Below are positions 1 through 64,000 of a stretch of DNA of 64,000 nucleotides, piece by piece. The notes below the pieces were generated by a model, which was not told the origin of the DNA, ran no database searches, and saw only the letters and a list, made by a program, of their open reading frames with translations. The stretch comes from a virus, in IMG/VR virus record IMGVR_UViG_3300050120_000213, positions 35,511 through 99,510 of that record; one strand, given 5' to 3'. A program made the position numbers and the translations under genes. How positions within the stretch are numbered: position 1 is the first letter of the stretch; each line of letters starts with the position of its first letter.

Positions 1-444
1 GTGATACGCCTGTAACAGCATCGGGCCTGCTTCCGCGCCAAAGTCCATAATCTTGGTGCGATAATTCTGCAAGGTAATCCGATTAATTGTCCCCCGCAAG
101 ATATTAACAGCCGGTTCCCAGGCATTTTGATCGGCCTTTAGTACCTTGGTGGATTCAACATTCGCGTAGTTGATCTGGCTGTAAAAATATGCGTTCTCCA
201 AAATCTGCACATAGTAGCTAGCAGGTTCCGGGGTGGGTGCATCCATAACTTCAGGAAACATCTGGGAAAGCGTCTCAATCTGAGGCAAATTATGGTGCTT
301 TCGGACATGCTCATCCACCCACTGAAACACTGGGAGTTCGTTAGGTTTGAATAGTGCTGGTGTTAGCTTTGCTCTAAACCATTCTATTGATTGCTGTTGT
401 TCGCATAGGCGACGGATCGCCTTAAGGCCGCTGTTATACGACAT
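1..444 (-). CDS. DnaB-like replicative helicase, N-terminal part (cut by window edge)
   Basis: An open frame of 148 codons starts at ATG 444 and runs off the left edge without a stop. The start MSYNSGLKAIRRLCEQ, followed by a helical region with WFRAKLTPALFKPNELPVF and then HNLPQIETLSQMFPE, resembles the N-terminal domain of phage DnaB-type helicases, in which an H-x-x-LP motif precedes the linker. The ATPase core would lie outside the window. It follows a loader-like gene and an initiator-like gene in the same direction, which fits a replication cluster. The assignment rests on the N-terminal domain and context only. Confidence 0.55.
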   Translation of the reverse strand, partial: MSYNSGLKAIRRLCEQQQSIEWFRAKLTPALFKPNELPVFQWVDEHVRKHHNLPQIETLSQMFPEVMDAPTPEPASYYVQILENAYFYSQINYANVESTKVLKADQNAWEPAVNILRGTINRITLQNYRTKIMDFGAEAGPMLLQAYH

Positions 445-464
445 GTTCTTATTGCCCCGGTTTT

Positions 465-1016
465 TCAGGCTATGGTCTGAAAATGTTCTTTTATGTGTTC
501 CGCAAACACTGGCCCATATGCAAGCTTCAGCCCCTCCAGGGACTCCACACACACCACCGTGGGCTTGTTAGCGGTTAACCGATTTAATAAAACGTCATAT
601 ACCGACTGCACTTGCCATGCGGTCAGTTGTTTACCAAAGCTATTCAGATACAAGTTAGGTACCACTAATACGGTCGGCTCCATGGCTTCGACAGGGTGAC
701 TGACTATGGTATTCAACGAGATCACCCGGGCATCAATAAAATTGCGAACCAATGTCCCGGCAATCGCCATGCACCGGGTTTCTGCGTGATCAGCCCCGAC
801 GAGCGCCAGCCCGCCCAAGCCGTCTTTACGGCTGACATTAAAACTACGGACCCACTCAATTTCGCCGTCTTGGCAAAAACTTTTCATAGAATGACGGATG
901 AACGAAGCGGGGACATTGGCGATCTCGCAGACGCGTTCCATATCTGCAATGATTCGCCCATGCACCACTGGGTCTAACACCACCACCGGTGCGGTCGCTT
1001 TCACGGTCGCATTCAC
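465..1016 (-). CDS. Degenerate DnaC-like helicase loader (no intact Walker A)
   Basis: This 183-residue protein has the layout of a DnaC/IstB-type AAA+ loader: an N-terminal helical part, then a strand-loop-helix GLALVGADHAETRCMAIA at about residues 68-85 where Walker A should be, then PTVLVVPNLYL at the Walker B position, and NKPTVVCVESLEGL near the end like the sensor 1 strand. The P-loop lysine and the Walker B acidic pair are both missing, so it probably does not hydrolyse ATP. It lies between an initiator-like gene and a DnaB-like helicase, which suits a loader. The fold match is by eye. Confidence 0.45.
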   Translation of the reverse strand: MNATVKATAPVVVLDPVVHGRIIADMERVCEIANVPASFIRHSMKSFCQDGEIEWVRSFNVSRKDGLGGLALVGADHAETRCMAIAGTLVRNFIDARVISLNTIVSHPVEAMEPTVLVVPNLYLNSFGKQLTAWQVQSVYDVLLNRLTANKPTVVCVESLEGLKLAYGPVFAEHIKEHFQTIA

Positions 1017-1019
1017 GAT

Positions 1020-2117
1020 TTATCCTTTTGACTTCACTAAAGCCATCATCTGCTCAAGGGCCGTCTGTTGTTGGGCTTCAGAAGCCAGATCAGGCGGGTG
1101 GGCAACAAGCTCCTTAATAGGATTATTAGAAGCTTGTGGCACTGTACCTGATTTAATCGGTTTCAGCGAGGTAGGTATGTTCGGTGGCGCACCATGTTTC
1201 TCTTTCTGCTCTGCAATCAATTGCAAAAGGATAGGGTAGTGGTTCCTGAAAAATTTCAAGGTGGGTTGGGTAGGGGGCTCCGCTACAGACTTTCTAATCT
1301 TGCACTCCCAGATAAACGTGCCCCAATCAGACAGGGCAAACAGCATACACTCTCGCGTTTTTTCTTCACCAATGTCCGCTTGAATATCTTTCAGCCAGCG
1401 CTGCTCTAATCTACTCATGGAGAGCTGCCTTACCCCAGTGAGTGCAGACATCTCATTCAACCAAGTAAATTGTAGAGGCTTACCCTGTTTTTTCTTCTCT
1501 GTAAGTCGCTTTAACACTTCTACGAGGTTTGTCATAGCTACATCAGAGGGTGTTGCCTCTGCCTCATTTTCATTCTGCCCTGAAAGCATTACCAGGGGTG
1601 GGGGGGTTTGTATTTCTGTGGCTGGTTTTTCAGCCACCAAAGAATCTTCTTTTAAATCTTTTCTTTTAATTAGGCATGTGGTCGTTATGCCCGAATCCAT
1701 CTGGGCGTTATGCCCGGTTGCAGCCGTACCAAGGGCGGCCATGAGTTCTTCTTTGATATCCTTTTCAATGATGCGTTCGATCACTGCTAGTACATCTATC
1801 CGAAGATGGGTCACCGGCTTACCCCGACTATTTTGATAAATAGCTTTGTGCAATAGCCCTTCGTCAGCGAGGCGTTTCATCGCGGTGCGAAGACTGCGCT
1901 CGGAGAGTCCGGTTTCCTCACACCACTCTTGGCGTGAACGCCCTACCCATTGTTGCCCATCGCGTTCAATCCATGCCCGCGTCTTACCGGCTTTAGATTG
2001 GGTGCCGTAATAGAGCAGTTGGGAAGCCAGCCGCCCTCCTTGCAGCCCAAACAGGGTATTGAGTTCGGAAAGAACGTAGCCGCCCCGGCGCTTACTTATT
2101 TCTGTCCAAGGGGTCAT
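1020..2117 (-). CDS. Replication initiator-like winged-helix protein
   Basis: The 365-residue protein carries a winged helix-turn-helix at about residues 55-105 (GRSRQEWCEETGLSERSLRT, then a wing ending HLRIDVL). This resembles phage replication protein O and RepA-type initiators, which recognise the origin and recruit the helicase. It precedes the loader-like and helicase genes and overlaps the upstream gene by 4 bp (ATGA). A GAGGA ribosome site supports the start. The C-terminal half (YPILLQLIAEQKEKHG region) contains one exact copy of the genome-wide 16-bp dyad. A general DNA-binding role is safer than the precise function. Confidence 0.55.
   Translation of the reverse strand: MTPWTEISKRRGGYVLSELNTLFGLQGGRLASQLLYYGTQSKAGKTRAWIERDGQQWVGRSRQEWCEETGLSERSLRTAMKRLADEGLLHKAIYQNSRGKPVTHLRIDVLAVIERIIEKDIKEELMAALGTAATGHNAQMDSGITTTCLIKRKDLKEDSLVAEKPATEIQTPPPLVMLSGQNENEAEATPSDVAMTNLVEVLKRLTEKKKQGKPLQFTWLNEMSALTGVRQLSMSRLEQRWLKDIQADIGEEKTRECMLFALSDWGTFIWECKIRKSVAEPPTQPTLKFFRNHYPILLQLIAEQKEKHGAPPNIPTSLKPIKSGTVPQASNNPIKELVAHPPDLASEAQQQTALEQMMALVKSKG
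1212..1226 (+). repeat. Dyad repeat copy 1 (CA centre), intragenic
   Basis: TGCAATCAATTGCAA lies inside the initiator-like gene, where the coding strand reads LQLIA. Confidence 0.9.
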
Positions 2118-2737
2118 TCTGCTTCCTCGTCAGCCATCTCGGCGTAGAGTTCTTCTATCAGGGTATTTTTTGGCACCTCTCCAAATTCGAACCTAGCTTC
2201 GGTCGCATCTTTGATAGCTGCGCTTATCCACTCTTTATCAAATTCCGTAAGCCCACCATCTAGTAAAGCCATAGCGTCCCCCATAATATGGGCTACTAAT
2301 TCCTCAAACATTGACCCATTCTTGCCCTCAACTGCCCCAAATTCTGGGTGCACCATATAAACGGTATGCTTGCCGGGAGTGCCACATAGAAAGTAAGCGT
2401 GTGGGAATTTGCCTAGTGCTGCGATGGCTTGTAATTTTTTTATTTCTTCATCGGATGGGGGGGCAGGCTTTATTTCTACAAATAAAAAATCCCAACACCC
2501 TAAAGGAATCTGTGCCTTGTACACCCAACCAACACTCCAAGTCTCTGTGTACTCCGGTGGATACCTATTTGATATTTTAAAGTCAGGCAGATAGCAACTA
2601 CTATCAGATAGTTTGTATCCTTCGTCTTCGTACACCCATTTGATGTCGCCTAGCGACTCAAAAAACACAGCCCAACGGGCTTCGAGCCGTGAGCGGAAAC
2701 GGTAACCTTTATATTTAGTTTCTATGGCTGTGACCAC
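2114..2737 (-). CDS. Phage PD-(D/E)xK nuclease-like protein
   Basis: The 207-residue protein starts MVTAIETKYKGYRFRSRLEA and has YLPDFKI at about residue 55 and FVEIKP about 40 residues later. The E...PDF...EIK pattern is that of the PD-(D/E)xK nuclease fold, and the opening is typical of a widespread family of small phage proteins. I chose GTG 2737 because AGGAG lies 7 nt upstream. The longer frame would run back through a structured terminator-like leader. Its target is unknown; DNA recombination or degradation is plausible. Confidence 0.5.
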   Translation of the reverse strand: MVTAIETKYKGYRFRSRLEARWAVFFESLGDIKWVYEDEGYKLSDSSCYLPDFKISNRYPPEYTETWSVGWVYKAQIPLGCWDFLFVEIKPAPPSDEEIKKLQAIAALGKFPHAYFLCGTPGKHTVYMVHPEFGAVEGKNGSMFEELVAHIMGDAMALLDGGLTEFDKEWISAAIKDATEARFEFGEVPKNTLIEELYAEMADEEAE

Positions 2738-2753
2738 AACAAGACTCCTAACG

Positions 2754-2842
2754 AAAAAAGTCCCACCTGCTCGCTCCCTCTCATTGTTTAGAGAGGGTTG
2801 GCCGACACGGACCAAAGAACCGTGCAGCGAGCATGTGGGACT
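2754..2842 (-). ncRNA. Structured leader RNA ending in a terminator-like U-run
   Basis: On the minus strand, a 17-bp outer stem with one mismatch (arms 2826-2842 and 2759-2775) encloses two hairpins, CACGG/CCGTG (2806-2824) and CCCTCTC/GAGAGGG (2776-2797). It is followed directly by six T residues (2754-2759). A TTGGCCG segment at about 2865 could pair with CGGCCAA in the internal junction, an alternative fold. The element lies between a promoter (2890-2917) and the GTG start at 2737, so it could act as an attenuator or a small RNA. No known riboswitch class is recognised. Confidence 0.55.
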
Positions 2843-2889
2843 TCCTTTGGGTTTTCCTAACGGCCAAGCTAGGCTGTACTGAGGTTTCC

Positions 2890-2917
2890 AGTATAGCACA
2901 CCCGTTAAGGAATGCAA
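2890..2917 (-). promoter_or_regulatory. Sigma70-type promoter, extended -10
   Basis: On the minus strand TTGCAT (2912-2917) and TGCTATACT (-10 hexamer 2890-2895) are separated by 16 bp. It would drive the structured leader and the nuclease-like gene. Confidence 0.6.
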
Positions 2918-2926
2918 TAGGGTTGT

Positions 2927-3454
2927 TTAGGCTGCAACAGCCCCGGCAGTGAAGTTCGGCAGTGCTACAGGCGGCGTAAACGGCAGTTGCGGGCGCTTGC
3001 CGCCCCGAGTCGGGTGTAGCGCACTGGCGACCTTAGCGCGCAGCGCACGCGGCATTTCGAAGGCGGACTGTACACCTTCAGCGGGGCATACCGTGACGTT
3101 GCGGGTTTGCTCCAGCGCGGCCAGCAATTTTTCCACGCCCTTACGGGAGGTGTAATAGCGCTGGTACCCCGCCGATTCCTTGTGGCGCGAAAGGAAGTCC
3201 CTGGCGTCGTACTTGTCTTCCAGACCGGCCTTGGTAAAACCCCAGTCTTCGAACTTGCCGTACATCTTGACCTTGTAACTATCCTGGCCGAACTTGCCGA
3301 TCACGATGGCTTGGTAGTCATCAGCGCTGGTTTTCGTGGCCGCGATCAGGTAGAACAATTCGTGTGATAGCCCGTCGATAAATACCGGGTGAGTTGACAG
3401 CCCCGCCGCCCATGCGCCCTGTTTTTCGAACAAGGGCTTTTTTGCTTTTGCCAT
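2927..3454 (-). CDS. Hypothetical protein, 175 aa
   Basis: I do not recognise this protein. The start MAKAKKPLFEKQGAWAAGLS is followed by a folded middle part with YKVKMYGKFEDWGF, and the C-terminus is basic and proline-rich (HPTRGGKRPQLPF). It is separated from the next gene downstream by a promoter and the structured leader. It may work with the DNA-binding early proteins around it, but nothing in the sequence fixes a role. Confidence 0.6.
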   Translation of the reverse strand: MAKAKKPLFEKQGAWAAGLSTHPVFIDGLSHELFYLIAATKTSADDYQAIVIGKFGQDSYKVKMYGKFEDWGFTKAGLEDKYDARDFLSRHKESAGYQRYYTSRKGVEKLLAALEQTRNVTVCPAEGVQSAFEMPRALRAKVASALHPTRGGKRPQLPFTPPVALPNFTAGAVAA

Positions 3455-3478
3455 GTCGTTCTCTCTTGTTAGGTAATG

Positions 3479-3519
3479 ACGGAAAGCCCGTCCTACTGCC
3501 CTCTACAAGAAAGGGCAGT
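3479..3519 (-). other. Two adjacent hairpins in an intergenic gap
   Basis: The 75-bp gap between the 2927 and 3530 genes holds two inverted repeats: ACTGCCCT/AGGGCAGT (3495-3519) and GACGG/CCGTC (3479-3492). Neither is followed by a T-run, so they look like RNA-processing or stabilising structures rather than a terminator. Confidence 0.5.
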
Positions 3520-3529
3520 GAGCCGAGTC

Positions 3530-3715
3530 CTACCGGAAGTGCTTCTCGTAAATCTGGTCAAGTACGTCTAGTTGCTTATCGGTCAAGTCACCGATCTTTT
3601 CAGCCAGCGCCGCCCGCTCTACCGATTCCATGAACTGCTTTTCCCAGTTCGTCAGATCGTGGGGCGTGAGCGACCGGCACTTTTCGACTTTTTTGTTGGT
3701 CGATAGCAACTCCAT
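3530..3715 (-). CDS. Hypothetical protein, 61 aa
   Basis: A small charged helical protein (MELLSTNKKVEKCRSLTPHD...) with no known motif. Its ATG lies just past the stop codon of the preceding gene, so it is probably translationally coupled to it. No function can be assigned. Confidence 0.5.
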   Translation of the reverse strand: MELLSTNKKVEKCRSLTPHDLTNWEKQFMESVERAALAEKIGDLTDKQLDVLDQIYEKHFR

Positions 3716-3716
3716 T

Positions 3717-4298
3717 TCAGGCCCCTTCCTCGTCGTCGGATTCGCTGGGCGGCGTGGGGTTCTGGCCGTACTTGGAGTAGTCGATCTGCGTTTCTTTGGC
3801 GGCGTACTCGCCCAGGGGTTTCAACGCCAGCGGGTAGTACTTGGCGTCTGCAGTGGCCGTGTTACCAAAGAACTGGTTGAATATGTCCGACGAGTTATTG
3901 AAGGTCGGCACAATTGCGGCGGCCTCCAGCGTTTCATCGAGCCACTTTTGCAAGACCGGGAGTTGAGTCTCCAAATAGGCCGACAGTTCGAAGCTGGACA
4001 AATTTTCACCCAGCACAACCATGATTTTGTTCAAACGGTGGCCGGGATGTATCGGCAACTTGCCGGTGGGCTTTTCGTTGAAGGCCACCAGGAAACTACC
4101 GCCGTGCCGTGATTTGAACGGGCTACCTTCCGGGGGATCATTCAAGCAGGCCAGCGCCAAAATCAACGACACTTTATTTTCCTTGCCGCTGATTTCAACG
4201 TTCAGGCCATAAATCGTTTCGCCCTGTACGCCGACCACGCTATAGATGCGGCTTTCGCCTCGGAACATGTACGGAATTGCGTTTTGTGCATCAGACAT
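3717..4298 (-). CDS. Acidic-tailed protein, possibly ssDNA-binding
   Basis: A 193-residue protein starting MSDAQNAIPYMFRGE, with a beta-rich N-terminal half and a strongly acidic C-terminus (PPSESDDEEGA). An OB-like body with an acidic tail is typical of phage single-strand binding proteins, but I see no decisive motif. GGAG lies 8 nt before the chosen ATG at 4298; a GTG 9 nt upstream overlaps the ribosome site. A strong promoter with a dyad repeat above it precedes the gene. Confidence 0.5.
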   Translation of the reverse strand: MSDAQNAIPYMFRGESRIYSVVGVQGETIYGLNVEISGKENKVSLILALACLNDPPEGSPFKSRHGGSFLVAFNEKPTGKLPIHPGHRLNKIMVVLGENLSSFELSAYLETQLPVLQKWLDETLEAAAIVPTFNNSSDIFNQFFGNTATADAKYYPLALKPLGEYAAKETQIDYSKYGQNPTPPSESDDEEGA

Positions 4299-4337
4299 TT
4301 TAAACACTCCATTGAGTAAAAAGATGTTTCAGGGGTA

Positions 4338-4365
4338 AGAATAGCACTTATTGCTAGTTTGTCAA
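4338..4365 (-). promoter_or_regulatory. Sigma70-type promoter
   Basis: On the minus strand TTGACA (4360-4365), a 16-bp spacer ending TGC, and TATTCT (4338-4343). It drives the acidic-tailed gene; a dyad repeat lies 8 bp upstream. Confidence 0.75.
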
Positions 4366-4373
4366 AGATATTT

Positions 4374-4389
4374 TTGCAATCAATTGCAA
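4374..4389 (+). repeat. Dyad repeat copy 2 (CA centre)
   Basis: TTGCAATCAATTGCAA, 8 bp upstream of a -35 box and 37 bp after the stop of the HNH gene. Confidence 0.95.
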
Positions 4390-4426
4390 TTTCTTCTTCA
4401 AGGGGCTAGGGGCCAATCCTCTGGTT

Positions 4427-4930
4427 TTATTTTAACCACCCCCAGTTCTTTTTTAGGTGTATGCCAAGTACAGTACTACGTGTCACACCGTATATTTCTG
4501 CAATTTTTGACTGTGGCATTTTTGTAAGTAGTAGCTTACGGATTTCTACCACATCTTTAGGAGAAAGTTTTGCCATACCATGCCTAGCGCCCCTACGTAT
4601 TCTGCCATTTCTAATGGCGTCATCTAAGTTATCTTTCCTGCCACCATACCGTAAATTACCAGGGGTGTTATTAGTGGGGGTGTCATCCCAATGCAGAACC
4701 ATTCTGCCATTCCTAGGGCCAATAAAAGCCTCCGCCACCAAAACCGAAACAAGCTTATGCCTACGCTTATTATGTTTGTACAAACTTACTTGTGGGCGTC
4801 CCCCATCTTTTATACTCGTGGCTATTATTCCTCCTGGGGTACAGGGGCGTGGAAGTGAACGAACTCGACCCTGGTTAGACACCTCATATAGCCCTTCATA
4901 ACCCTCTATAGGCAACCAATTTTCAATCAT
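4427..4930 (-). CDS. NUMOD4/HNH homing endonuclease
   Basis: The 167-residue protein opens with a NUMOD4 motif (ENWLPIEGYEGLYEVSNQGR, residues 3-22). An HNH region follows at about residues 62-110 (VAEAFIGPRNGRMVLHWDD, TNNTPGNLRYG), and a helix-turn-helix closes the protein (SKIAEIYGVTRSTVLGIHLK). This architecture is typical of free-standing phage homing endonucleases, which cut an intronless allele to spread. It overlaps the upstream gene by 4 bp (ATGA). The usual NHIDG of the HNH site reads LHWDD here. Confidence 0.85.
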   Translation of the reverse strand: MIENWLPIEGYEGLYEVSNQGRVRSLPRPCTPGGIIATSIKDGGRPQVSLYKHNKRRHKLVSVLVAEAFIGPRNGRMVLHWDDTPTNNTPGNLRYGGRKDNLDDAIRNGRIRRGARHGMAKLSPKDVVEIRKLLLTKMPQSKIAEIYGVTRSTVLGIHLKKNWGWLK

Positions 4931-5256
4931 ATGCCGAGCGCCACACAGCGTTTATGGAAGTTAACCAAAAGTGACCTAATACCGAACCACCCAGAGCCTT
5001 TGTAGGTGTCAGCGGCTGCGCCAGCTTCTTCTAACAATTGCTGATCGTTGCCAGGGTATTGGTACTTCTTGGGGTCGCGCTTCATCAGCGTCATAAGGGC
5101 TTCCCTCAGATAGAACGGGTCAGGGTTTCTCTTGACTAAAAAAAGTCGTTCTTCGTGTGGCAAGCGCACAAAAAAATCCCAACAGTCTTGAGATTCCTTA
5201 AGGTCTGTCACCTTCTGCTCTAACTCTCGCAGACGTAGTTCTTGTTCGGGGGTCAT
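4927..5256 (-). CDS. Hypothetical coiled-coil protein, 109 aa
   Basis: The N-terminus MTPEQELRLRELEQKVTDLK is a predicted coiled coil. The rest (FFVRLPHEERLFLVKRNPDP) has no family I recognise. The ATG overlaps the stop of the AAA+ gene (TTATGA), so the two are translationally coupled and it may be a partner of that ATPase. That link is inference. Confidence 0.55.
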   Translation of the reverse strand: MTPEQELRLRELEQKVTDLKESQDCWDFFVRLPHEERLFLVKRNPDPFYLREALMTLMKRDPKKYQYPGNDQQLLEEAGAAADTYKGSGWFGIRSLLVNFHKRCVALGI

Positions 5257-6434
5257 AATTTTAACCAATTACCTTTTTTGATCGCATCGTACACGATATC
5301 GGCCACTTCACTATGGGCCAACTCCGCCTTGCCCGTGGCTTCAATTGCCTCACGCAATTTATTCTGTACCGCCATGGCGGGGGCGTGGCCCGAAATGTCT
5401 TTGAACACTTCCAAACAAAATTGCTTGGCGTCTTTCAACGACAGTTTGGGTAAGTGCAATACCATATCCAAGCGCCCCGCCCGATACAGTTCCGGGGGAA
5501 TTTTTTCTATGGCGTTGGTGGTCATGACAGTAAGTACCCGACTACGGTGCTCATTAAGCCACCACAGCAACGTGCTGAGTATCCGGGTAATCACCCCCGT
5601 GTCATCAGAGTGATTGAAGATCTTTTCGATCTCATCCAGCAGAATCACGCACGGACTTTCCTGTTCGGCCAGGATTAGGCTGCGCTGCACGCGGTTTTCT
5701 GATTCACCGATGTAGCGGTTGAGCGCTTGAGAAATATCAAGACGGTAAAGTGGGGTGCCTAAGCGCCGCGCTACCGCACGGGCCGCCATCGTCTTACCTA
5801 CTCCCGGGGGGCCAGCCAGCATCACGCCGCGTGGCACCAGCTTATGGGGAGTGTTTTCAGATTCGAAGAATTTCTGATTCACCGTGAGCCATTCTTCTAG
5901 CTTAGGCGGCCACACGTAAAAATCGTCGGAATCGGTGTCTAACGGAATTAACCCCTGAATTCCCCCCGTCAACGACAGGCGGGTTTTACGCACTTCGTGC
6001 GGGAGTAGTCCACTGGTGCGGGCAATCGTCAGATCCACCACTTCACTGGCAGTCTTTAGCGATAGCCCCTTCAGAATCTTTATTAGCGCTTCACGCTGGC
6101 TGGCCTGTGTGAAGGGCTTCAGGTAGTCATGCAGCATGTCGGGTGGCGCTGGCAACATACCACCATCAAACATCAGGCTGGAGGGCTTGGAGGGATTGAT
6201 CACCACCAAACTAGCTTGGGCCTTCTTGAGCCTCTGATAGCTGTGTAGGGTTGCTACCTTTTCATCCAGCGTCCAGTAGACGTTGGGAAGTACCACGCCC
6301 TTGTCACCAACGTTGCCCCAGTCGTGAACTTTCTTGGGGCCTGCAATTGATTGCAAAACTTCCTCGCAATGCACCAGATCATCGGTAGTGCAGGAGATGA
6401 GGGGGATACGGGCTTTTATCGCGTCGTGAAGCAT
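5253..6434 (-). CDS. AAA+ ATPase (FtsH/ClpX-like core)
   Basis: The 393-residue protein has a phage-specific N-terminal half and a AAA+ module from about residue 170. Walker A is GPPGVGKT (208-215), Walker B is VILLDEIEK (263-271), sensor 1 is TVMTTN (302-307), and the arginine-finger region is YRAGRLD (317-323). Such proteins remodel protein or nucleoprotein complexes; an early role in replication or host takeover is plausible. The N-terminal part contains one exact copy of the dyad repeat, read as LQSIA. It is followed by an overlapping coiled-coil gene. Confidence 0.85.
   Translation of the reverse strand: MLHDAIKARIPLISCTTDDLVHCEEVLQSIAGPKKVHDWGNVGDKGVVLPNVYWTLDEKVATLHSYQRLKKAQASLVVINPSKPSSLMFDGGMLPAPPDMLHDYLKPFTQASQREALIKILKGLSLKTASEVVDLTIARTSGLLPHEVRKTRLSLTGGIQGLIPLDTDSDDFYVWPPKLEEWLTVNQKFFESENTPHKLVPRGVMLAGPPGVGKTMAARAVARRLGTPLYRLDISQALNRYIGESENRVQRSLILAEQESPCVILLDEIEKIFNHSDDTGVITRILSTLLWWLNEHRSRVLTVMTTNAIEKIPPELYRAGRLDMVLHLPKLSLKDAKQFCLEVFKDISGHAPAMAVQNKLREAIEATGKAELAHSEVADIVYDAIKKGNWLKL
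6342..6356 (-). repeat. Dyad repeat copy 3 (TG centre), intragenic
   Basis: TGCAATTGATTGCAA on the plus strand, inside the AAA+ gene; the coding strand reads LQSIA. Confidence 0.9.
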
Positions 6435-6469
6435 GGGTATCCATGTAAAAGCCCCTTGCGGGGCAGAAA

Positions 6470-6646
6470 TTACTTCGCTTTACGACGATACAACTCGGTC
6501 GCGGCGTCGTTGATTTGGTCAAGGTATTTGCACTCAGCTTGCTCGTTGCCTAGCTCGCGTGCGCAGGTTGCGGCCTCGTGGGCATCGCTCATGATATAGC
6601 GAAGCTCGGCTTCTGATTTGGCACGCATCATTTGAAGGTTGGTCAT
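6470..6646 (-). CDS. Hypothetical helical protein, 58 aa
   Basis: MTNLQMMRAKSEAELRYIMS... is a short all-helical protein with two cysteines. GGAGTGCGAC precedes the chosen ATG at 6646; the upstream in-frame ATG is part of the ribosome site. It is driven by a near-consensus promoter. No function is recognised. Confidence 0.55.
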   Translation of the reverse strand: MTNLQMMRAKSEAELRYIMSDAHEAATCARELGNEQAECKYLDQINDAATELYRRKAK

Positions 6647-6678
6647 GTCGCACTCCATTGCGGTTTGGGTATGAGTTA

Positions 6679-6706
6679 ATTATAACCCATTTTATCGCTT
6701 TGTCAA
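6679..6706 (-). promoter_or_regulatory. Consensus sigma70 promoter
   Basis: On the minus strand TTGACA (6701-6706), 16-bp spacer, TATAAT (6679-6684). Both hexamers are perfect, making this the strongest-looking promoter in the window. It drives the 6470 gene and the AAA+ operon. Confidence 0.85.
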
Positions 6707-6710
6707 AGGA

Positions 6711-6791
6711 TTAATACGGCCACAGCACAATAAAAGCCGCCCCACAGAGCGTAACCGCGAATCCTATGGTCATCCAAAAGAGCTTATCCAT
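6711..6791 (-). CDS. Tiny membrane peptide, 26 aa
   Basis: MDKLFWMTIGFAVTLCGAAF and a short end (IVLWPY) form a single hydrophobic span with one acidic and one basic residue at the N-terminus. GAGG lies 7 nt before the ATG. It follows the endolysin gene and a structured leader, so a lysis-timing or small membrane-effector role is possible. Confidence 0.5.
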   Translation of the reverse strand: MDKLFWMTIGFAVTLCGAAFIVLWPY

Positions 6792-6938
6792 GCTGAGACC
6801 TCAGAGGATTTCCCTTCATGGAGGGGCGCAGACTAAAGCTGTCAACTCGTGATGGAGCACGAGGATCGCTCTATACCGTTGCGGCGAGCGCCGCAGGGTG
6901 TCTACGCCCTTTCACGAAGGGGCTGGGATTGCCCCAAC
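6792..6938 (-). ncRNA. Structured 5' leader RNA, about 146 nt
   Basis: The transcript expected from the promoter at 6945-6972 begins with about 146 nt that hold several hairpins before the small membrane ORF: GGGGC/GCCCC, CCTT/AAGG, GCGGC/GCCGC, CTCGTG/CACGAG and a CCCTTC-type stem. No frame in it looks coding. It could be a cis-regulatory leader or a small RNA. No known family is recognised. Confidence 0.45.
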
Positions 6939-6944
6939 AAATTC

Positions 6945-6972
6945 AGTATATCGCATTTGCGGCAATTGTCAA
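6945..6972 (-). promoter_or_regulatory. Sigma70-type promoter
   Basis: On the minus strand TTGACA (6967-6972), 16-bp spacer, TATACT (6945-6950), just beyond the endolysin stop codon. Confidence 0.75.
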
Positions 6973-6978
6973 AAGAAT

Positions 6979-7452
6979 TTACACCGTTGCTGGGGGAATT
7001 ACGTCAAGAGCCTGTAGGCCGTGTTGCGCAATGATCTCACCGATCTTCTGCCCATATAGCGGGTCCGTCGCGTAATTAGCAGCGGCCACCGCGTTGGCGA
7101 AGCTAGGACCATCTGTACAAGCGAAGGCCGGGGCATAACGTGGGTTGGTAATCAGGAACTGTGCGTGATCATTCAGGCTGGCGAGCCACGTGCTGTACTT
7201 ACGAAACAGCGCTGGCTCCATCACCCAATGGCCTTTAAGAAACTCCCGAGTTTGGATCGCATACGTAGGTCCGGTCCAACTCGGGTCCGCCTTTACCCCA
7301 AACAAGTTCATTGCAGCTTGGGTCAGTTGCGAACCCCCCCACCCGCTCTCTAGCGCAGCATCAGCAATAACAAAACTGGCCGGGATGTTGGTGGCGGCCA
7401 TGGACTGCTGAGCCGGGGCCGTCAACATCTGAATGAAAAATTGCGGGGTCAT
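6979..7452 (-). CDS. Endolysin: FlgJ-type glucosaminidase
   Basis: The 157-residue protein matches the glucosaminidase domain of FlgJ-like peptidoglycan hydrolases. ALESGWG carries the likely catalytic glutamate (E35), followed by NLFGVKADPSW and further on YATDPLYGQKI. It would cut the glycan strands of peptidoglycan at lysis. There is no signal peptide, so it needs a holin to reach the wall. I chose ATG 7452 because GGAG lies 5 nt upstream; the longer frame would begin inside a dyad repeat. Spanin- and holin-like genes lie upstream. Confidence 0.85.
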   Translation of the reverse strand: MTPQFFIQMLTAPAQQSMAATNIPASFVIADAALESGWGGSQLTQAAMNLFGVKADPSWTGPTYAIQTREFLKGHWVMEPALFRKYSTWLASLNDHAQFLITNPRYAPAFACTDGPSFANAVAAANYATDPLYGQKIGEIIAQHGLQALDVIPPATV

Positions 7453-7466
7453 CGCCACTCCTAGTT

Positions 7467-7482
7467 TTGCAATCAATTGCAA
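7467..7482 (+). repeat. Dyad repeat copy 4 (CA centre)
   Basis: TTGCAATCAATTGCAA, directly abutting the stop codon of the spanin-like gene. Confidence 0.95.
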
Positions 7483-7971
7483 TTAGCGCTTGGTGCTGCC
7501 GCTCCACCACAGCCATTTGTCTTGTGTTGGGGTAGGCACAACGGGGGGTGCTTTTACTGTTGAGGCAGTTTCTGCTACTTTTGCAGACAAATAATCAGTT
7601 TTTGCTGAATTGATCTTAGCTTCCTTTAAAGCGTCTTGAGCAACAGCCTGGGCCTTATCTACAGTAGCGGCGTGCTTATCAACCTTACTCGATAAGCCAC
7701 CAACCTTTTCCGTTAGGGCTGTCACAGCTAGACTTAGGGTATCCAGTTCCCTATCGGACCTCGATAATTCTTGCTGGCTATGGGCATCCTGATCACTCAA
7801 ACGCTTCTCATAATCTGAGCGTAAATCTGAAATCGTCTTGGCATTGTGTTGTTCTGTTATAGACGCTCCTGTGTATAGGCCGGTGATACCGCTACACAGA
7901 CCAGACATCACGATCACAGTAACCCATAGCCATGGGCGGCAATCCAGAGTCTTAGTGGAAGGGGTAGACAT
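7483..7971 (-). CDS. Inner spanin (Rz-like) candidate
   Basis: The 162-residue protein has one transmembrane segment at about residues 13-35 (WLWVTVIVMSGLCSGITGLY), then a long heptad-rich coiled coil (about 40-135) and a short proline-rich tail. An N-in membrane anchor with a periplasmic coiled coil is the layout of inner spanins, which fuse the inner and outer membranes at the end of lysis. No outer spanin lipoprotein overlaps it. AAGGAA lies 6 nt before the ATG. Confidence 0.6.
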   Translation of the reverse strand: MSTPSTKTLDCRPWLWVTVIVMSGLCSGITGLYTGASITEQHNAKTISDLRSDYEKRLSDQDAHSQQELSRSDRELDTLSLAVTALTEKVGGLSSKVDKHAATVDKAQAVAQDALKEAKINSAKTDYLSAKVAETASTVKAPPVVPTPTQDKWLWWSGSTKR

Positions 7972-7984
7972 AGGGGGTTCCTTG

Positions 7985-8140
7985 TTACCGAAGCACGTCT
8001 AACAAACGAAGTATCATCGGCAAATTAAAATTATGGGTTTCAGCAGCGAAAAATAAATGTAGCCCATTCGCTGCAAAGAGAAACAGTATAAATAGGGTTA
8101 CCACCCAGCATTCTTTACACTCACGTATAAATTGTCTCAT
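7985..8140 (-). CDS. Small membrane protein, holin candidate, 51 aa
   Basis: MRQFIRECKECWVVTLFILF continues LFAANGLHLFFA, a hydrophobic segment of about 20 residues flanked by charged ends. Its ATG overlaps the stop of the XhlA-like gene (ATGA) and it precedes the spanin and endolysin genes, so it is a good holin or antiholin candidate. Assignment is by position and membrane prediction. Confidence 0.6.
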   Translation of the reverse strand: MRQFIRECKECWVVTLFILFLFAANGLHLFFAAETHNFNLPMILRLLDVLR

Positions 8141-8337
8141 TTCAAACCCAAATGGCCGATTAAGGAAATGATTACCGAAGTCAAGATGATTCCGGTTAAT
8201 CCGTATGTAATAAGCTTTACGGGGATGAATTCTTCGCGGGTGACTAGCGTATCAACGGTATTGGACAAATTCTCATAATTCGCTTCCAACGTTGCTAGTC
8301 TTTCTCGCTCGCTCGGTTGCTGCTGGTACCCAGGCAC
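8137..8337 (-). CDS. XhlA-like membrane protein, 66 aa
   Basis: A soluble helical N-terminus (SERERLATLEANYENLSNTV) is followed by a C-terminal membrane segment (about 43-63). This is the layout of hemolysin XhlA-type phage lysis proteins. I prefer GTG 8337 because AGGGG lies 7 nt upstream; a TTG at 8343 is also possible. It is the first gene of the lysis cassette. Confidence 0.55.
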   Translation of the reverse strand: MPGYQQQPSERERLATLEANYENLSNTVDTLVTREEFIPVKLITYGLTGIILTSVIISLIGHLGLK

Positions 8338-8389
8338 GGTCAAACCCCTATAAAAATAATGAATTCTTTTGCAAAAAACTCCCTTCTAA

Positions 8390-9739
8390 TTACGCACCAA
8401 TTCCCGTGTACTCGATGAAATACAAGGCATAAAAAGGCGGAAGAATGCTAAAAGGGGTACCAGAACCTACTGCCCCTGAACTAGCAGTTATCCCTGTCCC
8501 AGAAAACGTAGTTTGGGTACCCCCCGCGCTTTGCTGAACGGCATTCGGCCCTGGGGAACCTTGCCCGATACCCGCCGCACCTGCCGATAAGTGAGCGTGT
8601 GTAGGGTCAGAAATAAAAATTGGGTGATTATGCGACGCCATATTCGCTAAACTCAGCGCTGCTGTGCTAGATCCCCCCGTCTGATTAAGGGTAAAGGTTG
8701 TGCCAGCCCCAATCGGCACCTTACCACGGTAATCCCCCGTACCATTGGTCCCGTCAGCAAGTTGCCAACCCGGTCCCCATACCGCTGCAATGTTAGCGAT
8801 AATGCCGTGCCACAGCTTTACTTCACCCACCTTGTACACATTCTGCAATTGCTGTCCGGTCACGACTTGGGTACTGGCGCTGTTCACTGCCCCATTTGCC
8901 GCCGTAACCGTTTCTAGCGCAGAACCCCCCACGTTTGTAACCTTGACCCCACCATTGGCTTCCAAGGTCAATGTAGCTGCCCCAGAAGTCGGGGACGCCA
9001 CAACGGGGGTATTCAACTGTGATGCGGCAAACGCTTGGGTTGATAATCCGGCTAGCTGAGCGTAGTTGGTATTGGCTTGGCCCAGTGTGATGGCCTGATT
9101 GCTGGCAGTGGCCGCCGCTGTTTGCGTTGCGCCGCCCGAACTATACAACAACACGTAGCTAGCCAGTGCCGCATCAAAAGTCATACAGCTAAACGCGACA
9201 ACCTCCCCGCCTTGCAAAGCGCTACGGGCTTTACCCAGCAGTGGGTAAGTAGAGCCACCATTAACCACCACCGTGGAAAACGTGGTGTTGGGGTTAGCCG
9301 CCAGAAAGTAGATCAATGCCCCAGGCACCGGAGTGGACAACGAGGTGGGGTTTAGCGTAATGGCGTACGCGTTAGCTGAACCCGTATCCACGGCGTAATT
9401 AAGCGTGTTTTGCTGAACTTGCTGCTGCTGAGTCAAGTTAGCCATAGCCCCACCAGTTGGGCCGCAAAATACCCTATCCCCGGACGCCCATGCCAACGCG
9501 GTCGTATTTTCCTGCCCACGCAAAATCGTGCACACGTCCCCCCCGCGGGAGGTCACATAAACAATCTCGAATTCCAACCCCGTCAACACGTCGTTGAACG
9601 TCATACGGAAAAACTGCCCTGCAGCGGGGTTAGGAAAGGTTGCCCCTGTGCCGGATAACAGTGTTACGGACACCGCAGTTGGGCTAATACCCGAGGCAAT
9701 TGTCGTTTGATCATTATTGCCATAGATCTCCAAAGCCAT
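8390..9739 (-). CDS. Tail fibre / collar-domain protein
   Basis: The 449-residue protein begins with a baseplate-attachment type domain (MALEIYGNNDQTTIASGISP, then TGLEFEIVYVTSR and ILRGQENTTALAW). A repetitive middle and a C-terminal collar-like domain follow (WQLADGTNGTGDYRGKVPIG, ASHNHPIFISDPTHAHL, FSILPPFYALYFIEY). The HNHP/HAH histidines are typical of metal-binding fibre tips. It follows the baseplate genes and would mediate host binding. GGGGG precedes the chosen ATG. Confidence 0.8.
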   Translation of the reverse strand: MALEIYGNNDQTTIASGISPTAVSVTLLSGTGATFPNPAAGQFFRMTFNDVLTGLEFEIVYVTSRGGDVCTILRGQENTTALAWASGDRVFCGPTGGAMANLTQQQQVQQNTLNYAVDTGSANAYAITLNPTSLSTPVPGALIYFLAANPNTTFSTVVVNGGSTYPLLGKARSALQGGEVVAFSCMTFDAALASYVLLYSSGGATQTAAATASNQAITLGQANTNYAQLAGLSTQAFAASQLNTPVVASPTSGAATLTLEANGGVKVTNVGGSALETVTAANGAVNSASTQVVTGQQLQNVYKVGEVKLWHGIIANIAAVWGPGWQLADGTNGTGDYRGKVPIGAGTTFTLNQTGGSSTAALSLANMASHNHPIFISDPTHAHLSAGAAGIGQGSPGPNAVQQSAGGTQTTFSGTGITASSGAVGSGTPFSILPPFYALYFIEYTGIGA

Positions 9740-9761
9740 CACAACCCCCTAGTATCTTTAT

Positions 9762-9797
9762 AAAAACCCTGCATTACCATTTCTAAAAAATGCAGGG
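9762..9797 (-). terminator. Intrinsic terminator
   Basis: On the minus strand CCCTGCATT and AATGCAGGG form a 9-bp stem followed by TTTTT. It separates the tail fibre gene from the baseplate genes. Confidence 0.8.
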
Positions 9798-9828
9798 GGT
9801 GCCTATTATTTTTTCGGCGGTTGGAATC

Positions 9829-10479
9829 TTAAAGTGTAACGGTGTACGTGTATTGAAAGGGCAAATTCAACGCCTGAGATTGCAGGGCGGCTTGAAAAAT
9901 GGTGGGCAACTGAGACGAAGGCTGTGAAGCAATATACGCGGTTAAATCAATCGTGATCGCCCTAGACCCACCATAAGTGACGCTAATCAAATACGTCTGA
10001 TCAATACCCGGGTCGGTGCCATTTAGTCCATTTAAAAACCGCAACACCCGGCGCTTTAACCACGCGGGATTGAAAATCCTCCCATCGCCTTTGTACAAGT
10101 TCCACGTCAAAATACGCTTAAAAATATCATCTGATGTGGCGATTGTGGTAACAGACCCGAGAGACTTCAGCGTGTCATACGGCACGGTGTCGTAAGGGGT
10201 GCTGTCATACCCCCCAACCACCTTCAAATTGCTAAACGACAGTACAGGCCGGTCTACCCCGTAGATCCCCTTAGCCACCCAATCTAACACCGGGCCAACG
10301 ATTAAGTCGCTGGTGTATATCGGTAAATTGAGCGCATTAAACGTGTTGAGAATCTGCTGGGCCAGGGTGTTGTACGATGCCACAAATGCCTGCAAATCCA
10401 CATCATCGTTGTACTGCCAGTACAGATAGCTGGGGATGACCTGCTGCACAGTAGTCGGAGCGGTCGGCAAGCTGGTCAT
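9829..10479 (-). CDS. Baseplate wedge protein, gpI-like
   Basis: The 216-residue protein lies directly after the baseplate J gene, with a 4-bp overlap, as tail protein I-like genes do in phages of this type. Features include IPSYLYWQYNDDVDLQAF and ILTWNLYKGDGRIFNPAWL, the latter common in DUF2612-type baseplate proteins. It probably joins the wedge to the tail fibre. Confidence 0.65.
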   Translation of the reverse strand: MTSLPTAPTTVQQVIPSYLYWQYNDDVDLQAFVASYNTLAQQILNTFNALNLPIYTSDLIVGPVLDWVAKGIYGVDRPVLSFSNLKVVGGYDSTPYDTVPYDTLKSLGSVTTIATSDDIFKRILTWNLYKGDGRIFNPAWLKRRVLRFLNGLNGTDPGIDQTYLISVTYGGSRAITIDLTAYIASQPSSQLPTIFQAALQSQALNLPFQYTYTVTL

Positions 10480-11900
10480 AGCTGCACCACGCTAATAGCT
10501 GCAGCCGTGGTAGAAAACGAGGATTCTAGGTCACCCACAATAATGTCGGTACCAGATTCCGGGGCCGTGATAACACCATTGACCGTTACAAGGAAGGTCA
10601 AGCTGATCAACAGTTGGGCTGGCAGAATGCTCGCCACCGCCGTCTGGAATATGCCCTGCAAATCCAACAAGTTTAGCGGCTGGCCCACCGTGATGTTATT
10701 GATATACGCAACCATCGCGGGCTGAGCTAACGAGGCCACCGCAGCAGGGGCCACAAAATTACTGGAAATAGTGTTCCACGTCGCAGTCAATCCCACGACT
10801 TGCTGGGGTGGATTAACAAACGGCACGGTGTAGGTGTTGGGGTAATCGTTTATGCTGACAGTGATATTCCGCAAGTTCGGGGTTACAACCCCACCACTCA
10901 CATACGCCCCGAAACTTGTAGTGTTCTCCCCAACGCTAAAGGACGTCAGAGACAACACAGTGATTGTCAGATTGACGCCATTCAAGGCGGTCATACCAAC
11001 AATGCCGTTGATTTGAATCACCTGACCGGTAGCGAACCCGTGGGTTATGTTGGTGGTCACCACCCCAGGGTTTGCTTGGGTGATGTTAGACACCGTGAGG
11101 GTGGATCCCACCAAATTCGAGATGTCACCTATCCCCGTAAATATGGCGAACGCCACCTGATAGGGATCCCCACCACCGACAATCACTTCCCACTGACCAG
11201 TCTTCTGTAAGACTGACACAAGGTTAGGTTGCACTCCAGGCACGGCCTGAATGGCGGTACGTAGGGTCGTAGCCATGCCTTGGCATTGAGCTAACCCGGC
11301 TTGTACCACTCGGGCTTGGTAGGCTTCAATACTTTCCCCACTTGACCCAGGTACCCCAGCAATCGGGTTGGTTACCGTCAACGTGATGCCAGCAGGCACC
11401 GAACTTTTGATTTGTACCACAGTGTTGGCGGGAACCGCGAATGACCCGGACAAGATAGCTAAGCAAAAAACTGCCCCAGTTTGCCCAGAACTCGCAATAA
11501 TGGCCGCATCCTGCACAACGTACTGGTAAGAGCCGTCACTAACGGTAAAACCTTTTGATATAACAAAGCCAGCGGGGCCAGTAAAAATGACGTTCACGCC
11601 GGTATTAAACCCAACCCCCTGGGGGATTCCTGCCTGTTGACCGAGCTGAGTCAGGATAAACGGGTTAGCCGAGGTGGGGGAGACCGAATTAATTGTCTCA
11701 ACAAACGCAGCATCACAGAGCGCAAGCGCCCCTACATCGGTGCTGCTGATGTCTTCGATCAGCGTACCCGGTAAATTGGCGGTGTATCCAGGGTTAGAAG
11801 CGGCAACGTTAGCCAACAGTTGTGCCAACAAACTGGTCGGACTCTGGGGTTGCACACCAGCAGGTGTCATTACGATAGGGATCGTGCTCGGTGTGCTCAT
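10476..11900 (-). CDS. Baseplate J-like protein with inserted Ig-like domain
   Basis: The 474-residue protein has the baseplate J pattern: TLIEDISSTDVGALALCD near the start and GESIEAYQARVVQAGLAQ in the middle. These proteins form the wedge ring of contractile tails. At about residues 265-340 it carries a beta-rich insert (VVTTNITHGFATGQVIQING, LTSFSVGENTTSF) that recurs in three other virion proteins here. The ATG at 11900 is chosen by analogy; a TTG at 11930 is possible. Confidence 0.85.
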   Translation of the reverse strand: MSTPSTIPIVMTPAGVQPQSPTSLLAQLLANVAASNPGYTANLPGTLIEDISSTDVGALALCDAAFVETINSVSPTSANPFILTQLGQQAGIPQGVGFNTGVNVIFTGPAGFVISKGFTVSDGSYQYVVQDAAIIASSGQTGAVFCLAILSGSFAVPANTVVQIKSSVPAGITLTVTNPIAGVPGSSGESIEAYQARVVQAGLAQCQGMATTLRTAIQAVPGVQPNLVSVLQKTGQWEVIVGGGDPYQVAFAIFTGIGDISNLVGSTLTVSNITQANPGVVTTNITHGFATGQVIQINGIVGMTALNGVNLTITVLSLTSFSVGENTTSFGAYVSGGVVTPNLRNITVSINDYPNTYTVPFVNPPQQVVGLTATWNTISSNFVAPAAVASLAQPAMVAYINNITVGQPLNLLDLQGIFQTAVASILPAQLLISLTFLVTVNGVITAPESGTDIIVGDLESSFSTTAAAISVVQL

Positions 11901-11975
11901 TAAGATGGCCCGATAGTTATGGTCTTCCAAGTGTTAGGAGCATAACATTTACGGCATCTCGTCTGGAAGCCCCGC

Positions 11976-11990
11976 TGCAATTGATTGCAA
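11976..11990 (-). repeat. Dyad repeat copy 5 (TG centre)
   Basis: TGCAATTGATTGCAA, 4 bp after the stop of the 11995 gene. Confidence 0.9.
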
Positions 11991-11994
11991 ACGC

Positions 11995-12336
11995 CTATCC
12001 CGGAATAACGGCGTTGAACGTAGTACCGTTAAACATCAATATTTGGATGTTATACGTGGGAGTTGGGGACGCCACTTTGCTAATGATCAAGCTGGCGAAG
12101 TACTGTTGAAATTGTGCCTGTACTTGGGACACGTACCAATCGGGAAATATTTGCTGAATTACGGACTGGACTGCGGGGATGCCCCAGTTGGCGTAGAACG
12201 GGCTTTCCCCCGTCACCAGCTTAAGGACTTGGATAAGCTGGGTGATGTACACGTACTCATTGCTGCCCTGGGCGTCCGTTTGGACTATTTGCCACGTGGG
12301 CACGCCATTCACAAGGGATCTTCCATATACGCGCAT
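11995..12336 (-). CDS. Baseplate protein (gp25-like position)
   Basis: The 113-residue protein (MRVYGRSLVNGVPTWQIVQT...) includes EYVYITQLIQVLKLVTGESP, similar to small wedge proteins found next to baseplate J in Pam3- and Bcep781-like phages. It probably connects the wedge to the tube end. GGTGAG precedes the start. The exact wedge subunit is not certain. Confidence 0.6.
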   Translation of the reverse strand: MRVYGRSLVNGVPTWQIVQTDAQGSNEYVYITQLIQVLKLVTGESPFYANWGIPAVQSVIQQIFPDWYVSQVQAQFQQYFASLIISKVASPTPTYNIQILMFNGTTFNAVIPG

Positions 12337-12366
12337 AGTGGCTCACCAAATCTTGGTTAGGTACTT

Positions 12367-12382
12367 TTGCAATCAATTGCAA
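12367..12382 (+). repeat. Dyad repeat copy 6 (CA centre)
   Basis: TTGCAATCAATTGCAA, abutting the stop codon of the baseplate plug gene. Confidence 0.95.
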
Positions 12383-12871
12383 TCAGGGGTTGACGGCGAA
12401 CATACCACTGTCAGGCAAGTAGATAAAAGTGCTATTAAAGTACCCTGCTGTCATGCTCTGGTTATAAATCACCGACCCACCCACAGAAGACGGGTCCAAT
12501 TCCGCTGGAAGTTGATAGCTGAATTGCGTGTTAGTTAGGATCGAGCAATTAAACGCCCCGTTGTACCCAGAAGGAGTTGCCCCAGAAATCACCAGGGGCA
12601 CAATAGTACCGATCCTAAACGTGTGGGGCACAGTCGTAGTCGCCACCGCAATATTAGCGTTAGCTGTAATCGAGCTTATAACATACCCTAGGGTGGACCC
12701 AATCAATGGCCTGCTGACTATTAGCGTTCCCGCCACAGAGTAAATATTGACGTAATATCGCGCCCCAAACAAATTCCAGGTAACCACCACGTTATAAAGC
12801 TGGTTGTCGAACGTGGCTGGAAACTGAAAATTCTGGTTTACCGAGGGAGTAAAAGGCGTGAAAGTAGTCAT
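12383..12871 (-). CDS. Baseplate plug-like protein with inserted Ig-like domain
   Basis: The 162-residue protein has VVVTWNLFGARYYVNIYSVA followed by LIVSRPLIGS, the signature of the Pam3 gp18-like baseplate plug family. At about residues 62-140 it carries the same beta-rich insert seen in the sheath, decoration and baseplate J proteins (GATPSGYNGAFNCSILTNTQ). It overlaps the upstream gene by 4 bp. Confidence 0.7.
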   Translation of the reverse strand: MTTFTPFTPSVNQNFQFPATFDNQLYNVVVTWNLFGARYYVNIYSVAGTLIVSRPLIGSTLGYVISSITANANIAVATTTVPHTFRIGTIVPLVISGATPSGYNGAFNCSILTNTQFSYQLPAELDPSSVGGSVIYNQSMTAGYFNSTFIYLPDSGMFAVNP

Positions 12872-13620
12872 ATTATGCTGCTCACTGAACCAATAGCTGA
12901 CGACACAGTTGAACTCGCGGACCCAACCAAACCACTCACAGTGGAGGTGATGCTACCCGCCGCGCCTGTTACGGCGCTAGTGACTGTCGAAGCCAGCCCA
13001 GACCACGAGGGGGTTAGGGACGTCGGCAGACCGCCAGCAATCTTATTCATTAACGAATTATAGACTTGCTGGGCTTGATTAAGCGTCACCAGGGGTTGCA
13101 CAAAATCAAACTGCCACGTGTGCTGTACCTGTTTCGAATCGCCGCCCGACACGTCGCGCACGCTCACCAACAAGCAGTTGGTCCAAATCTGTGACGGGGT
13201 AGCAATCGTATATGTTCCACCAGCGGCGTTATGTTGCAACAACGTTTGTTGCAGGACGGTCAGGGTGGCGAGCTTCGTTGTGTAACCCCCGCTAGCTTGC
13301 ACGGGGCAGTCCATCAACATGGAAACCGTCAAAGGCTGGGCAATGATCGCGTTGCCAGCCACCGCCTGATTAGCAAACGGGTACGTGGCAACTTGATTTG
13401 ATATCAAAGTCGTGCCCGGTAGTGGTTTCCAGTGTGCAAAAAACTGATCTAAGTCAGGCACGCCATTACCACTGAGTAGCCCCAACGTGAAATTGGCGGC
13501 CTCGGTAATAGCTACGATAGGCAGCATTTGCCCCGGGATCTGCGACGCAATCCCATTCACCATGATAATTGGGGAAATCTGATACCCCAACTTGAAGATT
13601 TCCATCCCTAGTGAACTCAT
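12868..13620 (-). CDS. Baseplate/tail structural protein, 250 aa
   Basis: This protein sits between the spike and plug genes, where Bcep781/Pam3-type phages encode a baseplate ring protein. The middle contains VSMLMDCPVQASGGYTTKLA and QVQHTWQFDFVQPLVTLNQA, typical of that family. The C-terminus is low complexity, rich in Ser, Gly and Thr. Probable role: ring or adaptor of the baseplate. Confidence 0.6.
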   Translation of the reverse strand: MSSLGMEIFKLGYQISPIIMVNGIASQIPGQMLPIVAITEAANFTLGLLSGNGVPDLDQFFAHWKPLPGTTLISNQVATYPFANQAVAGNAIIAQPLTVSMLMDCPVQASGGYTTKLATLTVLQQTLLQHNAAGGTYTIATPSQIWTNCLLVSVRDVSGGDSKQVQHTWQFDFVQPLVTLNQAQQVYNSLMNKIAGGLPTSLTPSWSGLASTVTSAVTGAAGSITSTVSGLVGSASSTVSSAIGSVSSII

Positions 13621-13637
13621 TCCTGCCCCTAGCTAAA

Positions 13638-13652
13638 TTGCAATTGATTGCA
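13638..13652 (-). repeat. Dyad repeat copy 7 (TG centre)
   Basis: TTGCAATTGATTGCA, abutting the stop codon of the spike gene. Confidence 0.9.
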
Positions 13653-14384
13653 CTACGTTCCTGCTACTGGTGCACTGGTATCTGTACCCGGTGCCGAGGA
13701 AACATGTACGTGATCGATTAGGGAAATCCCCCCAGCAATCACATCTCCTATCACCGTAAGTGGGCCATTTAATGAGGCGTTATAGGCGGTTGCCCCTTCG
13801 CCTTGACTAAGCTGCCCATCTAAAACAATGGAGGGCACTTTAAGCGTAACGGTAGAGGGGGCAGTCATCGTAATACTACTCCCGTCCATTGCTACCGAGG
13901 TACTACCAATCGTCGCCACAATCGAAGTCGGGTGTAGCACCACTGTAGCCCCACTCCCAGTATCACGAATCGTCACCCCATTAGGGGCATAGATTGTTAC
14001 TTGAGCCGGATCGACCGCTACCCAATTCTTATTGCCTAGGGGCATAAAGAAAATCGATTCTAAATTCCCAGGGGTGGAGAGATCAGGAATACCGCCACCT
14101 TGTCCACTGGTATATCCGAGTCGCGCATCACAGGGAATAACAACCCCGAGATCGGTAGCTTTAATCGGGTAGCGAACGTACTCAGGCCCAAACAGGGGAA
14201 TCGTCACGGTGGGCAGGGTATAAAGCCCACTAACATCAAAGGCCACTGTGATTAGAGCACCCTCTACTGCTATGACGTGGCAAGGCAGTGCTTTCCCCGT
14301 CAACTGCACGGCGTCCATAATCTGGGCCGTTACGCCTGCTGGCAAACTGCGAGCAAGCGGGGTTTTTAGATGGTCGGTTGCCAT
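13653..14384 (-). CDS. Baseplate spike (gpV-like)
   Basis: The 243-residue protein has an OB-like N-terminal part, then a beta-helical middle (TVTLKVPSIVLDGQLSQG) and an HxH motif near the C-terminus (LIDHVHVSSAPGTDTSAP). The HxH is typical of metal-capped spike tips of contractile tails. It pierces the outer membrane during infection. It overlaps the hub gene (TAATG). Confidence 0.8.
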   Translation of the reverse strand: MATDHLKTPLARSLPAGVTAQIMDAVQLTGKALPCHVIAVEGALITVAFDVSGLYTLPTVTIPLFGPEYVRYPIKATDLGVVIPCDARLGYTSGQGGGIPDLSTPGNLESIFFMPLGNKNWVAVDPAQVTIYAPNGVTIRDTGSGATVVLHPTSIVATIGSTSVAMDGSSITMTAPSTVTLKVPSIVLDGQLSQGEGATAYNASLNGPLTVIGDVIAGGISLIDHVHVSSAPGTDTSAPVAGT

Positions 14385-15607
14385 TATTGAGTAAACCCAT
14401 AAATGTTATTGCTGGCGTTCTTATAAACAAAAGGCAGCGCCGCCACGGGAGAAGTCGAAGCCTGCAAAAAAATTAAATCATACAATGTGCACCACGCAGT
14501 ACCGGAGGCATTACGACTGTCGCCAACGTGCCGCACGCTTTTTACAAAGAAAACCCCAGAAAACACGGACCCGTCTTTCTGGGTGCTGTTAAACGGGTTC
14601 GTGCCCGCCTGAGAAGCCGCGCCACCTGTAATGGTGCCTTGTGCTGGCGGTAGCTTGATGTAATCCCCAGCTTGAATATCAGCCCTTAACACCGTTGTAA
14701 CTTGTACCTCCCCTGGGGAATTCCAAGTCGGCTGCCCGATCATGTCTTGGAACGCAATGGGGATTGGCGTTGTCTGGGTGCTGTTATCATTAACGTAAAG
14801 AACCCCACCTTGTAGGAGGATACTTATCCCACCATACGTGGAATTCTGTGCCGTGAAATAGATGTTATTCGCTGGGGTAGGGCCAGCAATAATGGAAACG
14901 CTCACGTCGTTAATAAACTGTGCGAACTGCTGCAACGTCTGGAAATACCCGACCTTCGCAGCGCCTGAATTCCAAACCAGATTTGCATTTACTTCCCCCG
15001 CCACATTCAGTTGGGGAAATGCAGTGCTCAAAGTCGTGGTGATAGCCTGCATGATGGGCTGGCCTTGCTGCCAATTGAAAATCAAATTGGCCGGGGTATC
15101 GCCAGTTACCGGGATCAGACCAGCAGCCCCACCAGCAGCTTGGCTATAGGCTGTAGCTGATCCCCCCGGGATGATGTACGCACATAACGATTGCTCGGTG
15201 CCGATCCAGTTACCAAAAGCCCGTAAGATCTGCCCGCTAGTAATCAACCCTGTTTGTTGCGGGTTCGCCAACGGCAGGCCCTTCGCCATACCGGCTTCTA
15301 CCGATATAAATTTTCCATTCAGGTACGAAGCTTGATTGATCTGAGCCAGCGGCACGCCGTAAATCTTAACGTATGGGCTAGCCTTAGTATAAGGAATGTG
15401 CATAGCGGTTGTGGATATATCCACCTCCACACGCTGCGCAGCCAAGTTACTACCACCCACGGAAAACACCGTGGCTTGAGGATTTAGCGTGGTCCAAGTA
15501 CTAGCGTTTGGGTCGGAGCTAAGAGAGAACCCCACGTTTTGCACAGGGCTAGGCACCAGAATTTTTCCGGTGGAGGGGTCAACAACCTTGATTCGATAAT
15601 AACGCAT
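14384..15607 (-). CDS. Baseplate hub protein
   Basis: The 407-residue protein (MRYYRIKVVDPSTGKILVPS...) lies between the tape measure and spike genes. It has the sizes and segments seen in Mu gp44/P2 gpD-like hubs of this group: VEVDISTTAMHIPYTKASPY, VKIYGVPL, and a C-terminal GVFFVKSVRHVGDSRN. It should link the tube end to the spike. Confidence 0.65.
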   Translation of the reverse strand: MRYYRIKVVDPSTGKILVPSPVQNVGFSLSSDPNASTWTTLNPQATVFSVGGSNLAAQRVEVDISTTAMHIPYTKASPYVKIYGVPLAQINQASYLNGKFISVEAGMAKGLPLANPQQTGLITSGQILRAFGNWIGTEQSLCAYIIPGGSATAYSQAAGGAAGLIPVTGDTPANLIFNWQQGQPIMQAITTTLSTAFPQLNVAGEVNANLVWNSGAAKVGYFQTLQQFAQFINDVSVSIIAGPTPANNIYFTAQNSTYGGISILLQGGVLYVNDNSTQTTPIPIAFQDMIGQPTWNSPGEVQVTTVLRADIQAGDYIKLPPAQGTITGGAASQAGTNPFNSTQKDGSVFSGVFFVKSVRHVGDSRNASGTAWCTLYDLIFLQASTSPVAALPFVYKNASNNIYGFTQ

Positions 15608-15614
15608 AGTGTTT

Positions 15615-17513
15615 TTATTGAACTAGGCTTGCGCCAGTCACAGAAACATCGGCACCAGGGGCGGTGTTTACCGTTACCCCGATGTTTTGCTGGGGTGTAA
15701 CGGTGTTATTTGCTTTTCTAGGGGCGTCTTGGTCATTGTTCATACGCGGGCCGAAAATCTGATTGCCACCCCCCTCACGGAACAGGCTCTTGATGTAGTT
15801 GGCGTATTCCGTCATCTTTACGGACGCGGCACTAGGTGGCACTCCGGTGTGGTTGGGAGTTTGCGTAGCTGGCTGCACTCCGGTAGGAGTGGGAGTTTGC
15901 GTAGCTGGCTGGGCGGCAGAATTAGAGGGATCGTAATCCGCTAAGTTTAAGTCCACCCCATACGCGTCATACTTATTCAAATAATCTGAGGTTTCTTTCG
16001 GCAAAAACTGATCCCACTGGTCGCCATGCCCAGCGTGCCACACACCTTTCTTATCCTTGTACCCGTTGATATCCTTGTCGAGATTGCCCTCACCCCAATC
16101 GTAAGCGGCGAGAGCTTTTCTCATATCCCCGAACTTGGCAAGATCGTGCTGCAACAACTTTTGGGCAGCACCCCGTGAAGCCTTTTCATCAAATGGGTCA
16201 ACTCCGTACTGCTTAGCAGTATCGTCCATTAACTGATAGGCCCCCTTAGCATGGCTATTGGGGTTTTCTGCGTTGGGATTATTGTCACTCTCAATGCCCT
16301 TGACCGAATCGAGCAGTGCGTTCCAGCTACTAGTAGCCCCACCAGCCGAGGGGGCAAGCCCTTCTGGTTGTCCCGCTTCAGTGTGATTTTTCTTCCATCC
16401 ACCCAATACGTTATCCCAGATCCAGTCCCCAGCTTTTTGAAATCCACCCACTACGCCAGGGGCGTAAGGCTCGCCCTCTTTGTGGGGTGGAGACGCAACG
16501 GCATCAACTAAATTTGCAGCGCCTGCTATCAAGCTGACGCTAAGTTTAGTGGCAGCATCAGACCAGCGATCTAATGCGGGGGTGAGCTTAATAACAGCAG
16601 CATCAAACGCGGTTTCGATTTCTTTGAAATTGGCAGCTTGGTGCGTGTCAAACGCGCTAGCTTCGTCAGCCTGTGATTGGCTAACCCCCATTTCTTTCCA
16701 ATGCGAATTGAATTGATCTTGCGCTTTGTCAAGTTCGCCGCTATTAGCGTACGAACCCAGGTTCCGCATTTGGTCGGGGCTGTAGAAATTCGTGTAGCCG
16801 AACGCCTGCGCTTGTGTCAGCGCAAAAGCAGGGCTGGTCTTTTCCCATTCGGAATACTGCTTGCCTACGCGCTTAGCGAAGTCAAACTGTAATTCTTCAG
16901 CGTCTTCGCTGTTGATTTGCTTGCTGGTGATGCCAGCATTCAAGAGTGGAGTTTGCTGAGTAACGTCTTCCTTAGCGTTTTCCATTGACTCTAGATCATT
17001 GGAATTTAAGCCAAATCTCTTGAAAAATGTGTTGAAAGCGGATTCTTTGCCGAGTTCGAGACCTAGACCACGACTGGAGGAATTCTGGGCGGCCACGCTA
17101 CTGGCGGAAAGTAACGTGCTGCCGAATATCGTCGCGCCCAGCCCACCAATAGCCCCGGCCAAACCACCAAACGCCGAGAAATTGATCGAGCCGCGCACCA
17201 GACCTTGCATGAATTTGGAGCTTTTCTCGATTTCTTTCGAGATATTGCCCCACGACTTCTCGCTGGCCTTAGCGTTCTTGGTGATGAGATCGAAAGCACG
17301 GGGTACAGCAGGGTCTTTCGCACCCTTTTGTACCCTATCAAAAGCAGTCCCCGCCGACTCAAACGCGTTCTTAACCCCGCCGATTTCTTTATTGACGGAT
17401 GCCCAGGCTTCGGGGTTGTTCTTTAAATGTTCGCGGTAGGCGTTGAATTTATCCGCAAACACGTCAAAGTCTTCGCTATCGACTTCGATCTTGATAATTG
17501 GTTTATCAGCCAC
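15615..17513 (-). CDS. Tape measure protein with lytic transglycosylase domain
   Basis: The 632-residue protein starts MADKPIIKIEVDSEDFDVFA. It has a hydrophobic GGLAGAIGGLGATIFGSTLL segment at about 120-145, typical of tape measures. A soluble lytic transglycosylase (SLT) domain follows at about residues 410-500 (GIESDNNPNAENPNSHAKGA, YQLMDDTAKQYGVDP, AAYDWGEGN) with the catalytic glutamate in GIES. The tape sets tail length and the enzyme opens peptidoglycan at DNA entry. It is rather short for a tape measure. GTG is the start. A linker near the C-terminus contains a 36-bp tandem repeat. Confidence 0.8.
   Translation of the reverse strand: MADKPIIKIEVDSEDFDVFADKFNAYREHLKNNPEAWASVNKEIGGVKNAFESAGTAFDRVQKGAKDPAVPRAFDLITKNAKASEKSWGNISKEIEKSSKFMQGLVRGSINFSAFGGLAGAIGGLGATIFGSTLLSASSVAAQNSSSRGLGLELGKESAFNTFFKRFGLNSNDLESMENAKEDVTQQTPLLNAGITSKQINSEDAEELQFDFAKRVGKQYSEWEKTSPAFALTQAQAFGYTNFYSPDQMRNLGSYANSGELDKAQDQFNSHWKEMGVSQSQADEASAFDTHQAANFKEIETAFDAAVIKLTPALDRWSDAATKLSVSLIAGAANLVDAVASPPHKEGEPYAPGVVGGFQKAGDWIWDNVLGGWKKNHTEAGQPEGLAPSAGGATSSWNALLDSVKGIESDNNPNAENPNSHAKGAYQLMDDTAKQYGVDPFDEKASRGAAQKLLQHDLAKFGDMRKALAAYDWGEGNLDKDINGYKDKKGVWHAGHGDQWDQFLPKETSDYLNKYDAYGVDLNLADYDPSNSAAQPATQTPTPTGVQPATQTPNHTGVPPSAASVKMTEYANYIKSLFREGGGNQIFGPRMNNDQDAPRKANNTVTPQQNIGVTVNTAPGADVSVTGASLVQ
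15840..15911 (-). repeat. 36-bp tandem repeat, two copies
   Basis: Two near-identical 36-bp units (15840-15875 and 15876-15911) encode the Thr/Pro-rich linker PATQTPTPTGV / PATQTPNHTGV in the tape measure protein. Confidence 0.8.
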
Positions 17514-17529
17514 GGCGGTTTCCTATTCG

Positions 17530-17544
17530 TGCAATCAATTGCAA
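17530..17544 (+). repeat. Dyad repeat copy 8 (CA centre)
   Basis: TGCAATCAATTGCAA, 3 bp after the stop (17548-17550) of the frameshifted tail chaperone product. Confidence 0.9.
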
Positions 17545-17547
17545 AAC

Positions 17548-18236
17548 TTAGCGCCCCCGCTTAGACTTCAACGCCGCCAAAATGTAACGCTGTCGGTACT
17601 GCTGGGCCTCTATAAAACCAAAATCATAAATGGACTGGCCGAAGAACTGTTCGAATCCTTCCTCACTTACCCATGTCAGGATGGTACTGACGAGACTATC
17701 GGCGTCACGCCAGTACTGTCTACTGGTGTCAAGGTCGGCAAGGAAGCTTTGTACGCGGTACAGTCCAACGACGTAGTTTGCCCATCCCAGAATTTCGTCA
17801 TCCCAGCTAAAGCTTTTACCTTTTCTGGCGTTCTGTGCATGACAGAAGCCAAAGTAAAAAAAACTAACGCATTAGTGACCTCCGACACTTCGCTATCGTT
17901 CAACAGGTTTTGCCGGGTAGCCTCGTACATGGGCAATGTGTTCCACCCGTTATCGCTGGGTAGCATCACGTTAGTCAGGCGATAAATTTCATTCATCAAA
18001 CCCTTCTCGACACCCTCGGGGCCTCCCCACAAACCGTCTTCGATGGAGACTTGCTTTAAGATCATGTACGCCACGCGGGGGCCAGCCAACGAACCCAGCC
18101 CCTCGGCGTACACGCGCGCAAAGGCTTTCGAGATTGGCAGAAAGTACTTTTCGAAAATCGCATACGAAATCGGGGTTGCGTGTACCCAACCGCTCTCTAG
18201 CGGGATAACGAGATTCAGGGCTTTGTCGATTTTCAT
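17548..18236 (-). CDS. Tail assembly chaperone, long product by -1 frameshift (join 17857..18236 with 17548..17856 frame)
   Basis: The 0-frame protein below can shift by -1 on eight T residues (minus strand, 17856-17863, a T TTT TTT slip) after 127 codons. The -1 frame stays open for 102 more residues, to TAA at 17548-17550, and reads like a real protein: FCHAQNARKGKSFSWDDEIL, YRVQSFLADLDTSRQYWRDA, EGFEQFFGQSIYDFGF, QRYILAALKSKRGR. The product is 229 residues. Such gpG/gpGT-type frameshifting between the tube and tape measure genes is standard for tail chaperones. The slip efficiency is not known. Confidence 0.8.
17676..18236 (-). CDS. Tail assembly chaperone, short (0-frame) product
   Basis: The 186-residue 0-frame protein (MKIDKALNLVIPLESGWVHA...) lies between the tail tube and tape measure genes, where the G-type tail chaperone is encoded. 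The last 59 residues, beyond the slip site, overlap the -1 frame and look less protein-like (TGVTPIVSSVPS end). It holds the tape measure during tube assembly. A terminator lies just upstream. Confidence 0.7.
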   Translation of the reverse strand: MKIDKALNLVIPLESGWVHATPISYAIFEKYFLPISKAFARVYAEGLGSLAGPRVAYMILKQVSIEDGLWGGPEGVEKGLMNEIYRLTNVMLPSDNGWNTLPMYEATRQNLLNDSEVSEVTNALVFFTLASVMHRTPEKVKALAGMTKFWDGQTTSLDCTAYKASLPTLTPVDSTGVTPIVSSVPS

Positions 18237-18262
18237 TTGGTCTCACTCATTGAGTACGAAGT

Positions 18263-18281
18263 AAAAACCCCCGTTAGGGGG
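18263..18281 (-). terminator. Intrinsic terminator
   Basis: On the minus strand CCCCC-TAAC-GGGGG is followed by TTTTT. It sits between the tail tube and tail chaperone genes and would lower chaperone and tape measure expression relative to tube. Confidence 0.85.
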
Positions 18282-18312
18282 CTTATGGACTGCTGCCCAA
18301 CTGCAGGCTATG

Positions 18313-18759
18313 TTACAGCAAATTCCAGAGCGCGTTATTCACCAGCCAGTAGCCGCGAATCGTGACGGCAAACCCCGCATCTTCACCGCTAAGATTCAAT
18401 TCACGAACCCCTTCGAGGGCGCAGTTCACAATCGGAAACACCGGTAGCGAGGTGGTGTCGGTAATCACCGTACCATTGCCCAGAACCGTGGTGTCCTGCA
18501 TCTGGGATTGGTACTGTGCGGCGAGACCATTGGTTTTCAAGATGTTCATGGTGAGCGTGATCATCTGATACGGCTCGGGGGACGTGACCGCCCCCGTCAT
18601 CGTCTGCACAAAGGTCGTCGCCTCACCGTCAAGGGCCAACCGGATGCCTTCTTTATTCAAGAATGGCGCGGTGACGTTGAGGTTTGGAAAATCAGTCCAA
18701 ACCACACTCGCCCGCAACCGGTTAAGCGTGCCCTGGGGGATAAGAGGATTCGTAGCCAT
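18313..18759 (-). CDS. Tail tube protein
   Basis: The 148-residue protein (MATNPLIPQGTLNRLRASVV...) directly follows the sheath gene, has the usual length of a contractile-tail tube subunit, and contains LNVTAPFLNKEGIRLALDG, as in Bcep781/Pam3-type tubes. Hexamers stack to form the inner tube. The terminator after it fits a high copy number. Confidence 0.75.
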   Translation of the reverse strand: MATNPLIPQGTLNRLRASVVWTDFPNLNVTAPFLNKEGIRLALDGEATTFVQTMTGAVTSPEPYQMITLTMNILKTNGLAAQYQSQMQDTTVLGNGTVITDTTSLPVFPIVNCALEGVRELNLSGEDAGFAVTIRGYWLVNNALWNLL

Positions 18760-18773
18760 GATCTAGTTACCCT

Positions 18774-20153
18774 TTAAGCGATGTTCGAAACATTCAGGTT
18801 GAACAAGATCTGTTCAAATCCGCGAGCAGGCGTGTACAGGGCAGCCATACCCCCGTAGATACCCTCAGAGAACGTGCTGGGGTTAGCCGCCGTCCACGTT
18901 GCAAACGGTATCGCATTGACCACCACGTTACCGACGTACAACCCTGCCGACACGTTGTTAGCAAACGTGGTCGGGTCAAGCTGGGTTTGTATCAACTGAC
19001 CCAGTGCCAGCCCGAACGAAATGGCTTGCTGCATAGTCTGCACCGCCGACGCCTGCAAGCGATTCACGCCTTGCTGGTCGTAGTACAGCGGGTTGATCGT
19101 GGTATTCGAACCGTTAATGATCGTGTTCGAAATATTCAGGTCAAGGTTAATCTGTGTCCAATCAGCCGAATACCAGTAGTTCCACGGGTTGCCGTCAGGC
19201 ATATTGCCCCACTGCAACATGGTATTGCTGATACCCCCTTCGGCACCGGTCGCCACGAAGTTGACGTTGCTCGACTTGAACGAGGTCAATTGCGGCCCAG
19301 TCCACGTACCAGCAGTCACACCCACGAGGAACGTGAAGCACAGCGGCGGTACTTTGTTCGAAGACGAGGGATTCGCATTCAGCGTGGCCCAAAACATCGC
19401 CGCCATACTGTACTCATCAGCGGGCAGTGCCGGGGTCACCGATTCGATCATGACCGGGCAGCACTTGTTCAAGCCGTTGCTGGTCAGGCTGGCGAAAGTG
19501 CTGAGCGTCACCGTGGTGTAGAAATACACCTTGGCGGTGGTGGAATTGAAGTTAGCCACGAACGGGGCGTACGTCGCATCGGCATCCCAACCACGCGGGA
19601 TTAGATACGAGTAGAAGAAACCCGGATTTGCGATGATGTACGCGTCGAGCGCGGCAATACCAGCGGCGGCAGTGTTCGGACCCAACTCCAGCACATACAC
19701 CGAAAGCTGCCCCGGCTGGTCATAAAACGTGTTGACCATCGCGCTCAGCACCGAAGTGTTCGTCGCTACCACCGTGCCTGCAACAGTCTGCGTGCCCGGG
19801 TTAGCCACCAACGCGTAGGTGAAGGTCGTCGTGCTGGCAATCGTACACGCGAACGTGCCGTTATAACCAGCAGGGGTTACACCAGCGACCGTAAGGTTGA
19901 TAGTCTCCCCGACAGGGTATCCGTGGGCCACCGCGCACGTGGCCGTCACCACAGACGAGAGCCACGTCAAACTGGTAATCGCCTGTGGTGTAGGTAACAG
20001 CGGCGTCAGGTCGCCTTGTGCGGTTAGCAGGCTGTACGTGCCCGTGGGCAGATTAGTACCCCCCTGCGAGATCAACGCGCCTGTGCGCTGCAGCTTATTC
20101 GGAGCAGGCGCAATCGTCTGTGATACGTTAACTTGTACGATGGCGTTAGTCAT
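18774..20153 (-). CDS. Tail sheath protein with inserted Ig-like domain
   Basis: The 459-residue protein is of the DUF3383/Pam3 sheath type: MTNAIVQVNVSQTIAPAPNK at the start, then YDQPGQLSVYVLELG, and a C-terminus FSEGIYGGMAALYTPARGFE as in contractile sheath subunits. At about residues 60-135 it carries an extra beta-rich domain (CAVAHGYPVGETINLTVAGV, GYNGTFACTIASTTTFTYAL) that recurs in three other virion proteins and probably projects from the sheath surface. AAGGA precedes the ATG. Confidence 0.85.
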   Translation of the reverse strand: MTNAIVQVNVSQTIAPAPNKLQRTGALISQGGTNLPTGTYSLLTAQGDLTPLLPTPQAITSLTWLSSVVTATCAVAHGYPVGETINLTVAGVTPAGYNGTFACTIASTTTFTYALVANPGTQTVAGTVVATNTSVLSAMVNTFYDQPGQLSVYVLELGPNTAAAGIAALDAYIIANPGFFYSYLIPRGWDADATYAPFVANFNSTTAKVYFYTTVTLSTFASLTSNGLNKCCPVMIESVTPALPADEYSMAAMFWATLNANPSSSNKVPPLCFTFLVGVTAGTWTGPQLTSFKSSNVNFVATGAEGGISNTMLQWGNMPDGNPWNYWYSADWTQINLDLNISNTIINGSNTTINPLYYDQQGVNRLQASAVQTMQQAISFGLALGQLIQTQLDPTTFANNVSAGLYVGNVVVNAIPFATWTAANPSTFSEGIYGGMAALYTPARGFEQILFNLNVSNIA

Positions 20154-20191
20154 TGCCGATCCTTATATAGTGGGGGGTTCTAAGCTGGGGC

Positions 20192-20557
20192 TTAAGCAAA
20201 CGAAACTGAAGCCACGCCCGCCGTACCGACCACAACCACAATACCGTTTGCGCACGGCCAGTCGAGATCAACGATCTGTCCTTCGGTGGTGGTAGCTGCT
20301 TGCCAAATCAGCGTGGCGGCACCAATACCTCCCACAGTGGCGGTGTCATAAACACCACACACACCGGTAGCAGCGGTGGTAAAACTCACACGCGCTACAC
20401 GACCAGCAGCGGCCTTGACCACGTTGTTGCCAGCGGCAAGATTAAGCTTTGAGCTAGTACCACCACGGGTCACGCGAAGATCACCAGCCGCGCCAACATT
20501 GGTGGTAACCAGTGCGCCAGCGGGATTCTTGGAATTCAGATTCAACGGGGTTTGCAT
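20192..20557 (-). CDS. Small virion protein, 121 aa
   Basis: A small beta-rich protein (MQTPLNLNSKNPAGALVTTN...; ARVSFTTAATGVCGVYDTAT) between the neck and sheath genes. Its composition resembles head fibre or decoration proteins. AGGAG precedes the start. The role is inferred from position. Confidence 0.5.
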   Translation of the reverse strand: MQTPLNLNSKNPAGALVTTNVGAAGDLRVTRGGTSSKLNLAAGNNVVKAAAGRVARVSFTTAATGVCGVYDTATVGGIGAATLIWQAATTTEGQIVDLDWPCANGIVVVVGTAGVASVSFA

Positions 20558-20590
20558 TTTGTGGCTCCTAAGAAAATACTAATGAAATTA

Positions 20591-21577
20591 CTAGTCAGCG
20601 AAACCGAAGGTCGGGATGCACTTTAAGATCAGTTGCCGAGCGATGTTACGTGCCCGAACCTGATAGTAATTGATCTCCAACTCAAACACCTTTTTCTGCG
20701 CCAGGATGGTTAGCTCGGACTGCGTTCGCTTCTCATCCTGCATCACTGGGGTGTTGCACAGACCCCAAACACTGGGGTTATCAAGACTGTTCTGAAACAG
20801 GTAGTCTTGAAAGTCCAAGGCGTTGTAGTTCCTTAAACCGTACAGCGTGATCTTAACCTTTTCACGTACTAACTGGGAATGCGTACCTGTGCGATCCCAA
20901 AATGGGGCTGCGCCGATTGCTCGTGTGCTATCAGGGGGAATATGCACCGAGGCATAGGGCGGTTCTAGGTTTTCTTGCACTAAAAATGACGGATACATCG
21001 GCATGAACTTATTCAGTGCCAGCCAAATCGGCAAGCTATTACTCACCACCACATTGGTGGCATCAAAATCTTCTAGGCAATCGACCAGTTGGGAAGCCAG
21101 CGCGGGGTAAACAGCGTCCCCTGTGTAGTGGAACAGGCCCGCTTGCTGGTAGAACGACTCACGGCGATTGAAGGCAAAACGTAGCCCTTCAAACTCACCG
21201 ATATACATCACGCAGGGGCCTACCTTATTGAAGTCTTGTACCTCGCTTTCAGCGGTAAAGGTCACGCTTCTTACGGCGATGCTCTCATCCTCATTCTGCT
21301 TGACTTGAGTGGCGTAGTGCAGCGACCCAGGCACGCAGATAACTGGCGCGGGGGGCGGGCCACCCCCATCCGGCACAGAGTAGGAATACGCGCCACCCAG
21401 CGCCATGTCACTCACTAAGTCCGAGCGCACCCAGAATACATAGCGGTCTAGCGGTAGAATCAGCTTCACATACAACGTGAATGTGATTTGTTGGCTAGCA
21501 GAAAGCGTATCCAGCCCCTCTTTTAGCGGGCCTTGGAGAGGGTTGGCACTATTGATACTTTCTGCTATGGAGGGCAT
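20591..21577 (-). CDS. Head-tail junction structural protein, 328 aa
   Basis: I recognise it only as a virion protein of this phage group. It contains LYVKLILPLDRYVFWVRSDL near the start and FELEINYYQVRARNIARQLI near the end. Its place between the neck and sheath genes suggests a connector or collar role. Confidence 0.55.
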   Translation of the reverse strand: MPSIAESINSANPLQGPLKEGLDTLSASQQITFTLYVKLILPLDRYVFWVRSDLVSDMALGGAYSYSVPDGGGPPPAPVICVPGSLHYATQVKQNEDESIAVRSVTFTAESEVQDFNKVGPCVMYIGEFEGLRFAFNRRESFYQQAGLFHYTGDAVYPALASQLVDCLEDFDATNVVVSNSLPIWLALNKFMPMYPSFLVQENLEPPYASVHIPPDSTRAIGAAPFWDRTGTHSQLVREKVKITLYGLRNYNALDFQDYLFQNSLDNPSVWGLCNTPVMQDEKRTQSELTILAQKKVFELEINYYQVRARNIARQLILKCIPTFGFAD

Positions 21578-21587
21578 GTTAGCTCAC

Positions 21588-21602
21588 TGCAATTGATTGC
21601 AA
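21588..21602 (-). repeat. Dyad repeat copy 9 (TG centre)
   Basis: TGCAATTGATTGCAA, 3 bp after the stop of the 21606 gene. Confidence 0.9.
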
Positions 21603-21605
21603 AAT

Positions 21606-22106
21606 TTAGTCGTCTTCAATCCACGCTTTCATGGAATTCTGATATAGCCCTGTATCGATAAAAGACGGACGTGGCGAGCCACGACTGATCTTGAGGCGGT
21701 GATTGACCCCCCGCTGGGCGGCCTTGGTTGGGACGCCTGCCACCCCAGCAGCCTCGACTTCGTTCTCATCTAGGAAGGTGCGGAATTCCTGCTGCAAATT
21801 TTCCATTGCAGACTCAAGCGGGAAAGCGGTAGGGGGAGCGCCCAAACTGAGATTAACAATCGCCCCCGAGATCGCCTTCTCAAACTCCATGGTAATCACC
21901 GGCATCTGTTGCTCTACGAAGGTATCCATGATGTGGTACTCATCTTCGAGCCACTCTGCTACATCCCCGGTGGTTACTTGCTTGTCACTGCCAAAACTTT
22001 TGGCCTTGTGGGGCTTGTTACGCTTTCCAGGCTTAGCATGGGAAACTTTCTGCGTAGGTGTGTCGTGAGCGTAGGGCAGTACCACCACCCCCAGAACGAG
22101 CTTCAT
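21606..22106 (-). CDS. Neck/tail-completion protein (HK97 gp10-like position)
   Basis: The 166-residue basic protein ends RISRGSPRPSFIDTGLYQNS followed by MKAWIEDD. A late '...TGxLxxSxxxWV' motif like this is common in gp10-like neck proteins. It starts on the stop of the upstream connector-like gene. Confidence 0.55.
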   Translation of the reverse strand: MKLVLGVVVLPYAHDTPTQKVSHAKPGKRNKPHKAKSFGSDKQVTTGDVAEWLEDEYHIMDTFVEQQMPVITMEFEKAISGAIVNLSLGAPPTAFPLESAMENLQQEFRTFLDENEVEAAGVAGVPTKAAQRGVNHRLKISRGSPRPSFIDTGLYQNSMKAWIEDD

Positions 22107-22558
22107 TACGAGAGACCCCAGACCGCGCCAAACTTTTGCGCTATCGATAGGTACGTCCGCCCGTAGGGGGTCTTCAGCAATTGCAGGTCGAACAGCGTCA
22201 AGTCGCCCAGCGAATCGGGTACTTTAAGTGAGGTGGAAGTCGATACGTCTGCCGTAGAGGCCACCACCCCTGAGACGAACCCGGTGATGTTGAACTTCTT
22301 ACGTAGATCTTCAAAATAGGTGCTACACATCTGGTCATTAGCCCAGTTGATCAGGTAGTCACCCGCGAAGTTATACACCGCGAGGTTGTAATACGTGAGG
22401 CTGTGGATCTTGATTAACGGGTTCACCGTGTCCAGCGCTATGCAAAATGCCGTGGTGATATCGGGGGACGTCAAAGGCAAAGCTGCTACCGGTACCCCCA
22501 TCACACTCTGGATGAAGTACTCAAAGTCTGTAATGTTGGCAAAGGTAGCAGGGTACAT
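22106..22558 (-). CDS. Head-tail connector-like protein, 150 aa
   Basis: The pattern (ITTAFCIALDTVNPLIKIHS, LAVYNFAGDYLINW, YGRTYLSIAQKFGAVWGL) matches DUF4054-type connector proteins found after the capsid in contractile-tail phages. It overlaps the gp10-like gene by 1 bp. Confidence 0.6.
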   Translation of the reverse strand: MYPATFANITDFEYFIQSVMGVPVAALPLTSPDITTAFCIALDTVNPLIKIHSLTYYNLAVYNFAGDYLINWANDQMCSTYFEDLRKKFNITGFVSGVVASTADVSTSTSLKVPDSLGDLTLFDLQLLKTPYGRTYLSIAQKFGAVWGLS

Positions 22559-22567
22559 GATGAGCCT

Positions 22568-23089
22568 TTAAGCGTTAGCCGCACGTTCGGCACCGCGAGC
22601 AGCGGCCTTGCTACCGGGCTTAGCCACTTGGATGGTTTCAACCATCTTGGGATCATTGTTGCCCACCTTTTGCTGCTCTTGGATTTCAACTTCCATGCCC
22701 TGCAGCTTGCTTTCCGAACCCATCAGATTGTTGTCGATCTTGTCGCTCAAGCTGGCCGCCTGATACTTGCGTAGTTCATGGCCGCGTAGTTCCAGTGCTT
22801 CGTCGTTATGCTGGATCGCGTTCATCATCTTTTCGACGTTGATTGGGGTATCGAAGCTATAGCACAGACCGAAAAAACCTTTGGTGCGGTCGATCTCGCT
22901 AACGGGGATCAACCCATACTTGAGGTGCTGGTCAACAATCGCCTCCAGAATCTCGCGGCTGGTGTCTTTGTACACCTGATTTTGCCCACCCACGGCAATC
23001 GTGGTTTTGAACAGTTGCTGCACTTCCGGCACGCGAAAGATGAAATCTTGGACAAACTTAGAGCAGTTCGCAATATACAGCTTGGTCAT
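22568..23089 (-). CDS. Hypothetical virion-region protein, 173 aa
   Basis: The sequence (MTKLYIANCSKFVQDFIFRV...) has a folded N-terminal part and a helical, charged C-terminal half. It lies after the capsid gene, separated by a terminator. I do not recognise the family. GGAG precedes the start. Confidence 0.55.
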   Translation of the reverse strand: MTKLYIANCSKFVQDFIFRVPEVQQLFKTTIAVGGQNQVYKDTSREILEAIVDQHLKYGLIPVSEIDRTKGFFGLCYSFDTPINVEKMMNAIQHNDEALELRGHELRKYQAASLSDKIDNNLMGSESKLQGMEVEIQEQQKVGNNDPKMVETIQVAKPGSKAAARGAERAANA

Positions 23090-23130
23090 GTTATGTACTC
23101 CGTTGTTTATAAAGGTGCGGTTTTAAATGC

Positions 23131-23164
23131 AAAAGCCCGACGCCCATAACGGGAACCGGGCTTT
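23131..23164 (-). terminator. Intrinsic terminator after the capsid gene
   Basis: AAAGCCCG and CGGGCTTTT form the stem on the minus strand, with T residues on both sides, so it may work in both directions. It follows the capsid gene and probably lets capsid mRNA accumulate. Confidence 0.75.
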
Positions 23165-23190
23165 CACATTGTACAGCTACTTTTGGTAGC

Positions 23191-24210
23191 TTAGAACGGT
23201 GCGCTGATAATGGTCAGAGCTTCAGGGCGAAGCGTCCAACCGCTGGTGATGCGCAGTTCCGACAACACATCAATCGCGCCACCCGGCAACGGCGTGGGAA
23301 TCTCACGCGGGGCTGCCATGTCGCACAACTGGATGTTACAGCCTTCGAATCCCGGTGCCAAACGAGCGAACTCGTTGGTGTTGATCGGGCTGCCAACTGG
23401 CTTCTTTACTTCCGGTGCGGTCATGATGATAGCGTCCGTACCGCCAGCACCTTGGCCGATCAGGGTGTCGTCTGCTACCCAGATAACCTTGTCACCCTGA
23501 TTAGCTGCGACAGCGCTCACCACGCCAGCGGTCACGTCAGTACCTGCACCCACGCGTTGGTATTGCACCAACTGTACGATACCGACATACGACATCTGAG
23601 CAATGACCCGTTGCGGGGCAAGAATCGTGATCGCGGTCGGCTGACCGATTTGCAGCGTGCGGGTCTTCAATGCGCCAAGTTGGGTCAAGAAGAAAATCGC
23701 AAGCTGGCCGTTGTCGTACGTGCTGATCGATACATCGCCGTTGCTGTCTGCCGGGAGCGTAACTGCGGTTGCCCCTTGGGTATTCAGCAAACCTTCGCCG
23801 TTGGCGGCATTGAAGCCGTACAACAGCGCGGTACGCATTTGCTGGAAAATACCCTGACGCACGCCGAGGCGTTGTGCGTCTACCAGCGAAGCGCCCCACT
23901 GACCGAAGGCAGCGATGTCGTGGTGATCGTACTCAGCGCGCACGCGCACCAAGTAGGTCGCCGTGCTGATCATGCGCGGCGTGATCGAGACGGACGGCAG
24001 TTGGTTGTATGCGCTTTGACCCGAAGCCGTGGCCGTGCGAATGTCGAATGCCTTGACATAAGCAACCAAGTCCCCTTGTCCGAGGCGCGTCAACGGCTCG
24101 CCGCCCTGCAGGGTTTCGAATGCTCCCGAAGCCTGCTGATACTGCAGGATAACTTCGGGCATGACATACGACGGGTGAAGCTGGACGTATGAGGGGGTTA
24201 CACCGGCCAT
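23191..24210 (-). CDS. Major capsid protein
   Basis: The 339-residue protein (MAGVTPSYVQLHPSYVMPEV...) has the features of the DUF2184-type major capsid family: an N-arm, FDIRTATASGQSAYNQLPSV, and later INTNEFARLAPGFEGCNIQL with a DMAAPREIP turn. AAGGAG gives a strong ribosome site. It lies after scaffold and decoration genes and before a terminator, as expected for the most abundant head protein. Confidence 0.85.
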   Translation of the reverse strand: MAGVTPSYVQLHPSYVMPEVILQYQQASGAFETLQGGEPLTRLGQGDLVAYVKAFDIRTATASGQSAYNQLPSVSITPRMISTATYLVRVRAEYDHHDIAAFGQWGASLVDAQRLGVRQGIFQQMRTALLYGFNAANGEGLLNTQGATAVTLPADSNGDVSISTYDNGQLAIFFLTQLGALKTRTLQIGQPTAITILAPQRVIAQMSYVGIVQLVQYQRVGAGTDVTAGVVSAVAANQGDKVIWVADDTLIGQGAGGTDAIIMTAPEVKKPVGSPINTNEFARLAPGFEGCNIQLCDMAAPREIPTPLPGGAIDVLSELRITSGWTLRPEALTIISAPF

Positions 24211-24222
24211 GGTAAGGCTCCT

Positions 24223-25101
24223 TTAGATCAATGCGATGGCCGTGGAGCCATTGTTAGTCCAGTGGACCAGATTATTCACCGCATCGTAGGTCACGATTTT
24301 GCTGTTGCCGATGTTCAGCTTCAGGATCTTGACCGACAGTGCACCCGTGCCGTAATTCAGGAGCAACGTGCCACCCAGCGCACCCGTAGCGATAGCACCC
24401 GAAGCTGCCGTCACTTGGAACGAGAAGTGTTGGTTGTCAGTGAACGCCGTAACGATCTGGTTACCGTTCACAAGGCTCGCGCCCGTGCCGGTCACACCGC
24501 TGATGTTGATCGCGTCACCGACTGCGCCGACCGGGGTAGCGACCGCGCCAACCACCGCGAAGGTGTACACGCCGTTGGCAAACGACGAGGTGATCGACGT
24601 AAGCGAGTAGGTCGCGGTAGCTGCATCGAACGGTTGCAGGCGCTGGTTGTTGAAGTCCCACGAAACTTGCTGGGTGATCAAGCCACCATCCAGCGTGACC
24701 ATCGACGGATCGATTGCCAGCGCGATGCGCGCACCGGAACCCAGGCGGTAGAACGGCACGGTGGTGCCGACACCAGCACTCGGGCATTCCGACTGCGGGC
24801 TGGTAACCCACGCGGTAGCCTGATTGAGCACCGAGAACCCGGTAAGGTTCGTCAGCGAGGTAGCGCGACCGATGTTGCTGCCGACCGAACTGTTTTGCGT
24901 CGAAGTCGGGATATTTTCGAAGATACCCACGCCACCCCACATCGGGAGTGATTCGGTCGCAGCTAGCGGGCCACCCGACAGGGCAAACCGGATTGCCGGA
25001 TCGTCAAGGGCGACGCCCTGTACGTAACCGTCCGATTGGATCGAGAACGAACCAGCGGCGTTCGTGGTCGCAAACGGTTGGAAAGAGATATTCGCGGCCA
25101 T
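24223..25101 (-). CDS. Capsid-associated (decoration) protein with inserted Ig-like domain
   Basis: The 292-residue protein (MAANISFQPFATTNAAGSFS...) precedes the capsid gene and has GVGIFENIPTSTQNSSVGSN and RLGSGARIALAIDPSMVTLD. At about residues 168-250 it carries the beta-rich insert (SSFANGVYTFAVVGAV, NGNQIVTAFTDNQHFSFQVT) shared with the sheath, plug and baseplate J proteins. It is probably a head decoration or cement protein. Confidence 0.65.
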   Translation of the reverse strand: MAANISFQPFATTNAAGSFSIQSDGYVQGVALDDPAIRFALSGGPLAATESLPMWGGVGIFENIPTSTQNSSVGSNIGRATSLTNLTGFSVLNQATAWVTSPQSECPSAGVGTTVPFYRLGSGARIALAIDPSMVTLDGGLITQQVSWDFNNQRLQPFDAATATYSLTSITSSFANGVYTFAVVGAVATPVGAVGDAINISGVTGTGASLVNGNQIVTAFTDNQHFSFQVTAASGAIATGALGGTLLLNYGTGALSVKILKLNIGNSKIVTYDAVNNLVHWTNNGSTAIALI

Positions 25102-25102
25102 T

Positions 25103-25984
25103 TTAGTTGAACTCCTTGTTGATACGAACTTGCAGTTGAGCAGGCGACTTGAACTGGTCCATCCACGCGCTCGGGGAACCTACGAACTCGCTGATACGGC
25201 GGCCCGTGCGGTCATGCTTGACGATCTCGCGCAGCGTGCCTGGGGCAATGTCTGCCGGGTGAGCGGCGACGCGTTCTGCGTCAGCGTAGATTGCCTTTTC
25301 GGCCACATCGAGCATCGAGTCAGGCACGACGGACAGATCGCGGTCTTTCCAGTCCGAGCTATGCGGCTTGAACTTGGCGGCCAAACGGCGGCGGTAATTC
25401 ACCGGGGTTTCACCAGCCAGGGGGCCGGGAGCGCGGTCACCGAACGCATTTGCGACACCATCGGCACGGGCTTGAATTTCAGCCAGCGCCACGCGGTCAG
25501 CGTCCGAGATGTGCACAGCGCCGGTCAGCGCGGCGAGGCGGTCTTGCATGTCCTTGAATTCAAGGTCACGCTTGGCCGAATCGGCTTTGGCTTCAGCTTC
25601 CGCATCGGCACGCATTTTGTCGGCCTTGGCTTTTTCTTCAGCTTCTGCGTCGGCCTTGGCCTTATCGGCAGCGGTTTCAGCGGGCTTTGCAGCAGCTTCG
25701 GCTTCAGCATCGGCACGAGCTTTATCAGCTTTTGCCTTTTCTTCAGCTTCAGCGTCAGCGCGGGCCTTGTCAGCCTTAGCCTTTTCTTCCTTCTCTTTTT
25801 CTTCGGCATCGGCGCGCATTTTGTCAGCGCGTGCCGCATCGTTCTTGAACACGTCCATCACCGCGTCACACTTGGCGGAGAGATTCTTTGCCCACGCAGG
25901 TTCTGCATCAGCGCGAGCCGCATCGGCCTTTGCCTTTTCAGCAGCTTCCGTATCAGCTTTGGCCTTCAACTCTGCTTCAGTCAT
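25103..25984 (-). CDS. Scaffold-like protein with KADA/RADAE repeats
   Basis: The 293-residue protein has an N-terminal 150-residue helix of repeated KAKADAARADAE-type units (alanine, lysine, aspartate and glutamate rich, heptad-like). A compact C-terminal domain follows (NYRRRLAAKFKPHSSDWKDR). Long helical proteins between the prohead protease and capsid genes usually act as scaffolds that are removed on maturation. The repeats make a long false open frame on the other strand. Confidence 0.65.
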   Translation of the reverse strand: MTEAELKAKADTEAAEKAKADAARADAEPAWAKNLSAKCDAVMDVFKNDAARADKMRADAEEKEKEEKAKADKARADAEAEEKAKADKARADAEAEAAAKPAETAADKAKADAEAEEKAKADKMRADAEAEAKADSAKRDLEFKDMQDRLAALTGAVHISDADRVALAEIQARADGVANAFGDRAPGPLAGETPVNYRRRLAAKFKPHSSDWKDRDLSVVPDSMLDVAEKAIYADAERVAAHPADIAPGTLREIVKHDRTGRRISEFVGSPSAWMDQFKSPAQLQVRINKEFN

Positions 25985-26011
25985 TTCAACTACTCCTTGG
26001 TGGTTTCAGAA

Positions 26012-27361
26012 TCAGGCTTGGGTTGCGGTGGCGGATTCAGAAATAATTCCGTATGGATCGCCACCCTTATCCCACACCCCTTGCTCACAAATCGCCAGAT
26101 GGTCAAGCAGGCTGGGTTCGCCTTCAATTAACAGTACCGAACCATCATTGAGTGCAATAGTACTATTTACCGTTCTATCGTGGAACACCACAGAAGGTGA
26201 AGTTGACATATTTTCGTTATCGAGAATTGTCACCGTGTCTTCGTCATAGATCTTGGCGATACCCCATACCTCTTTTCCCAGGATAAACGGGCAAACCATC
26301 ATACCTACCAGTCTTTCACTGAACTCAATCGAGTTCAAAACTTTCTTCTCGGGGTGTTGAAAAATCACCGCTAGACCTTGGCACCGGTCCAGAAAATCTT
26401 GATTCAGGTAGCTCTCTGGCCGACGAAAAACGTACTCGTCTTTGATTTCCACCTGAGTAACCTTGCCGTCCTTATCCTTTTTCTCGGGCTGGCCACGTCG
26501 AAAAGCCTTACCAGTGCCAGTGATACGCATCTTGTACATCGACACGTTGGCATATTTCTGTGGCGACGGCAGTGAACCATTCGTCATGGCCCGTGCGATG
26601 TGTAACTCGTTCATCTTGGTCAGACGCAAGGCCGTGACTTCTGGGGAATTGATCACTTCGAGCAGGCCGGGGATTACCGGGCCGCCCATCAACTCACCCA
26701 TCGACAACCATTGATAGCTGACGTGTTCTTCATTCAGCACCACTTCGAACGGTTTGCACACGTTGACGAAGTAGGTGAACTCTGTGCCGTCCACCAGCGT
26801 CTGTGCAATCAATTGCAATCGGCCTTCGACTTCATGGCCGGTTTCTTCCAGCACCTCACGGATGGCGGTAAATTCCAGCGTCTCACCTTCCTCGTGATGG
26901 CCGCCAAAAATTCCCCAGTGGCCCTGGTATTCGCCTTGTTCCGCCCGCAGGCCCACTAGCACCTTGCCCCCGCTGGTAATAAACAAGATGCCCGCCGCCT
27001 GCTTCTTTACTGCCTCGTCATCTTTCTTGATGATGGGGGTGGGGTCGGCAGAAAACTCCACGTCATCAGCGCGGGTTTCCGCTGAATCAGCTTTTACGTC
27101 TGGTTCAAACAGGCATTCAGTTTCTTGGATGGTTTGAATCCCCAGCGACTGCAAAAACACGAGTAAGGGCCACCGACCTTCCCCGACGCAGTATTCCTCT
27201 AACGACTGGGCGGTGTCACCGTGAGTTTCCAGAAAGCGGTCTCGCGCTGCAATCACTTGCAGTGCGGAACCCGAACCCAAATTGGCGTGCGCAATGGCCC
27301 GCTTGGCGTATTCAGCCGGGGTGAGCTTCGAGGTTTCCATAATCTGTTCGGCGGTGCTCAT
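26012..27361 (-). CDS. NUDIX domain fused to DUF2213-type prohead protease
   Basis: The 449-residue protein has three parts. Residues 1-118 are unknown. A NUDIX hydrolase fold spans about 122-230 with a perfect Nudix box (GHHEEGETLEFTAIREVLEE at 154-173, then TGH). The part from about residue 273 (MYKMRITGTGKAFRRGQ, LNQDFLDRCQGLAVIFQHPE, VWGIAKIYDED, STSPSVVF) is DUF2213, the prohead protease of this phage group. It lies between the MuF and scaffold genes. A dyad repeat is embedded just after the Nudix box and is read as LQLIA. What the NUDIX domain hydrolyses is unknown. Confidence 0.8.
   Translation of the reverse strand: MSTAEQIMETSKLTPAEYAKRAIAHANLGSGSALQVIAARDRFLETHGDTAQSLEEYCVGEGRWPLLVFLQSLGIQTIQETECLFEPDVKADSAETRADDVEFSADPTPIIKKDDEAVKKQAAGILFITSGGKVLVGLRAEQGEYQGHWGIFGGHHEEGETLEFTAIREVLEETGHEVEGRLQLIAQTLVDGTEFTYFVNVCKPFEVVLNEEHVSYQWLSMGELMGGPVIPGLLEVINSPEVTALRLTKMNELHIARAMTNGSLPSPQKYANVSMYKMRITGTGKAFRRGQPEKKDKDGKVTQVEIKDEYVFRRPESYLNQDFLDRCQGLAVIFQHPEKKVLNSIEFSERLVGMMVCPFILGKEVWGIAKIYDEDTVTILDNENMSTSPSVVFHDRTVNSTIALNDGSVLLIEGEPSLLDHLAICEQGVWDKGGDPYGIISESATATQA
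26804..26818 (+). repeat. Dyad repeat copy 10 (CA centre), intragenic
   Basis: TGCAATCAATTGCAA inside the NUDIX-protease gene; read as LQLIA. A weaker relative (TGCAATCACTTGCAG) lies at 27249-27263. Confidence 0.9.
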
Positions 27362-28164
27362 GCTGTGGCCTTTGCAAGTGCGTTGCGACCTTTCTCGGTC
27401 AACAGTTCGGTCGGCACATCTGTGATGTTGTACACGTACCTATAGTTGCAGCTACAAAACGGTTCCTCGGCGGGTTGGGTGATATCATCGGTATAACCAT
27501 CGGGGCCGACTTTCATCAAGCCCTTTTCCATCGCCCAGTTGCCCTTGATTACATAGAACTTCAAATCACGTTCTTTGTGGTCCTCCCGGTAGTTATACCC
27601 GGGCCGCCGCCAATGGCTATGCCACACCGCACCTAATGCGGCGCGATCTGTAGCGATGATGCTATTCAGCGACGAAAGAAACTTGTGGCCCTGGTCAATT
27701 GCGACCCGGCGTTCTTCAAACGGTAGTTGCGCCAGCGACTTACGGATGTTGGTTTTCACCTCCACCTTTTCCACTACGTCGCTACCACCAGCAGGAATAC
27801 TGGTGCTCCAGCCCGCAAAGCGCTGCAGGGTTTTCTGTATCGCCGCTTCACGATTGAGTTTGATCAAGTTGGCGTTCGCCATGATGCGCCGATCTAACTC
27901 GTTACGTAGCTTGGGCCGCAACATATCCAGCGTGTAGCGGGCCACCCCAGGGTGGTGCTCCAAGATGTTGCCTTTGACCACCATGCGTTGATAGACCGCA
28001 CGTAGGTTATTCGCCACATCCTTTTCTACCTGGGGGAGTGGAATCAACGACGCCAGTGCCGCTTGGCGCATATTCGACAACCACTTATCAACCCGGGCTT
28101 GCGAATCGTAGCCATGCAGGGAAATATCTTTTACCGCAGCGGTAACCGTCTCGTAGAAATTCAT
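27358..28164 (-). CDS. MuF-like minor head protein
   Basis: The 268-residue protein ends with a Mu F-type motif: ALGAVWHSHWRRPGYNYRED, then HKERDLKFYVIKGNWAME, and ITQPAEEPFCSCNYRYVYN. The H...R.DH...W...P.C.C series defines the family. It binds the portal and takes part in head assembly. It overlaps both neighbours by 1-4 bp. Confidence 0.8.
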   Translation of the reverse strand: MNFYETVTAAVKDISLHGYDSQARVDKWLSNMRQAALASLIPLPQVEKDVANNLRAVYQRMVVKGNILEHHPGVARYTLDMLRPKLRNELDRRIMANANLIKLNREAAIQKTLQRFAGWSTSIPAGGSDVVEKVEVKTNIRKSLAQLPFEERRVAIDQGHKFLSSLNSIIATDRAALGAVWHSHWRRPGYNYREDHKERDLKFYVIKGNWAMEKGLMKVGPDGYTDDITQPAEEPFCSCNYRYVYNITDVPTELLTEKGRNALAKATA

Positions 28165-29699
28165 TACTTAAACGCCATTTTTACACCGGGTTTAACCGGC
28201 ACCACCCCGGCGCTGCCTTCTGGGGCCAATATTGGGGCGGGCATCGTATTCACGGAATCCGACCGGCTCAACTGATCAAGTGGCTTAGGTTCCGCTGTAG
28301 GCTCTGGCGGAACGTAATTGCGTAAAGCCTCTATATCCAGACTCATCTCATGCTTGAACAACAGTTTCTGTTCGTTAAAGTTGTCCTGAATCCACTGCAC
28401 CATGGATGCCTTGTTGTCCGGGTCGAGTACCGGGAGCATTACTTCGGCTGCAGTTACAATAGCCTTGATTCTGGCCTCGTCTACCTTAACTAGTTCCGAT
28501 TCCGGCTCAATCAATAGGCTAGGCCATGCCGCTTCAAAGCTATTGACCCACTGATAAAATGCCGTCAGGTAAGGAACATCTTTATATTCAGGGAATTCTG
28601 CTTGTATCGTCTTGTAAAAGTCAGGATTCCAAGCGCGGAACTGTACGATCCTATCGAAGAAATCGTACAAGGGCTGCATCTCCGAACGAATCCCTTCGAT
28701 ATATCGAGCCACGCCCTTGGCGTCTTCCGTGCCCTCACCAAACCCGCCAGCAAACGTCTCGTTGTTCAAGATCAGCGCGGGCATACTGGCGCTGGCGGCA
28801 ATGTTCTCCAGAATGTTTTTACGGGCAGTGGTCATCGCGGTATCGACGTTCTGCAGGTTCAATGACTCAATCTTGTCCTCGTGCCCAATGCTCAACACAT
28901 TGCCGGTTTCAGCTTCTTTCAGGAAATTACGCTTAACCGCAATCAAGCCCATGGTGACTTTATCAACAAAAGCCCCTGCTTGTTTGATCATCGCCACTAG
29001 CACCCCGGCCTTGCGGGTCACCAGATCGTCGGTAATCATCGACTGCACAAATGACTTCAGCGGGAATAGCGCCCGCTGGTAGACCGAACGTCCCACGAAA
29101 CCAAATGCTGAAGTCGTGTAGGCAATGTAAATCGGTTCTTCATTGGACACTACGCAGGCACGACTACGGTGATAGGCTTGGCCCGACACCGCAATCGAGG
29201 TGTGCTTTTGAAAGTCCGGGGAATTAGGATTCTGGTTCAACACCAAACTACCTGACGTATTCAGTGGGTCTAGCACGTTGAAATAGATATTCAGCCCCGG
29301 CAAATCTTGGGGTTTGATCGGGCGGTCAGTTGGCACTCCCTCCGCACCGTACACAATCGCGGATATGCCGTAGATGCGGCTTAGACGCATCGTATTGAAA
29401 ATGTGCTTATCCGCGTTAAGGGATTTCCATTCATCCTGAAACGCCTTGCGCACCTTGTCTTCGGGGCCTTCGGGGATCGAGATGTCTCGCTGCTGGCTCT
29501 GGGCAATATTGAGCGGCATTTCCACCATCTTGGCACCCAGCGGGTGGTAGAGGTAGATTACCTTGCACAGTTGGTATGATGCGTCTGCCCCCGGCTCAAT
29601 GCCCCCGGTGGTGAGCAGAGACTGTAATTGAGTACCTAAAGCACTGCCAGTAATACCAAAGGAGGCATTACCGTTGCCTTCGGTTTGGATGTCAGACAT
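28164..29699 (-). CDS. Portal protein (DUF1073 type)
   Basis: The 511-residue protein matches DUF1073 portals: LCKVIYLYHPLGAKMVEMPL, FGFVGRSVYQRALFPLKSFV, ILENIAASASMPALILNNET, FGEGTEDAKGVARYIEGIRS. It forms the dodecameric DNA channel at the head vertex and carries the terminase during packaging. GGGAG precedes the ATG. It is the first gene of the head module here, and a dyad repeat lies just downstream of the gene before it. Confidence 0.85.
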   Translation of the reverse strand: MSDIQTEGNGNASFGITGSALGTQLQSLLTTGGIEPGADASYQLCKVIYLYHPLGAKMVEMPLNIAQSQQRDISIPEGPEDKVRKAFQDEWKSLNADKHIFNTMRLSRIYGISAIVYGAEGVPTDRPIKPQDLPGLNIYFNVLDPLNTSGSLVLNQNPNSPDFQKHTSIAVSGQAYHRSRACVVSNEEPIYIAYTTSAFGFVGRSVYQRALFPLKSFVQSMITDDLVTRKAGVLVAMIKQAGAFVDKVTMGLIAVKRNFLKEAETGNVLSIGHEDKIESLNLQNVDTAMTTARKNILENIAASASMPALILNNETFAGGFGEGTEDAKGVARYIEGIRSEMQPLYDFFDRIVQFRAWNPDFYKTIQAEFPEYKDVPYLTAFYQWVNSFEAAWPSLLIEPESELVKVDEARIKAIVTAAEVMLPVLDPDNKASMVQWIQDNFNEQKLLFKHEMSLDIEALRNYVPPEPTAEPKPLDQLSRSDSVNTMPAPILAPEGSAGVVPVKPGVKMAFK

Positions 29700-29780
29700 T
29701 CGTACTCCCGCTAAAATATGGCGAATTCTTCCGTCGTGACATTGTACGGTTCAGCAGGTCTACTTGCCTACTCATAAGAA

Positions 29781-29796
29781 TTGCAATCAATTGCAA
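29781..29796 (+). repeat. Dyad repeat copy 11 (CA centre)
   Basis: TTGCAATCAATTGCAA, 3 bp after the stop of the lipoprotein gene, in the 100-bp gap before the portal gene. Confidence 0.95.
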
Positions 29797-29799
29797 AAC

Positions 29800-30015
29800 T
29801 CAGTACTTCCATTTGACTGTGCCCAATATTGTGTAGTTTTTACCCACTTTCTTAAATGTGCCACTCGTTAATAATCCGGGATACGGCTCTGAATACGCCG
29901 AACAACATGTCATCTGGTAGGTAATGGGGTCTACATTAGGCACAACAATACACCCAGATAACCCCAGGCATAAAAAAGCCACCCGAAGGTGGCAAAGGCG
30001 AAGACAGTAGAACAT
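29800..30015 (-). CDS. Lipoprotein with terminator-encoded signal peptide, 71 aa
   Basis: MFYCLRLCHLRVAFLCLGLS is followed by GC, giving a signal peptide with a lipobox (LSGC, Cys22). The mature part is small and beta-rich (YTILGTVKWKY). It could be an outer-membrane lipoprotein for superinfection exclusion or an outer spanin, but it is far from the lysis genes. The signal peptide region is also a GC-rich hairpin plus six T residues, so a terminator overlaps its start. Its ATG lies 1 bp past the upstream stop. Confidence 0.5.
   Translation of the reverse strand: MFYCLRLCHLRVAFLCLGLSGCIVVPNVDPITYQMTCCSAYSEPYPGLLTSGTFKKVGKNYTILGTVKWKY
29972..29993 (-). terminator. Intrinsic terminator inside the lipoprotein gene
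   Basis: On the minus strand GCCACC-TTCG-GGTGGC is followed by TTTTTT. The same hairpin is found at 38191-38211. Confidence 0.8.
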
Positions 30016-30016
30016 G

Positions 30017-30400
30017 TCAAGCTATCCAAACAGGTTGTGCTCCATGCACGTTGCCTTGCGCGTTCGGGTAGACAGGCAAAATTCCGGTATTCGTACCTAC
30101 CACATAAACGGGAATCGCTGCCGCATCGTGGGTAGGATCATTCGAGTGTGCACCCGCAGCGGGCTGAGCTACTACCCTGATTGGAATCGCACCACGATTT
30201 ACCCCCGTGGTGCTCGTACCTTGATTGTTCGGGTAGGGGGGATTGCCGGTCGGGGCTGCCACTTCATACACTGGGGTAGCGCCCCCGGTTAAATTCTTAT
30301 TATTCGGGTACGGGCCAGTAGCAGCAGGGGGCACATCGATCCACACAGGAATCGACGCGGCGGCGTTACCTTGACTATTAGGGTTACCCGGGAATCCCAT
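30017..30400 (-). CDS. Repetitive virion protein, 127 aa
   Basis: The protein is made of four or five imperfect units of about 25-30 residues with a core such as IPVWIDV, TPVYEVA, IPIRVVA, IPVYVVG and QPVWIA, separated by GxPYPNNQG-type turns. Such beta-repeat proteins occur among phage head and tail fibre genes. TGAGGTG precedes the start. The role is inferred only from composition and position. Confidence 0.55.
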   Translation of the reverse strand: MGFPGNPNSQGNAAASIPVWIDVPPAATGPYPNNKNLTGGATPVYEVAAPTGNPPYPNNQGTSTTGVNRGAIPIRVVAQPAAGAHSNDPTHDAAAIPVYVVGTNTGILPVYPNAQGNVHGAQPVWIA

Positions 30401-30408
30401 GTCACACC

Positions 30409-31053
30409 TCAGAATTTATAACGTGCCACCAGCAGATACGTCCCGGTCCAGATACCCGGTGAAGGGCTGCCTTTAGTCCGATCAAAGAAGTACTGAAAAG
30501 CTAGGCTGTAGGGGCCACGCCCTACCGATGCCCCAAGCACCGCGCCAACTTGTACCGTAGAAGCATAACGGTAAGTGGTGCTACCGTAGGGGTTGGAGAT
30601 GGTCACTGACCACTGCGGCACAAAAATAAACGGGCCTGCTTCAGCCGCTAAGCGAAAACCATAGTACTCATGGTGAACTTCGCCTGTGAGCGCAATCCCG
30701 ATAATCGAGCCACTGCCATGCATGGTTTCGGTCGGGGCGCATGGGCCGTTACAACCCCCGGTTGACGGGCTATAGTTGGCGTCACTGGAGTCTACCGTTG
30801 CATCGGTCTTTACACTGCCCAGATCCACTAAATCTGCGTGCCAACCAAAGGAACTACCGATATCACCAGTGACGCCAAATTCAAACGCGGGCTCGTGCAA
30901 CGACAACGAGTGCGGGAAGTTCGGGCCGTCCTCGTAGTACACACCATTCCCAGAATCAGGGAAATAGGATTCCCCAACGCCACCCTCAAATTGCCACGCA
31001 TATGCGCCATAGGTGATCAGGCTAAGCAAGCAACCGACAATTATCTTTTTCAT
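30409..31053 (-). CDS. Phage-encoded outer-membrane beta-barrel protein
   Basis: The 214-residue protein starts with a clear signal peptide (MKKIIVGCLLSLITYGAYA, cut about residue 19). It continues as alternating amphipathic strands and ends LLVARYKF with the terminal aromatic residue recognised by the BAM machinery. Inner segments such as YYGFRLAAEAGPFIFVPQWS and YSLAFQYFFDRTKGSPSPG fit a barrel of 8-10 strands. A phage-made porin-like protein could block receptor binding by related phages or alter the envelope. Confidence 0.75.
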   Translation of the reverse strand: MKKIIVGCLLSLITYGAYAWQFEGGVGESYFPDSGNGVYYEDGPNFPHSLSLHEPAFEFGVTGDIGSSFGWHADLVDLGSVKTDATVDSSDANYSPSTGGCNGPCAPTETMHGSGSIIGIALTGEVHHEYYGFRLAAEAGPFIFVPQWSVTISNPYGSTTYRYASTVQVGAVLGASVGRGPYSLAFQYFFDRTKGSPSPGIWTGTYLLVARYKF

Positions 31054-31069
31054 CGCAAGCCCCTAACCC

Positions 31070-31540
31070 TCAAATAGCCACGAACACCGACAGAATTAAC
31101 AGTAAATCATCCGGGGCAATCTTATTCGCGGGAGCGCTCAGGGGATGAACAAAACCACTGGCCACCAGCCCCGCCGAATTCAACTCTGAACAAAACCAGC
31201 TATCAGCTTCGTTCCAATTGCGGCCAAAGACAAACGCAGCAATAGCGGTTTCATCGTAAGGCTTGCCGATCTGGGAAGTAACAAACGCATAGTACGCCGC
31301 TGCAATCGGATCGGTGGTGGGCACCAGTACGCGCTTGGTAACCTTGCCCGCCACATATTCCGAAGGGCGGATTTGCACACCTTTGGGAATACCGTTATAT
31401 ACGTCGTCACGAGCACCCAGCAACGAGCCATCTGGCATTACCGAATCCACATGGGAGTACTGGCCATGATCAAACCATTCAATTGCTTGTGAGCCAAACG
31501 ATTTATCGTCACTCACGAACTGCATGATAATCGCACCCAT
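31070..31540 (-). CDS. Permuted NlpC/P60 (YiiX-like) cysteine hydrolase
   Basis: The 156-residue protein has the order His then Cys of permuted papain-like enzymes: YSHVDSV (His30), then KPYDETAIAAFVFGRNWNEA, and SWFCSEL with Cys117. These enzymes act on amide bonds in lipids or peptidoglycan peptides. There is no signal peptide. GGAGAG precedes the ATG. It lies in a group of envelope-related genes and might be a virion hydrolase or a host-wall modifier. Confidence 0.65.
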   Translation of the reverse strand: MGAIIMQFVSDDKSFGSQAIEWFDHGQYSHVDSVMPDGSLLGARDDVYNGIPKGVQIRPSEYVAGKVTKRVLVPTTDPIAAAYYAFVTSQIGKPYDETAIAAFVFGRNWNEADSWFCSELNSAGLVASGFVHPLSAPANKIAPDDLLLILSVFVAI

Positions 31541-31559
31541 TTTCTCTCCCAGCGAACAT

Positions 31560-31601
31560 AAAAAGAGCGGCTAAGCTGCCTGTGCTAGCACAACTTGCCG
31601 C
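31560..31601 (-). terminator. Terminator-like hairpin
   Basis: On the minus strand GCGGC and GCCGC enclose an inner TGTGC/GCACA hairpin and are followed by TCTTTTT. Confidence 0.55.
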
Positions 31602-31611
31602 GATGCTACGC

Positions 31612-31956
31612 TTAAGCGCCCGGTGCAGCGGGAGCAGCGCCAACCAAGCCTGCAGCGATTTCAGCCGGGGTCGGCAACGGTGCCGGGGTGAGCTTGGCGA
31701 CGCCAGCCGCGATGATGGCTTGTACAACATTGGCAAGCGTGGTGGTGCTGGTACTTTCGATTTGCGGCAAGGTTGCTTGCAACGCGGCGAGGGCTGCCGT
31801 GCCTTTCAGGAAGCCAGACGCCGGGTTGGTCCATACTGCCGGATTTGCGGCAATATCAGCCAGGGTCGAATTCACGACAGGCAAAGCCGCAACAACGGCA
31901 TTGTTCAAAAGCAATTCGCCCAGTTGGGCTAGTGCGGTATCAGTGCTGGTGGTCAT
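31612..31956 (-). CDS. Alanine-rich helical protein, 114 aa
   Basis: MTTSTDTALAQLGELLLNNA... is an alanine- and leucine-rich protein with a Pro-rich C-terminus. It resembles small phage proteins of unknown role next to holin-like genes. AAAGGAG precedes the chosen ATG at 31956; 13 upstream in-frame codons are dropped. Confidence 0.5.
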   Translation of the reverse strand: MTTSTDTALAQLGELLLNNAVVAALPVVNSTLADIAANPAVWTNPASGFLKGTAALAALQATLPQIESTSTTTLANVVQAIIAAGVAKLTPAPLPTPAEIAAGLVGAAPAAPGA

Positions 31957-32038
31957 AATCAACTCCTTTGGGGTGGGTAAATTTACTACGGGCAATTCTA
32001 CAGCATCTTTTTGAGTCTCGGCCCCTGTTTGGGCCGCA

Positions 32039-32230
32039 TCACTGCGACGAAGGGGGTGCCCCCTTGGAAGCGTTATACCCCATCAATCCGCCGTAACCGC
32101 TGATGCTGGCGGCCAACCCCATCAAAAGTGACTTTAATAGCACATCGTCAATCTTGAGGTAGTCCATCAGCACCAGCATGATGAGAAGCACAAACACAGA
32201 AAGTTCTTTTTTCACGGCTTCTAAGTTCAT
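32039..32230 (-). CDS. Holin-like membrane protein, 63 aa
   Basis: MNLEAVKKELSVFVLLIMLV continues with a short polar loop (DYLKIDDV) and a second hydrophobic stretch (LLKSLLMGLAASISGYGG). Two membrane segments and a charged C-terminus resemble a class II holin. It lies 24 kb from the endolysin, so it could be an antiholin or unrelated. A GC-rich hairpin without T-run lies in the gap before 31956. Confidence 0.5.
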   Translation of the reverse strand: MNLEAVKKELSVFVLLIMLVLMDYLKIDDVLLKSLLMGLAASISGYGGLMGYNASKGAPPSSQ

Positions 32231-32240
32231 CACTGGCTCT

Positions 32241-32663
32241 TTAGAGAACTGCCACACACACGAGGCGTAAGGTCCGCGAGTCCTGCCGACCAATCGGTGT
32301 GGAATTGGTAAGCCACGAAAACGTGATCAGATAGGTCGTGCCAACCACGCCACCACCAATCCAGCCCGTTAGCAAACTCCCCGATACTCCCTCGGGATTT
32401 GCAGTAATCGTTTGAGACAAGATCTCTACATCCCCAGTGCCGGTAGGCGTACCACCATCTGAAGTCACGGTAAGTTCAATCACTTCTTCCCCTGGGGCCA
32501 ACCACGGAACCAGCGTGACTCCAGGCGGGGTCCACGGGTCATTCGACGGCTCAGCCTCTGGACTGAGATCAAAACCGTAATTCAGCACCGCACTAGGGAG
32601 CTTACTTACGGTCGGGATCTTTAGCGGAATAACTGGCGGGCAATATGCCACAATCAAGCCCAC
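32241..32663 (-). CDS. Tail-fibre-associated protein, 140 aa
   Basis: The protein (PLKIPTVSKLPSAVLNYGFD...) ends with an Ig-like beta domain (LITFSWLTNSTPIGRQDSRT). It overlaps the next upstream gene, a pairing that is common among phage fibre-linked proteins. A GTG start is used. The role is inferred from context. Confidence 0.5.
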   Translation of the reverse strand: MGLIVAYCPPVIPLKIPTVSKLPSAVLNYGFDLSPEAEPSNDPWTPPGVTLVPWLAPGEEVIELTVTSDGGTPTGTGDVEILSQTITANPEGVSGSLLTGWIGGGVVGTTYLITFSWLTNSTPIGRQDSRTLRLVCVAVL

Positions 32664-33280
32664 GTGATCGTGAATGCCGCTGCCGGGAAGTTGGGGGCCG
32701 CGTCACCATTGTTGATCGTCTTCGGGTTAGTCAACATCGACCACACGATAATATTGCCAGCCGACGAGGCATCAGCCAAGAACATGCCCACCACAATCCC
32801 GGTTTGAGCGCTGGTAGGCGCACCGAACGTAATGATGTTGTTATTGCTGGTTTGGCCGCTGGTGCCGGTCGAAGCCGTGGTGCTGCCTGCACTTTGGGTG
32901 CCGGACCAGTCCGCCAGAGACGAAGCCTGAGTGACACGACCGTAGCCGGTGTAGCTAGCCTCGGTAAAGGTACCAGCCAGCAACGACGGGGTTTGCTCCG
33001 TCCACACTACCGAGCCATCTGTAACCGTACCACCAGACGTAGTAGGCCACGTCGGAGCCGTGCCGCCAGAAGTACCGCCCGTAGTCGCTTTATACAAGTG
33101 ACCATTCGGCGTTGCCGGTATCACGGTTTGGCCCGTGGTGTACACCGTGCTAACTGCAGCAAAACCATTCGAAGCAATAAACAACCCATAAAACAGGGAG
33201 GTGGGGATCGCCGTTGTCTGCCCACGAAACAGGTTATCAACCAGAAAGTGATTGACGGTGTAATTCGTCATTGCGGTCAT
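32654..33280 (-). CDS. Tail fibre protein with inserted beta module, 208 aa
   Basis: The N- and C-terminal parts (MTNYTVNHFLVDNLFRGQTT; FPAAAFTITWA) frame a module GHLYKATTGGTSGGTAPTWP, then TVTDGSVVWTEQ, at about residues 58-95. This module is frequent in phage fibre and receptor-binding proteins. It probably forms part of the adsorption apparatus with the overlapping downstream gene. Confidence 0.6.
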   Translation of the reverse strand: MTAMTNYTVNHFLVDNLFRGQTTAIPTSLFYGLFIASNGFAAVSTVYTTGQTVIPATPNGHLYKATTGGTSGGTAPTWPTTSGGTVTDGSVVWTEQTPSLLAGTFTEASYTGYGRVTQASSLADWSGTQSAGSTTASTGTSGQTSNNNIITFGAPTSAQTGIVVGMFLADASSAGNIIVWSMLTNPKTINNGDAAPNFPAAAFTITWA

Positions 33281-33331
33281 GACAAAGCTCCAAAAATTAG
33301 AGAATCCGGGTTACCGAATGGACATGCGGGG

Positions 33332-34714
33332 CTAGGCCGCCACGTCGAATATCCTAGACTCAGAGGTTACATTAAAAACTCTTATCTCGGAATAGACATT
33401 TGACGATTGGAAGTCATCTACCGCTGTGCCCAACGTGGCTGTGGCAGTCGAAGTTTCTACCCCAACAAAGAAATTCTGGGTCAGTCGGGCGGTAGCGGTG
33501 TTGCTTTCCACCGTAGATGCCGCCAACAAAATCCCAGTATCCAGCGGGGCTTTGACTACAGACTGTTCAATGGCTTGGGCGGCAAACGTCACTACCGCAA
33601 CAATCGTGTTGGTGGCGGTGCTACTTTCATTTGCGGCGGCACGTAAAGTCAGGCTGGTGTGTAAGTTCACACTCGGGGTGCTGAACTCGGATGCCGTTGC
33701 AATCAATTGCAATGACGTACTTAGCCGAGCAGTTGTCAGCAATTGCTCTTTAGCCACAGAACTTAGGGTTAAATTAGTCTCTAACCCCGGAGTGCCCGTG
33801 CTTGATTCCCTGGCTGTGGCTGCCAACGTCGTTGCCGCAACAAGATGTGCGCCAGCCCCACTCGATTCTGCCGATGCCGACAGTAGCTGTATCGAGGTGG
33901 CTAGTGCAGGCTGGCCCACCGAATGCTCAACAGCAGGGGCCGCCAACGTGGTGTGAGTCTCTAATTGCGAAGCACTAAACGACCCCTCGTTAGCTGCTGC
34001 CACCATTTGAATTGAGGTGTGCAGGCTCTCCGTAGCGGCGCTCGTTTCACTGGCCGCTGCTTTGAAATTCACCACAGCTACTATTAAAGACCCCGCTGCA
34101 CTAGATTCTATGGCTTGAGCTTTTACCGTAATCGAAGTACCGAGCGCGGACAGGTCTGTACTAATTTCTTGGGCAGACGCCGCAACAAGAATGCTGGTAG
34201 CTAAATTGGAGGCACCTAACGAATTTTCTACCGCAGCGGCTGCAGCAGCATTTGAAAGCGCGGCAGTGCTTTTGCTTTTCTCTTTTGCGCCTGCGGCCAT
34301 GGCAGCGCTAAGCCCAGCGGTAACTAGGCTGATCTCTGTTGAAGCCGCCGCTAAATTAATGCTCGTGCGTAGGTTAGACGAAGTACTACTAGTTTCAGTG
34401 GCCGCCGTACTCAGGCTGCTAAGCATGTTCGCCATAGCTGACGAAGATTCACTCGCTACAGCCACTAGGGCAATACTGGTTTTAAGCGGAGCAACAGCCG
34501 TTGCGGATTCAGTTCCTTGAGTAGCCAGCAACAGGTTATTAACTAGAGCGGGGATACTCGTAGATACTTCTGTGGCGGCTGCCCCTAGAGTAATACTGGT
34601 GGTTAATGGGGCGGCTGTTGTTGGTTGCTCAACAGCATCAGCAGACAAGTAAATGCCCGCCCCGAGGTTTTCGGAGATTCCTCGCTCTGAGATCGCGCCG
34701 AAACCTAAAGGCAT
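33332..34714 (-). CDS. Fibre-like protein of about 20-residue repeats, 460 aa
   Basis: Almost the whole protein is repeats of 18-20 residues with the rough form E-x-S-x-x-x-A-x-L-x-T-S-I-x-L-A-A-x-A. About 20 units can be followed by the regularly spaced glutamates. The C-terminus (NVYSEIRVFNVTSESRIFDV) is different. Such regular Ser/Thr/Ala repeats suggest a beta-solenoid or trimeric fibre shaft. The second fibre gene carries the same repeat type. One repeat contains an exact dyad sequence (LQLIATASE). Confidence 0.65.
   Translation of the reverse strand: MPLGFGAISERGISENLGAGIYLSADAVEQPTTAAPLTTSITLGAAATEVSTSIPALVNNLLLATQGTESATAVAPLKTSIALVAVASESSSAMANMLSSLSTAATETSSTSSNLRTSINLAAASTEISLVTAGLSAAMAAGAKEKSKSTAALSNAAAAAAVENSLGASNLATSILVAASAQEISTDLSALGTSITVKAQAIESSAAGSLIVAVVNFKAAASETSAATESLHTSIQMVAAANEGSFSASQLETHTTLAAPAVEHSVGQPALATSIQLLSASAESSGAGAHLVAATTLAATARESSTGTPGLETNLTLSSVAKEQLLTTARLSTSLQLIATASEFSTPSVNLHTSLTLRAAANESSTATNTIVAVVTFAAQAIEQSVVKAPLDTGILLAASTVESNTATARLTQNFFVGVETSTATATLGTAVDDFQSSNVYSEIRVFNVTSESRIFDVAA
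33697..33712 (+). repeat. Dyad repeat copy 12 (CA centre), intragenic
   Basis: TTGCAATCAATTGCAA inside the 20-residue-repeat fibre gene; read as LQLIA. Confidence 0.95.
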
Positions 34715-34734
34715 AACTTACCAGTAATAGTTAA

Positions 34735-35403
34735 TTAAGGATTGGGAGTTGGCCACACAATCACCTGTACCCCCGCCACAGTTTGGTTAGGGGCCTTAAC
34801 TTGTGCTTTTAGCGTTTGTAATATCTGAAACGCCATCGCCCCCTGGGTACCAAATGCCACCGCTAACCCTTGCATATCCGCGTAGGTAAATGGTACTTGG
34901 GTATTATCTGCTGATACCCAATAAAACCCAAACGGAACAGTTGCTGATGCCCCAAACGCCAATAGCATCTGGGTTAAATTCGCCACGCTCTGGAGGGTAG
35001 CTTGATAGGTTTTTGTTATCCCGCCCTGGCTCTTATAAGGTACAGGTTGCTGAATAGCGACGTTATACGCGGCAGTCAGGGTGGCAATTTGCGTTGCTTG
35101 CACTTGTGCCAGCGTAGGAGGCGGGGGTGTTAGAGCAAATCCTATTGGCAATGCCCCAAGTGCCTCTACCACTTCAGACGCACCCGTGCTCTGGTCATAT
35201 ACAGTCTGCCCGATGTAATCATCTTGCAATGACCAAGCACCCTCGGCAAAAATAGCGATCTGATTCTCCCCAGGGGTTGGCGGGGGGGCATCAGTCGAAA
35301 AAATGGGTTCGATAAACACCCCCGGCTCAAGCGGACTTTCTTGAGCTTCATATACCCCAGCATAAGCGCCAGTTACAGCGTCATACAAATAGACGGTTTT
35401 CAT
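34735..35403 (-). CDS. Tail fibre assembly-like protein, 222 aa
   Basis: The protein (MKTVYLYDAVTGAYAGVYEA...) contains PGENQIAIFAEGAWSLQDDY and a helical C-terminal half. This is the DUF4376/tail-fibre-assembly type found beside phage fibre genes. It would help fold or attach the neighbouring fibre. The ATG 3 codons inside the frame is preferred. Confidence 0.65.
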   Translation of the reverse strand: MKTVYLYDAVTGAYAGVYEAQESPLEPGVFIEPIFSTDAPPPTPGENQIAIFAEGAWSLQDDYIGQTVYDQSTGASEVVEALGALPIGFALTPPPPTLAQVQATQIATLTAAYNVAIQQPVPYKSQGGITKTYQATLQSVANLTQMLLAFGASATVPFGFYWVSADNTQVPFTYADMQGLAVAFGTQGAMAFQILQTLKAQVKAPNQTVAGVQVIVWPTPNP

Positions 35404-35414
35404 CGTGCTCAACC

Positions 35415-36143
35415 TTAGAATTTGATGGCAAAGTTAAACCCCACACCGGCTGCTAAGTTAGCAGCGCCACCTGTAGAAGTCGTAGTACCTCCCGAAGCGC
35501 CGTCGCCTACAAATGCAGGGCTACCGCCCGACTCGTAGCCGATTTCCAAATCGATGAAATCCCCAATTGTATGGAAGTGAGAAATAACTGAACCCACCGA
35601 CTGCGCCGCTAGAGTTCCCTGTACAAAGGTGTACCCACTAGGCAAAAACGGCAGGCCAAATGTGGTTGAGCCATCGCCTGCACCCCAAGTAGTTCCCAGG
35701 ACCGCAAACAACGGCGCGAAGGTGGTGCGGCTTACGGTCGTTGCCGCTGTTGGTATAGCCAGATATCCGGCTGGAACCGTTGCTCCGGCATAGACTATGA
35801 TTGACCCCACCTGCGTCATGGCTACACTGGAAGCAATGACGTCAATCCACACCTGGGTCGTGCCTGCAGCTAATGAAACTAGCGCGCCAGCATTACTAGA
35901 GGACGTGACGGTGGTACGTGTCAGGGTATTACCCGAAGTGGTGTACGTGCCTAGCCCGCACTCCCAATTTCCTGTTGGCGTGCCCGAACTATTAACCGCC
36001 TGTAGTGCGTAGTAGCACGTGTCGGCATTAGAGCAAACTGAAGAAAAGGCACGAAACCCCGTAATTGCACCTGCTAGGGACAACGCCCCCGTGCCGGTGG
36101 TGGTCGTGGTTTCTTTAACTCGGTCTTGGATTTGCAGCGTCAT
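35415..36143 (-). CDS. Tail fibre with collar domain, 242 aa
   Basis: The protein starts MTLQIQDRVKETTTTTGTGA. It has a phage tail-collar domain at about residues 115-190 (VGSIIVYAGATVPAGYLAIP, FAPLFAVLGTTWGAGDGSTT, GLPFLP) and ends with a glycine-rich tip including a SHFHTIGDF histidine motif. It is a probable receptor-binding or short fibre protein. Confidence 0.75.
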   Translation of the reverse strand: MTLQIQDRVKETTTTTGTGALSLAGAITGFRAFSSVCSNADTCYYALQAVNSSGTPTGNWECGLGTYTTSGNTLTRTTVTSSSNAGALVSLAAGTTQVWIDVIASSVAMTQVGSIIVYAGATVPAGYLAIPTAATTVSRTTFAPLFAVLGTTWGAGDGSTTFGLPFLPSGYTFVQGTLAAQSVGSVISHFHTIGDFIDLEIGYESGGSPAFVGDGASGGTTTSTGGAANLAAGVGFNFAIKF

Positions 36144-36230
36144 ACCGCACCTATTCTAAATTGAGCGTGTCCGCCCGGTCTGTCCGTAGAGTACCATTTG
36201 AACCCACTATTCAGGAACCCTGGCGTTGCC

Positions 36231-38090
36231 TCACTTTATGCCCCTATAGCCCCGATATACCTTATAAACCCGCGTTTCTGCATATACCGGCACCGGTTTG
36301 CGAGGCGCAACAAGGGTTCCTAGTAGGGCAGTTGTGCTCGATGTCTGTACCGCCCCGGCTGCCAAATGCTCTTTGACGTCGATAAACGACGCCGTAGCAA
36401 ACGAGCTTTCATTGGCTACGGCGGCCAGCATCAACACCGTTTGCAGGTCCACCACAGCCACACTGACTTCTTGTGCATCGGCACTGAGTACGTTTGCGGT
36501 ATCTAATCCAACTTGTGCGGCGGAAAACTCTAAAGCATCTGCCGATAGCAGCACCCCAGTGCTTAAATCTACCTCAGCCACGACAGTTTCGATGGTTTGG
36601 GCCACCAAATTGATCGAGATAGTTAAATCTACTGAGGTGGTGCTAGTCTCGCTGGCCGTTGCAATCAATTGCAAAACCGTCACCAGTTCCGACGTAGTGG
36701 TGAATTGTTCTACAGCCCCAGCCACTAGCGTTAAATCAACAGCAATAACGGCATTGGCCGTACTAGCCTCAATCGTCGCAGCAGCGAGCGTGGCACTAGG
36801 GCTAGCGAATTCCGCCGACGCTGTAGAATTTTCCGACGAATCGGAGGCCAGCGTGATACTGGTGACTATCCCTATGTTGCTAGTTGACGTCTCTATGGGC
36901 GTAGCCATAAAGATCGTATTAGTCACAAGCGGTGCGGCACTGGTACTGGTCTCAATAGCGGTTACCGCTAAAACAAGATTCGTCGTTAGCTGCGCCGCGC
37001 CCGTTGACGTTTCTGTACTACTTGCCGCCAAGGTGTTTGCCAGCGCCGCGCCCGCCGTGCTCTGTTCGGTAGCCGTTGCAGCAAACGTCGTCACCGCGAT
37101 AAGCGGGGCGGCTGTCGTAGCTACCTCGGACGTCGAGGACTTCATTATTATGGAAGTCGTGAGCGGGGCCGTTACAGTAGCCGTCTCACCCGCCGCAGCG
37201 GCAAACGTATTGGCTAAGGCTGCCGTAGCGAGTGAAGTTTCGACTGCAGCAGGGCTATCAGTGATGCTCGTGGTTAGCGCTGCCACCCCCGTCGATAATT
37301 CAGTTGGAGTGGCACCCAACACTGCCCCGCCGCCACCCGCCGTATAGGTGATCGTGATCTGGCCGCCGCCACCCGCACCGCCCGTGTTGGAACCCGTGTC
37401 ACCCGACCCAGCGCCGCCACCACCGCCGGGAAGTCCGCCCGCTGCGCCGTTACCCGCTGTTGCCCCAGCGATATCCCCGCCGCCACCGCCACCACCACCC
37501 AGGGCGTTAGATGCCCCCGCTGTAGGCCCGACAGTCGAACTAGTGCCGCCAGTGCCGCCAGCACCAGCCCCAGGGCTACTACCGCCCGCCCCGCCTACAG
37601 TAGTGCCACCAGCAGTTCCCACACCCCCTGTACCGGCAGCGCTAGCTGCACCCCCACCACCCGGGCCTGAGTGCGCTGAAGTGCCAGCCCCGCCCGCCCC
37701 ACCAGAGAAGGGGGTTGTGCCCACGCCTGAAGTGCCAACTCCCCCCAACCCGCCAGCCGTGCTGATACTGACAGCCCCGCCCTTCGCACCGACAGAACTA
37801 CCGGCTAGGGTTGTGCCGTTAAACCAAGTATCGGTACCCGCAACTGCGTTTTTGCTTGAAGTTTCTCCGGTGCCGCCAACCCCGATACTAATCGTGATTG
37901 ACGCCCCAGGGGTGACGGTAAGGTTGGCGATGGAGTTATAGCCCCCAGCACCCCCGCCACCTTTAGCACTTGAATTATTATTTGAGGAACCCCCAGACCC
38001 CGCGCCCCATGCCTCTACCAGCGTCAGCGAAGTGACGCCAGCGGGCACTGTCCAGCTAGTACCGGAAGTGAGAACGACGACTGTGGCCAT
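36231..38090 (-). CDS. Glycine-rich tip plus repeat fibre protein, 619 aa
   Basis: Residues 1-250 form a glycine-rich domain (WTVPAGVTSLTLVEAWGAGS start, then poly-Gly runs such as GGGGGGGDIAGATAGNG). This type is known from phage adhesins, where Gly-rich loops contact the receptor. From about residue 265 it turns into the same 18-20 residue repeats as the 33332 protein (TSITLASDSSENSTASAEF-like units). The C-terminus (RKPVPVYAETRVYKVYRGYR) is basic and aromatic. The Gly-rich part makes a proline-rich false frame on the plus strand. The dyad repeat lies in one unit (LQLIATASE). Confidence 0.7.
   Translation of the reverse strand: MATVVVLTSGTSWTVPAGVTSLTLVEAWGAGSGGSSNNNSSAKGGGGAGGYNSIANLTVTPGASITISIGVGGTGETSSKNAVAGTDTWFNGTTLAGSSVGAKGGAVSISTAGGLGGVGTSGVGTTPFSGGAGGAGTSAHSGPGGGGAASAAGTGGVGTAGGTTVGGAGGSSPGAGAGGTGGTSSTVGPTAGASNALGGGGGGGGDIAGATAGNGAAGGLPGGGGGAGSGDTGSNTGGAGGGGQITITYTAGGGGAVLGATPTELSTGVAALTTSITDSPAAVETSLATAALANTFAAAAGETATVTAPLTTSIIMKSSTSEVATTAAPLIAVTTFAATATEQSTAGAALANTLAASSTETSTGAAQLTTNLVLAVTAIETSTSAAPLVTNTIFMATPIETSTSNIGIVTSITLASDSSENSTASAEFASPSATLAAATIEASTANAVIAVDLTLVAGAVEQFTTTSELVTVLQLIATASETSTTSVDLTISINLVAQTIETVVAEVDLSTGVLLSADALEFSAAQVGLDTANVLSADAQEVSVAVVDLQTVLMLAAVANESSFATASFIDVKEHLAAGAVQTSSTTALLGTLVAPRKPVPVYAETRVYKVYRGYRGIK
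36659..36674 (+). repeat. Dyad repeat copy 13 (CA centre), intragenic
   Basis: TTGCAATCAATTGCAA inside the second repeat-fibre gene, in the equivalent repeat position (LQLIATASE) as copy 12. Confidence 0.95.
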
Positions 38091-38110
38091 AATACCGAGT
38101 CTAGGGGGGT

Positions 38111-38131
38111 TAAACTTCTGCAAGAAGTTTA
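38111..38131 (-). other. Hairpin in fibre-gene leader
   Basis: TAAACTTCT-TGC-AGAAGTTTA, a perfect 9-bp stem about 20 bp before the fibre ATG. No T-run follows; it may stabilise the mRNA. Confidence 0.5.
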
Positions 38132-38190
38132 GTCTTTGACGCCCTGACTTGGAATAGCACCTAAAATGGTGGTTTGCGGCCTATAAATAC

Positions 38191-38211
38191 AAAAAGCCAC
38201 CCGAAGGTGGC
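38191..38211 (-). terminator. Intrinsic terminator
   Basis: GCCACC-TTCG-GGTGGC followed by TTTTT on the minus strand, between the early accessory region and the fibre module. Same hairpin as at 29972-29993. Confidence 0.85.
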
Positions 38212-38216
38212 TAGGA

Positions 38217-38231
38217 TTGCAATTGATTGCA
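38217..38231 (-). repeat. Dyad repeat copy 14 (TG centre)
   Basis: TTGCAATTGATTGCA, 1 bp after the stop of the 38233 gene and immediately before the terminator. Confidence 0.9.
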
Positions 38232-38232
38232 G

Positions 38233-38598
38233 TTACTTTTTGGGGATTTGGTACTCAGGTTTGAGCCAGTACTTACCGTCTGTGCAGTTGAATACGGTGT
38301 TTATTTGCAGCGTAAGCTTGTAAAAATGGTCTTTCAGCAGATCGCGCAACACTCCATCAGCCGAGTCCAAGCCCGGTAATGACGCTTCCGTCTTAAACAC
38401 CGCATCCCAGCCGTCCACGGCGCAGATAACGCCCCAGCTTCGCTCAGACCATGTAGCATCTTCACGCACGGGAAACACTTTAACCATGAAGAAAAATGGG
38501 AAGCCTTCTTCTTGAGCAACGACATAGGATAAATCTAACAGACGCTCATGGACGGGGGTGATTCTGTGTGGTGGTAGAGTTTCGACTTTCTTAAGCAT
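38233..38598 (-). CDS. Hypothetical protein, 121 aa
   Basis: MLKKVETLPPHRITPVHERL... is a mixed alpha/beta protein with a WSERSWGVICAVDGWDAVF core. I do not recognise it. It starts on the stop codon of the RMF-like gene (TAATG), so it is translationally coupled to it. Confidence 0.55.
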   Translation of the reverse strand: MLKKVETLPPHRITPVHERLLDLSYVVAQEEGFPFFFMVKVFPVREDATWSERSWGVICAVDGWDAVFKTEASLPGLDSADGVLRDLLKDHFYKLTLQINTVFNCTDGKYWLKPEYQIPKK

Positions 38599-38804
38599 TA
38601 CTTCCATCCCTGAAATAGATCATTTTCAGCCTGTTCTTCGGCATCGCGTTCTGCTTGTTCGTCGGTTTTGCCACGTTTCCATCCCACGATCCAATCCAGC
38701 GATCTGAAGTCGTTTGGGTAGTACGGATTGTCACCGATTTGATCGCCCAAGTAATAGGCGCGATACCCCTCTGCCACGACCTCTTGCTTCATTACGACTG
38801 ACAC
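38598..38804 (-). CDS. Ribosome modulation factor-like protein, 68 aa
   Basis: The core YYLGDQIGDNPYYPNDFRSL followed by DWIVGWKRG resembles the ribosome modulation factor signature (G-x-x-G...NPY....W..GW). RMF dimerises and silences ribosomes in stationary-phase bacteria. A phage homologue could affect host translation. The GTG start has AAGGAG 6 nt upstream. The match is to the motif only, as the N-terminal part differs. Confidence 0.45.
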   Translation of the reverse strand: MSVVMKQEVVAEGYRAYYLGDQIGDNPYYPNDFRSLDWIVGWKRGKTDEQAERDAEEQAENDLFQGWK

Positions 38805-38814
38805 GAGGTACTCC

Positions 38815-39138
38815 TTACTGTATAGGTTGCTGGGTTTGGGCGTACTGATGTTTCAGACACAAGGCCATAAAAACGCCCAGTACTTGCTCTTTAGTCATGA
38901 CAGCAAGATTGGGGTTTTCATAGACGTCTACCACCACATTAATAGCCTGCTTTTTCTGCGACGGCGAAAGGGTGGGGTGCGCCAGCACATCGTTGATCAT
39001 TGCACTTTCCGGTGCCCCGTGCTGTTTGAGTGTGGCGGCGGCACTGGCGAGCGACACAGTGAAATCATCAGCGCAATCGACTTGTGCGTAGACCATGGGA
39101 GAAAATACCAGCAGTGCTAAAATCCATAAGGTTTTCAT
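38815..39138 (-). CDS. Secreted protein, 107 aa
   Basis: A signal peptide (MKTLWILALLVFSPMVYA, cleavage after residue 18) is followed by a helical mature part with two or three cysteines (VDCADDF, MALCLKHQYA). It is adjacent to another secreted protein. Periplasmic location is likely; the function is unknown. Confidence 0.6.
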   Translation of the reverse strand: MKTLWILALLVFSPMVYAQVDCADDFTVSLASAAATLKQHGAPESAMINDVLAHPTLSPSQKKQAINVVVDVYENPNLAVMTKEQVLGVFMALCLKHQYAQTQQPIQ

Positions 39139-39146
39139 CTAAATCC

Positions 39147-39518
39147 CTACCTAAGAGGGCGGTAAGAGGCTTTGCCTTCAGGATCAAGGCACGCCGCGTA
39201 AGCCCCATCTGCCAGGGCGTCATTACTCCCGTGTGCAAACGCGGGATCAAAATACAGGGCGTTCACCAAATGCTTTACCCAGCTAGCACTGAACGTGGGG
39301 TAGCTATCGTGCAGCAACATAAACGTACTTTCAGGGGACTGGCCTTGTCCCCTAAGTTCGGCGGCGCTCATCACGACCCCGCTGATGGTGTTACACCGCA
39401 TATCGCGCTCGCCATTGTATAGGCCGTGCTGCATTTGGTACATGCGTATCATTTCTGACGATTGTGCCTGGGCAGCGCCCGACACCAATAACAGCAACGC
39501 AATTAGATACTTGGTCAT
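39147..39518 (-). CDS. Secreted protein, 123 aa
   Basis: A signal peptide (MTKYLIALLLLVSGAAQA) is followed by a mature domain with paired cysteines (MRCNTISGVV, YAACLDPEG). Its gene directly precedes the other secreted protein, so the two may act together in the periplasm. Confidence 0.6.
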   Translation of the reverse strand: MTKYLIALLLLVSGAAQAQSSEMIRMYQMQHGLYNGERDMRCNTISGVVMSAAELRGQGQSPESTFMLLHDSYPTFSASWVKHLVNALYFDPAFAHGSNDALADGAYAACLDPEGKASYRPLR

Positions 39519-39520
39519 GG

Positions 39521-39625
39521 TTAATGCCCCGTGTAATGTCGGAACAACAACTTGCTGCCATCCACCAACAGAATCAAGAGTACACCCAATGCTAACAGGC
39601 TATCGATTTGGTCTAGGAGTGTCAT
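39521..39625 (-). CDS. Tiny membrane protein, 34 aa
   Basis: MTLLDQIDSLLALGVLLILL and VDGSKLLFRHYTGH form one membrane segment with a basic tail. GGGGA lies before the ATG, and the stop overlaps the RBS of the next gene. It resembles other tiny membrane peptides in this genome. Confidence 0.5.
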   Translation of the reverse strand: MTLLDQIDSLLALGVLLILLVDGSKLLFRHYTGH

Positions 39626-39655
39626 TGTTATTCCCCGATTAAAGTCCGTACGGGT

Positions 39656-39683
39656 AATATAGCACGGCCACGGAGTTTGTCAA
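39656..39683 (-). promoter_or_regulatory. Sigma70-type promoter
   Basis: TTGACA (39678-39683), 16-bp spacer ending TGC, TATATT (39656-39661) on the minus strand. A dyad repeat lies 5 bp upstream. Confidence 0.75.
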
Positions 39684-39688
39684 ATATA

Positions 39689-39703
39689 TTGCAATCAATT
39701 GCA
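39689..39703 (+). repeat. Dyad repeat copy 15 (CA centre), contains a stop codon
   Basis: TTGCAATCAATTGCA; on the coding strand TGC-AAT-TGA supplies the last two codons and the stop of the HD-domain gene. Confidence 0.95.
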
Positions 39704-40207
39704 CAAATCTCGTGCTAAAGCTAACAGCCCAGGGTGGCCACTAGTCATAACGTCTAGTAGCAAACGCTTTTCTTCGAGGTATACCCCCGCAAAATTTGGA
39801 TCATGCATGACAATACTAGACGTGTTACTGATCAAATCAGCGTACTTGATTGTCTGAACCCAGCCCGGTGCCGCCGATAATCGTGCCCGAGAAGCGGATT
39901 TACGTGTAGCACGATTGCCTACTTCTAAATCAGAAAGCTGGGTTACACCATACGCGACGTTAAGGCCAAATTTTTCCACCAGAGTTTCTTCGGTCACTCC
40001 TTGATCTTCTCGGCAATCATGTAACCACGCCACTGCAATCATCTGCTCAAAACTACACCAACTAGTGCCAGTAATTTCATGGGCTACCGTTGCCACAATG
40101 CCCGCCACTTCAGCTAAGTGGTCGGCATAAGGCTGCTCAGTGTACTTACGTTTTTGGCCACGGTGAACATGGCAGGCAAACTGCATAGCAGCAAATGCTT
40201 CGTTCAT
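39695..40207 (-). CDS. HD-domain (p)ppGpp hydrolase-like protein
   Basis: The 170-residue protein matches the short SpoT/MESH1 hydrolase family: ACHVHRGQKRKYTEQPYADH near the start, then AWLHDCREDQGVT with the HDxxED metal motif, and later GVTQLSDLEVG. Such enzymes remove the 3'-pyrophosphate from the stringent-response alarmone. A phage copy could blunt the host stringent response. The MNEAF start is chosen because it overlaps the upstream stop; the 33 upstream in-frame codons are the other gene's coding region. Confidence 0.7.
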   Translation of the reverse strand: MNEAFAAMQFACHVHRGQKRKYTEQPYADHLAEVAGIVATVAHEITGTSWCSFEQMIAVAWLHDCREDQGVTEETLVEKFGLNVAYGVTQLSDLEVGNRATRKSASRARLSAAPGWVQTIKYADLISNTSSIVMHDPNFAGVYLEEKRLLLDVMTSGHPGLLALARDLCN

Positions 40208-40449
40208 GACTGCTCCGGTACTACCGAAAAGCCGCACTCGGGGCAAAGTACCCCTTCTTCGCCAGGTATCGAGACTTTTCTCGTACACCCCTTGGGGTTT
40301 GTGCATGGGATTCGGATAGGCTCACCCGGGTCTTGGTGGTCTTTTAGGATCGAGGCCAGCACCCGGTAAGTCGCCTTGAAATCCTGGCCCAACATATAAC
40401 CAGAGGCAAACGTTAGGGCGTCGCGTTGTTCTTGGGTGAGTTTACTCAT
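40204..40449 (-). CDS. Zinc-ribbon protein, 81 aa
   Basis: MSKLTQEQRDALTFASGYML... ends with a zinc ribbon: PCTNPKGCTRKVSIPGE followed by VLCPECGFSV. It overlaps both neighbours by 4-8 bp. A small nucleic-acid-binding or adaptor role is plausible. Confidence 0.55.
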   Translation of the reverse strand: MSKLTQEQRDALTFASGYMLGQDFKATYRVLASILKDHQDPGEPIRIPCTNPKGCTRKVSIPGEEGVLCPECGFSVVPEQS

Positions 40450-40810
40450 GGACTTCGATCTCCATATACAGGTATTGATCCACGTGGGTTTTAAGTTCGG
40501 CCAGCAGATCATGGCCGCCGATCTTTAGATCTTCATCGGTCCACAGGTAGCCGGTGTAATCACTGTAGGCAACATTGTACTTTACATCGGCGTAGCCCAG
40601 CACTTTCTGCAGCCACAACTCTTTCATTTGCTCGGGCGGCAATTTGCAGGCCGAAAGCCAGTACTGCACACTGACTTGTTTTTTACGAATACGGCTCTGC
40701 ATGGCATCAACCAAAGGTTGGTTAATGCCTGACAAATACAGAATGTCATCTGGTCCTTCGTTGTTAGCGTTGCGTAACGAGATAAAGCCGCTGTAAATTA
40801 GCACAGTCAT
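40442..40810 (-). CDS. Hypothetical protein, 122 aa
   Basis: MTVLIYSGFISLRNANNEGP... with an acidic, tyrosine-rich second half (YADVKYNVAYSDYTGYLW). No family is recognised. It overlaps both neighbours. Confidence 0.5.
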   Translation of the reverse strand: MTVLIYSGFISLRNANNEGPDDILYLSGINQPLVDAMQSRIRKKQVSVQYWLSACKLPPEQMKELWLQKVLGYADVKYNVAYSDYTGYLWTDEDLKIGGHDLLAELKTHVDQYLYMEIEVHE

Positions 40811-41019
40811 ATCAGTTTTTCTCCATCGATTTCTATGACAGTGGGAGGCATGTAATCCGCTTGGACGCTTTGGATATCAACAGGATTGGAGTCTGCGTAC
40901 TTATACACCAACTTGAACCCTGGGATAGACGCCACCAAAAGCTCTCGCGCTTGGGCCACGTTGTCCGCTTCTATCGCCGCTACGGCATTGAAGCGCAGTT
41001 GAAACTTGTACTTATGCAT
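40807..41019 (-). CDS. Hypothetical protein, 70 aa
   Basis: MHKYKFQLRFNAVAAIEADN... looks like a small alpha/beta fold (FNAVAAIEADNVAQARELL). GGAG lies 5 nt before the chosen ATG. It is coupled to the L7/L12-like repeat gene upstream. Confidence 0.5.
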   Translation of the reverse strand: MHKYKFQLRFNAVAAIEADNVAQARELLVASIPGFKLVYKYADSNPVDIQSVQADYMPPTVIEIDGEKLI

Positions 41020-42200
41020 TATTGCTCCAGACAAATATGCGGGTTTGCTATCAAGAAGTCACCAGCGCGTTTAGCCTCTAGTAAGCCCACCCCACTAGCT
41101 TCTCGGTAGGCTTTCATCCAAGACACTAGGTTGTGGTGTTTGCCTATTTGTTTGGTCGGCCAGCCCGCTTTGCTTATCGCGGTGGTAAGGTGATCAATCT
41201 TCGCAACCCATTTGTGACCGCCTTGCCAGAAGTATAGACTGCCTTTGAGAATATTGTAGTCTTCTACCCCCACCCCACTGCCCAGTTCTAAGCTTGGGTG
41301 TTCGTGTAGAAAGCGCCACGTATCGCGGGCAGCTTTTAGATCTAGGCCACTGCTCAAGCGGTACTTCTCAACCCAGATGTTTTTATTGATCGGGTTCGGC
41401 CAGCCACACATCGCGTTGACTTTCTGTAGCAGGCCCACATTAGCCGTGTAGGTCCACCCGGTGTTATTAGTTACTATCTTGAAATGCAGGTCAGGGCCAG
41501 CAACATAATAGGGAGTGGCTTCCAGCGTGTCTGAACCTTTCTGAAATTGTAGACTGATGTTGCCCCGCAGGTAGTCACAGACTTGCTTGGACGTTTTCAA
41601 CCACGCCCCACTGATTTCACGATAGCGCTTGATCCACGGCACTTGGTTACTGATCGCGGGCCAACCCAATTCGCCCACCACCGTAGTGATATCAGCAGTC
41701 TTAGCGGTAATCTTCTCGCCATTTTGGTGGAAGGTGAGCACCCCATTATCGACAAACGCCACTTCGTCATAAGCCACTTGGGCCATGCTATCGACTATGA
41801 AAAATTTATCGCCCCACGACTTATCCACTGTTTGAATATGCAATGGCTCACCATCAGGGCCGGTGGTGGGGCCTTCCTGTTGCTTAGCCTTATGAATATG
41901 CTCGTCTAGGTTGACGTTATCTTGGGTGATCCCACCGTAAATCAACGCGTGCTTTAGTGCGTCATGCGTCGCTTTAGACAGCGGGTTTTCCCACGACTTT
42001 ATAGTGTCGTCTTTTTCTTTCTTAGCTTCCAGAAAGGATTCAACAGCACTATCGAACGCTTTTTCTGCGTCGGTGCCCGTTTCTATTTCCACAGGGACGT
42101 TATTAAACAATAAATCAAAGATCTTTCGGGCAGCATCAGCACCGTAGTTGTGCTGCATCATAAACACCGCTTGGATCTTCTCGTAATCGTATTCGATCAT
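41019..42200 (-). CDS. Protein with three L7/L12-like repeats, 393 aa
   Basis: After a helical N-terminal domain (1-110), the protein holds three repeats of about 85 residues. Each ends with a similar helix: WIKRYREISGAWLKTSKQVC (189-208), WVEKYRLSSGLDLKAARDTW (276-295), WMKAYREASGVGLLEAKRAG (361-380), each preceded by a GWP motif. The last part recalls the ribosomal L7/L12 C-terminal helix (VREITGLGLKEAK), which binds translation factors. Whether the similarity is functional is unknown. Confidence 0.6.
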   Translation of the reverse strand: MIEYDYEKIQAVFMMQHNYGADAARKIFDLLFNNVPVEIETGTDAEKAFDSAVESFLEAKKEKDDTIKSWENPLSKATHDALKHALIYGGITQDNVNLDEHIHKAKQQEGPTTGPDGEPLHIQTVDKSWGDKFFIVDSMAQVAYDEVAFVDNGVLTFHQNGEKITAKTADITTVVGELGWPAISNQVPWIKRYREISGAWLKTSKQVCDYLRGNISLQFQKGSDTLEATPYYVAGPDLHFKIVTNNTGWTYTANVGLLQKVNAMCGWPNPINKNIWVEKYRLSSGLDLKAARDTWRFLHEHPSLELGSGVGVEDYNILKGSLYFWQGGHKWVAKIDHLTTAISKAGWPTKQIGKHHNLVSWMKAYREASGVGLLEAKRAGDFLIANPHICLEQ

Positions 42201-42391
42201 TTCTGCCCCATCCCACGGAACGCTTTAAAGAAAAACGCGATATTGTCCACCGTTTCCTTGTTTTTAGCGATAGCGGCCTTCTTCTGCGCCGTGATCGAGC
42301 CAGCCGGGGCGGTCGCTTGCGCCAAGGGTGGCACCGGCATAGGCACTATTTTCGTGCCCGTGGTGTTACCACGAAAGAATTTGATGGTCAT
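42197..42391 (-). CDS. Hypothetical protein, 64 aa
   Basis: MTIKFFRGNTTGTKIVPMPV... has a Pro- and Ala-rich first half and a helical basic tail. It overlaps both neighbours by 4 bp. No function is recognised. Confidence 0.5.
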   Translation of the reverse strand: MTIKFFRGNTTGTKIVPMPVPPLAQATAPAGSITAQKKAAIAKNKETVDNIAFFFKAFRGMGQK

Positions 42392-42570
42392 GCTAAGTCC
42401 TTGATCAATTCAATCTCAAACTGGGTCGCCAGTTCCTCGCACAAGTCGGCTTTGCCATCGTAGTACTGGCGGTCGTGTTCGTTCTTAGCCCTGGCCCGAC
42501 GCCACATCGCAGCGCGATAGGCCATCCTCAACAAATGCCCAACGTTCTTGTTGTTGGTGAAGCCGTTCAT
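42388..42570 (-). CDS. Hypothetical protein, 60 aa
   Basis: MNGFTNNKNVGHLLRMAYRA... is a basic helical protein. The ATG overlaps the stop of the 42567 gene (ATGA), which decides the start. Confidence 0.5.
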   Translation of the reverse strand: MNGFTNNKNVGHLLRMAYRAAMWRRARAKNEHDRQYYDGKADLCEELATQFEIELIKDLA

Positions 42571-42707
42571 GACGCCAGCCATTCTTCGTAGGTCTTGATT
42601 TTCCAACCGAGGTCGGTCGCGCAATCGACATAGATTTGATACTCTGCGTCGTTAGTACCGCGTTGCTGAGTTTGCCATCCGGCATTGGTAAGCAGGGTTT
42701 CTGACAT
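42567..42707 (-). CDS. Hypothetical protein, 46 aa
   Basis: MSETLLTNAGWQTQQRGTND then a short aromatic C-terminus (KIKTYEEWLAS). AAGGAG lies 6 nt before the ATG. It is coupled to the next gene. Confidence 0.5.
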   Translation of the reverse strand: MSETLLTNAGWQTQQRGTNDAEYQIYVDCATDLGWKIKTYEEWLAS

Positions 42708-42708
42708 T

Positions 42709-42897
42709 TCAGACTCCTTTCACGTGGGCGTTGAGGGCACGGGCGGCGTCCTTATTGTCACTCAGGTACAGCCAGTTAATGCACTCATCTAGGCCATCGA
42801 ACTGGTACAGATTCTTTAGGTCTTCATTGGACAACATGAGTTTACCTGTATCGGTCACTTCCCAGATGTGCCACTTGCCGTATATAAAGGGCTTCAT
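42709..42897 (-). CDS. Hypothetical protein, 62 aa
   Basis: MKPFIYGKWHIWEVTDTGKL... is a small mixed fold. The stereotyped ATGGAGTCGGAC leader precedes the chosen ATG. A strong promoter lies just upstream. Confidence 0.55.
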   Translation of the reverse strand: MKPFIYGKWHIWEVTDTGKLMLSNEDLKNLYQFDGLDECINWLYLSDNKDAARALNAHVKGV

Positions 42898-42928
42898 GTC
42901 CGACTCCATTCGGTAGGGTAATGTGTTT

Positions 42929-42956
42929 ACTATAGCAGATTAACGAGATTTGTCAA
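42929..42956 (-). promoter_or_regulatory. Sigma70-type promoter
   Basis: TTGACA (42951-42956), 16-bp spacer ending TGC, TATAGT (42929-42934) on the minus strand; overlaps the 3' end of the 42953 gene. Confidence 0.8.
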
Positions 42957-43147
42957 ACGAAAGGTCCTTCCTCGCGGTCCAACGGGCATTGAAAAAACTT
43001 GGCCCATTGCTCGGCCAGGGTCTTGGCGACTGATAACGGTAGTGAGCCACCTGGGGTGAGGTGTTTGCGCTCGCCTTGGTCATTGACCAGTGCTACGTAG
43101 CAGAATCGCCCCAACTTGAAGTTCTGAATTTCTAGCACGACGCGCAT
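42953..43147 (-). CDS. Hypothetical protein, 64 aa
   Basis: MRVVLEIQNFKLGRFCYVAL... is a small beta-rich protein ending PLDREEGPFV. GGGGA precedes the chosen ATG. Confidence 0.5.
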   Translation of the reverse strand: MRVVLEIQNFKLGRFCYVALVNDQGERKHLTPGGSLPLSVAKTLAEQWAKFFQCPLDREEGPFV

Positions 43148-43159
43148 AGCTTTCCCCGG

Positions 43160-43175
43160 TTGCAATCAATTGCAA
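43160..43175 (+). repeat. Dyad repeat copy 16 (CA centre)
   Basis: TTGCAATCAATTGCAA, 2 bp after the stop of the 43178 gene. Confidence 0.95.
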
Positions 43176-43177
43176 AA

Positions 43178-44038
43178 CTAGATGTGGCAATCATACACCG
43201 ACAATAGCGTTTCAGCGGGCAGTTCGTCTAAGACTTTATTGAAATCGGCTGCCCAGGTGTCTTCATCTTTTTCGTCGGCCACCATGCCAAACCACCCCAT
43301 GTCCCCGCGCTCGAACCACAGCCCATCCCCGATTACCGCAAAGGTGCTGATCGCACTGTTCATTTTCGATTCAACGTAGGCGTCTTTGTTGGTGCCGAAC
43401 GTTTCGAACGGATCATCGAAGGGGTAGAGATCGAGTTTCCGCAACGCTATCTTCGCGGGCTGGGCATGATAAAACTCCCGGGCCTTATCGGTATCGGGAT
43501 AGAGCTTACGAAACTCGGCAAACGATTTGCCCGGTTCCAACCCCGCCACTGCAGCGGCATATGCGTCGTATTCTTTCTCGGCCTTCGCCATGGCTTCATA
43601 ACGCATTCCTTCGATGTCGATATCACACTTCATCGCGGCATTGGCCCGGCTGCCATTTTTCAGCTTGAAGTAGTTATTCCAGCGCCCACCCAACTCATAC
43701 CAATCCCACTTGGCGTGCGGGTTGGTGCGCTGAATCACCTTAATCTGCGTGTTGAGCAGATCGTTAAACACATAGCCGAACTTGTGGTCTTCGGTGCGCT
43801 CGGCCAAATCTTCGATGACCTTGTAGCCGTAGTAATCCTGCACGTATTCGAAAAACGTTTGCGGTTTTTCTTCACGGGGCACTGTCAGGAAATACTTTTC
43901 GTAGGCGGCCTTGGCATCAGCGGTCAGATCGACGTCCACCACATACTCGTCGTCTTGGCCGGTGCATTCGAACTCGTGGTAGGGCGCAAGCTGTTTTTCG
44001 GGATCGTTACCGAACACTAATACGGTGAAATGACTCAT
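43178..44038 (-). CDS. Phage protein of a widespread unknown family, 286 aa
   Basis: MSHFTVLVFGNDPEKQLAPY opens a family common in phages. The middle has WDWYELGGRWNNYFKLKNGS, a strongly conserved segment, and the end has DGLWFERGDMGWFGMVADEK. Its biochemical role is unknown. It is led by a strong promoter and a GGAG ribosome site. Confidence 0.65.
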   Translation of the reverse strand: MSHFTVLVFGNDPEKQLAPYHEFECTGQDDEYVVDVDLTADAKAAYEKYFLTVPREEKPQTFFEYVQDYYGYKVIEDLAERTEDHKFGYVFNDLLNTQIKVIQRTNPHAKWDWYELGGRWNNYFKLKNGSRANAAMKCDIDIEGMRYEAMAKAEKEYDAYAAAVAGLEPGKSFAEFRKLYPDTDKAREFYHAQPAKIALRKLDLYPFDDPFETFGTNKDAYVESKMNSAISTFAVIGDGLWFERGDMGWFGMVADEKDEDTWAADFNKVLDELPAETLLSVYDCHI

Positions 44039-44068
44039 TTCAACACTCCATTGTTGGTTGATACGTTA

Positions 44069-44096
44069 ATCATAGCACATAATAGGTGCTTGTCAA
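44069..44096 (-). promoter_or_regulatory. Sigma70-type promoter
   Basis: TTGACA (44091-44096), 16-bp spacer ending TGC, TATGAT (44069-44074) on the minus strand; dyad repeat 6 bp upstream. Confidence 0.75.
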
Positions 44097-44102
44097 AGCG
44101 GA

Positions 44103-44117
44103 TTGCAATTGATTGCA
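44103..44117 (-). repeat. Dyad repeat copy 17 (TG centre)
   Basis: TTGCAATTGATTGCA, 4 bp after the stop of the 44122 gene and 6 bp from a -35 box. Confidence 0.9.
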
Positions 44118-44121
44118 GCGC

Positions 44122-44322
44122 TTACGGCTTCAAATTCTCGGTGAGATGCAAGCGCATTTCATCCACCCAGGCTTCAAACACTGCCCTAGGGTTGTTCGTG
44201 TTCACGACATGACGTATTACCGCCATTTCCGCCAGCGTTTTGAGATCTTTATACGTTTCTGCCGTAAACCCGCAACTGACTTCAACAAGTGCGTACCGGT
44301 CAATCGTGTACATTGTCGCCAT
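44122..44322 (-). CDS. Hypothetical protein, 66 aa
   Basis: MATMYTIDRYALVEVSCGFT... is helical in its second half. GGAG lies 6 nt before the chosen ATG, which touches the stop of the preceding gene. Confidence 0.5.
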   Translation of the reverse strand: MATMYTIDRYALVEVSCGFTAETYKDLKTLAEMAVIRHVVNTNNPRAVFEAWVDEMRLHLTENLKP

Positions 44323-44606
44323 CACTTACTCCCTTCGCAAATCAAAATCTGACGATGGTTGGTAGAACACACATCCGGGTTGCCGGGAACTATGCCATAC
44401 CAGCACAGATAGGCGGTGCCGTCTTGCGCAATCGCCTTCCACATCCTGCCCGGGTAAACGCCAGTGGGTTTGGAGCGTGAATACTCCATCAACTTATCAT
44501 AGGCGTCTTGGCCCATTACGGCGTGGGTTTCATCTATGGTGACTTCTGTGCGGTTCGGTTGCTGCCAATACCGGCCCAGGTCGTCGGTCATGTCAGGGAT
44601 GCTCAT
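44322..44606 (-). CDS. Hypothetical protein, 94 aa
   Basis: MSIPDMTDDLGRYWQQPNRT... contains a compact middle (DAYDKLMEYSRSKPTGVYPG). It overlaps the membrane protein gene by 14 bp. GGGGAG precedes the ATG. Confidence 0.55.
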   Translation of the reverse strand: MSIPDMTDDLGRYWQQPNRTEVTIDETHAVMGQDAYDKLMEYSRSKPTGVYPGRMWKAIAQDGTAYLCWYGIVPGNPDVCSTNHRQILICEGSK

Positions 44607-44778
44607 GCTGGCTCCCCACGTACAGGCCGATGCAATAGCCCACCGCCCCCGCAGCCCCCACACAAATTGCTACTGCAAGACACTGTAGCCACGAAGTTTT
44701 GGGGATTGCAGCAACTGCTGCAATCGTGCCAACAAAACAAACTAGGCCCACTAGCACGTTGGGCAAATACTGTTTCAT
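44593..44778 (-). CDS. Small membrane protein, 61 aa
   Basis: Two hydrophobic segments (NVLVGLVCFVGTIAAVAAIP and LAVAICVGAAGAVGYCIGLY) separated by KTSWLQC. It is one of several small early membrane proteins in this genome. Confidence 0.55.
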   Translation of the reverse strand: MKQYLPNVLVGLVCFVGTIAAVAAIPKTSWLQCLAVAICVGAAGAVGYCIGLYVGSQHEHP

Positions 44779-44781
44779 CTT

Positions 44782-45096
44782 CTACTCCGGTAATGATGCA
44801 GGGAAATACTGACCTGCTTGGTCGGCATTGACCGAATTATTCAACATGTGGTCGATCCAAGCAATGCGGTCTGCCCTACGTTCGGTGTACATGTGGTCAA
44901 CATCGTGATAACTCTGCCACCCCGTTAGACTCAAATGGCCTTCCAGCGCGCTGGTAATGCGACGGCGCAATTTAAGTGACTGATCTGGGTATTCCTCTGC
45001 GCCCAGCAACGCCGTACAGATGAAAGGACACCTATGGTCGACAAGGGCGGCCCTGGCGAGCCACAACAAGTCGCGTTCTTCTTCAGTTAGTTTCAT
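44782..45096 (-). CDS. Hypothetical protein, 104 aa
   Basis: MKLTEEERDLLWLARAALVD... is a charged alpha-helical protein. No family is recognised. It is followed 3 bp later by the membrane protein gene. Confidence 0.5.
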   Translation of the reverse strand: MKLTEEERDLLWLARAALVDHRCPFICTALLGAEEYPDQSLKLRRRITSALEGHLSLTGWQSYHDVDHMYTERRADRIAWIDHMLNNSVNADQAGQYFPASLPE

Positions 45097-45097
45097 G

Positions 45098-45289
45098 TCA
45101 CTCCCCTCTCAAATTCCGCGTAAACGGATCAAACAATGGTGGACTACACTTCGCCAAATACTTAGCGGCTTCACTCCAAGTTTGACAGATAGTGATGGGG
45201 TAGTTCGCGTCTAGCGGGGTGGCGTGCCATTCTTCATTTTTTTGGGTTAGCCACCCGCCAGCCCACAATTCTGCCTCACCACCAATCAT
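45098..45289 (-). CDS. Hypothetical protein, 63 aa
   Basis: MIGGEAELWAGGWLTQKNEE... is a small tryptophan-rich protein. GAGGAAGAC before the ATG, and overlap with the 45276 gene, decide the start. Confidence 0.5.
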   Translation of the reverse strand: MIGGEAELWAGGWLTQKNEEWHATPLDANYPITICQTWSEAAKYLAKCSPPLFDPFTRNLRGE

Positions 45290-45413
45290 TGTCTTCCTCG
45301 TCGTTTGGAGATTTGCAATAAAGCCACACAATAAACAGAGCCATGGCGTTGGCTAATGCAAAAATCCCCCCGACGCCGCAGGCCAACATTACGTAGGCGT
45401 CTAGGAGGGACAT
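45276..45413 (-). CDS. Small membrane protein, 45 aa
   Basis: MSLLDAYVMLACGVGGIFAL then ANAMALFIVWLYC and an acidic tail SPNDEEDNDWW: one long or two short membrane segments. The ATG follows the upstream stop by 3 bp. It overlaps the 45098 gene. Confidence 0.5.
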   Translation of the reverse strand: MSLLDAYVMLACGVGGIFALANAMALFIVWLYCKSPNDEEDNDWW

Positions 45414-45416
45414 GGT

Positions 45417-45752
45417 TTAGTGAGCGCGGCTTTCGATGCGCTTCATTGCGCCCTTGAGCGTGTCGGCCTGACCAATCAGGTTCAACAGGTACTGGTCGGC
45501 GTAAGGCATCGGCACGGTTTCGCGCACTGCGGAAAGCAGGGCTGCCTTGTGTGGGGTGAGTTTGCTGACCTTGCCGGAATAAACCTTGCTGAAGCGGCCC
45601 AGCGCCTTGTTGACGCGATCCGCCGTCACGATGGTGCCAATGGCCTTGAGGTTGCCGACGATATCAGCGGTCTTGGCTTTTGCGCCATAAAAAGTCACGA
45701 TGCACAATTTGAGTTCTTCGAGGGTCAGGCGGGATTGGGTAGCTTGGCTCAT
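45417..45752 (-). CDS. Hypothetical protein, 111 aa
   Basis: A basic helical protein (MSQATQSRLTLEELKLCIVT...; TADRVNKALGRFSKVYSGKV) that looks like a small DNA- or RNA-binding protein but has no motif I can name. A strong promoter lies upstream. Confidence 0.55.
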   Translation of the reverse strand: MSQATQSRLTLEELKLCIVTFYGAKAKTADIVGNLKAIGTIVTADRVNKALGRFSKVYSGKVSKLTPHKAALLSAVRETVPMPYADQYLLNLIGQADTLKGAMKRIESRAH

Positions 45753-45807
45753 TTTCGGACTCCATTCCGGGTTATTTGGGTAGGGCGTTTGTTTCGCCCA
45801 TGTAAGT

Positions 45808-45835
45808 ACTATAGCACTTTGACTGAATTTGTCAA
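45808..45835 (-). promoter_or_regulatory. Sigma70-type promoter
   Basis: TTGACA (45830-45835), 16-bp spacer ending TGC, TATAGT (45808-45813) on the minus strand; dyad repeat 18 bp upstream. Confidence 0.8.
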
Positions 45836-45853
45836 AGGATTATTTGCTGATTT

Positions 45854-45869
45854 TTGCAATTGATTGCAA
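45854..45869 (-). repeat. Dyad repeat copy 18 (TG centre)
   Basis: TTGCAATTGATTGCAA, abutting the stop codon of the 45870 gene. Confidence 0.95.
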
Positions 45870-46394
45870 TCAAATGTGGAACGGCGAGGCTTTCCACATT
45901 GCCACCAGCATCAGGTACGCCTCTAGCTGATCGTCATTCCAAACGGTATTGTGCGCCACTGCGTTCTCAATGGTCTTCATCAGCTTGAGGATGTGTTCCC
46001 ACCGTTCGTAGCCATTAAGCTGTTTTACCCAATACACTTGTTCCACCAAGGTCAACTGTAATTGCACGTGGTACGGGAGTGGAAACTCCGCCGTCATGGT
46101 GCCTGTGTGCTTATCACCATGTACTTTGATATCGAGCTTGCTCGGGTCGTAAGGAGTCGTCTCCCACATGTACTTATAGGTCGCGGCGCTCAGCAGATCA
46201 TCATGCTTATCGATATGCCCCCCGGGGTTGGGCGTTAACATATGAAACTTCTTCATGTCTTCGGTGAGTTTCTTTATCTCTTGGTACTTCAGCAATTCCT
46301 CTGAGTGCCACTGAGCACTGTAGTGGAGCTTGTCTTTCTCGTTATCGACTTTACCGATAATGTCAGCAAACCAAGATGGATCTATCGTAGACAT
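45870..46394 (-). CDS. Hypothetical protein, 174 aa
   Basis: MSTIDPSWFADIIGKVDNEK... is mostly helical, with LKYQEIKKLTEDMKKFHMLT and LTLVEQVYWVKQLNGYERWE. No family is recognised. GAGG lies 5 nt before the chosen ATG. Confidence 0.55.
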   Translation of the reverse strand: MSTIDPSWFADIIGKVDNEKDKLHYSAQWHSEELLKYQEIKKLTEDMKKFHMLTPNPGGHIDKHDDLLSAATYKYMWETTPYDPSKLDIKVHGDKHTGTMTAEFPLPYHVQLQLTLVEQVYWVKQLNGYERWEHILKLMKTIENAVAHNTVWNDDQLEAYLMLVAMWKASPFHI

Positions 46395-46404
46395 ATATGC
46401 CTCA

Positions 46405-46689
46405 CTAGTTGGTACGTACGCCCATATGGAGGGGGGTGTAGCCCCAGGGGTCGCCGTCATTATCTCTGAGGTACTGATTATAGTGTTCTTGTTCGGCGTC
46501 TTGGCGTCGCTGGTGTTCGTACTGGATTCTGGCGTGTACTGCAGCTAGCGATTCAGGTGAGTAAACCCCTTCTTCCACACACCACTTGCAATAGCCGTTC
46601 TTAACAGGTCTATCGTCGTAATAATTGTGACCACAGCCAGGACACCGATCCACATTTCGCTCAGTATTACCATTTTTCGTAGATGACAT
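46405..46689 (-). CDS. Zinc-ribbon protein, 94 aa
   Basis: MSSTKNGNTERNVDRCPGCG has CPGC, followed by GYCKWCVEEGVY with the second pair; the rest is a charged helix. It overlaps the next upstream gene by 23 bp. Confidence 0.55.
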   Translation of the reverse strand: MSSTKNGNTERNVDRCPGCGHNYYDDRPVKNGYCKWCVEEGVYSPESLAAVHARIQYEHQRRQDAEQEHYNQYLRDNDGDPWGYTPLHMGVRTN

Positions 46690-46888
46690 TGCTGATCCCC
46701 ATATGCTGTTCACATTGTTGTTTTACATCTAACAGAAATAGCAGTGCTTCGAGGCGGTCGTCATCCATATCATTCAAGAACTGTACGTCGGATTCAATCA
46801 CACCGACCAGGGAACAGATCTTAGTGATAAGGACGCCGCCCATCGGGGTAGGCCCCGACAAATTGTAGGCCATTTCTACATAGGTCAT
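46667..46888 (-). CDS. Hypothetical protein, 73 aa
   Basis: MTYVEMAYNLSGPTPMGGVL... with an acidic helix (FLNDMDDDRLEALLFLLDVK). It starts on the stop of the 46885 gene (ATGA). Confidence 0.5.
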   Translation of the reverse strand: MTYVEMAYNLSGPTPMGGVLITKICSLVGVIESDVQFLNDMDDDRLEALLFLLDVKQQCEQHMGISNVIYEKW

Positions 46889-47055
46889 CGCGGGGGCGCC
46901 ACTTCCTTGGGGATCGTTACCGTGACGGTTTTCGTTTCCGGGATAGGTTTAGACACCGTGCCGCCTTTGGTGTACTTCTTAATATCGTTGATCTGATCGA
47001 GTATAAAACCCGCAATTTCTTCGTTGGAATAGGTTTGGAACGAGTTTGGGTCCAT
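46885..47055 (-). CDS. Hypothetical protein, 56 aa
   Basis: MDPNSFQTYSNEEIAGFILD and QINDIKKYTK form helices; the C-terminus is a beta-type TKTVTVTIPKEV. GGAGTGAAGC precedes the ATG. Confidence 0.5.
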   Translation of the reverse strand: MDPNSFQTYSNEEIAGFILDQINDIKKYTKGGTVSKPIPETKTVTVTIPKEVAPPR

Positions 47056-47071
47056 GCTTCACTCCATTGAA

Positions 47072-47164
47072 TCACGTCCTAATTGTGCCACAGTTTTTAC
47101 ACCATGTCTCATAGGCTAGAAAGCGTCGCCCACACTTAGGGCAGGCCCGCCACCGGTAGGCCAT
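47072..47164 (-). CDS. Zinc-ribbon peptide, 30 aa
   Basis: MAYRWRACPKCGRRFLAYET continues WCKNCGTIRT: CxxC-x12-CxxC, a minimal zinc ribbon. The ATG overlaps the upstream stop (TGATG). It was too short to be found by length alone. Confidence 0.5.
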   Translation of the reverse strand: MAYRWRACPKCGRRFLAYETWCKNCGTIRT

Positions 47165-47346
47165 CAGTGAGTACCCATAGAGTAAGGACTCCACGCGGGG
47201 AAATTACAGAGTAATTCGATTGATTGCCCCGTGATTGCACTTTCTTCACTGACTGCAGCCAGCCAATCTTCGTAGCAGAACGTCATATGTGCTATCAGGC
47301 TGTGCACCATCCGAGCGCGGTACTCCATATACAGTACGAGTAGCAT
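47164..47346 (-). CDS. Hypothetical protein, 60 aa
   Basis: MLLVLYMEYRARMVHSLIAH... is partly hydrophobic and helical. GGAGTGAAG precedes the ATG. A dyad repeat and promoter lie just upstream. Confidence 0.5.
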   Translation of the reverse strand: MLLVLYMEYRARMVHSLIAHMTFCYEDWLAAVSEESAITGQSIELLCNFPAWSPYSMGTH

Positions 47347-47357
47347 TCTTCACTCCA

Positions 47358-47372
47358 TTGCAATCAATTGCA
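47358..47372 (+). repeat. Dyad repeat copy 19 (CA centre)
   Basis: TTGCAATCAATTGCA. It lies downstream of a promoter (about 9 bp past the -10 box), unlike most copies, so it could block transcription if bound. Confidence 0.95.
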
Positions 47373-47380
47373 CAGCCTAT

Positions 47381-47408
47381 AGTGTAGCACTGTTGGCTGA
47401 TTTGTCAA
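47381..47408 (-). promoter_or_regulatory. Sigma70-type promoter
   Basis: TTGACA (47403-47408), 16-bp spacer ending TGC, TACACT (47381-47386) on the minus strand. A dyad repeat covers the start-site region. Confidence 0.7.
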
Positions 47409-47414
47409 AGCAGT

Positions 47415-47699
47415 TTACACCGAGGTCCAGACTCCTTGCTTTAGCCAACCATGCCACTTACCCGGCGTGCGTTGGCTCCAATCTAGTGAAGGCGAGACGG
47501 TGATAGTGCCGTCTTCGTGTTCGATCACCGTATGTTTCTCGGGGCTGATTGAACCTTGCGAGCCATCGGGAGCGCAGACTTGCCACCACCCCAGGCGAGA
47601 ACCCGCCGTATCTTCGTGGGTTGCGCGCCCGTAATCACCGGGTTCTAAATGCAATGGCAACCAACCTTCGGCGTCAGGCATTACGCGACGACCTTTCAT
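47415..47699 (-). CDS. Hypothetical protein, 94 aa
   Basis: MKGRRVMPDAEGWLPLHLEP... is a beta-rich protein with SRLGWWQVCAPDGSQGSISP. No family is known to me. GGAGTGAAA precedes the ATG. Confidence 0.55.
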   Translation of the reverse strand: MKGRRVMPDAEGWLPLHLEPGDYGRATHEDTAGSRLGWWQVCAPDGSQGSISPEKHTVIEHEDGTITVSPSLDWSQRTPGKWHGWLKQGVWTSV

Positions 47700-47941
47700 T
47701 TTTCACTCCGTTGTATCTCACCACAGATCAGGATGGGGAAGCCGTCAGGAAACCAACCTATCATACTCATGGCTTGGACCACGTAGGTGCATAGCTCAAT
47801 CCACAATTCGAATGGCGCAAACTTAGCCGCCACCATCGGGCAATCATCGGGGCCGCCCAGCCATACCGGCACACTAAACATCCTGCCATGGTGCGTGAAG
47901 TTCTCAGCCAGTGCCTCGGCTTGGGTCATGAACAGTTTCAT
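47696..47941 (-). CDS. Hypothetical protein, 81 aa
   Basis: MKLFMTQAEALAENFTHHGR... followed by FAPFELWIELCTYVVQAMSM. A mixed fold; no function is recognised. GGAG lies before the ATG, and a terminator-like hairpin precedes the gene. Confidence 0.5.
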   Translation of the reverse strand: MKLFMTQAEALAENFTHHGRMFSVPVWLGGPDDCPMVAAKFAPFELWIELCTYVVQAMSMIGWFPDGFPILICGEIQRSEK

Positions 47942-47958
47942 CAACACTCCAGACGTGC

Positions 47959-47989
47959 AAAAGCCGATTGGTCTACATTCGCAATCGGC
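47959..47989 (-). terminator. Terminator-like hairpin
   Basis: On the minus strand GCCGATTG and CAATCGGC form an 8-bp stem followed by TTTT. The rest of the 217-bp gap (47942-48158) holds no frame I can support. Confidence 0.6.
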
Positions 47990-48158
47990 ACGGCCCCACT
48001 CAAATTGTAGGCACGAGCCGATCCCGGGTCATGCCACTGCATTTTACAACGGTATTACTTTCACTCTATGCCACTACTACGTATCGTTTCCTGTCTTAGC
48101 GCCGGACGATCCCGTAGGGCCATTGCCAAGTGTGCTACTCCGATACCAGCAGTTTAAC

Positions 48159-48416
48159 TCAGTTAGAATTCGCTTGCAAGTGGGAATGGTGTTGTACGTT
48201 GAGGCGTTCTTCGCATACCGCACAGTAATACCACGACCAGCCGATGCCGTTGTCGTGATAGGCACCGGTAATGTGACCCAATTGAGCGCAATGCTCGCGC
48301 AATTTCATGCGTTCTTCCCGCTGTTGAGCGTCAAAATCGACCATCAGGCGCTGGATTTCGGCACGGCGTTCCTTGGTCATGGCGGCCAAACGCTTGCGGA
48401 TTTCTTTATGAGTCAT
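48159..48416 (-). CDS. Hypothetical zinc-site protein, 85 aa
   Basis: MTHKEIRKRLAAMTKERRAE forms a long charged helix. A C-terminal part follows with CAQLGHITGAYHDNGIGWSW and YYCAVCEERL, which could bind zinc. GGAGTGGGT precedes the ATG. Confidence 0.55.
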   Translation of the reverse strand: MTHKEIRKRLAAMTKERRAEIQRLMVDFDAQQREERMKLREHCAQLGHITGAYHDNGIGWSWYYCAVCEERLNVQHHSHLQANSN

Positions 48417-48428
48417 ACCCACTCCATT

Positions 48429-48443
48429 TTGCAATTGATTGCA
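48429..48443 (-). repeat. Dyad repeat copy 20 (TG centre)
   Basis: TTGCAATTGATTGCA, 1 bp after the stop of the homing endonuclease gene. Confidence 0.9.
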
Positions 48444-48444
48444 G

Positions 48445-49059
48445 TCACTTGGTAGTCAGTGCCCGTTCTATTGTCCAACCCCGGCGCAGTCGGTCGTAAA
48501 TCTGACCTCTGCGCAACCCTAGTTCATCTTCCCATTGCACTTGTGTCTGTGTCTTGTTGGCATAAGCGATTAGCTTATTTGAGCGCCTATTGTTAGCTTG
48601 TTCGACTTTGGTGGCCCAACGCCAATTTCCAGGCTCGTAGTTCCCGTCATTATTGGGGTAGCGGTCTAACGTCATGCCATCCGGTGGCAAGCCCACATCG
48701 GCAAAAAAGTCCTCAAACACCAACCAGCGGTCGCAAACCGTAATCCCACGCCCTCCATAACTGGGGTATGCCTTGCACTTCTTGTCATTACAGCGCTGCA
48801 ACATGCTTAGCCAGATATTATGAATCGGCGTGTGGGACAGGCCGTGACGCTTACTGGCTTGGGAAGCCCGTTCTTTTTGCAGGCAACCGCACGATTGTGT
48901 TTTGCCCAATCGGAGTAATTGAGCACGTACTAAAACCTGATTCCCACACTCACAATTGCACCAATAGTGCAGAACCTCTTTTTTAAGCTCGGTGCATTCA
49001 GTTGCAACGAGTCGCCCAAATACTTTCAGTGCTAAATCAATCCGGTTTACCGCAGTCAT
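48445..49059 (-). CDS. HNH-type homing endonuclease, 204 aa
   Basis: The protein has TQSCGCLQKERASQASKRHG, then PIHNIWLSMLQRCNDKKCKA, YPSYGGRGITVCDRW, and MTLDRYPNNDGNYEPGNWRW followed by ATKVEQANNRRSNK. This is the well-known phage HNH/AP2-linked family in which LDR-x-x-x-DGNYEPGN is the conserved core. The C-terminus (DELGLRRGQIYDRLRRGWTI) is a DNA-binding repeat. It lies right after terL and has its own promoter and GGGAGG ribosome site, as an inserted homing gene would. Confidence 0.85.
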   Translation of the reverse strand: MTAVNRIDLALKVFGRLVATECTELKKEVLHYWCNCECGNQVLVRAQLLRLGKTQSCGCLQKERASQASKRHGLSHTPIHNIWLSMLQRCNDKKCKAYPSYGGRGITVCDRWLVFEDFFADVGLPPDGMTLDRYPNNDGNYEPGNWRWATKVEQANNRRSNKLIAYANKTQTQVQWEDELGLRRGQIYDRLRRGWTIERALTTK

Positions 49060-49078
49060 TATGCCCTCCCAAAAGTGC

Positions 49079-49107
49079 ATCTTACCACTTTTGGCAGATT
49101 GAGTCAA
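49079..49107 (-). promoter_or_regulatory. Sigma70-type promoter
   Basis: TTGACT (49102-49107), 17-bp spacer, TAAGAT (49079-49084) on the minus strand, in the gap between terL and the homing endonuclease. Confidence 0.6.
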
Positions 49108-49135
49108 ACGTATTGAGTTTATGGTACTACCCGTG

Positions 49136-50470
49136 CTATGATAGTAAATCCTCACCAATACCCAATAAAACTGCTGGCCCATAAACGAAACAGTCTAACA
49201 AATCGTCACTGCGTTTGTAGGCGTCTTTATCACTAATAAAGAACTTACTGATTTGATCTAGCAAATGGTTTTTCTCATTGCCCTTGTAGTTCTTGGTGCG
49301 ATTAAAGGCCACTTCGTGAATTTTGATCAGTTCTTGGTGGTAATGACTACTGATGCCCAAGGCGCGGCCATCTTTACCTTTGTCGGTAATGTTGCCCGGG
49401 ATGCCCGCCGCTTGATAGCCCTTGACCAAAGATTGCTGAATCAGGATCGTGCCACTCATCTTGTCTTCGATAAATGCCCCCGCACTGCCATAGCGGGCTT
49501 GGCACCGTTTCGCCAACTCATTCAGATTCGCAAACACGGTGGGGAGCCAATCTATTAACAGATTGCCGGTGATCTGTAATATATCCCAGTCCAACAAGGT
49601 AATCGGTGCACCCAGCCCATACTTGTTGAAGGCCCAATACACCACAGCGGTGCCATCATTTTCCTGGCCGTCTTTTACAGCGGTATCAATAGTGGCACAG
49701 ACGTACTCGACGTGTTGGGGGTAGGCTACTGGTTTCTTATTCACCAGCATCTTTTCCACGTCAAAAAACGCATCGCCGCCCCAACTGACGAATTCAGCCA
49801 AGAACTCCTGTTGATAGACCAGGGGTGGCTTGGTGTCTTTAACCTTTTGAAATTCTAAGCGCCGCCGTATCAGGTAATCGACTTCGGGTTCTCCAGCACG
49901 ACGTAATGGAATCAACGGATTCTGATAGGTCGGGGCGTGGAACATCGTAAAGCCCTGTTTATTCCCGGGCTGGCACACCTGATAAAAGAAATTCTCATCA
50001 TTAACGCCATTGGGGGTGCTCATCACCAAAGCACTACCGCCAGTATCAAAGATGGTTGGGTAGATAGCTTTATCCCACTGGTCCATCATGGTGGCGTTCT
50101 TGGTGAAGGCCGCCTCATCAATCACCACCAGATCGTATTTTCTTGAGCGTCCCGCCTGTTCGTTCTCTAACGTCCAATAATCGATACGGGCGTTAGTAAC
50201 GAAGCGTTGCACCCATTCGCCCTTACTGGAAGATTTCTTAATCGGTAGCAGCAAGTTTTCCAGTTCGTTATACATTTCGGTCTGGATCTTGTAGTTAGGC
50301 ACGAATACACCCACGTTTTTGCCCCGGCATACCGCATCGCCAACAATGATCTTCGCCATGTCGGTCTTGCCCCAGCGTCGGCCACAGCACAACGCAAAGA
50401 AGCGCGTCCGAGCGCGCAACGCCATCTGCTGCCCGGGATGCAGCGTGGGTAACTTCACCTTCATCGACAT
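49136..50470 (-). CDS. terL: Terminase large subunit
   Basis: The 444-residue protein has the terminase ATPase: Walker A CGRRWGKT at about residues 29-36, Walker B LVVIDEAAF at about 112-120, and a coupling motif ALVMSTPNG. The nuclease domain has CATIDTAVKDGQENDGTAVV (first acidic site), AFIEDKMSG and later RSDDLLDCFVYG (further acidic sites). It pumps DNA into the head and cuts concatemers. The ATG overlaps the terS stop. Confidence 0.9.
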   Translation of the reverse strand: MSMKVKLPTLHPGQQMALRARTRFFALCCGRRWGKTDMAKIIVGDAVCRGKNVGVFVPNYKIQTEMYNELENLLLPIKKSSSKGEWVQRFVTNARIDYWTLENEQAGRSRKYDLVVIDEAAFTKNATMMDQWDKAIYPTIFDTGGSALVMSTPNGVNDENFFYQVCQPGNKQGFTMFHAPTYQNPLIPLRRAGEPEVDYLIRRRLEFQKVKDTKPPLVYQQEFLAEFVSWGGDAFFDVEKMLVNKKPVAYPQHVEYVCATIDTAVKDGQENDGTAVVYWAFNKYGLGAPITLLDWDILQITGNLLIDWLPTVFANLNELAKRCQARYGSAGAFIEDKMSGTILIQQSLVKGYQAAGIPGNITDKGKDGRALGISSHYHQELIKIHEVAFNRTKNYKGNEKNHLLDQISKFFISDKDAYKRSDDLLDCFVYGPAVLLGIGEDLLS

Positions 50471-51465
50471 TAGGCTAAATCTCCCACATTCCCCACCAAC
50501 CCACCGCTCACATCGCTTCCTGACCCACCCGTGACTTCTTCCGACCCACTTGCTTGTGCTAGCGACTGCGACGATAGCGGCTGACTAGTAGGTGACTGTC
50601 CCGGAACAAGGTACTGTTTCTGTTCGGCGTTATAGCGCCGTTGTTCTTCTAGGTTGCTTGCTTTAACTTCAGCACTCAAAGTATCTGGCAATGGCGTATC
50701 CGGTAATCCCCCCTCTATGACTACATGTACTGTTCCACTCTCAGCTACTGGATGTGCTTCATTTCCATAGGTATGTGGCAATATTTTAGACATTAGGAAT
50801 TTTCTTGTTTCTATCTGTAGTCGTGATCGTGCTGCGCCATCAATTACTTGTATCTCGACGCTGCCATCTGATTTGTGGATCGTATTAGCGATCATGCGCG
50901 GCTTATCAGAGAGTTCGATAATTTCTTCTGCCCATACTTCTGGGCGTAATTGCATAGCGAGGGTGTAGCGTTCTTTTAATGAAGGGTTTTCTTGTAACCA
51001 ACAAAAGAAGCGGCCCGCAAATGGCATATGAGGATCTCTACAGATGTGTCTTAGTGGCTCTCCATCTATGATTCTTTCTATGATGAAGTCAGCGACTTCT
51101 GGACAGTAATTCTGACTGCCAACGGCGCGGCCCGCAAATTTATCTCTTGAAATGATGTTTGCCACCACATATTTGCGTTCCCTGGGTCCGAGTGGCTCGC
51201 CGTACCGGTCTTCGATATATTCGATGATTTCTTGAGCGCTGATGCGGCCACGGGCAATGCCTTGTTCGATGGTTTCAGGGATGTGCTTAGCATCGAGCAG
51301 GGCTTGCAATTCTTCGTCTACGCGTTGTCTAGCATCCCAAAATGCTTCACGTTCTTTAGCTCTGATTTGTTCTTTCTTGGTTAGAGTTATAGATCGTGGC
51401 TTAGCCTTATCCCGATTGGTTTTATATTTTAATGTCTTGAGGGGTTTAAGGAATGTGACGGCCAT
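50470..51465 (-). CDS. terS: Terminase small subunit
   Basis: The 331-residue protein lies directly upstream of terL. It has a helix-turn-helix-rich core (VADFIIERIIDGEPLRHICR, WLQENPSLKERYTLAMQLRP, VWAEEIIELSDKPRMI) typical of the phage terminase small subunits that recognise the packaging site. The first 90 residues are an additional charged part and the C-terminus is low complexity. It is long for the family. The ATG lacks a clear ribosome site. Confidence 0.8.
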   Translation of the reverse strand: MAVTFLKPLKTLKYKTNRDKAKPRSITLTKKEQIRAKEREAFWDARQRVDEELQALLDAKHIPETIEQGIARGRISAQEIIEYIEDRYGEPLGPRERKYVVANIISRDKFAGRAVGSQNYCPEVADFIIERIIDGEPLRHICRDPHMPFAGRFFCWLQENPSLKERYTLAMQLRPEVWAEEIIELSDKPRMIANTIHKSDGSVEIQVIDGAARSRLQIETRKFLMSKILPHTYGNEAHPVAESGTVHVVIEGGLPDTPLPDTLSAEVKASNLEEQRRYNAEQKQYLVPGQSPTSQPLSSQSLAQASGSEEVTGGSGSDVSGGLVGNVGDLA

Positions 51466-51497
51466 GGTGGACTGTAGGGTGGACTTCAGAGTTGTTT

Positions 51498-51525
51498 ATT
51501 CTACAGTTTCTTTAGTGGTCAGCAA
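51498..51525 (-). promoter_or_regulatory. Candidate promoter for the terminase genes
   Basis: TTGCTG (51520-51525), 16-bp spacer, TGTAGAAT (-10 51498-51503) on the minus strand. The -35 is weak. Confidence 0.4.
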
Positions 51526-51567
51526 TGACTTTCTTTGGCCGCCATTTTTTTAGGGGGTATAAATGAC

Positions 51568-51595
51568 AAAAGCCCCCGTATTTGGGAGCTTTTTT
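51568..51595 (-). terminator. Bidirectional intrinsic terminator
   Basis: AGCTCCC and GGGGGCT form the stem; T-runs flank it on both strands. It ends the tRNA transcript. Confidence 0.8.
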
Positions 51596-51599
51596 GTGA

Positions 51600-51676
51600 T
51601 GGTGGGCCGGACAGGGATCGAACCTGTGACCTTCGAATTATGAGTTCGCTGCTCTAACCTACTGAGCTACCGGCCT
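51600..51676 (-). tRNA. tRNA with CAT anticodon (Met, or Ile2)
   Basis: The 77-nt gene reads AGGCCGGTAGCTCAGTAGG onward, with D stem GCTC/GAGC, anticodon loop CTCATAA, T stem ACAGG/CCTGT and loop TTCGATC, and an encoded CCA. The anticodon CAT fits elongator Met or the Ile2 type; sequence alone does not settle it. Odd points: position 1 is A opposite C72, and the first anticodon-stem pair is G-A. It lies between a small gene and a terminator, in one short transcript from the promoter at 51916. Confidence 0.85.
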
Positions 51677-51693
51677 ATTTACAAACTTCGTGA

Positions 51694-51879
51694 TTAAACT
51701 CCCAGAAAGTGCCGGTAAACTTCATTTACGGGTTTTCCATCCTTCAACATGACGGAGCATTCATGGCAGCGCTTAATCATGGCATTCTGAAATTCCCAAC
51801 CAGGGTGCGTGCGGTGGAAACAGCCCCGGTCACGACGGTGTTTGGCGGCGGCTACTTGGTATTCAGCGATTGTTTTCAT
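51694..51879 (-). CDS. Hypothetical protein, 61 aa
   Basis: MKTIAEYQVAAAKHRRDRGC... has CFHRTHPGWEFQNAMIKRCH and a CHECS pair that might bind zinc. The stereotyped ATGGAGTCCGAC leader precedes the chosen ATG. It shares a transcript with the CAT tRNA. Confidence 0.55.
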   Translation of the reverse strand: MKTIAEYQVAAAKHRRDRGCFHRTHPGWEFQNAMIKRCHECSVMLKDGKPVNEVYRHFLGV

Positions 51880-51915
51880 GTCGGACTCCATTCCGTGTTG
51901 TGTTTCAGTGATTCA

Positions 51916-51943
51916 AGTATAGCACTTGGCACTGATTTGTCAA
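51916..51943 (-). promoter_or_regulatory. Sigma70-type promoter
   Basis: TTGACA (51938-51943), 16-bp spacer ending TGC, TATACT (51916-51921) on the minus strand; dyad repeat 5 bp upstream. Confidence 0.8.
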
Positions 51944-51948
51944 TTATT

Positions 51949-51964
51949 TTGCAATTGATTGCAA
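51949..51964 (-). repeat. Dyad repeat copy 21 (TG centre)
   Basis: TTGCAATTGATTGCAA, abutting the stop codon (51965-51967) of the broken small ORF. Confidence 0.95.
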
Positions 51965-52094
51965 TTAGTCGTTACAGAAGTCGTTATACCATGCCGCTAA
52001 GTAATCTTCATAACAGCCAGGGTCTCTACCTTTTCCTCGTTGGTGTCTAGCTTTATCATTGAATCAGGGTTGCAGCTATTAAAGTTTTCATCAT
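51965..52094 (-). pseudogene. Possible small gene broken by a frameshift
   Basis: A good start (AAAGGA, ATGATG at 52094) begins MMKTLIAATLIQ and stops after 12 codons. In another frame the sequence continues NDKARHQRGKGRDPGCYEDY then LAAWYNDFCND to a stop at 51965-51967, directly abutted by a dyad repeat as real gene ends here are. A single-base change would join them into a protein of about 43 residues. It could be a disrupted gene or a sequencing error. Confidence 0.35.
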
Positions 52095-52100
52095 GGTCCT

Positions 52101-52116
52101 TTGCACTCAATTGCAA
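52101..52116 (+). repeat. Imperfect dyad repeat (one mismatch)
   Basis: TTGCACTCAATTGCAA, one base different from the consensus, 6 bp after the stop of the 52123 gene. Confidence 0.7.
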
Positions 52117-52122
52117 TTGTAG

Positions 52123-52557
52123 TTATGGGGTTGCTGGTTGCCCCCACCAGGGTAAGGCGCTGAGATCTACGCCCCAGGTATCAGGACGTTCTTCCACCGC
52201 AATCTTACTGAATTGATGGGAGTGACTGTAATTCTTGAACTGATTGTCTAAATTCGGTCGGCCAGCATACAACGCCGACAACACCGGGGATAACAGCCCG
52301 TGCTTCACCAAAAATTGATGGAAGCGTTTGCCGGTCATCGGGCTGGGGTAAGCGATCTTGGTGGTCTTACTCAGCATCCCCAGCGTAATGCCGGTGCTGA
52401 CCGAGTGAAACAGCATATCGACTACCGGGCGTTGATCCATTCGAGGTCGGCCACAATTTCTGGCACTATCGAGTTGATTAAGAATCGGGGCAATGATTTG
52501 ATCCACTGCCTTCCATTCTGCATCAGTCAATGGACTGTATGATGTGTCTTTGCCCAT
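52123..52557 (-). CDS. IS5-type transposase N-terminal-like (DUF4096) protein, 144 aa
   Basis: The sequence LTDAEWKAVDQIIAPILNQL, CGRPRMDQRPVVDMLFHSVS, TGITLGML and then MTGKRFHQFLVKHGLLSPVL follows the DNA-binding N-terminal domain of IS5-family transposases (LTDxxW, GRPRxDxR, tG). There is no DDE catalytic domain; the remainder (ERPDTWGVDLSALPWWGQPA) is short. It therefore looks like a domesticated DNA-binding domain or a remnant. No terminal inverted repeats are seen. Confidence 0.5.
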   Translation of the reverse strand: MGKDTSYSPLTDAEWKAVDQIIAPILNQLDSARNCGRPRMDQRPVVDMLFHSVSTGITLGMLSKTTKIAYPSPMTGKRFHQFLVKHGLLSPVLSALYAGRPNLDNQFKNYSHSHQFSKIAVEERPDTWGVDLSALPWWGQPATP

Positions 52558-52576
52558 GCCCGCCCCCGAACAGATT

Positions 52577-52592
52577 TTGCAACCAATTGTAA
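52577..52592 (+). repeat. Imperfect dyad repeat (two mismatches)
   Basis: TTGCAACCAATTGTAA, 1 bp after the stop of the 52594 gene; two differences from the consensus. Confidence 0.6.
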
Positions 52593-52593
52593 T

Positions 52594-52722
52594 TTATGTC
52601 TTATTGATCGGCTGACCGCTCCGACAAGTAAAACCTTTATTGCCGCGTTCTAACTGACGTTTCAATTTACTGCCAGCCGGGTTGCTCTTACTCGGGGGGT
52701 TTTTCTTCTTCGTTTGCGCCAT
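52594..52722 (-). CDS. Small basic protein, 42 aa
   Basis: MAQTKKKNPPSKSNPAGSKL followed by KRQLERGNKGFTC is strongly basic and likely binds nucleic acid. AAGGAG lies before the chosen ATG at 52722. It overlaps the upstream gene by 35 bp. Confidence 0.5.
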   Translation of the reverse strand: MAQTKKKNPPSKSNPAGSKLKRQLERGNKGFTCRSGQPINKT

Positions 52723-53026
52723 CTTTGACTCCTTCGGGTTGTGGTTCAAGTACTTCGATTTTCTTGCCAGGGGCAACGGTGGGTTGAGGAATAATAGCAC
52801 TCGCCCCTGCGGTAACTGGCCAAGGTAAGGTAGATACAAATCGTGGGGGTGCGCGATAGATCAGTTGCAACCCATTAGGCTTGATGAGAGTACTCATGGA
52901 GTTGTTTACAGGCTTGTCGTACTGGACTTGCAAAAACCCCACAAAAATCCCCGTCACTTTGCCGGTAAATGCCGGTTTCTTACCCGGCAGACTACCGACA
53001 CGATCATTAAGCTCAAACGTTTCCAT
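52688..53026 (-). CDS. Hypothetical SH3-like protein, 112 aa
   Basis: FELNDRVGSLPGKKPAFTGK and VTGIFVGFLQVQYDKP look like a small SH3/KOW-type barrel (ND-x-V...G-x-V.......VQYD). The C-terminus is proline-rich and acidic. Such domains often bind nucleic acid or proteins. Confidence 0.5.
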   Translation of the reverse strand: METFELNDRVGSLPGKKPAFTGKVTGIFVGFLQVQYDKPVNNSMSTLIKPNGLQLIYRAPPRFVSTLPWPVTAGASAIIPQPTVAPGKKIEVLEPQPEGVKDGANEEEKPPE

Positions 53027-53068
53027 GACGCACTCTCAGTGGTATGCACTTAGGCAGTGTAAGCTCTT

Positions 53069-53084
53069 TTGCAATCAATTGCAA
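53069..53084 (+). repeat. Dyad repeat copy 22 (CA centre)
   Basis: TTGCAATCAATTGCAA, 7 bp after the stop of the 53092 gene. Confidence 0.95.
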
Positions 53085-53091
53085 ATTTCAT

Positions 53092-53277
53092 TTATGGCTG
53101 TTCTGCCAGCAATTTGCGTATGTAGTCTTCGTCACGGATGCTGTAGTCCACGGTCCAAACGAGCATTTTGGTGAGGCGGTCGAACATGCCGCCCACTTCG
53201 GTTTGGCCGATGTAAAACTTCAGCGAGCCAGCTTGGCACACGTCTTGCGCCAATTCTTCATAGGTTTTCTTAACCAT
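53092..53277 (-). CDS. Hypothetical protein, 61 aa
   Basis: MVKKTYEELAQDVCQAGSLK... ends DEDYIRKLLAEQP. AAGGGA precedes the ATG. No family is recognised. Confidence 0.5.
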   Translation of the reverse strand: MVKKTYEELAQDVCQAGSLKFYIGQTEVGGMFDRLTKMLVWTVDYSIRDEDYIRKLLAEQP

Positions 53278-53286
53278 GGTGATCCC

Positions 53287-53478
53287 TTAATTGTTGCCCC
53301 AACCCAATTGCTTGGAGATTGCTGGGGTAAAGCCACCAAAATGCGACCAGAGCCGGTTCTTGGCGTAGTTGCCCACTTCCCCTTGCCAAAAGGTATCACC
53401 AATCGATGAGAAGCGCCAGAGGCGGCACAGTTCTAAGTGGGATAGCGCATCGATTCCGGCTTTCTGTTCGTCAGTCAT
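53287..53478 (-). CDS. Hypothetical protein, 63 aa
   Basis: MTDEQKAGIDALSHLELCRL... is tryptophan-rich in the middle (WRFSSIGDTFWQGEVGNYAK). It overlaps the XRE gene by 8 bp. Confidence 0.5.
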   Translation of the reverse strand: MTDEQKAGIDALSHLELCRLWRFSSIGDTFWQGEVGNYAKNRLWSHFGGFTPAISKQLGWGNN

Positions 53479-53704
53479 CACTTGCCACCTTCTTTATTAG
53501 CCAGTCATTAACAAATTGAATGCCCGCACCCTCAAGCGCTTCACGAATGGCTTTCGCGTTATTTGCCATAGGCAGGCGAGCGTGGCGCTCAAAATCTGCC
53601 ACGGTAGAAATAGCCACTTGGGCATTCTTAGCCAAATCTTTTTGGGTCCAACCCAATAGCGCCCGAGCGGCTTTTACTTGTTCTGGCGAAAGGCTTTTAC
53701 TCAT
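53471..53704 (-). CDS. XRE-type helix-turn-helix regulator, 77 aa
   Basis: The sequence LSPEQVKAARALLGWTQKDL, AKNAQVAISTVADFERHAR and AIREALEGAGIQFV is the standard HTH_3/XRE domain, with the recognition helix in AISTVADFE. Small phage XRE proteins repress early promoters or act as antitoxins. The 16-bp dyad would suit a dimeric XRE protein, but no evidence links them. It is in a run of overlapping small genes. Confidence 0.8.
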   Translation of the reverse strand: MSKSLSPEQVKAARALLGWTQKDLAKNAQVAISTVADFERHARLPMANNAKAIREALEGAGIQFVNDWLIKKVASDD

Positions 53705-53868
53705 GGCAATTTTTTCAGGTGATCCAGCAGCTTTTGCTTGGAGAGTTCCACTCTCTCATGCAGTATCTGCCAAGTGCGCTCGTCTTGTGGGCAATTGCGC
53801 AGGTTTACCTTATCGTCTACCAGTGTATCGATCAGCGCTAATAGCAACTGGGACTGTTGATCGGTCAT
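53701..53868 (-). CDS. Hypothetical helical protein, 55 aa
   Basis: MTDQQSQLLLALIDTLVDDK continues with VNLRNCPQDERTWQILHERV and a basic end. It overlaps both the XRE gene and the 53865 gene by 4 bp. The tight coupling to the regulator may be meaningful. Confidence 0.5.
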   Translation of the reverse strand: MTDQQSQLLLALIDTLVDDKVNLRNCPQDERTWQILHERVELSKQKLLDHLKKLP

Positions 53869-54029
53869 TGTACTTCCTTCAAGCGGGCAATCAAATTGCG
53901 GCGTGCTTGATCAGCTTCCTGCTTAGCCCGAAGCCAGTCCCCCTGGTGTTCGCAGTTCTTCATATCCGACCTAGCGCGACATAGCGCATCTACAAATACC
54001 ATTACTGATTGGATATCGTCATCGCTCAT
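53865..54029 (-). CDS. Hypothetical helical protein, 54 aa
   Basis: MSDDDIQSVMVFVDALCRAR then SDMKNCEHQGDWLRAKQEAD: an all-helical charged protein. ATGA overlaps both sides. No function is recognised. Confidence 0.5.
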   Translation of the reverse strand: MSDDDIQSVMVFVDALCRARSDMKNCEHQGDWLRAKQEADQARRNLIARLKEVQ

Positions 54030-54346
54030 CCTAACCCCCGTATAAAGCTTTTATGGGCGTCCCAGTCACAGGTTTCAGGATCTAGGCCCGGGATGTGGGG
54101 CTTGGCCGCATTCTTAATGGTGTCCATCCCAGGCAAGGTAATCTGGGCCTTGTCTTCGGGGTAGGCATACTGGAGTTGGCTATAAGCCACTCTCCACTCA
54201 CCATTCGGGCCGCCACCGCGTACGCCGTCATCACGAATGATGAAAACACGTCTGCCAGCCGCGCTGAGATCTATCGATACGATAACCCCAGTCCACTCCA
54301 TGTCTGGTCTGGTTACGTGATCCCCCACCACAAATTGTTCGTTCAT
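54026..54346 (-). CDS. Hypothetical protein, 106 aa
   Basis: MNEQFVVGDHVTRPDMEWTG... has an SH3-like start (VGDHVTRPDMEWTGVIVSID) and a C-terminus ending HKSFIRGLG. TAGGAG precedes the chosen ATG. The tRNA-like gene lies just upstream. Confidence 0.55.
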   Translation of the reverse strand: MNEQFVVGDHVTRPDMEWTGVIVSIDLSAAGRRVFIIRDDGVRGGGPNGEWRVAYSQLQYAYPEDKAQITLPGMDTIKNAAKPHIPGLDPETCDWDAHKSFIRGLG

Positions 54347-54360
54347 TTCCACTCCTAGGG

Positions 54361-54433
54361 TGCGGGGAGTGGGACTCGAACCCACAAATCTTGGAAGCTA
54401 TCCAAGGCGTTTACCAATTTCACCATCCCCTGC
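54361..54433 (-). tRNA. tRNA-like gene, anticodon uncertain (AGC by geometry)
   Basis: The 73-nt gene has acceptor GCAGGGG/TCCCCGC (one mismatch, one wobble), a D arm with AATTGGTAAA as in Leu-type tRNAs, anticodon stem CTTGG/CCAAG with loop ATAGCTT, and T arm GTGGG-TTCGAGT-CCCAC. If T33 is the second loop base, the anticodon is AGC (Ala), but base 37 would then be T, which is unusual. CCA is not encoded (the next bases are CCC). It might be a decayed or atypical tRNA. Confidence 0.65.
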
Positions 54434-54478
54434 CACGATTACTCAACTTCAACCACTCAGTCACCTGCACGTATGCAA

Positions 54479-54494
54479 TGTTTCACGTGAAACA
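54479..54494. other. Perfect bacterial parS (ParB-binding) site
   Basis: TGTTTCACGTGAAACA is a perfect 16-bp palindrome identical to the conserved chromosomal parS sequence that ParB clamps load on in most bacteria. A 16-mer match by chance in 64 kb is about 1.5 in 100000. It lies 1 bp after the stop of the 54496 gene, the same slot favoured by the dyad repeats. No second copy and no ParB gene are seen in the window. Confidence 0.9.
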
Positions 54495-54495
54495 A

Positions 54496-54864
54496 CTACC
54501 TTTGTTTCAGCGGTAGCCCCGCCTCCGCCAACACATCACGCGCCAGCACCATCAAGGCGTAGATATGCGTTTCGCCAGGGTCTGCACTGGCAATTGATTG
54601 CAGTGCCGCGATCATCTTCGGCATCGCTACAATACGCCGCGCCAACTCCACGCCGGGAACATAAGGGGGATCGGTTTCTGTGTCATCTTCGAAATGAATT
54701 ACGACCTTGGCAATGTTGCCATGCCGATCTGTGGCATTAATCGTCTGCCAGTTGTCTTCGATATCGCCCAGTTCTAAATCATCCAACATGGACAACACTT
54801 GGGCACGATGGTGCTCTTTCCACTTTTTGTCTGAAGCTTCCGTCAATTCGCGGGCAGTACTCAT
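54496..54864 (-). CDS. Hypothetical protein, 122 aa
   Basis: MSTARELTEASDKKWKEHHR... is acidic in the middle (DLELGDIEDNWQTINATDRH) and helical at the end. The C-terminal AALQSIASADPG contains an imperfect dyad repeat. The chosen ATG gives the shortest sensible protein; 59 upstream in-frame codons overlap other genes. Confidence 0.55.
   Translation of the reverse strand: MSTARELTEASDKKWKEHHRAQVLSMLDDLELGDIEDNWQTINATDRHGNIAKVVIHFEDDTETDPPYVPGVELARRIVAMPKMIAALQSIASADPGETHIYALMVLARDVLAEAGLPLKQR
54588..54603 (-). repeat. Imperfect dyad repeat (13-bp core intact), intragenic
   Basis: TGGCAATTGATTGCAG keeps GCAATTGATTGCA and loses the outer bases; read as LQSIA in the 54496 gene. Confidence 0.65.
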
Positions 54865-54875
54865 TGCCGTGGTCC

Positions 54876-54989
54876 TTAATGTCTGTAGGTGGCGTAAAGC
54901 AGGCACCCAGCCAGGATACCGCCCAACAGCAGACCGATCAGACAAGCCTGCATGTACTCCTTCGGAGTGGGTTTTTGGGGGTGGTTCAT
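54876..54989 (-). CDS. Tiny membrane protein, 37 aa
   Basis: MNHPQKPTPKEYMQACLIGL then LLGGILAGCLLYATYRH: one membrane segment with a lipobox-like ILAGC. The ATG overlaps the upstream stop region. It is one of the small early membrane peptides. Confidence 0.5.
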   Translation of the reverse strand: MNHPQKPTPKEYMQACLIGLLLGGILAGCLLYATYRH

Positions 54990-55174
54990 TTGCATTCCCT
55001 CTCGCAATGGCAAACTTCCAAACCATCCACGCTGCCTTCAACTATGCGAACGGACAAGGTAGTTTCTTTGGCAAATTCCCTGCACAAGTACCCGAGAGCC
55101 GCTGCTGTGCTTTGCAGGGGCTCGGATACAGCGGGGCCGTCTTTAGCCATGGTGATGACAAAGTAGATCGACAT
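54986..55174 (-). CDS. Hypothetical protein, 62 aa
   Basis: MSIYFVITMAKDGPAVSEPL... followed by LGYLCREFAKETTLSVRIVE. The stereotyped ATGGAGTTCGCA leader precedes the chosen ATG at 55174. Confidence 0.5.
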   Translation of the reverse strand: MSIYFVITMAKDGPAVSEPLQSTAAALGYLCREFAKETTLSVRIVEGSVDGLEVCHCERECK

Positions 55175-55214
55175 TGCGAACTCCATTTCGTTAATGTTTT
55201 CGAGGTACTGAGTT

Positions 55215-55242
55215 AAGTATAATGCATTTTAGGCGTTAGTCA
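55215..55242 (-). promoter_or_regulatory. Sigma70-type promoter
   Basis: TTGACT (55237-55242), 16-bp spacer, TATACT (55215-55220) on the minus strand; dyad repeat 7 bp upstream. Confidence 0.7.
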
Positions 55243-55249
55243 AAGAGTT

Positions 55250-55264
55250 TTTGCAATCAATTGC
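55250..55264 (+). repeat. Dyad repeat copy 23 (CA centre), contains a stop codon
   Basis: TTGCAATCAATTGCA; on the coding strand TGC-AAT-TGA gives the last codons and stop of the 55257 gene. Confidence 0.95.
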
Positions 55265-55535
55265 AGGAATCAACCTGTTCTTCGCTGGGGTGACTACGTT
55301 GCATCGGGAACCACAGGGCTAGTCCAAACACAATATTCGCGGCGCACCACGCGTGTTCGGATAGCTGCAGCGAGCCGTTGAGGTCCAAGGCCATAATCAG
55401 CCCCGCCACACCCGCCACGACCAGGGCAGCGCCCTTGAGTATCTTGGACGAGATATAGATCTCGATGGTGTGATCGCTATTGGGCACCGGTACTACTTGT
55501 GTGGTGCGCCCCGCCAAACGTTGTTTCAATGACAT
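55257..55535 (-). CDS. Membrane protein, 92 aa
   Basis: MSLKQRLAGRTTQVVPVPNS... carries two membrane segments (ALVVAGVAGLIMALDL, AANIVFGLALWFPM) and a short polar tail. GGAG follows directly after a terminator T-run. No known family. Confidence 0.55.
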   Translation of the reverse strand: MSLKQRLAGRTTQVVPVPNSDHTIEIYISSKILKGAALVVAGVAGLIMALDLNGSLQLSEHAWCAANIVFGLALWFPMQRSHPSEEQVDSCN

Positions 55536-55545
55536 GTTCAACTCC

Positions 55546-55566
55546 AAAAAGCCGCCCGAAAGCGGC
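55546..55566 (-). terminator. Intrinsic terminator
   Basis: GCCGC-TTTCGG-GCGGC followed by TTTTT on the minus strand. The GGAG ribosome site of the next gene starts right after the T-run. Confidence 0.75.
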
Positions 55567-55569
55567 ACG

Positions 55570-55644
55570 TTAACGCTTATTAAATACCGGGCTGAAGACC
55601 GCCACGACGCCGATAATCAGAAATACTACGATTACGCCGTCCAT
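55570..55644 (-). CDS. Tiny membrane peptide, 24 aa
   Basis: MDGVIVVFLIIGVVAVFSPV then FNKR: a single membrane helix. TTTGGAG lies before the ATG. Confidence 0.5.
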   Translation of the reverse strand: MDGVIVVFLIIGVVAVFSPVFNKR

Positions 55645-55646
55645 GA

Positions 55647-55928
55647 TTAGTCTCCAAAAAGGGCTTTAATTACCCGGTCAGCAAAAGGCGCAACGCCAAA
55701 CACTTCGACGCCGTGAGCCGCGCCTTCGTAGTGGAGCACGTATTCCAACACTGCCCACACTACCACAAAGGCCAGGAACGTGACAACACGGTGTTCAGCC
55801 GGTGCCTTCACCAAGGCATGAACTACCCGGCGATGAATGCCTTGGTGGACAACTGCCACCGTGGTGTCGAACGGATCGACATCCAGCGGTACAACGCGCT
55901 TGCGGGTAAAAACGATTTTTATCGGCAT
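55647..55928 (-). CDS. Membrane-associated protein, 93 aa
   Basis: MPIKIVFTRKRVVPLDVDPF... contains one hydrophobic helix (VVTFLAFVVVWAVLEYVL) and ends DRVIKALFGD. The ATGGAGTGCGAA leader precedes the chosen ATG. Confidence 0.55.
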   Translation of the reverse strand: MPIKIVFTRKRVVPLDVDPFDTTVAVVHQGIHRRVVHALVKAPAEHRVVTFLAFVVVWAVLEYVLHYEGAAHGVEVFGVAPFADRVIKALFGD

Positions 55929-55979
55929 TTCGCACTCCATTGCGTTGGTGAAAATGAGGTTGGGTCAGGCAGTTGTTAG

Positions 55980-56007
55980 ACTATAGCACACTGCATAAAT
56001 TTGTCAA
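55980..56007 (-). promoter_or_regulatory. Sigma70-type promoter
   Basis: TTGACA (56002-56007), 16-bp spacer ending TGC, TATAGT (55980-55985) on the minus strand. Confidence 0.8.
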
Positions 56008-56100
56008 AGGACAGTATAAATAAATCGTAAATATTTCCAGTGAAACCCGCTCATTTTATCGCCCACGCTATTCTTCTTTCTTGTTGTTAGTGAAGTCCAG

Positions 56101-56129
56101 AGTGTAAAGGCCGTGTATAAATCAGTCAA
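56101..56129 (-). promoter_or_regulatory. Possible second promoter
   Basis: TTGACT (56124-56129), 17-bp spacer, TACACT (56101-56106) on the minus strand, in the 149-bp AT-rich non-coding stretch 56008-56156, where I see no gene. A bare TTGACA also lies at 56145-56150. Confidence 0.45.
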
Positions 56130-56156
56130 TCCCCAATTTGCTAATTTGTCAAAATA

Positions 56157-56429
56157 CTACGTCACGCGATCTTCATCAAGCATCGTGCGTAGAGCCCACA
56201 TACTAGCGTGGCCGGTGCAGTAGTACTTGCCCTCGATACAGTACTTAGCGTATTTCTTACACTGCCGGTCAGTGTTAATGGTGTCATTAGCATAGTCATG
56301 TTCGCGCTCGGCTTCACAGCGCGGTAAGCTGGCTATGCTGGGACAGAGTGCGGTGGCACGTTTGCTAATATCAGTCCAGTATGTAATAGGAGGCGTTCTT
56401 AGCCAGCAGGTCAGAAACGACCACATCAT
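56157..56429 (-). CDS. Small cysteine-rich (zinc) protein, about 90 aa
   Basis: The C-terminal half (LPRCEAEREHDYANDTINTD, QCKKYAKYCIEGKYYCTGHA) is a typical phage zinc-binding pattern of four cysteines and a histidine. The start is uncertain because no start codon lies after the end of the overlapping gene; ATG 56429 would overlap it by 59 bp. Confidence 0.45.
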   Translation of the reverse strand: MMWSFLTCWLRTPPITYWTDISKRATALCPSIASLPRCEAEREHDYANDTINTDRQCKKYAKYCIEGKYYCTGHASMWALRTMLDEDRVT

Positions 56430-56883
56430 TATCGACCAGCCACTTTTGCCAGTCGAAGCGTACCGGGCAACCGTGTTCGAATGGGTCTACGACAAAGCCG
56501 TGCATAATCTTCGCGTGTGCTTCGGCTGCCGAGATGCCGCTAACCCCCGAAAATATGCGGGCACGGTTGGGATCCCATACTAACTGGAAATTAGCCTCAA
56601 ACATCGCCAAGAAAATCCCCGACTCATCAAGTCTGAATACCGTGCGAATCGGTAGGTATTTTTCTAAATGGTACTTGAGGCCATCAGCAATCGCGGTGCT
56701 CTTGTAGAATTCTTCTTTTACGAAGTCAGGGGTAGGCATAGGCTCATGAAATACGGCGTAGCCGCAATATAGGCAACTAGGTTTCGCAGTGTCCGTATTC
56801 AACGGGTGGCTACACATCGGGCACTTAACTTTCGTAGGTAATACGGTTGTCATGAAAGGATTAAACACCATATTAAGCGCCAT
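56371..56883 (-). CDS. Zinc-ribbon protein, 170 aa
   Basis: The N-terminus has a zinc ribbon (VKCPMCSHPLNTDTAKPSCL, YCGYAVFH), followed by a domain with FRLDESGIFLAMFEANFQLV and WDPNRARIFSGVSG. I do not recognise the second domain. The ATG at 56883 follows the GNAT stop by 5 bp; two further ATGs are possible. Confidence 0.55.
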   Translation of the reverse strand: MALNMVFNPFMTTVLPTKVKCPMCSHPLNTDTAKPSCLYCGYAVFHEPMPTPDFVKEEFYKSTAIADGLKYHLEKYLPIRTVFRLDESGIFLAMFEANFQLVWDPNRARIFSGVSGISAAEAHAKIMHGFVVDPFEHGCPVRFDWQKWLVDNDVVVSDLLAKNASYYILD

Positions 56884-56888
56884 AGTGC

Positions 56889-57245
56889 TTAAAACACCGT
56901 GTAATAGCAAGGTGGGTTGAGGGGGTCAATCTGTGGCGTAGTGCAACTCCAACCTTGGCGCTCAAAATACTGAGAGAAATGAGTGGTGAGCACGTTTTCT
57001 ACATACAGGCCATTGAACATACGGATGTTGGCTTCTTCTGTTAGGGCTAACAGGAATTTTTTAAACACCCCCTGCCCTTGATGGTCTTCGCTGACTGTGA
57101 CATTAGCGATGTCGATAACGCACCGCACTTGCCCGCCCAGCATCCGATTACTCTTGCACAGGTACACCGACATATTGCGAAAGTAGAGCCACTGGTTGCG
57201 GTCTGGGCCTTCTAAAAACAAGCCAATCTTCGATTTGGTGCTCAT
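56889..57245 (-). CDS. GNAT-family acetyltransferase, 118 aa
   Basis: VIDIANVTVSEDHQGQGVFK followed by KFLLALTEEANIRMFNGLYV is the acetyl-CoA-binding core of GNAT enzymes (Q-G-x-G-x-F/A then an amphipathic helix). The substrate may be a protein or small molecule; phage GNATs can modify host proteins. The chosen ATG at 57245 overlaps the next gene by 4 bp. Confidence 0.65.
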   Translation of the reverse strand: MSTKSKIGLFLEGPDRNQWLYFRNMSVYLCKSNRMLGGQVRCVIDIANVTVSEDHQGQGVFKKFLLALTEEANIRMFNGLYVENVLTTHFSQYFERQGWSCTTPQIDPLNPPCYYTVF

Positions 57246-57559
57246 GTAATGATCCAGCAGACTTTCACAGGTGTAAAACCACCCCTTTCTAGCGAGGTAT
57301 CTCCCCACTGATAGAGCCACACCATCAAGCGATTAAAGTCGGTTTTATCTACATAAGGCGCTTTGGGCAGGTCCTCAAAATCTATGGCGAGTGTCAGCAT
57401 ACGGGCGTTGATATGCCCCGACCCGACGTCGGTAAACACTGGGATTGCTCTGATCTTGGTGGCGACCATCGACGCCAATGCCCGCAGTTGATCTTCGTCT
57501 TCTGCGTCGCACTGTTCGTAGTCGGGTGTCAAATCCAATTCACGTTGCCACTTGGTCAT
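57242..57559 (-). CDS. Hypothetical protein, 105 aa
   Basis: MTKWQRELDLTPDYEQCDAE... with INARMLTLAIDFEDLPKAPY. No family is recognised. The stereotyped ATGGAGTTCGGA leader precedes the chosen ATG. Confidence 0.55.
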   Translation of the reverse strand: MTKWQRELDLTPDYEQCDAEDEDQLRALASMVATKIRAIPVFTDVGSGHINARMLTLAIDFEDLPKAPYVDKTDFNRLMVWLYQWGDTSLERGGFTPVKVCWIIT

Positions 57560-57591
57560 TCCGAACTCCATTCCGGGTTATTAACGATAAT

Positions 57592-57619
57592 ACTATAGCA
57601 CGATTTACTCAGTTGTCAA
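57592..57619 (-). promoter_or_regulatory. Sigma70-type promoter
   Basis: TTGACA (57614-57619), 16-bp spacer ending TGC, TATAGT (57592-57597) on the minus strand; overlaps the 3' end of the 57616 gene, with a dyad repeat 6 bp upstream. Confidence 0.8.
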
Positions 57620-57837
57620 AGGCGTTTGCAATCAATTGCAGCTTGCAGCCCATCTGCTGCCGCTTGTTCAATAGGGTCGGTCGAAGCCAAGATGACCTCT
57701 GGACTCCATAGGCCGTGTGGATTGCAATCACAGTTCGTTCCTGCGCCACCACACCCGCACCCATAGCCATCCCCCCAGGGGATATGAAGGTGGTTCTCAC
57801 ACACCCACCCCGTGTCCAGGCACTTGTGGCAAGTCAT
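57616..57837 (-). CDS. Zinc-finger protein, 73 aa
   Basis: MTCHKCLDTGWVCENHLHIP... with GYGCGCGGAGTNCDCNPHGL is a DnaJ-type cysteine-rich pattern with at least seven cysteines. It is common in phage early regions as a small adaptor. The last codons contain a dyad repeat (AAIDCKRL). ATGA overlaps the upstream gene. Confidence 0.6.
   Translation of the reverse strand: MTCHKCLDTGWVCENHLHIPWGDGYGCGCGGAGTNCDCNPHGLWSPEVILASTDPIEQAAADGLQAAIDCKRL
57626..57640 (+). repeat. Dyad repeat copy 24 (CA centre)
   Basis: TTGCAATCAATTGCA, inside the last codons of the zinc-finger gene and 6 bp upstream of a -35 box. Confidence 0.95.
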
Positions 57838-58169
57838 TCTGGTTTTATCCCAAGCGCCAGCAACAACCGGTGTAGGTGATTGGACTCCACGCGGCACTTA
57901 CCATCATGCACCCCCATACCCGTGGGATGTGTGGCGTCGTGAATCGCCCGCTGAAATCCGCGCACCATAAACTCAGGCACATCAGGTACGACATGTGCCC
58001 AATGCACAGCAATAAAATCTTGTAGCGCCTGTTCCGCGTCAGTGTAATGTACGTCAGTTCTACTCAACTGAAAATGGATAACATCCGCCACAGACATACG
58101 ACATGTCACCGCAGATTTTCCGTCTGCACTGTAGGGGTCCATCCATTCAATCATTATGTCGTTACTCAT
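57834..58169 (-). CDS. Hypothetical protein, 111 aa
   Basis: MSNDIMIEWMDPYSADGKSA... is helical with VRGFQRAIHDATHPTGMGVH near the end. It overlaps both neighbours by 4 bp. No family is recognised. Confidence 0.5.
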   Translation of the reverse strand: MSNDIMIEWMDPYSADGKSAVTCRMSVADVIHFQLSRTDVHYTDAEQALQDFIAVHWAHVVPDVPEFMVRGFQRAIHDATHPTGMGVHDGKCRVESNHLHRLLLALGIKPE

Positions 58170-58840
58170 GACGCGCTCCCAGTAGCCTGAGCAGCAGCGA
58201 CGATAGCGCTCAAGACTTCCTGCGCCTCGGTCCCGTGCGATACGCCGCGCTTCCCTTCGTCAAATGCCAATTCCCAGTAGCGGCCCAGCAAATCACTCAG
58301 CCCGCTCGGCGCTGCTTGCGGCTGGGCGGCGAGAGAATCTCGAAGTTCGATAGCGAAACTGACAATGCCGCTCCATGTAAAACGCTTGTAACCGTTTTGC
58401 GCATCTACCATGTGCTTCTTTGCCAGCGAAATTGCCAACGCTCCAATCGGCTCCGCCACCACTCCCCCAGCCTCACCGATAGGCGCCCACTTGCTTCCCG
58501 TACGGTCGATGCGATGCTGCGCTACTTCGGCGCTTGAATGCTCGTGGGGCGCGTCTTTACCGCAGATCGGGCAGGCGAACGTACCATCAGGGACTGGTTT
58601 TCCGCTTAGTTTCGCGAGCGCTGATTCCGCAAGAGAACGGCTAGCGAAAGAATCGCCCATGTCCGTGATGACGCTGTGCTGAGCGGACGTCCTGCGCACA
58701 ATCACAAAGACTGCCTTGCCATCCTTAAAACTGGTGCAGATTTGTAATTGCGAAGCTGGGTAAGTTGTCTGCTCCGGCAATTCTGGCGCAGCCTCACCGC
58801 TATGGGGCGCGGGGGCGGATTCTTTATCTAGATCGCGCAT
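58166..58840 (-). CDS. Hypothetical protein with CxxC site, 224 aa
   Basis: MRDLDKESAPAPHSGEAAPE... is a multi-part protein with TFACPICGKDAPHEHSSAEV in the middle (a possible zinc site). The N-terminus is Pro/Ala/Glu-rich. It overlaps the PP-loop gene. The opening style is common in cargo genes of beta-proteobacterial phages; that impression is from memory and untested. Confidence 0.5.
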   Translation of the reverse strand: MRDLDKESAPAPHSGEAAPELPEQTTYPASQLQICTSFKDGKAVFVIVRRTSAQHSVITDMGDSFASRSLAESALAKLSGKPVPDGTFACPICGKDAPHEHSSAEVAQHRIDRTGSKWAPIGEAGGVVAEPIGALAISLAKKHMVDAQNGYKRFTWSGIVSFAIELRDSLAAQPQAAPSGLSDLLGRYWELAFDEGKRGVSHGTEAQEVLSAIVAAAQATGSAS

Positions 58841-59571
58841 ATGAGGCATCCTTGCTGTTCGTTTCGGGCTTTTCCGCCCTTGGATGTGAATATCGGCTTC
58901 CCGATTTGTTCCGCGACGATCTGGATCGTTTTGTATTGCTTGCGGCCGAAGTCGTCCAATTGGAACGCCTTCTCTTTGTGCTTATCGCCAGCCGCTAGGC
59001 ACGGGAAACAACCGACGCGACCGAACCACTGATAAAGGAGGTTTTCGCGCCCGTTAAGCAAACTGAAGACTTCGGCTTCGGACCAGTCCAAAACTGGAAG
59101 CCTAAATCGGACACCCATGCAGCCAAGGTATTTTGGGTACTTCGATGGAATGACCTCGTGGGGCTCGTACAGTGTCGTGTCAATCTTTCCGGCGTAGCGC
59201 TTCTCACGCTCCGGACTCTCAGCGGATCGCATCCCGTACCAGACTTCAAATCCACCTTGTTGCTCGGCAAGCGCTTTGCAGTAAATGCGTGTTTCCCTGA
59301 TCTTCAATTCGTCGGTGCAGTGGCGAGCGCCGCCGCCAGGGAACCGCCCGTACTTGATACTTTTCTCAAGCACCGAACCACCGCTTACCCGGTCGATTTG
59401 AATACCGTAATAGCCGTGCATCCATTCGATGTGGGCATAAGTGATTGGATGTTCAAATTGGGTATCGCAGAACAGTCCGCGAATATCAGATGGTGAATGC
59501 TCCAGTAATGCCAGTTCAAGGCACGCTTGCGAATCCTTGCCGCCGCTGATCGGGACGAGAATCTTAACCAT
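58828..59571 (-). CDS. PP-loop PAPS reductase-like protein, 247 aa
   Basis: The N-terminus MVKILVPISGGKDSQACLEL holds the SGGKDS PP-loop of adenine-nucleotide alpha-hydrolases, followed by LFCDTQFEHPITYAHIEWMH. Later motifs include RFPGGGARHCTDELKIR, VWYGMRSAESPEREKRYAGK, LGCMGVRFRLPVLDWSEAEV and the C-terminal cysteines (GCFPCLA, QQGCLICAI), which suggest an iron-sulphur or zinc site. Members include PAPS reductase and the DNA phosphorothioation enzyme DndC. AAGGGG before ATG 59571 supports the start. Confidence 0.7.
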   Translation of the reverse strand: MVKILVPISGGKDSQACLELALLEHSPSDIRGLFCDTQFEHPITYAHIEWMHGYYGIQIDRVSGGSVLEKSIKYGRFPGGGARHCTDELKIRETRIYCKALAEQQGGFEVWYGMRSAESPEREKRYAGKIDTTLYEPHEVIPSKYPKYLGCMGVRFRLPVLDWSEAEVFSLLNGRENLLYQWFGRVGCFPCLAAGDKHKEKAFQLDDFGRKQYKTIQIVAEQIGKPIFTSKGGKARNEQQGCLICAI

Positions 59572-60109
59572 GCGCATCCCCTTGCGGCTCGATGCTCGCA
59601 TCTACCGGCGCAGCGACGGGCGCGGCAGGGGCGGCGCAAGCTTTGCGAGCATCAGCGAGCGCTTTGGGTTCTTCATAGGCGGTAAATCCGCCCCGATCAT
59701 CCGCCCACTTCCGGCCGCATCCATCGCAAATGGTCCAGATTGCGCCGCCACGGTGCGTTTCCTCGTGTCGGCATTCGTTACGGTCGACATATTCGATCAG
59801 ATTGCCGAGTGCCGCACGGAGGTCAGCCCCCTCGCTCTTGTGGGCGAGAGCTGCTCCGCTGATTTTTGCCAGCGTGTGGCGCGCCCGGTTTTGTGCCCAC
59901 AAGAAGAATTCATGGTATGGGTTTGTAGCCACAAAATTCTTGATATCGGCGCTGGCGATGTTCTGTAGTTCGGCAATAACAAAATCAGAAGGCTCGGTCC
60001 CGGCAAGAGCCGCAGCTATGACTTTTCGGGCACACGCCACGAAGTCGCTGGTGCTATTGCTGCCCGGATAAAACCTTACGATTTCCGCGTCGCTAAGTTG
60101 TTTGTTCAT
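59564..60109 (-). CDS. Hypothetical protein, 181 aa
   Basis: The protein begins MNKQLSDAEIVRFYPGSNST, has a helical middle (LRAALGNLIEYVDRNECRHE) with a likely zinc site (HRGGAIWTICDGCGRKWADD), and a low-complexity Ala/Pro end. AAAGGA precedes the ATG. Confidence 0.55.
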   Translation of the reverse strand: MNKQLSDAEIVRFYPGSNSTSDFVACARKVIAAALAGTEPSDFVIAELQNIASADIKNFVATNPYHEFFLWAQNRARHTLAKISGAALAHKSEGADLRAALGNLIEYVDRNECRHEETHRGGAIWTICDGCGRKWADDRGGFTAYEEPKALADARKACAAPAAPVAAPVDASIEPQGDAHG

Positions 60110-60121
60110 GATTGTTCCTTT

Positions 60122-60331
60122 TTATGGGCAGCACTGCGGAGAACGTCCGCAATAATGGTCGTAGCCGGTCATCGGGATTTCGCTGATATCGACAGGGATT
60201 TCGTCTCTATTTCCGCAGCGACGGCACTCAGCCATGTATTTTCCATCGACCTCCCAAATGTCTTCGGGGAGTTCCTTCGCTGATTCCGTGGGCGCTATTG
60301 GCTGGCGCAACCATGCATCGAAGTTCAGCAT
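60122..60331 (-). CDS. Zinc-binding hypothetical protein, 69 aa
   Basis: MLNFDAWLRQPIAPTESAKE... ends YMAECRRCGNRDEIPVDISE and HYCGRSPQCC, a four-cysteine pattern. No function is assigned. Confidence 0.55.
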   Translation of the reverse strand: MLNFDAWLRQPIAPTESAKELPEDIWEVDGKYMAECRRCGNRDEIPVDISEIPMTGYDHYCGRSPQCCP

Positions 60332-60332
60332 C

Positions 60333-60608
60333 TCAATCCTCCAGTGCGCGTTTAATCTGCTTCGCGTCTAGACCGGCTTCTCGGCACCCGGCCTCAGTCG
60401 CGTGAAAGAACGTCATGCTGCCGTCACGCTGGGCTGCCACAACCAGACCAAGCCGCTCCATGCGGCGCATCGATTCGTATGCGCCGCCAACAATGCCTGA
60501 CGCGTAGTGGTTTCGATAACCCCAGTTCCGCATCGGTCTATCAGGACCAGCACCGAGCATGTGCCATAGCCTTCGCAGGTCCGATGCGGTCAGAACTTCT
60601 TCGCTCAT
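60333..60608 (-). CDS. Small winged-helix-like protein, 91 aa
   Basis: MSEEVLTASDLRRLWHMLGA... then VGGAYESMRRMERLGLVVAA and QRDGSMTFFHATEAGCREAG looks like a small winged helix (helix, helix, beta wing). A DNA-binding role is plausible. It overlaps the upstream gene by 4 bp. Confidence 0.5.
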   Translation of the reverse strand: MSEEVLTASDLRRLWHMLGAGPDRPMRNWGYRNHYASGIVGGAYESMRRMERLGLVVAAQRDGSMTFFHATEAGCREAGLDAKQIKRALED

Positions 60609-60970
60609 CCCAACCCCTTCGCAGCCTTAATGGCGGCACGGGCCTTTTCGACAGTCGCATCCACACGGGCTCGCAATCTCTGTTGATTCGATAAATTCAC
60701 ATCGCGCTCGCTCCATTCGCCCAGCACCTCGATGTTACTTCGCTGCCCCAACAGTTCCTCAAGCGCTGCTAGTAGTGCTGCATGTGAGGCGGTGAGGCGG
60801 TCAACGTTCGATTTCATGACATATTCGATATCGTCAGAATCCTGTTTGTCTTCGCACCAAGTGACTTCCTCCAAGGTCGAGAACTGGATCTCTTCGGCAG
60901 GAAAGTCGTCGCCAAGGCAGAGCCATATCGGGCTAGGTGCGCCGATTATTGTTGCGCGGTCTTCGCTCAT
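60605..60970 (-). CDS. Hypothetical protein, 121 aa
   Basis: MSEDRATIIGAPSPIWLCLG... continues FSTLEEVTWCEDKQDSDDIE and a coiled-coil end (RLRARVDATVEKARAAIKAA). The chosen ATG overlaps the 60970 gene stop. Confidence 0.5.
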   Translation of the reverse strand: MSEDRATIIGAPSPIWLCLGDDFPAEEIQFSTLEEVTWCEDKQDSDDIEYVMKSNVDRLTASHAALLAALEELLGQRSNIEVLGEWSERDVNLSNQQRLRARVDATVEKARAAIKAAKGLG

Positions 60971-61038
60971 CACGCACCTCCCTTAGTCGCCGACTGGACG
61001 GCTGGCACCACTTGGGAAATATAACTACCGTTAGTCAT
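60970..61038 (-). CDS. Tiny leader-like peptide, 22 aa
   Basis: MTNGSYISQVVPAVQSATKG then GA, with AAGGA before the ATG. Its last codons contain the GGAGGT ribosome site of the next gene, so it may serve mainly to couple translation. Confidence 0.4.
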   Translation of the reverse strand: MTNGSYISQVVPAVQSATKGGA

Positions 61039-61049
61039 GACTATCCTTT

Positions 61050-61065
61050 TTGCAATCAATTGCAA
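61050..61065 (+). repeat. Dyad repeat copy 25 (CA centre)
   Basis: TTGCAATCAATTGCAA, abutting the stop codon of the 61066 gene. Confidence 0.95.
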
Positions 61066-61521
61066 TTACATGTACACCCCAGCCAACCCCCGTTCGATCA
61101 GATCATCAATAATGACGATGCCTTCGGGGGTAGCCATGACAGTGATTGGCCGCTGGTTTCCTAACGCGGGGATCTCACTCTGTAACCAGTGCGTTGCAGC
61201 CCCCCGGTCACCGCACAAACCCATCAACTTTAGCGCCACAGGTACCACTTTTTCGAGGTGCTCGGTGTCAGCCAGCGGCATAACCGCCTGCAAAAACCCA
61301 GCCCACCAGCTAAAATCAGAGCGACCATCGGGACGGCTCAGAGGAATGCGCAGTGCCCAGTACCCGTCTGTACGCTCCACCCACTCTCCGAAATTGAGGC
61401 TATTCCCCTCGGTGTCTTCGACTTCTACAAAACGAAATTCAGGGGGGCGAGTGCCGCTTGCGTGCCTAGCAAACACAATATCCACTTGAGCGGCGGGCTG
61501 ACTGCCTTCTTCGGTGTTCAT
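61066..61521 (-). CDS. Hypothetical protein, 151 aa
   Basis: MNTEEGSQPAAQVDIVFARH... with YWALRIPLSRPDGRSDFSWW and KVVPVALKLMGLCGDRGAAT. No family is recognised. The ATG overlaps the stop of the membrane protein gene; 112 upstream in-frame codons belong to other genes. Confidence 0.5.
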   Translation of the reverse strand: MNTEEGSQPAAQVDIVFARHASGTRPPEFRFVEVEDTEGNSLNFGEWVERTDGYWALRIPLSRPDGRSDFSWWAGFLQAVMPLADTEHLEKVVPVALKLMGLCGDRGAATHWLQSEIPALGNQRPITVMATPEGIVIIDDLIERGLAGVYM

Positions 61522-61664
61522 AGCGCCCCGAGCAGGAAGCAAAACACACAAAATACCCACAAAGCCCACACGCTGTGATCTCCGTGAGTGGTGAGGTACA
61601 CCGCCATCATGGCAAGGCTCAGCCCAAACGCGAGGATAAATCCACGTCGAATTAGTGCGATCAT
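61518..61664 (-). CDS. Small membrane protein, 48 aa
   Basis: MIALIRRGFILAFGLSLAMM and VWALWVFCVFCFLLGAL are two membrane segments separated by a short polar loop. ATG overlaps the upstream stop (ATGA). Confidence 0.5.
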   Translation of the reverse strand: MIALIRRGFILAFGLSLAMMAVYLTTHGDHSVWALWVFCVFCFLLGAL

Positions 61665-61804
61665 AACAATGGGTTCCTTTTGGGGGGGCGGTCGTACGTG
61701 GGCAGGGAGTGACGGCCCCACAACTTGGGCAGGACATACCCAATCGACACCAGGGCAATAAGACATACCCACGCCGCAACCCACAGCATTGTGTTAATAG
61801 ACAT
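61661..61804 (-). CDS. Small membrane protein, 47 aa
   Basis: MSINTMLWVAAWVCLIALVS then IGYVLPKLWGRHSLPTYDRP: one membrane segment with a basic C-terminal tail. It overlaps the next gene by 4 bp. Confidence 0.5.
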   Translation of the reverse strand: MSINTMLWVAAWVCLIALVSIGYVLPKLWGRHSLPTYDRPPKRNPLL

Positions 61805-61813
61805 GATTTAACC

Positions 61814-62404
61814 TTAGCAACTGCAAGAAAAGAAATTGCCTTTGTCAGTCGGATCAACGTGGTGATCCGTGATCAGCTCATAGTGATCCCAAAACTCCAC
61901 TGGGACACTCATGCTTTCGAACTTACCACCCTCACTCCAGTAATCCCCGTACTCAACGTACGACCTAGCTCGGTCCAACAATTCGCTATAACCCACCTCG
62001 ATTTCATCGGCGTAATTCTGCATCCAGGCAATAGCCTTGCTGACTTCATCCGAGGGTGGTGCTACGGCAGCGACTACAGTTGGGCCTTCCATATCCTTAA
62101 ACTTCGGGTGGGTCCAGACATGGCGCAAGCTCGTGATTTGACGAGGATACACCACTAGCCAAAAATGTTCACCTTTCTGGATGAACTCATTCAGAAACGG
62201 ATCAACAATTCCTACCGGATCATCGCAAGCCCCAACCCCATTATCGTTGGTCACAAAGCCCACATGCTGGCCGGGGTGCAGCGTTTCTACTGCGTAGACC
62301 GGTTCCACCGCTAAATGGATCGCATCACGCCCAGCGCCTTCACCAAGGATGGTGCCCAGGGTTTCGAGTGCGTCGGTTGCCACCGTGTGTTTTGCCCCAC
62401 TCAT
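61814..62404 (-). CDS. Hypothetical protein, 196 aa
   Basis: MSGAKHTVATDALETLGTIL... has GQHVGFVTNDNGVGACDDPV and, further on, FWLVVYPRQITSLRHVWTHP, and ends FFSCSC. The VTNDNGVGACDDPVG segment recalls phage proteins with a calcium- or ligand-binding loop, but I cannot name the family. It overlaps the upstream gene by 4 bp. Confidence 0.5.
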   Translation of the reverse strand: MSGAKHTVATDALETLGTILGEGAGRDAIHLAVEPVYAVETLHPGQHVGFVTNDNGVGACDDPVGIVDPFLNEFIQKGEHFWLVVYPRQITSLRHVWTHPKFKDMEGPTVVAAVAPPSDEVSKAIAWMQNYADEIEVGYSELLDRARSYVEYGDYWSEGGKFESMSVPVEFWDHYELITDHHVDPTDKGNFFSCSC

Positions 62405-62769
62405 TTATTTCTCCCAGCTAAATGTGCTTCGTTTTCGAGTTGATCCAACTTGAGCGTGGCACGGGCTTCGGCCATCTTGACGAATGAGTTATGTAACATC
62501 CCAATATACAGAGAACCCAGCAACTCAGTCCGATCACGGGGGGCCGTAAGCAAGTTGCTCGTTTGGGTCGCCCCATCAGTATGGAACCACGTAAAGGCTT
62601 CTTGGATATCCCCCGGCGTGGGGGCAGTCATAAGGCGGGCGTATTCTATACTTTCAAACTCAGCCTTCTGAAGATCAAATTCTTCATCTTCGGCCAAACG
62701 CTGGGCACGGCGATCCAAGTCGCTTTGCAAGCGGGCATCGCCTATCGTTTCGGTTTTCTGCAGATCCAT
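62401..62769 (-). CDS. Hypothetical helical protein, 122 aa
   Basis: MDLQKTETIGDARLQSDLDR... is almost entirely charged helix with FVKMAEARATLKLDQLENEA at the end. The ATGGAGTTCGAA leader precedes the chosen ATG. Confidence 0.55.
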   Translation of the reverse strand: MDLQKTETIGDARLQSDLDRRAQRLAEDEEFDLQKAEFESIEYARLMTAPTPGDIQEAFTWFHTDGATQTSNLLTAPRDRTELLGSLYIGMLHNSFVKMAEARATLKLDQLENEAHLAGRNK

Positions 62770-62801
62770 TTCGAACTCCATTTCGGGGGCAGCTATGTAT
62801 T

Positions 62802-62829
62802 AATATAGCATAGCCACCAAATTTGTCAA
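62802..62829 (-). promoter_or_regulatory. Sigma70-type promoter
   Basis: TTGACA (62824-62829), 16-bp spacer ending TGC, TATATT (62802-62807) on the minus strand, next to the stop of the 62831 gene. Confidence 0.75.
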
Positions 62830-62830
62830 A

Positions 62831-63013
62831 TCAAATCGGTGGGGTTTGGCGCACAATTCGGGTATCCGCCACCGATTCATAGCCCCCCATGCGCAACGGT
62901 GTAGTCGGCATTAACAGGATCTCGACTATCACACCATCTTGGCGGGCAAGGTTGGCAAGCAACTCCGCCTTCATACGCCAGTGCGCTAACTTCACTTCGT
63001 CTAAGTAAGTCAT
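62831..63013 (-). CDS. Hypothetical protein, 60 aa
   Basis: MTYLDEVKLAHWRMKAELLA... is a short alpha/beta protein. GGGGGC precedes the ATG. It directly follows the DNA polymerase gene and the dyad repeat. Confidence 0.5.
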   Translation of the reverse strand: MTYLDEVKLAHWRMKAELLANLARQDGVIVEILLMPTTPLRMGGYESVADTRIVRQTPPI

Positions 63014-63024
63014 ATTGCCCCCGC

Positions 63025-63039
63025 TGCAATTGATTGCAA
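63025..63039 (-). repeat. Dyad repeat copy 26 (TG centre)
   Basis: TGCAATTGATTGCAA, abutting the stop codon of the DNA polymerase gene. Confidence 0.9.
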
Positions 63040-64000
63040 TTAAAATTTGATCTTCTTCAGGTTGCCCAGGTTCGGGCCAAACTTCGCGTCTGCCGTAAAC
63101 TTAAGCTGTGGTTGCCAGCCAACCTTATGGAATGGCAGAGACTCCATTACCTCGATCTGCAACTTCGCTACTTCCTCAATCCGATCCTCTCTCACGTAAT
63201 CATACCCTGCATCGTGGCAAGCCATAAACGGCAAAATGATCTGTTGCTCGTACAGGTCGGGGAAATTGAGTTGGCTCTCCGAGAACGCCCACAACATCAT
63301 ATCGCTAAGCGTGCCTTGGGTGGGGGAGTTGACCGACTGACGCTCCGCCTGTGCTCGTATGTCTTGTTTCGAGCTACGGATCAACGGCAAATGCCGTACC
63401 CGTCCCAGTGGCCCACGCACATACCCGTGCTGCTTCACAAATGACTTTTGCTCGCGGTGATAGCGGGGCAACCCAGGGTAACTACCAAAGAAACTTTCTT
63501 CGAAATCCGCAGACTGCTTCTGAGTCAGGGACACTCCATAGTTATTGAGTGCATACAAGATAAACCCATCAATGCCCATCCCGTAAATCTTACCGAAGTT
63601 GCCCGCCTTACCCAACTGCCGGGTTTCTTCAAACAAGTGCTGCATCGCGGGGTCGGGGGAATTCTTCATCGCCATCATTTCATCGTAGGTGTACCCAGCG
63701 AATTGCCCAGCCGTGATTGAGTGCAAGTCCATCCCTTGCAGGTACGCCTTAATCATGTTGGTTTCGTTGGCAATGCAGGCAATCACCTTCAACTCGCCCT
63801 GGCTATAATCTCGCTCCAACACCACATACCCGGGCGGCGCGGGGTAGCATTCACGGATGCGTTGCGCCCAGGCCGTGTGTTTGGGTATGGTGTTGTGAAC
63901 AACAATACCGTTTGCCACAAATGAATGGCTACTTTGAATGGTCAAGTCAAACGTCTCTCTATACCCAGCTTCTTCAATGGATATGAGAACTACTTCATTG
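63040..64000 (-). CDS. Family A DNA polymerase, C-terminal part, with intein C-terminus (cut by window edge)
   Basis: From 64000 the frame is open for 320 codons. The first 36 residues (63892-63999) are the C-terminal end of an intein: VVLISIEEAGYRETFDLTI, SSHSFVANGIVVHN. The splice junction is VVHN|T, with Thr as +1 residue at 63889-63891. The extein is a family A polymerase: motif A RDYSQGELKVIAC, motif B RQLGKAGNFGKIYGMG, motif C ACHDAGYDY. The intein lies about 25 residues before motif A. Motif C has HDA where the family normally has HDE. The intein N-terminus and the rest of the polymerase are outside the window. Confidence 0.85.
   Translation of the reverse strand, partial: NEVVLISIEEAGYRETFDLTIQSSHSFVANGIVVHNTIPKHTAWAQRIRECYPAPPGYVVLERDYSQGELKVIACIANETNMIKAYLQGMDLHSITAGQFAGYTYDEMMAMKNSPDPAMQHLFEETRQLGKAGNFGKIYGMGIDGFILYALNNYGVSLTQKQSADFEESFFGSYPGLPRYHREQKSFVKQHGYVRGPLGRVRHLPLIRSSKQDIRAQAERQSVNSPTQGTLSDMMLWAFSESQLNFPDLYEQQIILPFMACHDAGYDYVREDRIEEVAKLQIEVMESLPFHKVGWQPQLKFTADAKFGPNLGNLKKIKF

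Follow-up and report, generated by a model that had tools for sequence, protein, structure and literature searches.

The parS site and its surroundings

The window analysed in this work is a 64-kb stretch of a 99,510-bp viral record (G000), and at positions 54479–54494 it carries TGTTTCACGTGAAACA, a perfect copy of the canonical chromosomal parS, with 16 of 16 positions identical to the 16-bp palindrome that constitutes parS on bacterial chromosomes and marks the chromosome family, some variants of which are tolerated by ParB (PMC5450999). This element, which as a palindrome is assigned to neither strand, is the longest perfect palindrome of the window, its only match at up to three mismatches and, as G000:89989-90004, the only match at up to two mismatches in the whole record. 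The number of such 16-mers expected per 64 kb is 1.5e-5 under a uniform model and 2.3e-5 under a first-order Markov model, in agreement with the figure of about 1.5e-5 given by an earlier sequence-only reading of this DNA, whose description of an exact, intergenic site next to a stop codon and a tRNA gene was likewise borne out.

The site is located 1 bp past the stop codon (54496–54498, minus strand) of an ORFan gene (54496–54864, minus strand; longest open frame 54496–55041), and 45 bp from a minus-strand tRNA gene (54359–54433) lying on its downstream side, which ARAGORN calls as tRNA-Ala with anticodon agc and whose neighbours by blastn are phage tRNA-Leu and tRNA-Gln genes. The ORFan displayed no match in Pfam, PHROG or NCBIfam, and no relatives were found by peptide scans of cultured phages and IMG/VR; a weak relative (33%) is encoded by the related record G001. 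Further downstream on the transcribed strand are the minus-strand genes of the Sf6-type terminase small subunit (terS, 50470–51465) and the terminase large subunit (terL, 49136–50470), with starts 3.0 and 4.0 kb from parS, respectively. When compared by megablast, the parS region had no match among cultured phages.

The record encodes a tail sheath, baseplate, portal, major capsid protein and terminases, together with a family A DNA polymerase, primase, helicase and UvsX-like recombinase, and thus corresponds to a tailed phage of the myovirus type. No phage integrase (PF00589) was matched across the 99.5-kb record; given that the record may be incomplete, this and the other gene absences reported here are provisional. 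Given the lack of an integrase match and a genome with the look of a virulent myophage, segregation during a dormant state, one of the uses first proposed for the site, finds little support.

Other genes of the window include an HNH endonuclease directly behind terL (48448–49182), with similar HNH proteins repeated in the record; a PAPS reductase family protein (58831–59601) within the same minus-strand gene cluster; and a protein (61069–61857) whose C-terminal domain is of the Xre/MbcA/ParS antitoxin kind (PF09722), a name in which "ParS" bears no relation to the centromere parS.

Partition genes in the record

A search of the whole record returned no match to a ParA-type ATPase (PF13614) and no ParB above the cut-off; the phage site is also devoid of an oriC context. 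The sequence-only reading had seen no parB gene, which holds for the 64-kb window, where no ParB_N gene occurs, and has to be qualified for the genome, in which a single ParB_N-type protein is encoded at about G000:15847-16689, outside the window and 73 kb from parS. This protein, rather than a host ParB, might be the cognate reader of the site, as it has a ParB_N fold and its weak alignment to TIGR00180 extends beyond the N domain. Against this, its TIGR00180 score is 34 versus a cut-off of 58.45, Pfam detected no HTH_ParB domain, and it reads GGHHRW where chromosomal ParB has GERRWR; its relatives in Stenotrophomonas phages, at 50% identity, bear annotations of ParB-like nuclease or of partition protein, and a 77%-identical orthologue is retained by G002 (80 kb), a record with no parS. 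No ParB of the phage-plasmid type, with a reading HTH, was therefore recognised, this below-cut-off protein being the sole candidate; it is not an obvious partner of parS, and we rejected it as the cognate protein, a role that we regard as highly improbable.

Relatives of the phage

Relatives of this phage were collected through its TerL (about 45–74% identity), those in viral contigs being recovered with an alignment after a single-protein scan gave none, and through its major capsid protein (up to 89% identity). The cultured TerL relatives infect Yersinia, Klebsiella, Pantoea, Actinobacillus and Shewanella, and capsid-protein relatives in bacterial genomes were found in Caballeronia, Paraburkholderia and Martelella (Burkholderiales and others) as well as in metagenome bins. 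The palindrome was absent at up to three mismatches from all 10 related records, and at up to two mismatches from 966 kb of capsid-protein relatives. Even G001, with 89% capsid identity, which keeps syntenic orthologues of the genes at 54026–57320 and has a tRNA cluster, lacks parS.

Conservation among relatives, which had been suggested as a check, was thus not observed. At the nucleotide level the flanks have diverged too far to be compared properly column by column, and the adjoining gene has no close relative. Conservation therefore lends the window site no support, and since the site is missing from every relative examined there is no sign of selection in this lineage. The window parS is a recent or private acquisition.

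Sites resembling parS at one or two mismatches do occur in seven TerL relatives (L136, L141, L143, L147, L154, L155 and L159), and were rejected as parS because, despite apparent positional conservation, they lie inside coding genes (..FHVKQLPCGVC.. in L154, L155 and L159). In the latter three, the one-mismatch form TGTTTCATGTGAAACA (L154:3008, L155:8952, L159:3116) falls within an HNH-like gene and encodes LFHVKQLPCGVC (..LFHVKQLP..). The plus strand of the window after parS likewise reads FHVKQLP, probably by coincidence.

Orphan parS sites in viral contigs

A scan of the viral collection yielded the exact parS 16-mer in at least 120 viral stretches, whereas two control palindromes, parS read backwards and a palindrome of identical dinucleotide content, occurred once each, an enrichment of at least 120-fold; few of the exact viral matches should therefore be due to chance. 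Among the 120 matches listed, the loci fall into about 90 unrelated groups, a ParB-type motif was seen in the available DNA of only one locus, and 44.5% of the sites lie in an open reading frame of at least 100 aa, versus 83% for random 16-mers from the same loci. Where TerL was recognisable among these listed matches, parS lay 0–5 kb upstream of terL in 29 of 35, with 11.6 expected under random placement. Furthermore, none of 48 larger virus records (parS-bearing records and marine TerL relatives) encodes a TIGR00180 ParB above the cut-off. Orphan parS sites in phages are, as a class, real, and the class-level evidence for selection on them is strong.

Five exact parS copies are found in about 1.4 kb upstream of distantly related terL genes in L017 and L044, forming a centromere-like cluster in a phage.

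Conservation upstream of terL in a marine phage group

An unbiased conservation test was carried out on a marine group (L284–L362) that had stood out among the parS loci; its members were fetched by their TerL protein alone and not by parS, and the test covered the 73 loci in which 200 bp or more precede terL. Exact parS was present within 200 bp upstream of terL in 49 of the 73 loci, and 57 carry it at up to two mismatches (2 at one mismatch and 6 at two), leaving 16 loci with no such upstream site; no unrelated control palindrome was matched there, either exactly or at one mismatch. The site stands tens of bp before the terL start. Most of the mismatched sites are TGTTCCACGTGGAACA, in which positions 5 and 12 are changed symmetrically; this form is the usual one in Pseudomonas and is accepted by the ParB of Burkholderia (PMC5450999). 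The exact parS is often paired with a second, TGTTCCACGTGGAACA site, several members carrying the two side by side.

Across 25 non-redundant marine sequences with distinct flanks, the site was 98% conserved against 50% for the flanks, the former figure being inflated because rows were picked at up to two mismatches. This choice does not dictate which positions vary, and within the site changes were confined to positions 5 and 12. Such a pattern is that expected of an element read by ParB and kept under selection, and the orphan parS of this marine phage group is clearly conserved. Among cultured relatives, Pelagibacter phage HTVC027P harbors a one-mismatch parS (CGTTTCACGTGAAACA; MN698241:16412-16427) in an intergenic position 631 bp from terS, and no site at up to two mismatches was found in HTVC023P or in the other cultured or complete relatives searched.

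Interpretation of the window site

ParB reads parS and binds CTP, becoming a closed clamp that slides over kilobases of DNA, and it loads SMC. We consider it somewhat better than even (a probability of about 0.56) that the window 16-mer is a genuine parS used by this phage, which has no parA or canonical parB of its own, for loading the ParB of its host. Judging from the identity of the sites, dimers of host ParB would bind the palindrome and close into CTP-dependent clamps, which would then slide over several kilobases of phage DNA in the vicinity of the tRNA and terminase genes; in this manner, the phage genome would gain a host partition complex, possibly with ParA or SMC contacts. The likeliest benefit would be that the packaging-gene end of the phage DNA is organised or positioned; local damping of transcription in the terminase region would come second, and titration of ParB is a further alternative.

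The recruitment of host ParB put forward by the sequence-only reading thus stands in part: the site is not chance-like, no ParA or above-cut-off ParB accompanies it, and orphan sites are enriched as a class and conserved elsewhere, whereas in the phage's own relatives it is not conserved. Taken alone, the window locus is a striking exact match with no conservation; the class enrichment was established in other phages and is no evidence on the window locus as such. The single copy and the absence from relatives also weigh against the preferred reading, as does the lack of ParABS in many enterobacteria, a group infected by cultured relatives. In its favour, capsid-protein relatives occur in Burkholderiales and other genomes, and Burkholderia chromosome 1 uses exactly this parS (PMC5450999).

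If the match to parS were a coincidence, the 16-bp palindrome would have no function in this phage even if host ParB could bind it, and both the absence from all relatives examined and the single copy are what such an origin would leave; moreover, a scan of this kind screens many genomes and many known motifs, and near matches do occur in coding DNA, as in L154, L155 and L159. With about 2e-5 sites expected per window, an intergenic position, and one occurrence of each matched control palindrome against at least 120 of parS in the viral collection, we judge coincidence unlikely. An element of another kind sharing the parS sequence, such as an operator read by a regulator of phage or host origin, or a hairpin or terminator formed in RNA ahead of the tRNA, would suit a perfect palindrome, which is typical of operators, in a phage that has a second, dispersed palindromic motif. 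The exact identity to parS and the single copy argue otherwise, and the hairpin or terminator version was rejected, as the RNA fold is not better than that of shuffles (z 0.57), there is no T tract and no terminator was called at the site; these possibilities are, overall, decidedly improbable.

The site might also act through ParB in a manner other than genome organisation, either as a decoy that titrates the protein or as a ParB-dependent road-block timing expression of the tRNA and terminase genes. The marine sites stand before terL as a regulatory element would, and additional parS sites carried by plasmids delay the growth of Burkholderia cenocepacia (PMC5450999). One site can titrate little protein unless replication raises its copy number, and the window site lies 3–4 kb away from the starts of the terminase genes, without a convincing promoter beside it, which makes both options quite unlikely for this phage.

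The retention by selection of an orphan parS near a packaging gene in unrelated phages suggests that phages may borrow the segregation machinery of their hosts. Extending the genuine-parS reading, it is conceivable, although we would put it short of even odds, that several unrelated phage groups carry an orphan parS upstream of the terminase genes so that the host ParB clamp organises their DNA for concatemer resolution, packaging or other late steps; the window phage would then represent an independent acquisition.

Comparison with known systems

The window site is identical to the palindrome of the chromosomal ParABS system, read by the Spo0J/ParB family (PMC5450999), and differs from that system in being a single copy on a phage, with no parA, no above-cut-off ParB and no oriC context. 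The closest precedent that we found is the island SGI1, whose parS-like sites have been experimentally shown to exploit the parABS system of IncC plasmids (PMC10954446). Both SGI1 and the window phage are mobile elements bearing a parS or parS-like site and no parAB of their own; conservation of the site among relatives was seen in the unrelated marine group and not in the relatives of this phage. They differ in that SGI1 is an integrative mobilizable island that uses a plasmid partition system, whereas the window belongs to a phage with a chromosome-type parS known from sequence alone.

The phage-plasmids P1 and N15 have genes for a ParA and a ParB of their own, together with plasmid-type sites. 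Cyanophage Mic1 has been proposed as a further phage-plasmid with its own ParABS (PMC7156551). All three resemble the window phage in having a centromere-type site in a phage genome; in contrast to them, G000 has no ParA, no above-cut-off ParB and no integrase. In an engineered lambda-parS reporter, parS on phage DNA suffices for visible ParB foci during infection (PMC13190303), the reporter being artificial and its ParB supplied. We found no description of a natural host-type parS in phages among the papers searched, and one may exist elsewhere.

If conserved orphan parS sites are used as proposed, host ParB, a CTP-switch clamp, would be a host factor of virulent phages, occupancy of phage genomes by ParB and SMC would be predicted, and parS-like sites far from oriC could be accounted for. 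Chromosome segregation proteins are not generally regarded as phage host factors. The idea is testable in cultured phages, a pelagiphage deposited in GenBank having a near-perfect site.

Other dispersed motifs in the genome

A 14-bp near-palindrome dispersed through the genome, TGCAATYRATTGCA (with CA or TG at its centre), is present in 26 exact copies in the window, with 0.07 expected, and in 40 copies in the 99.5-kb record, or about one per 2.4 kb, mostly in intergenic positions. It is similar to the 17-bp palindromes dispersed in the genomes of Cluster O mycobacteriophages (PMC4351075), and in relatives it has drifted to CGCAATYRATTGCG, as if tracking a phage DNA-binding protein. The window also harbors strong sigma70-like promoters that form a family (TTTGACAAAT..TGCTATAGT) on its minus strand, at 4338, 39656, 42929, 45808, 51916, 55980, 57592 and 62802; in several of them a TGCAATYRATTGCA site immediately precedes the -35 box.
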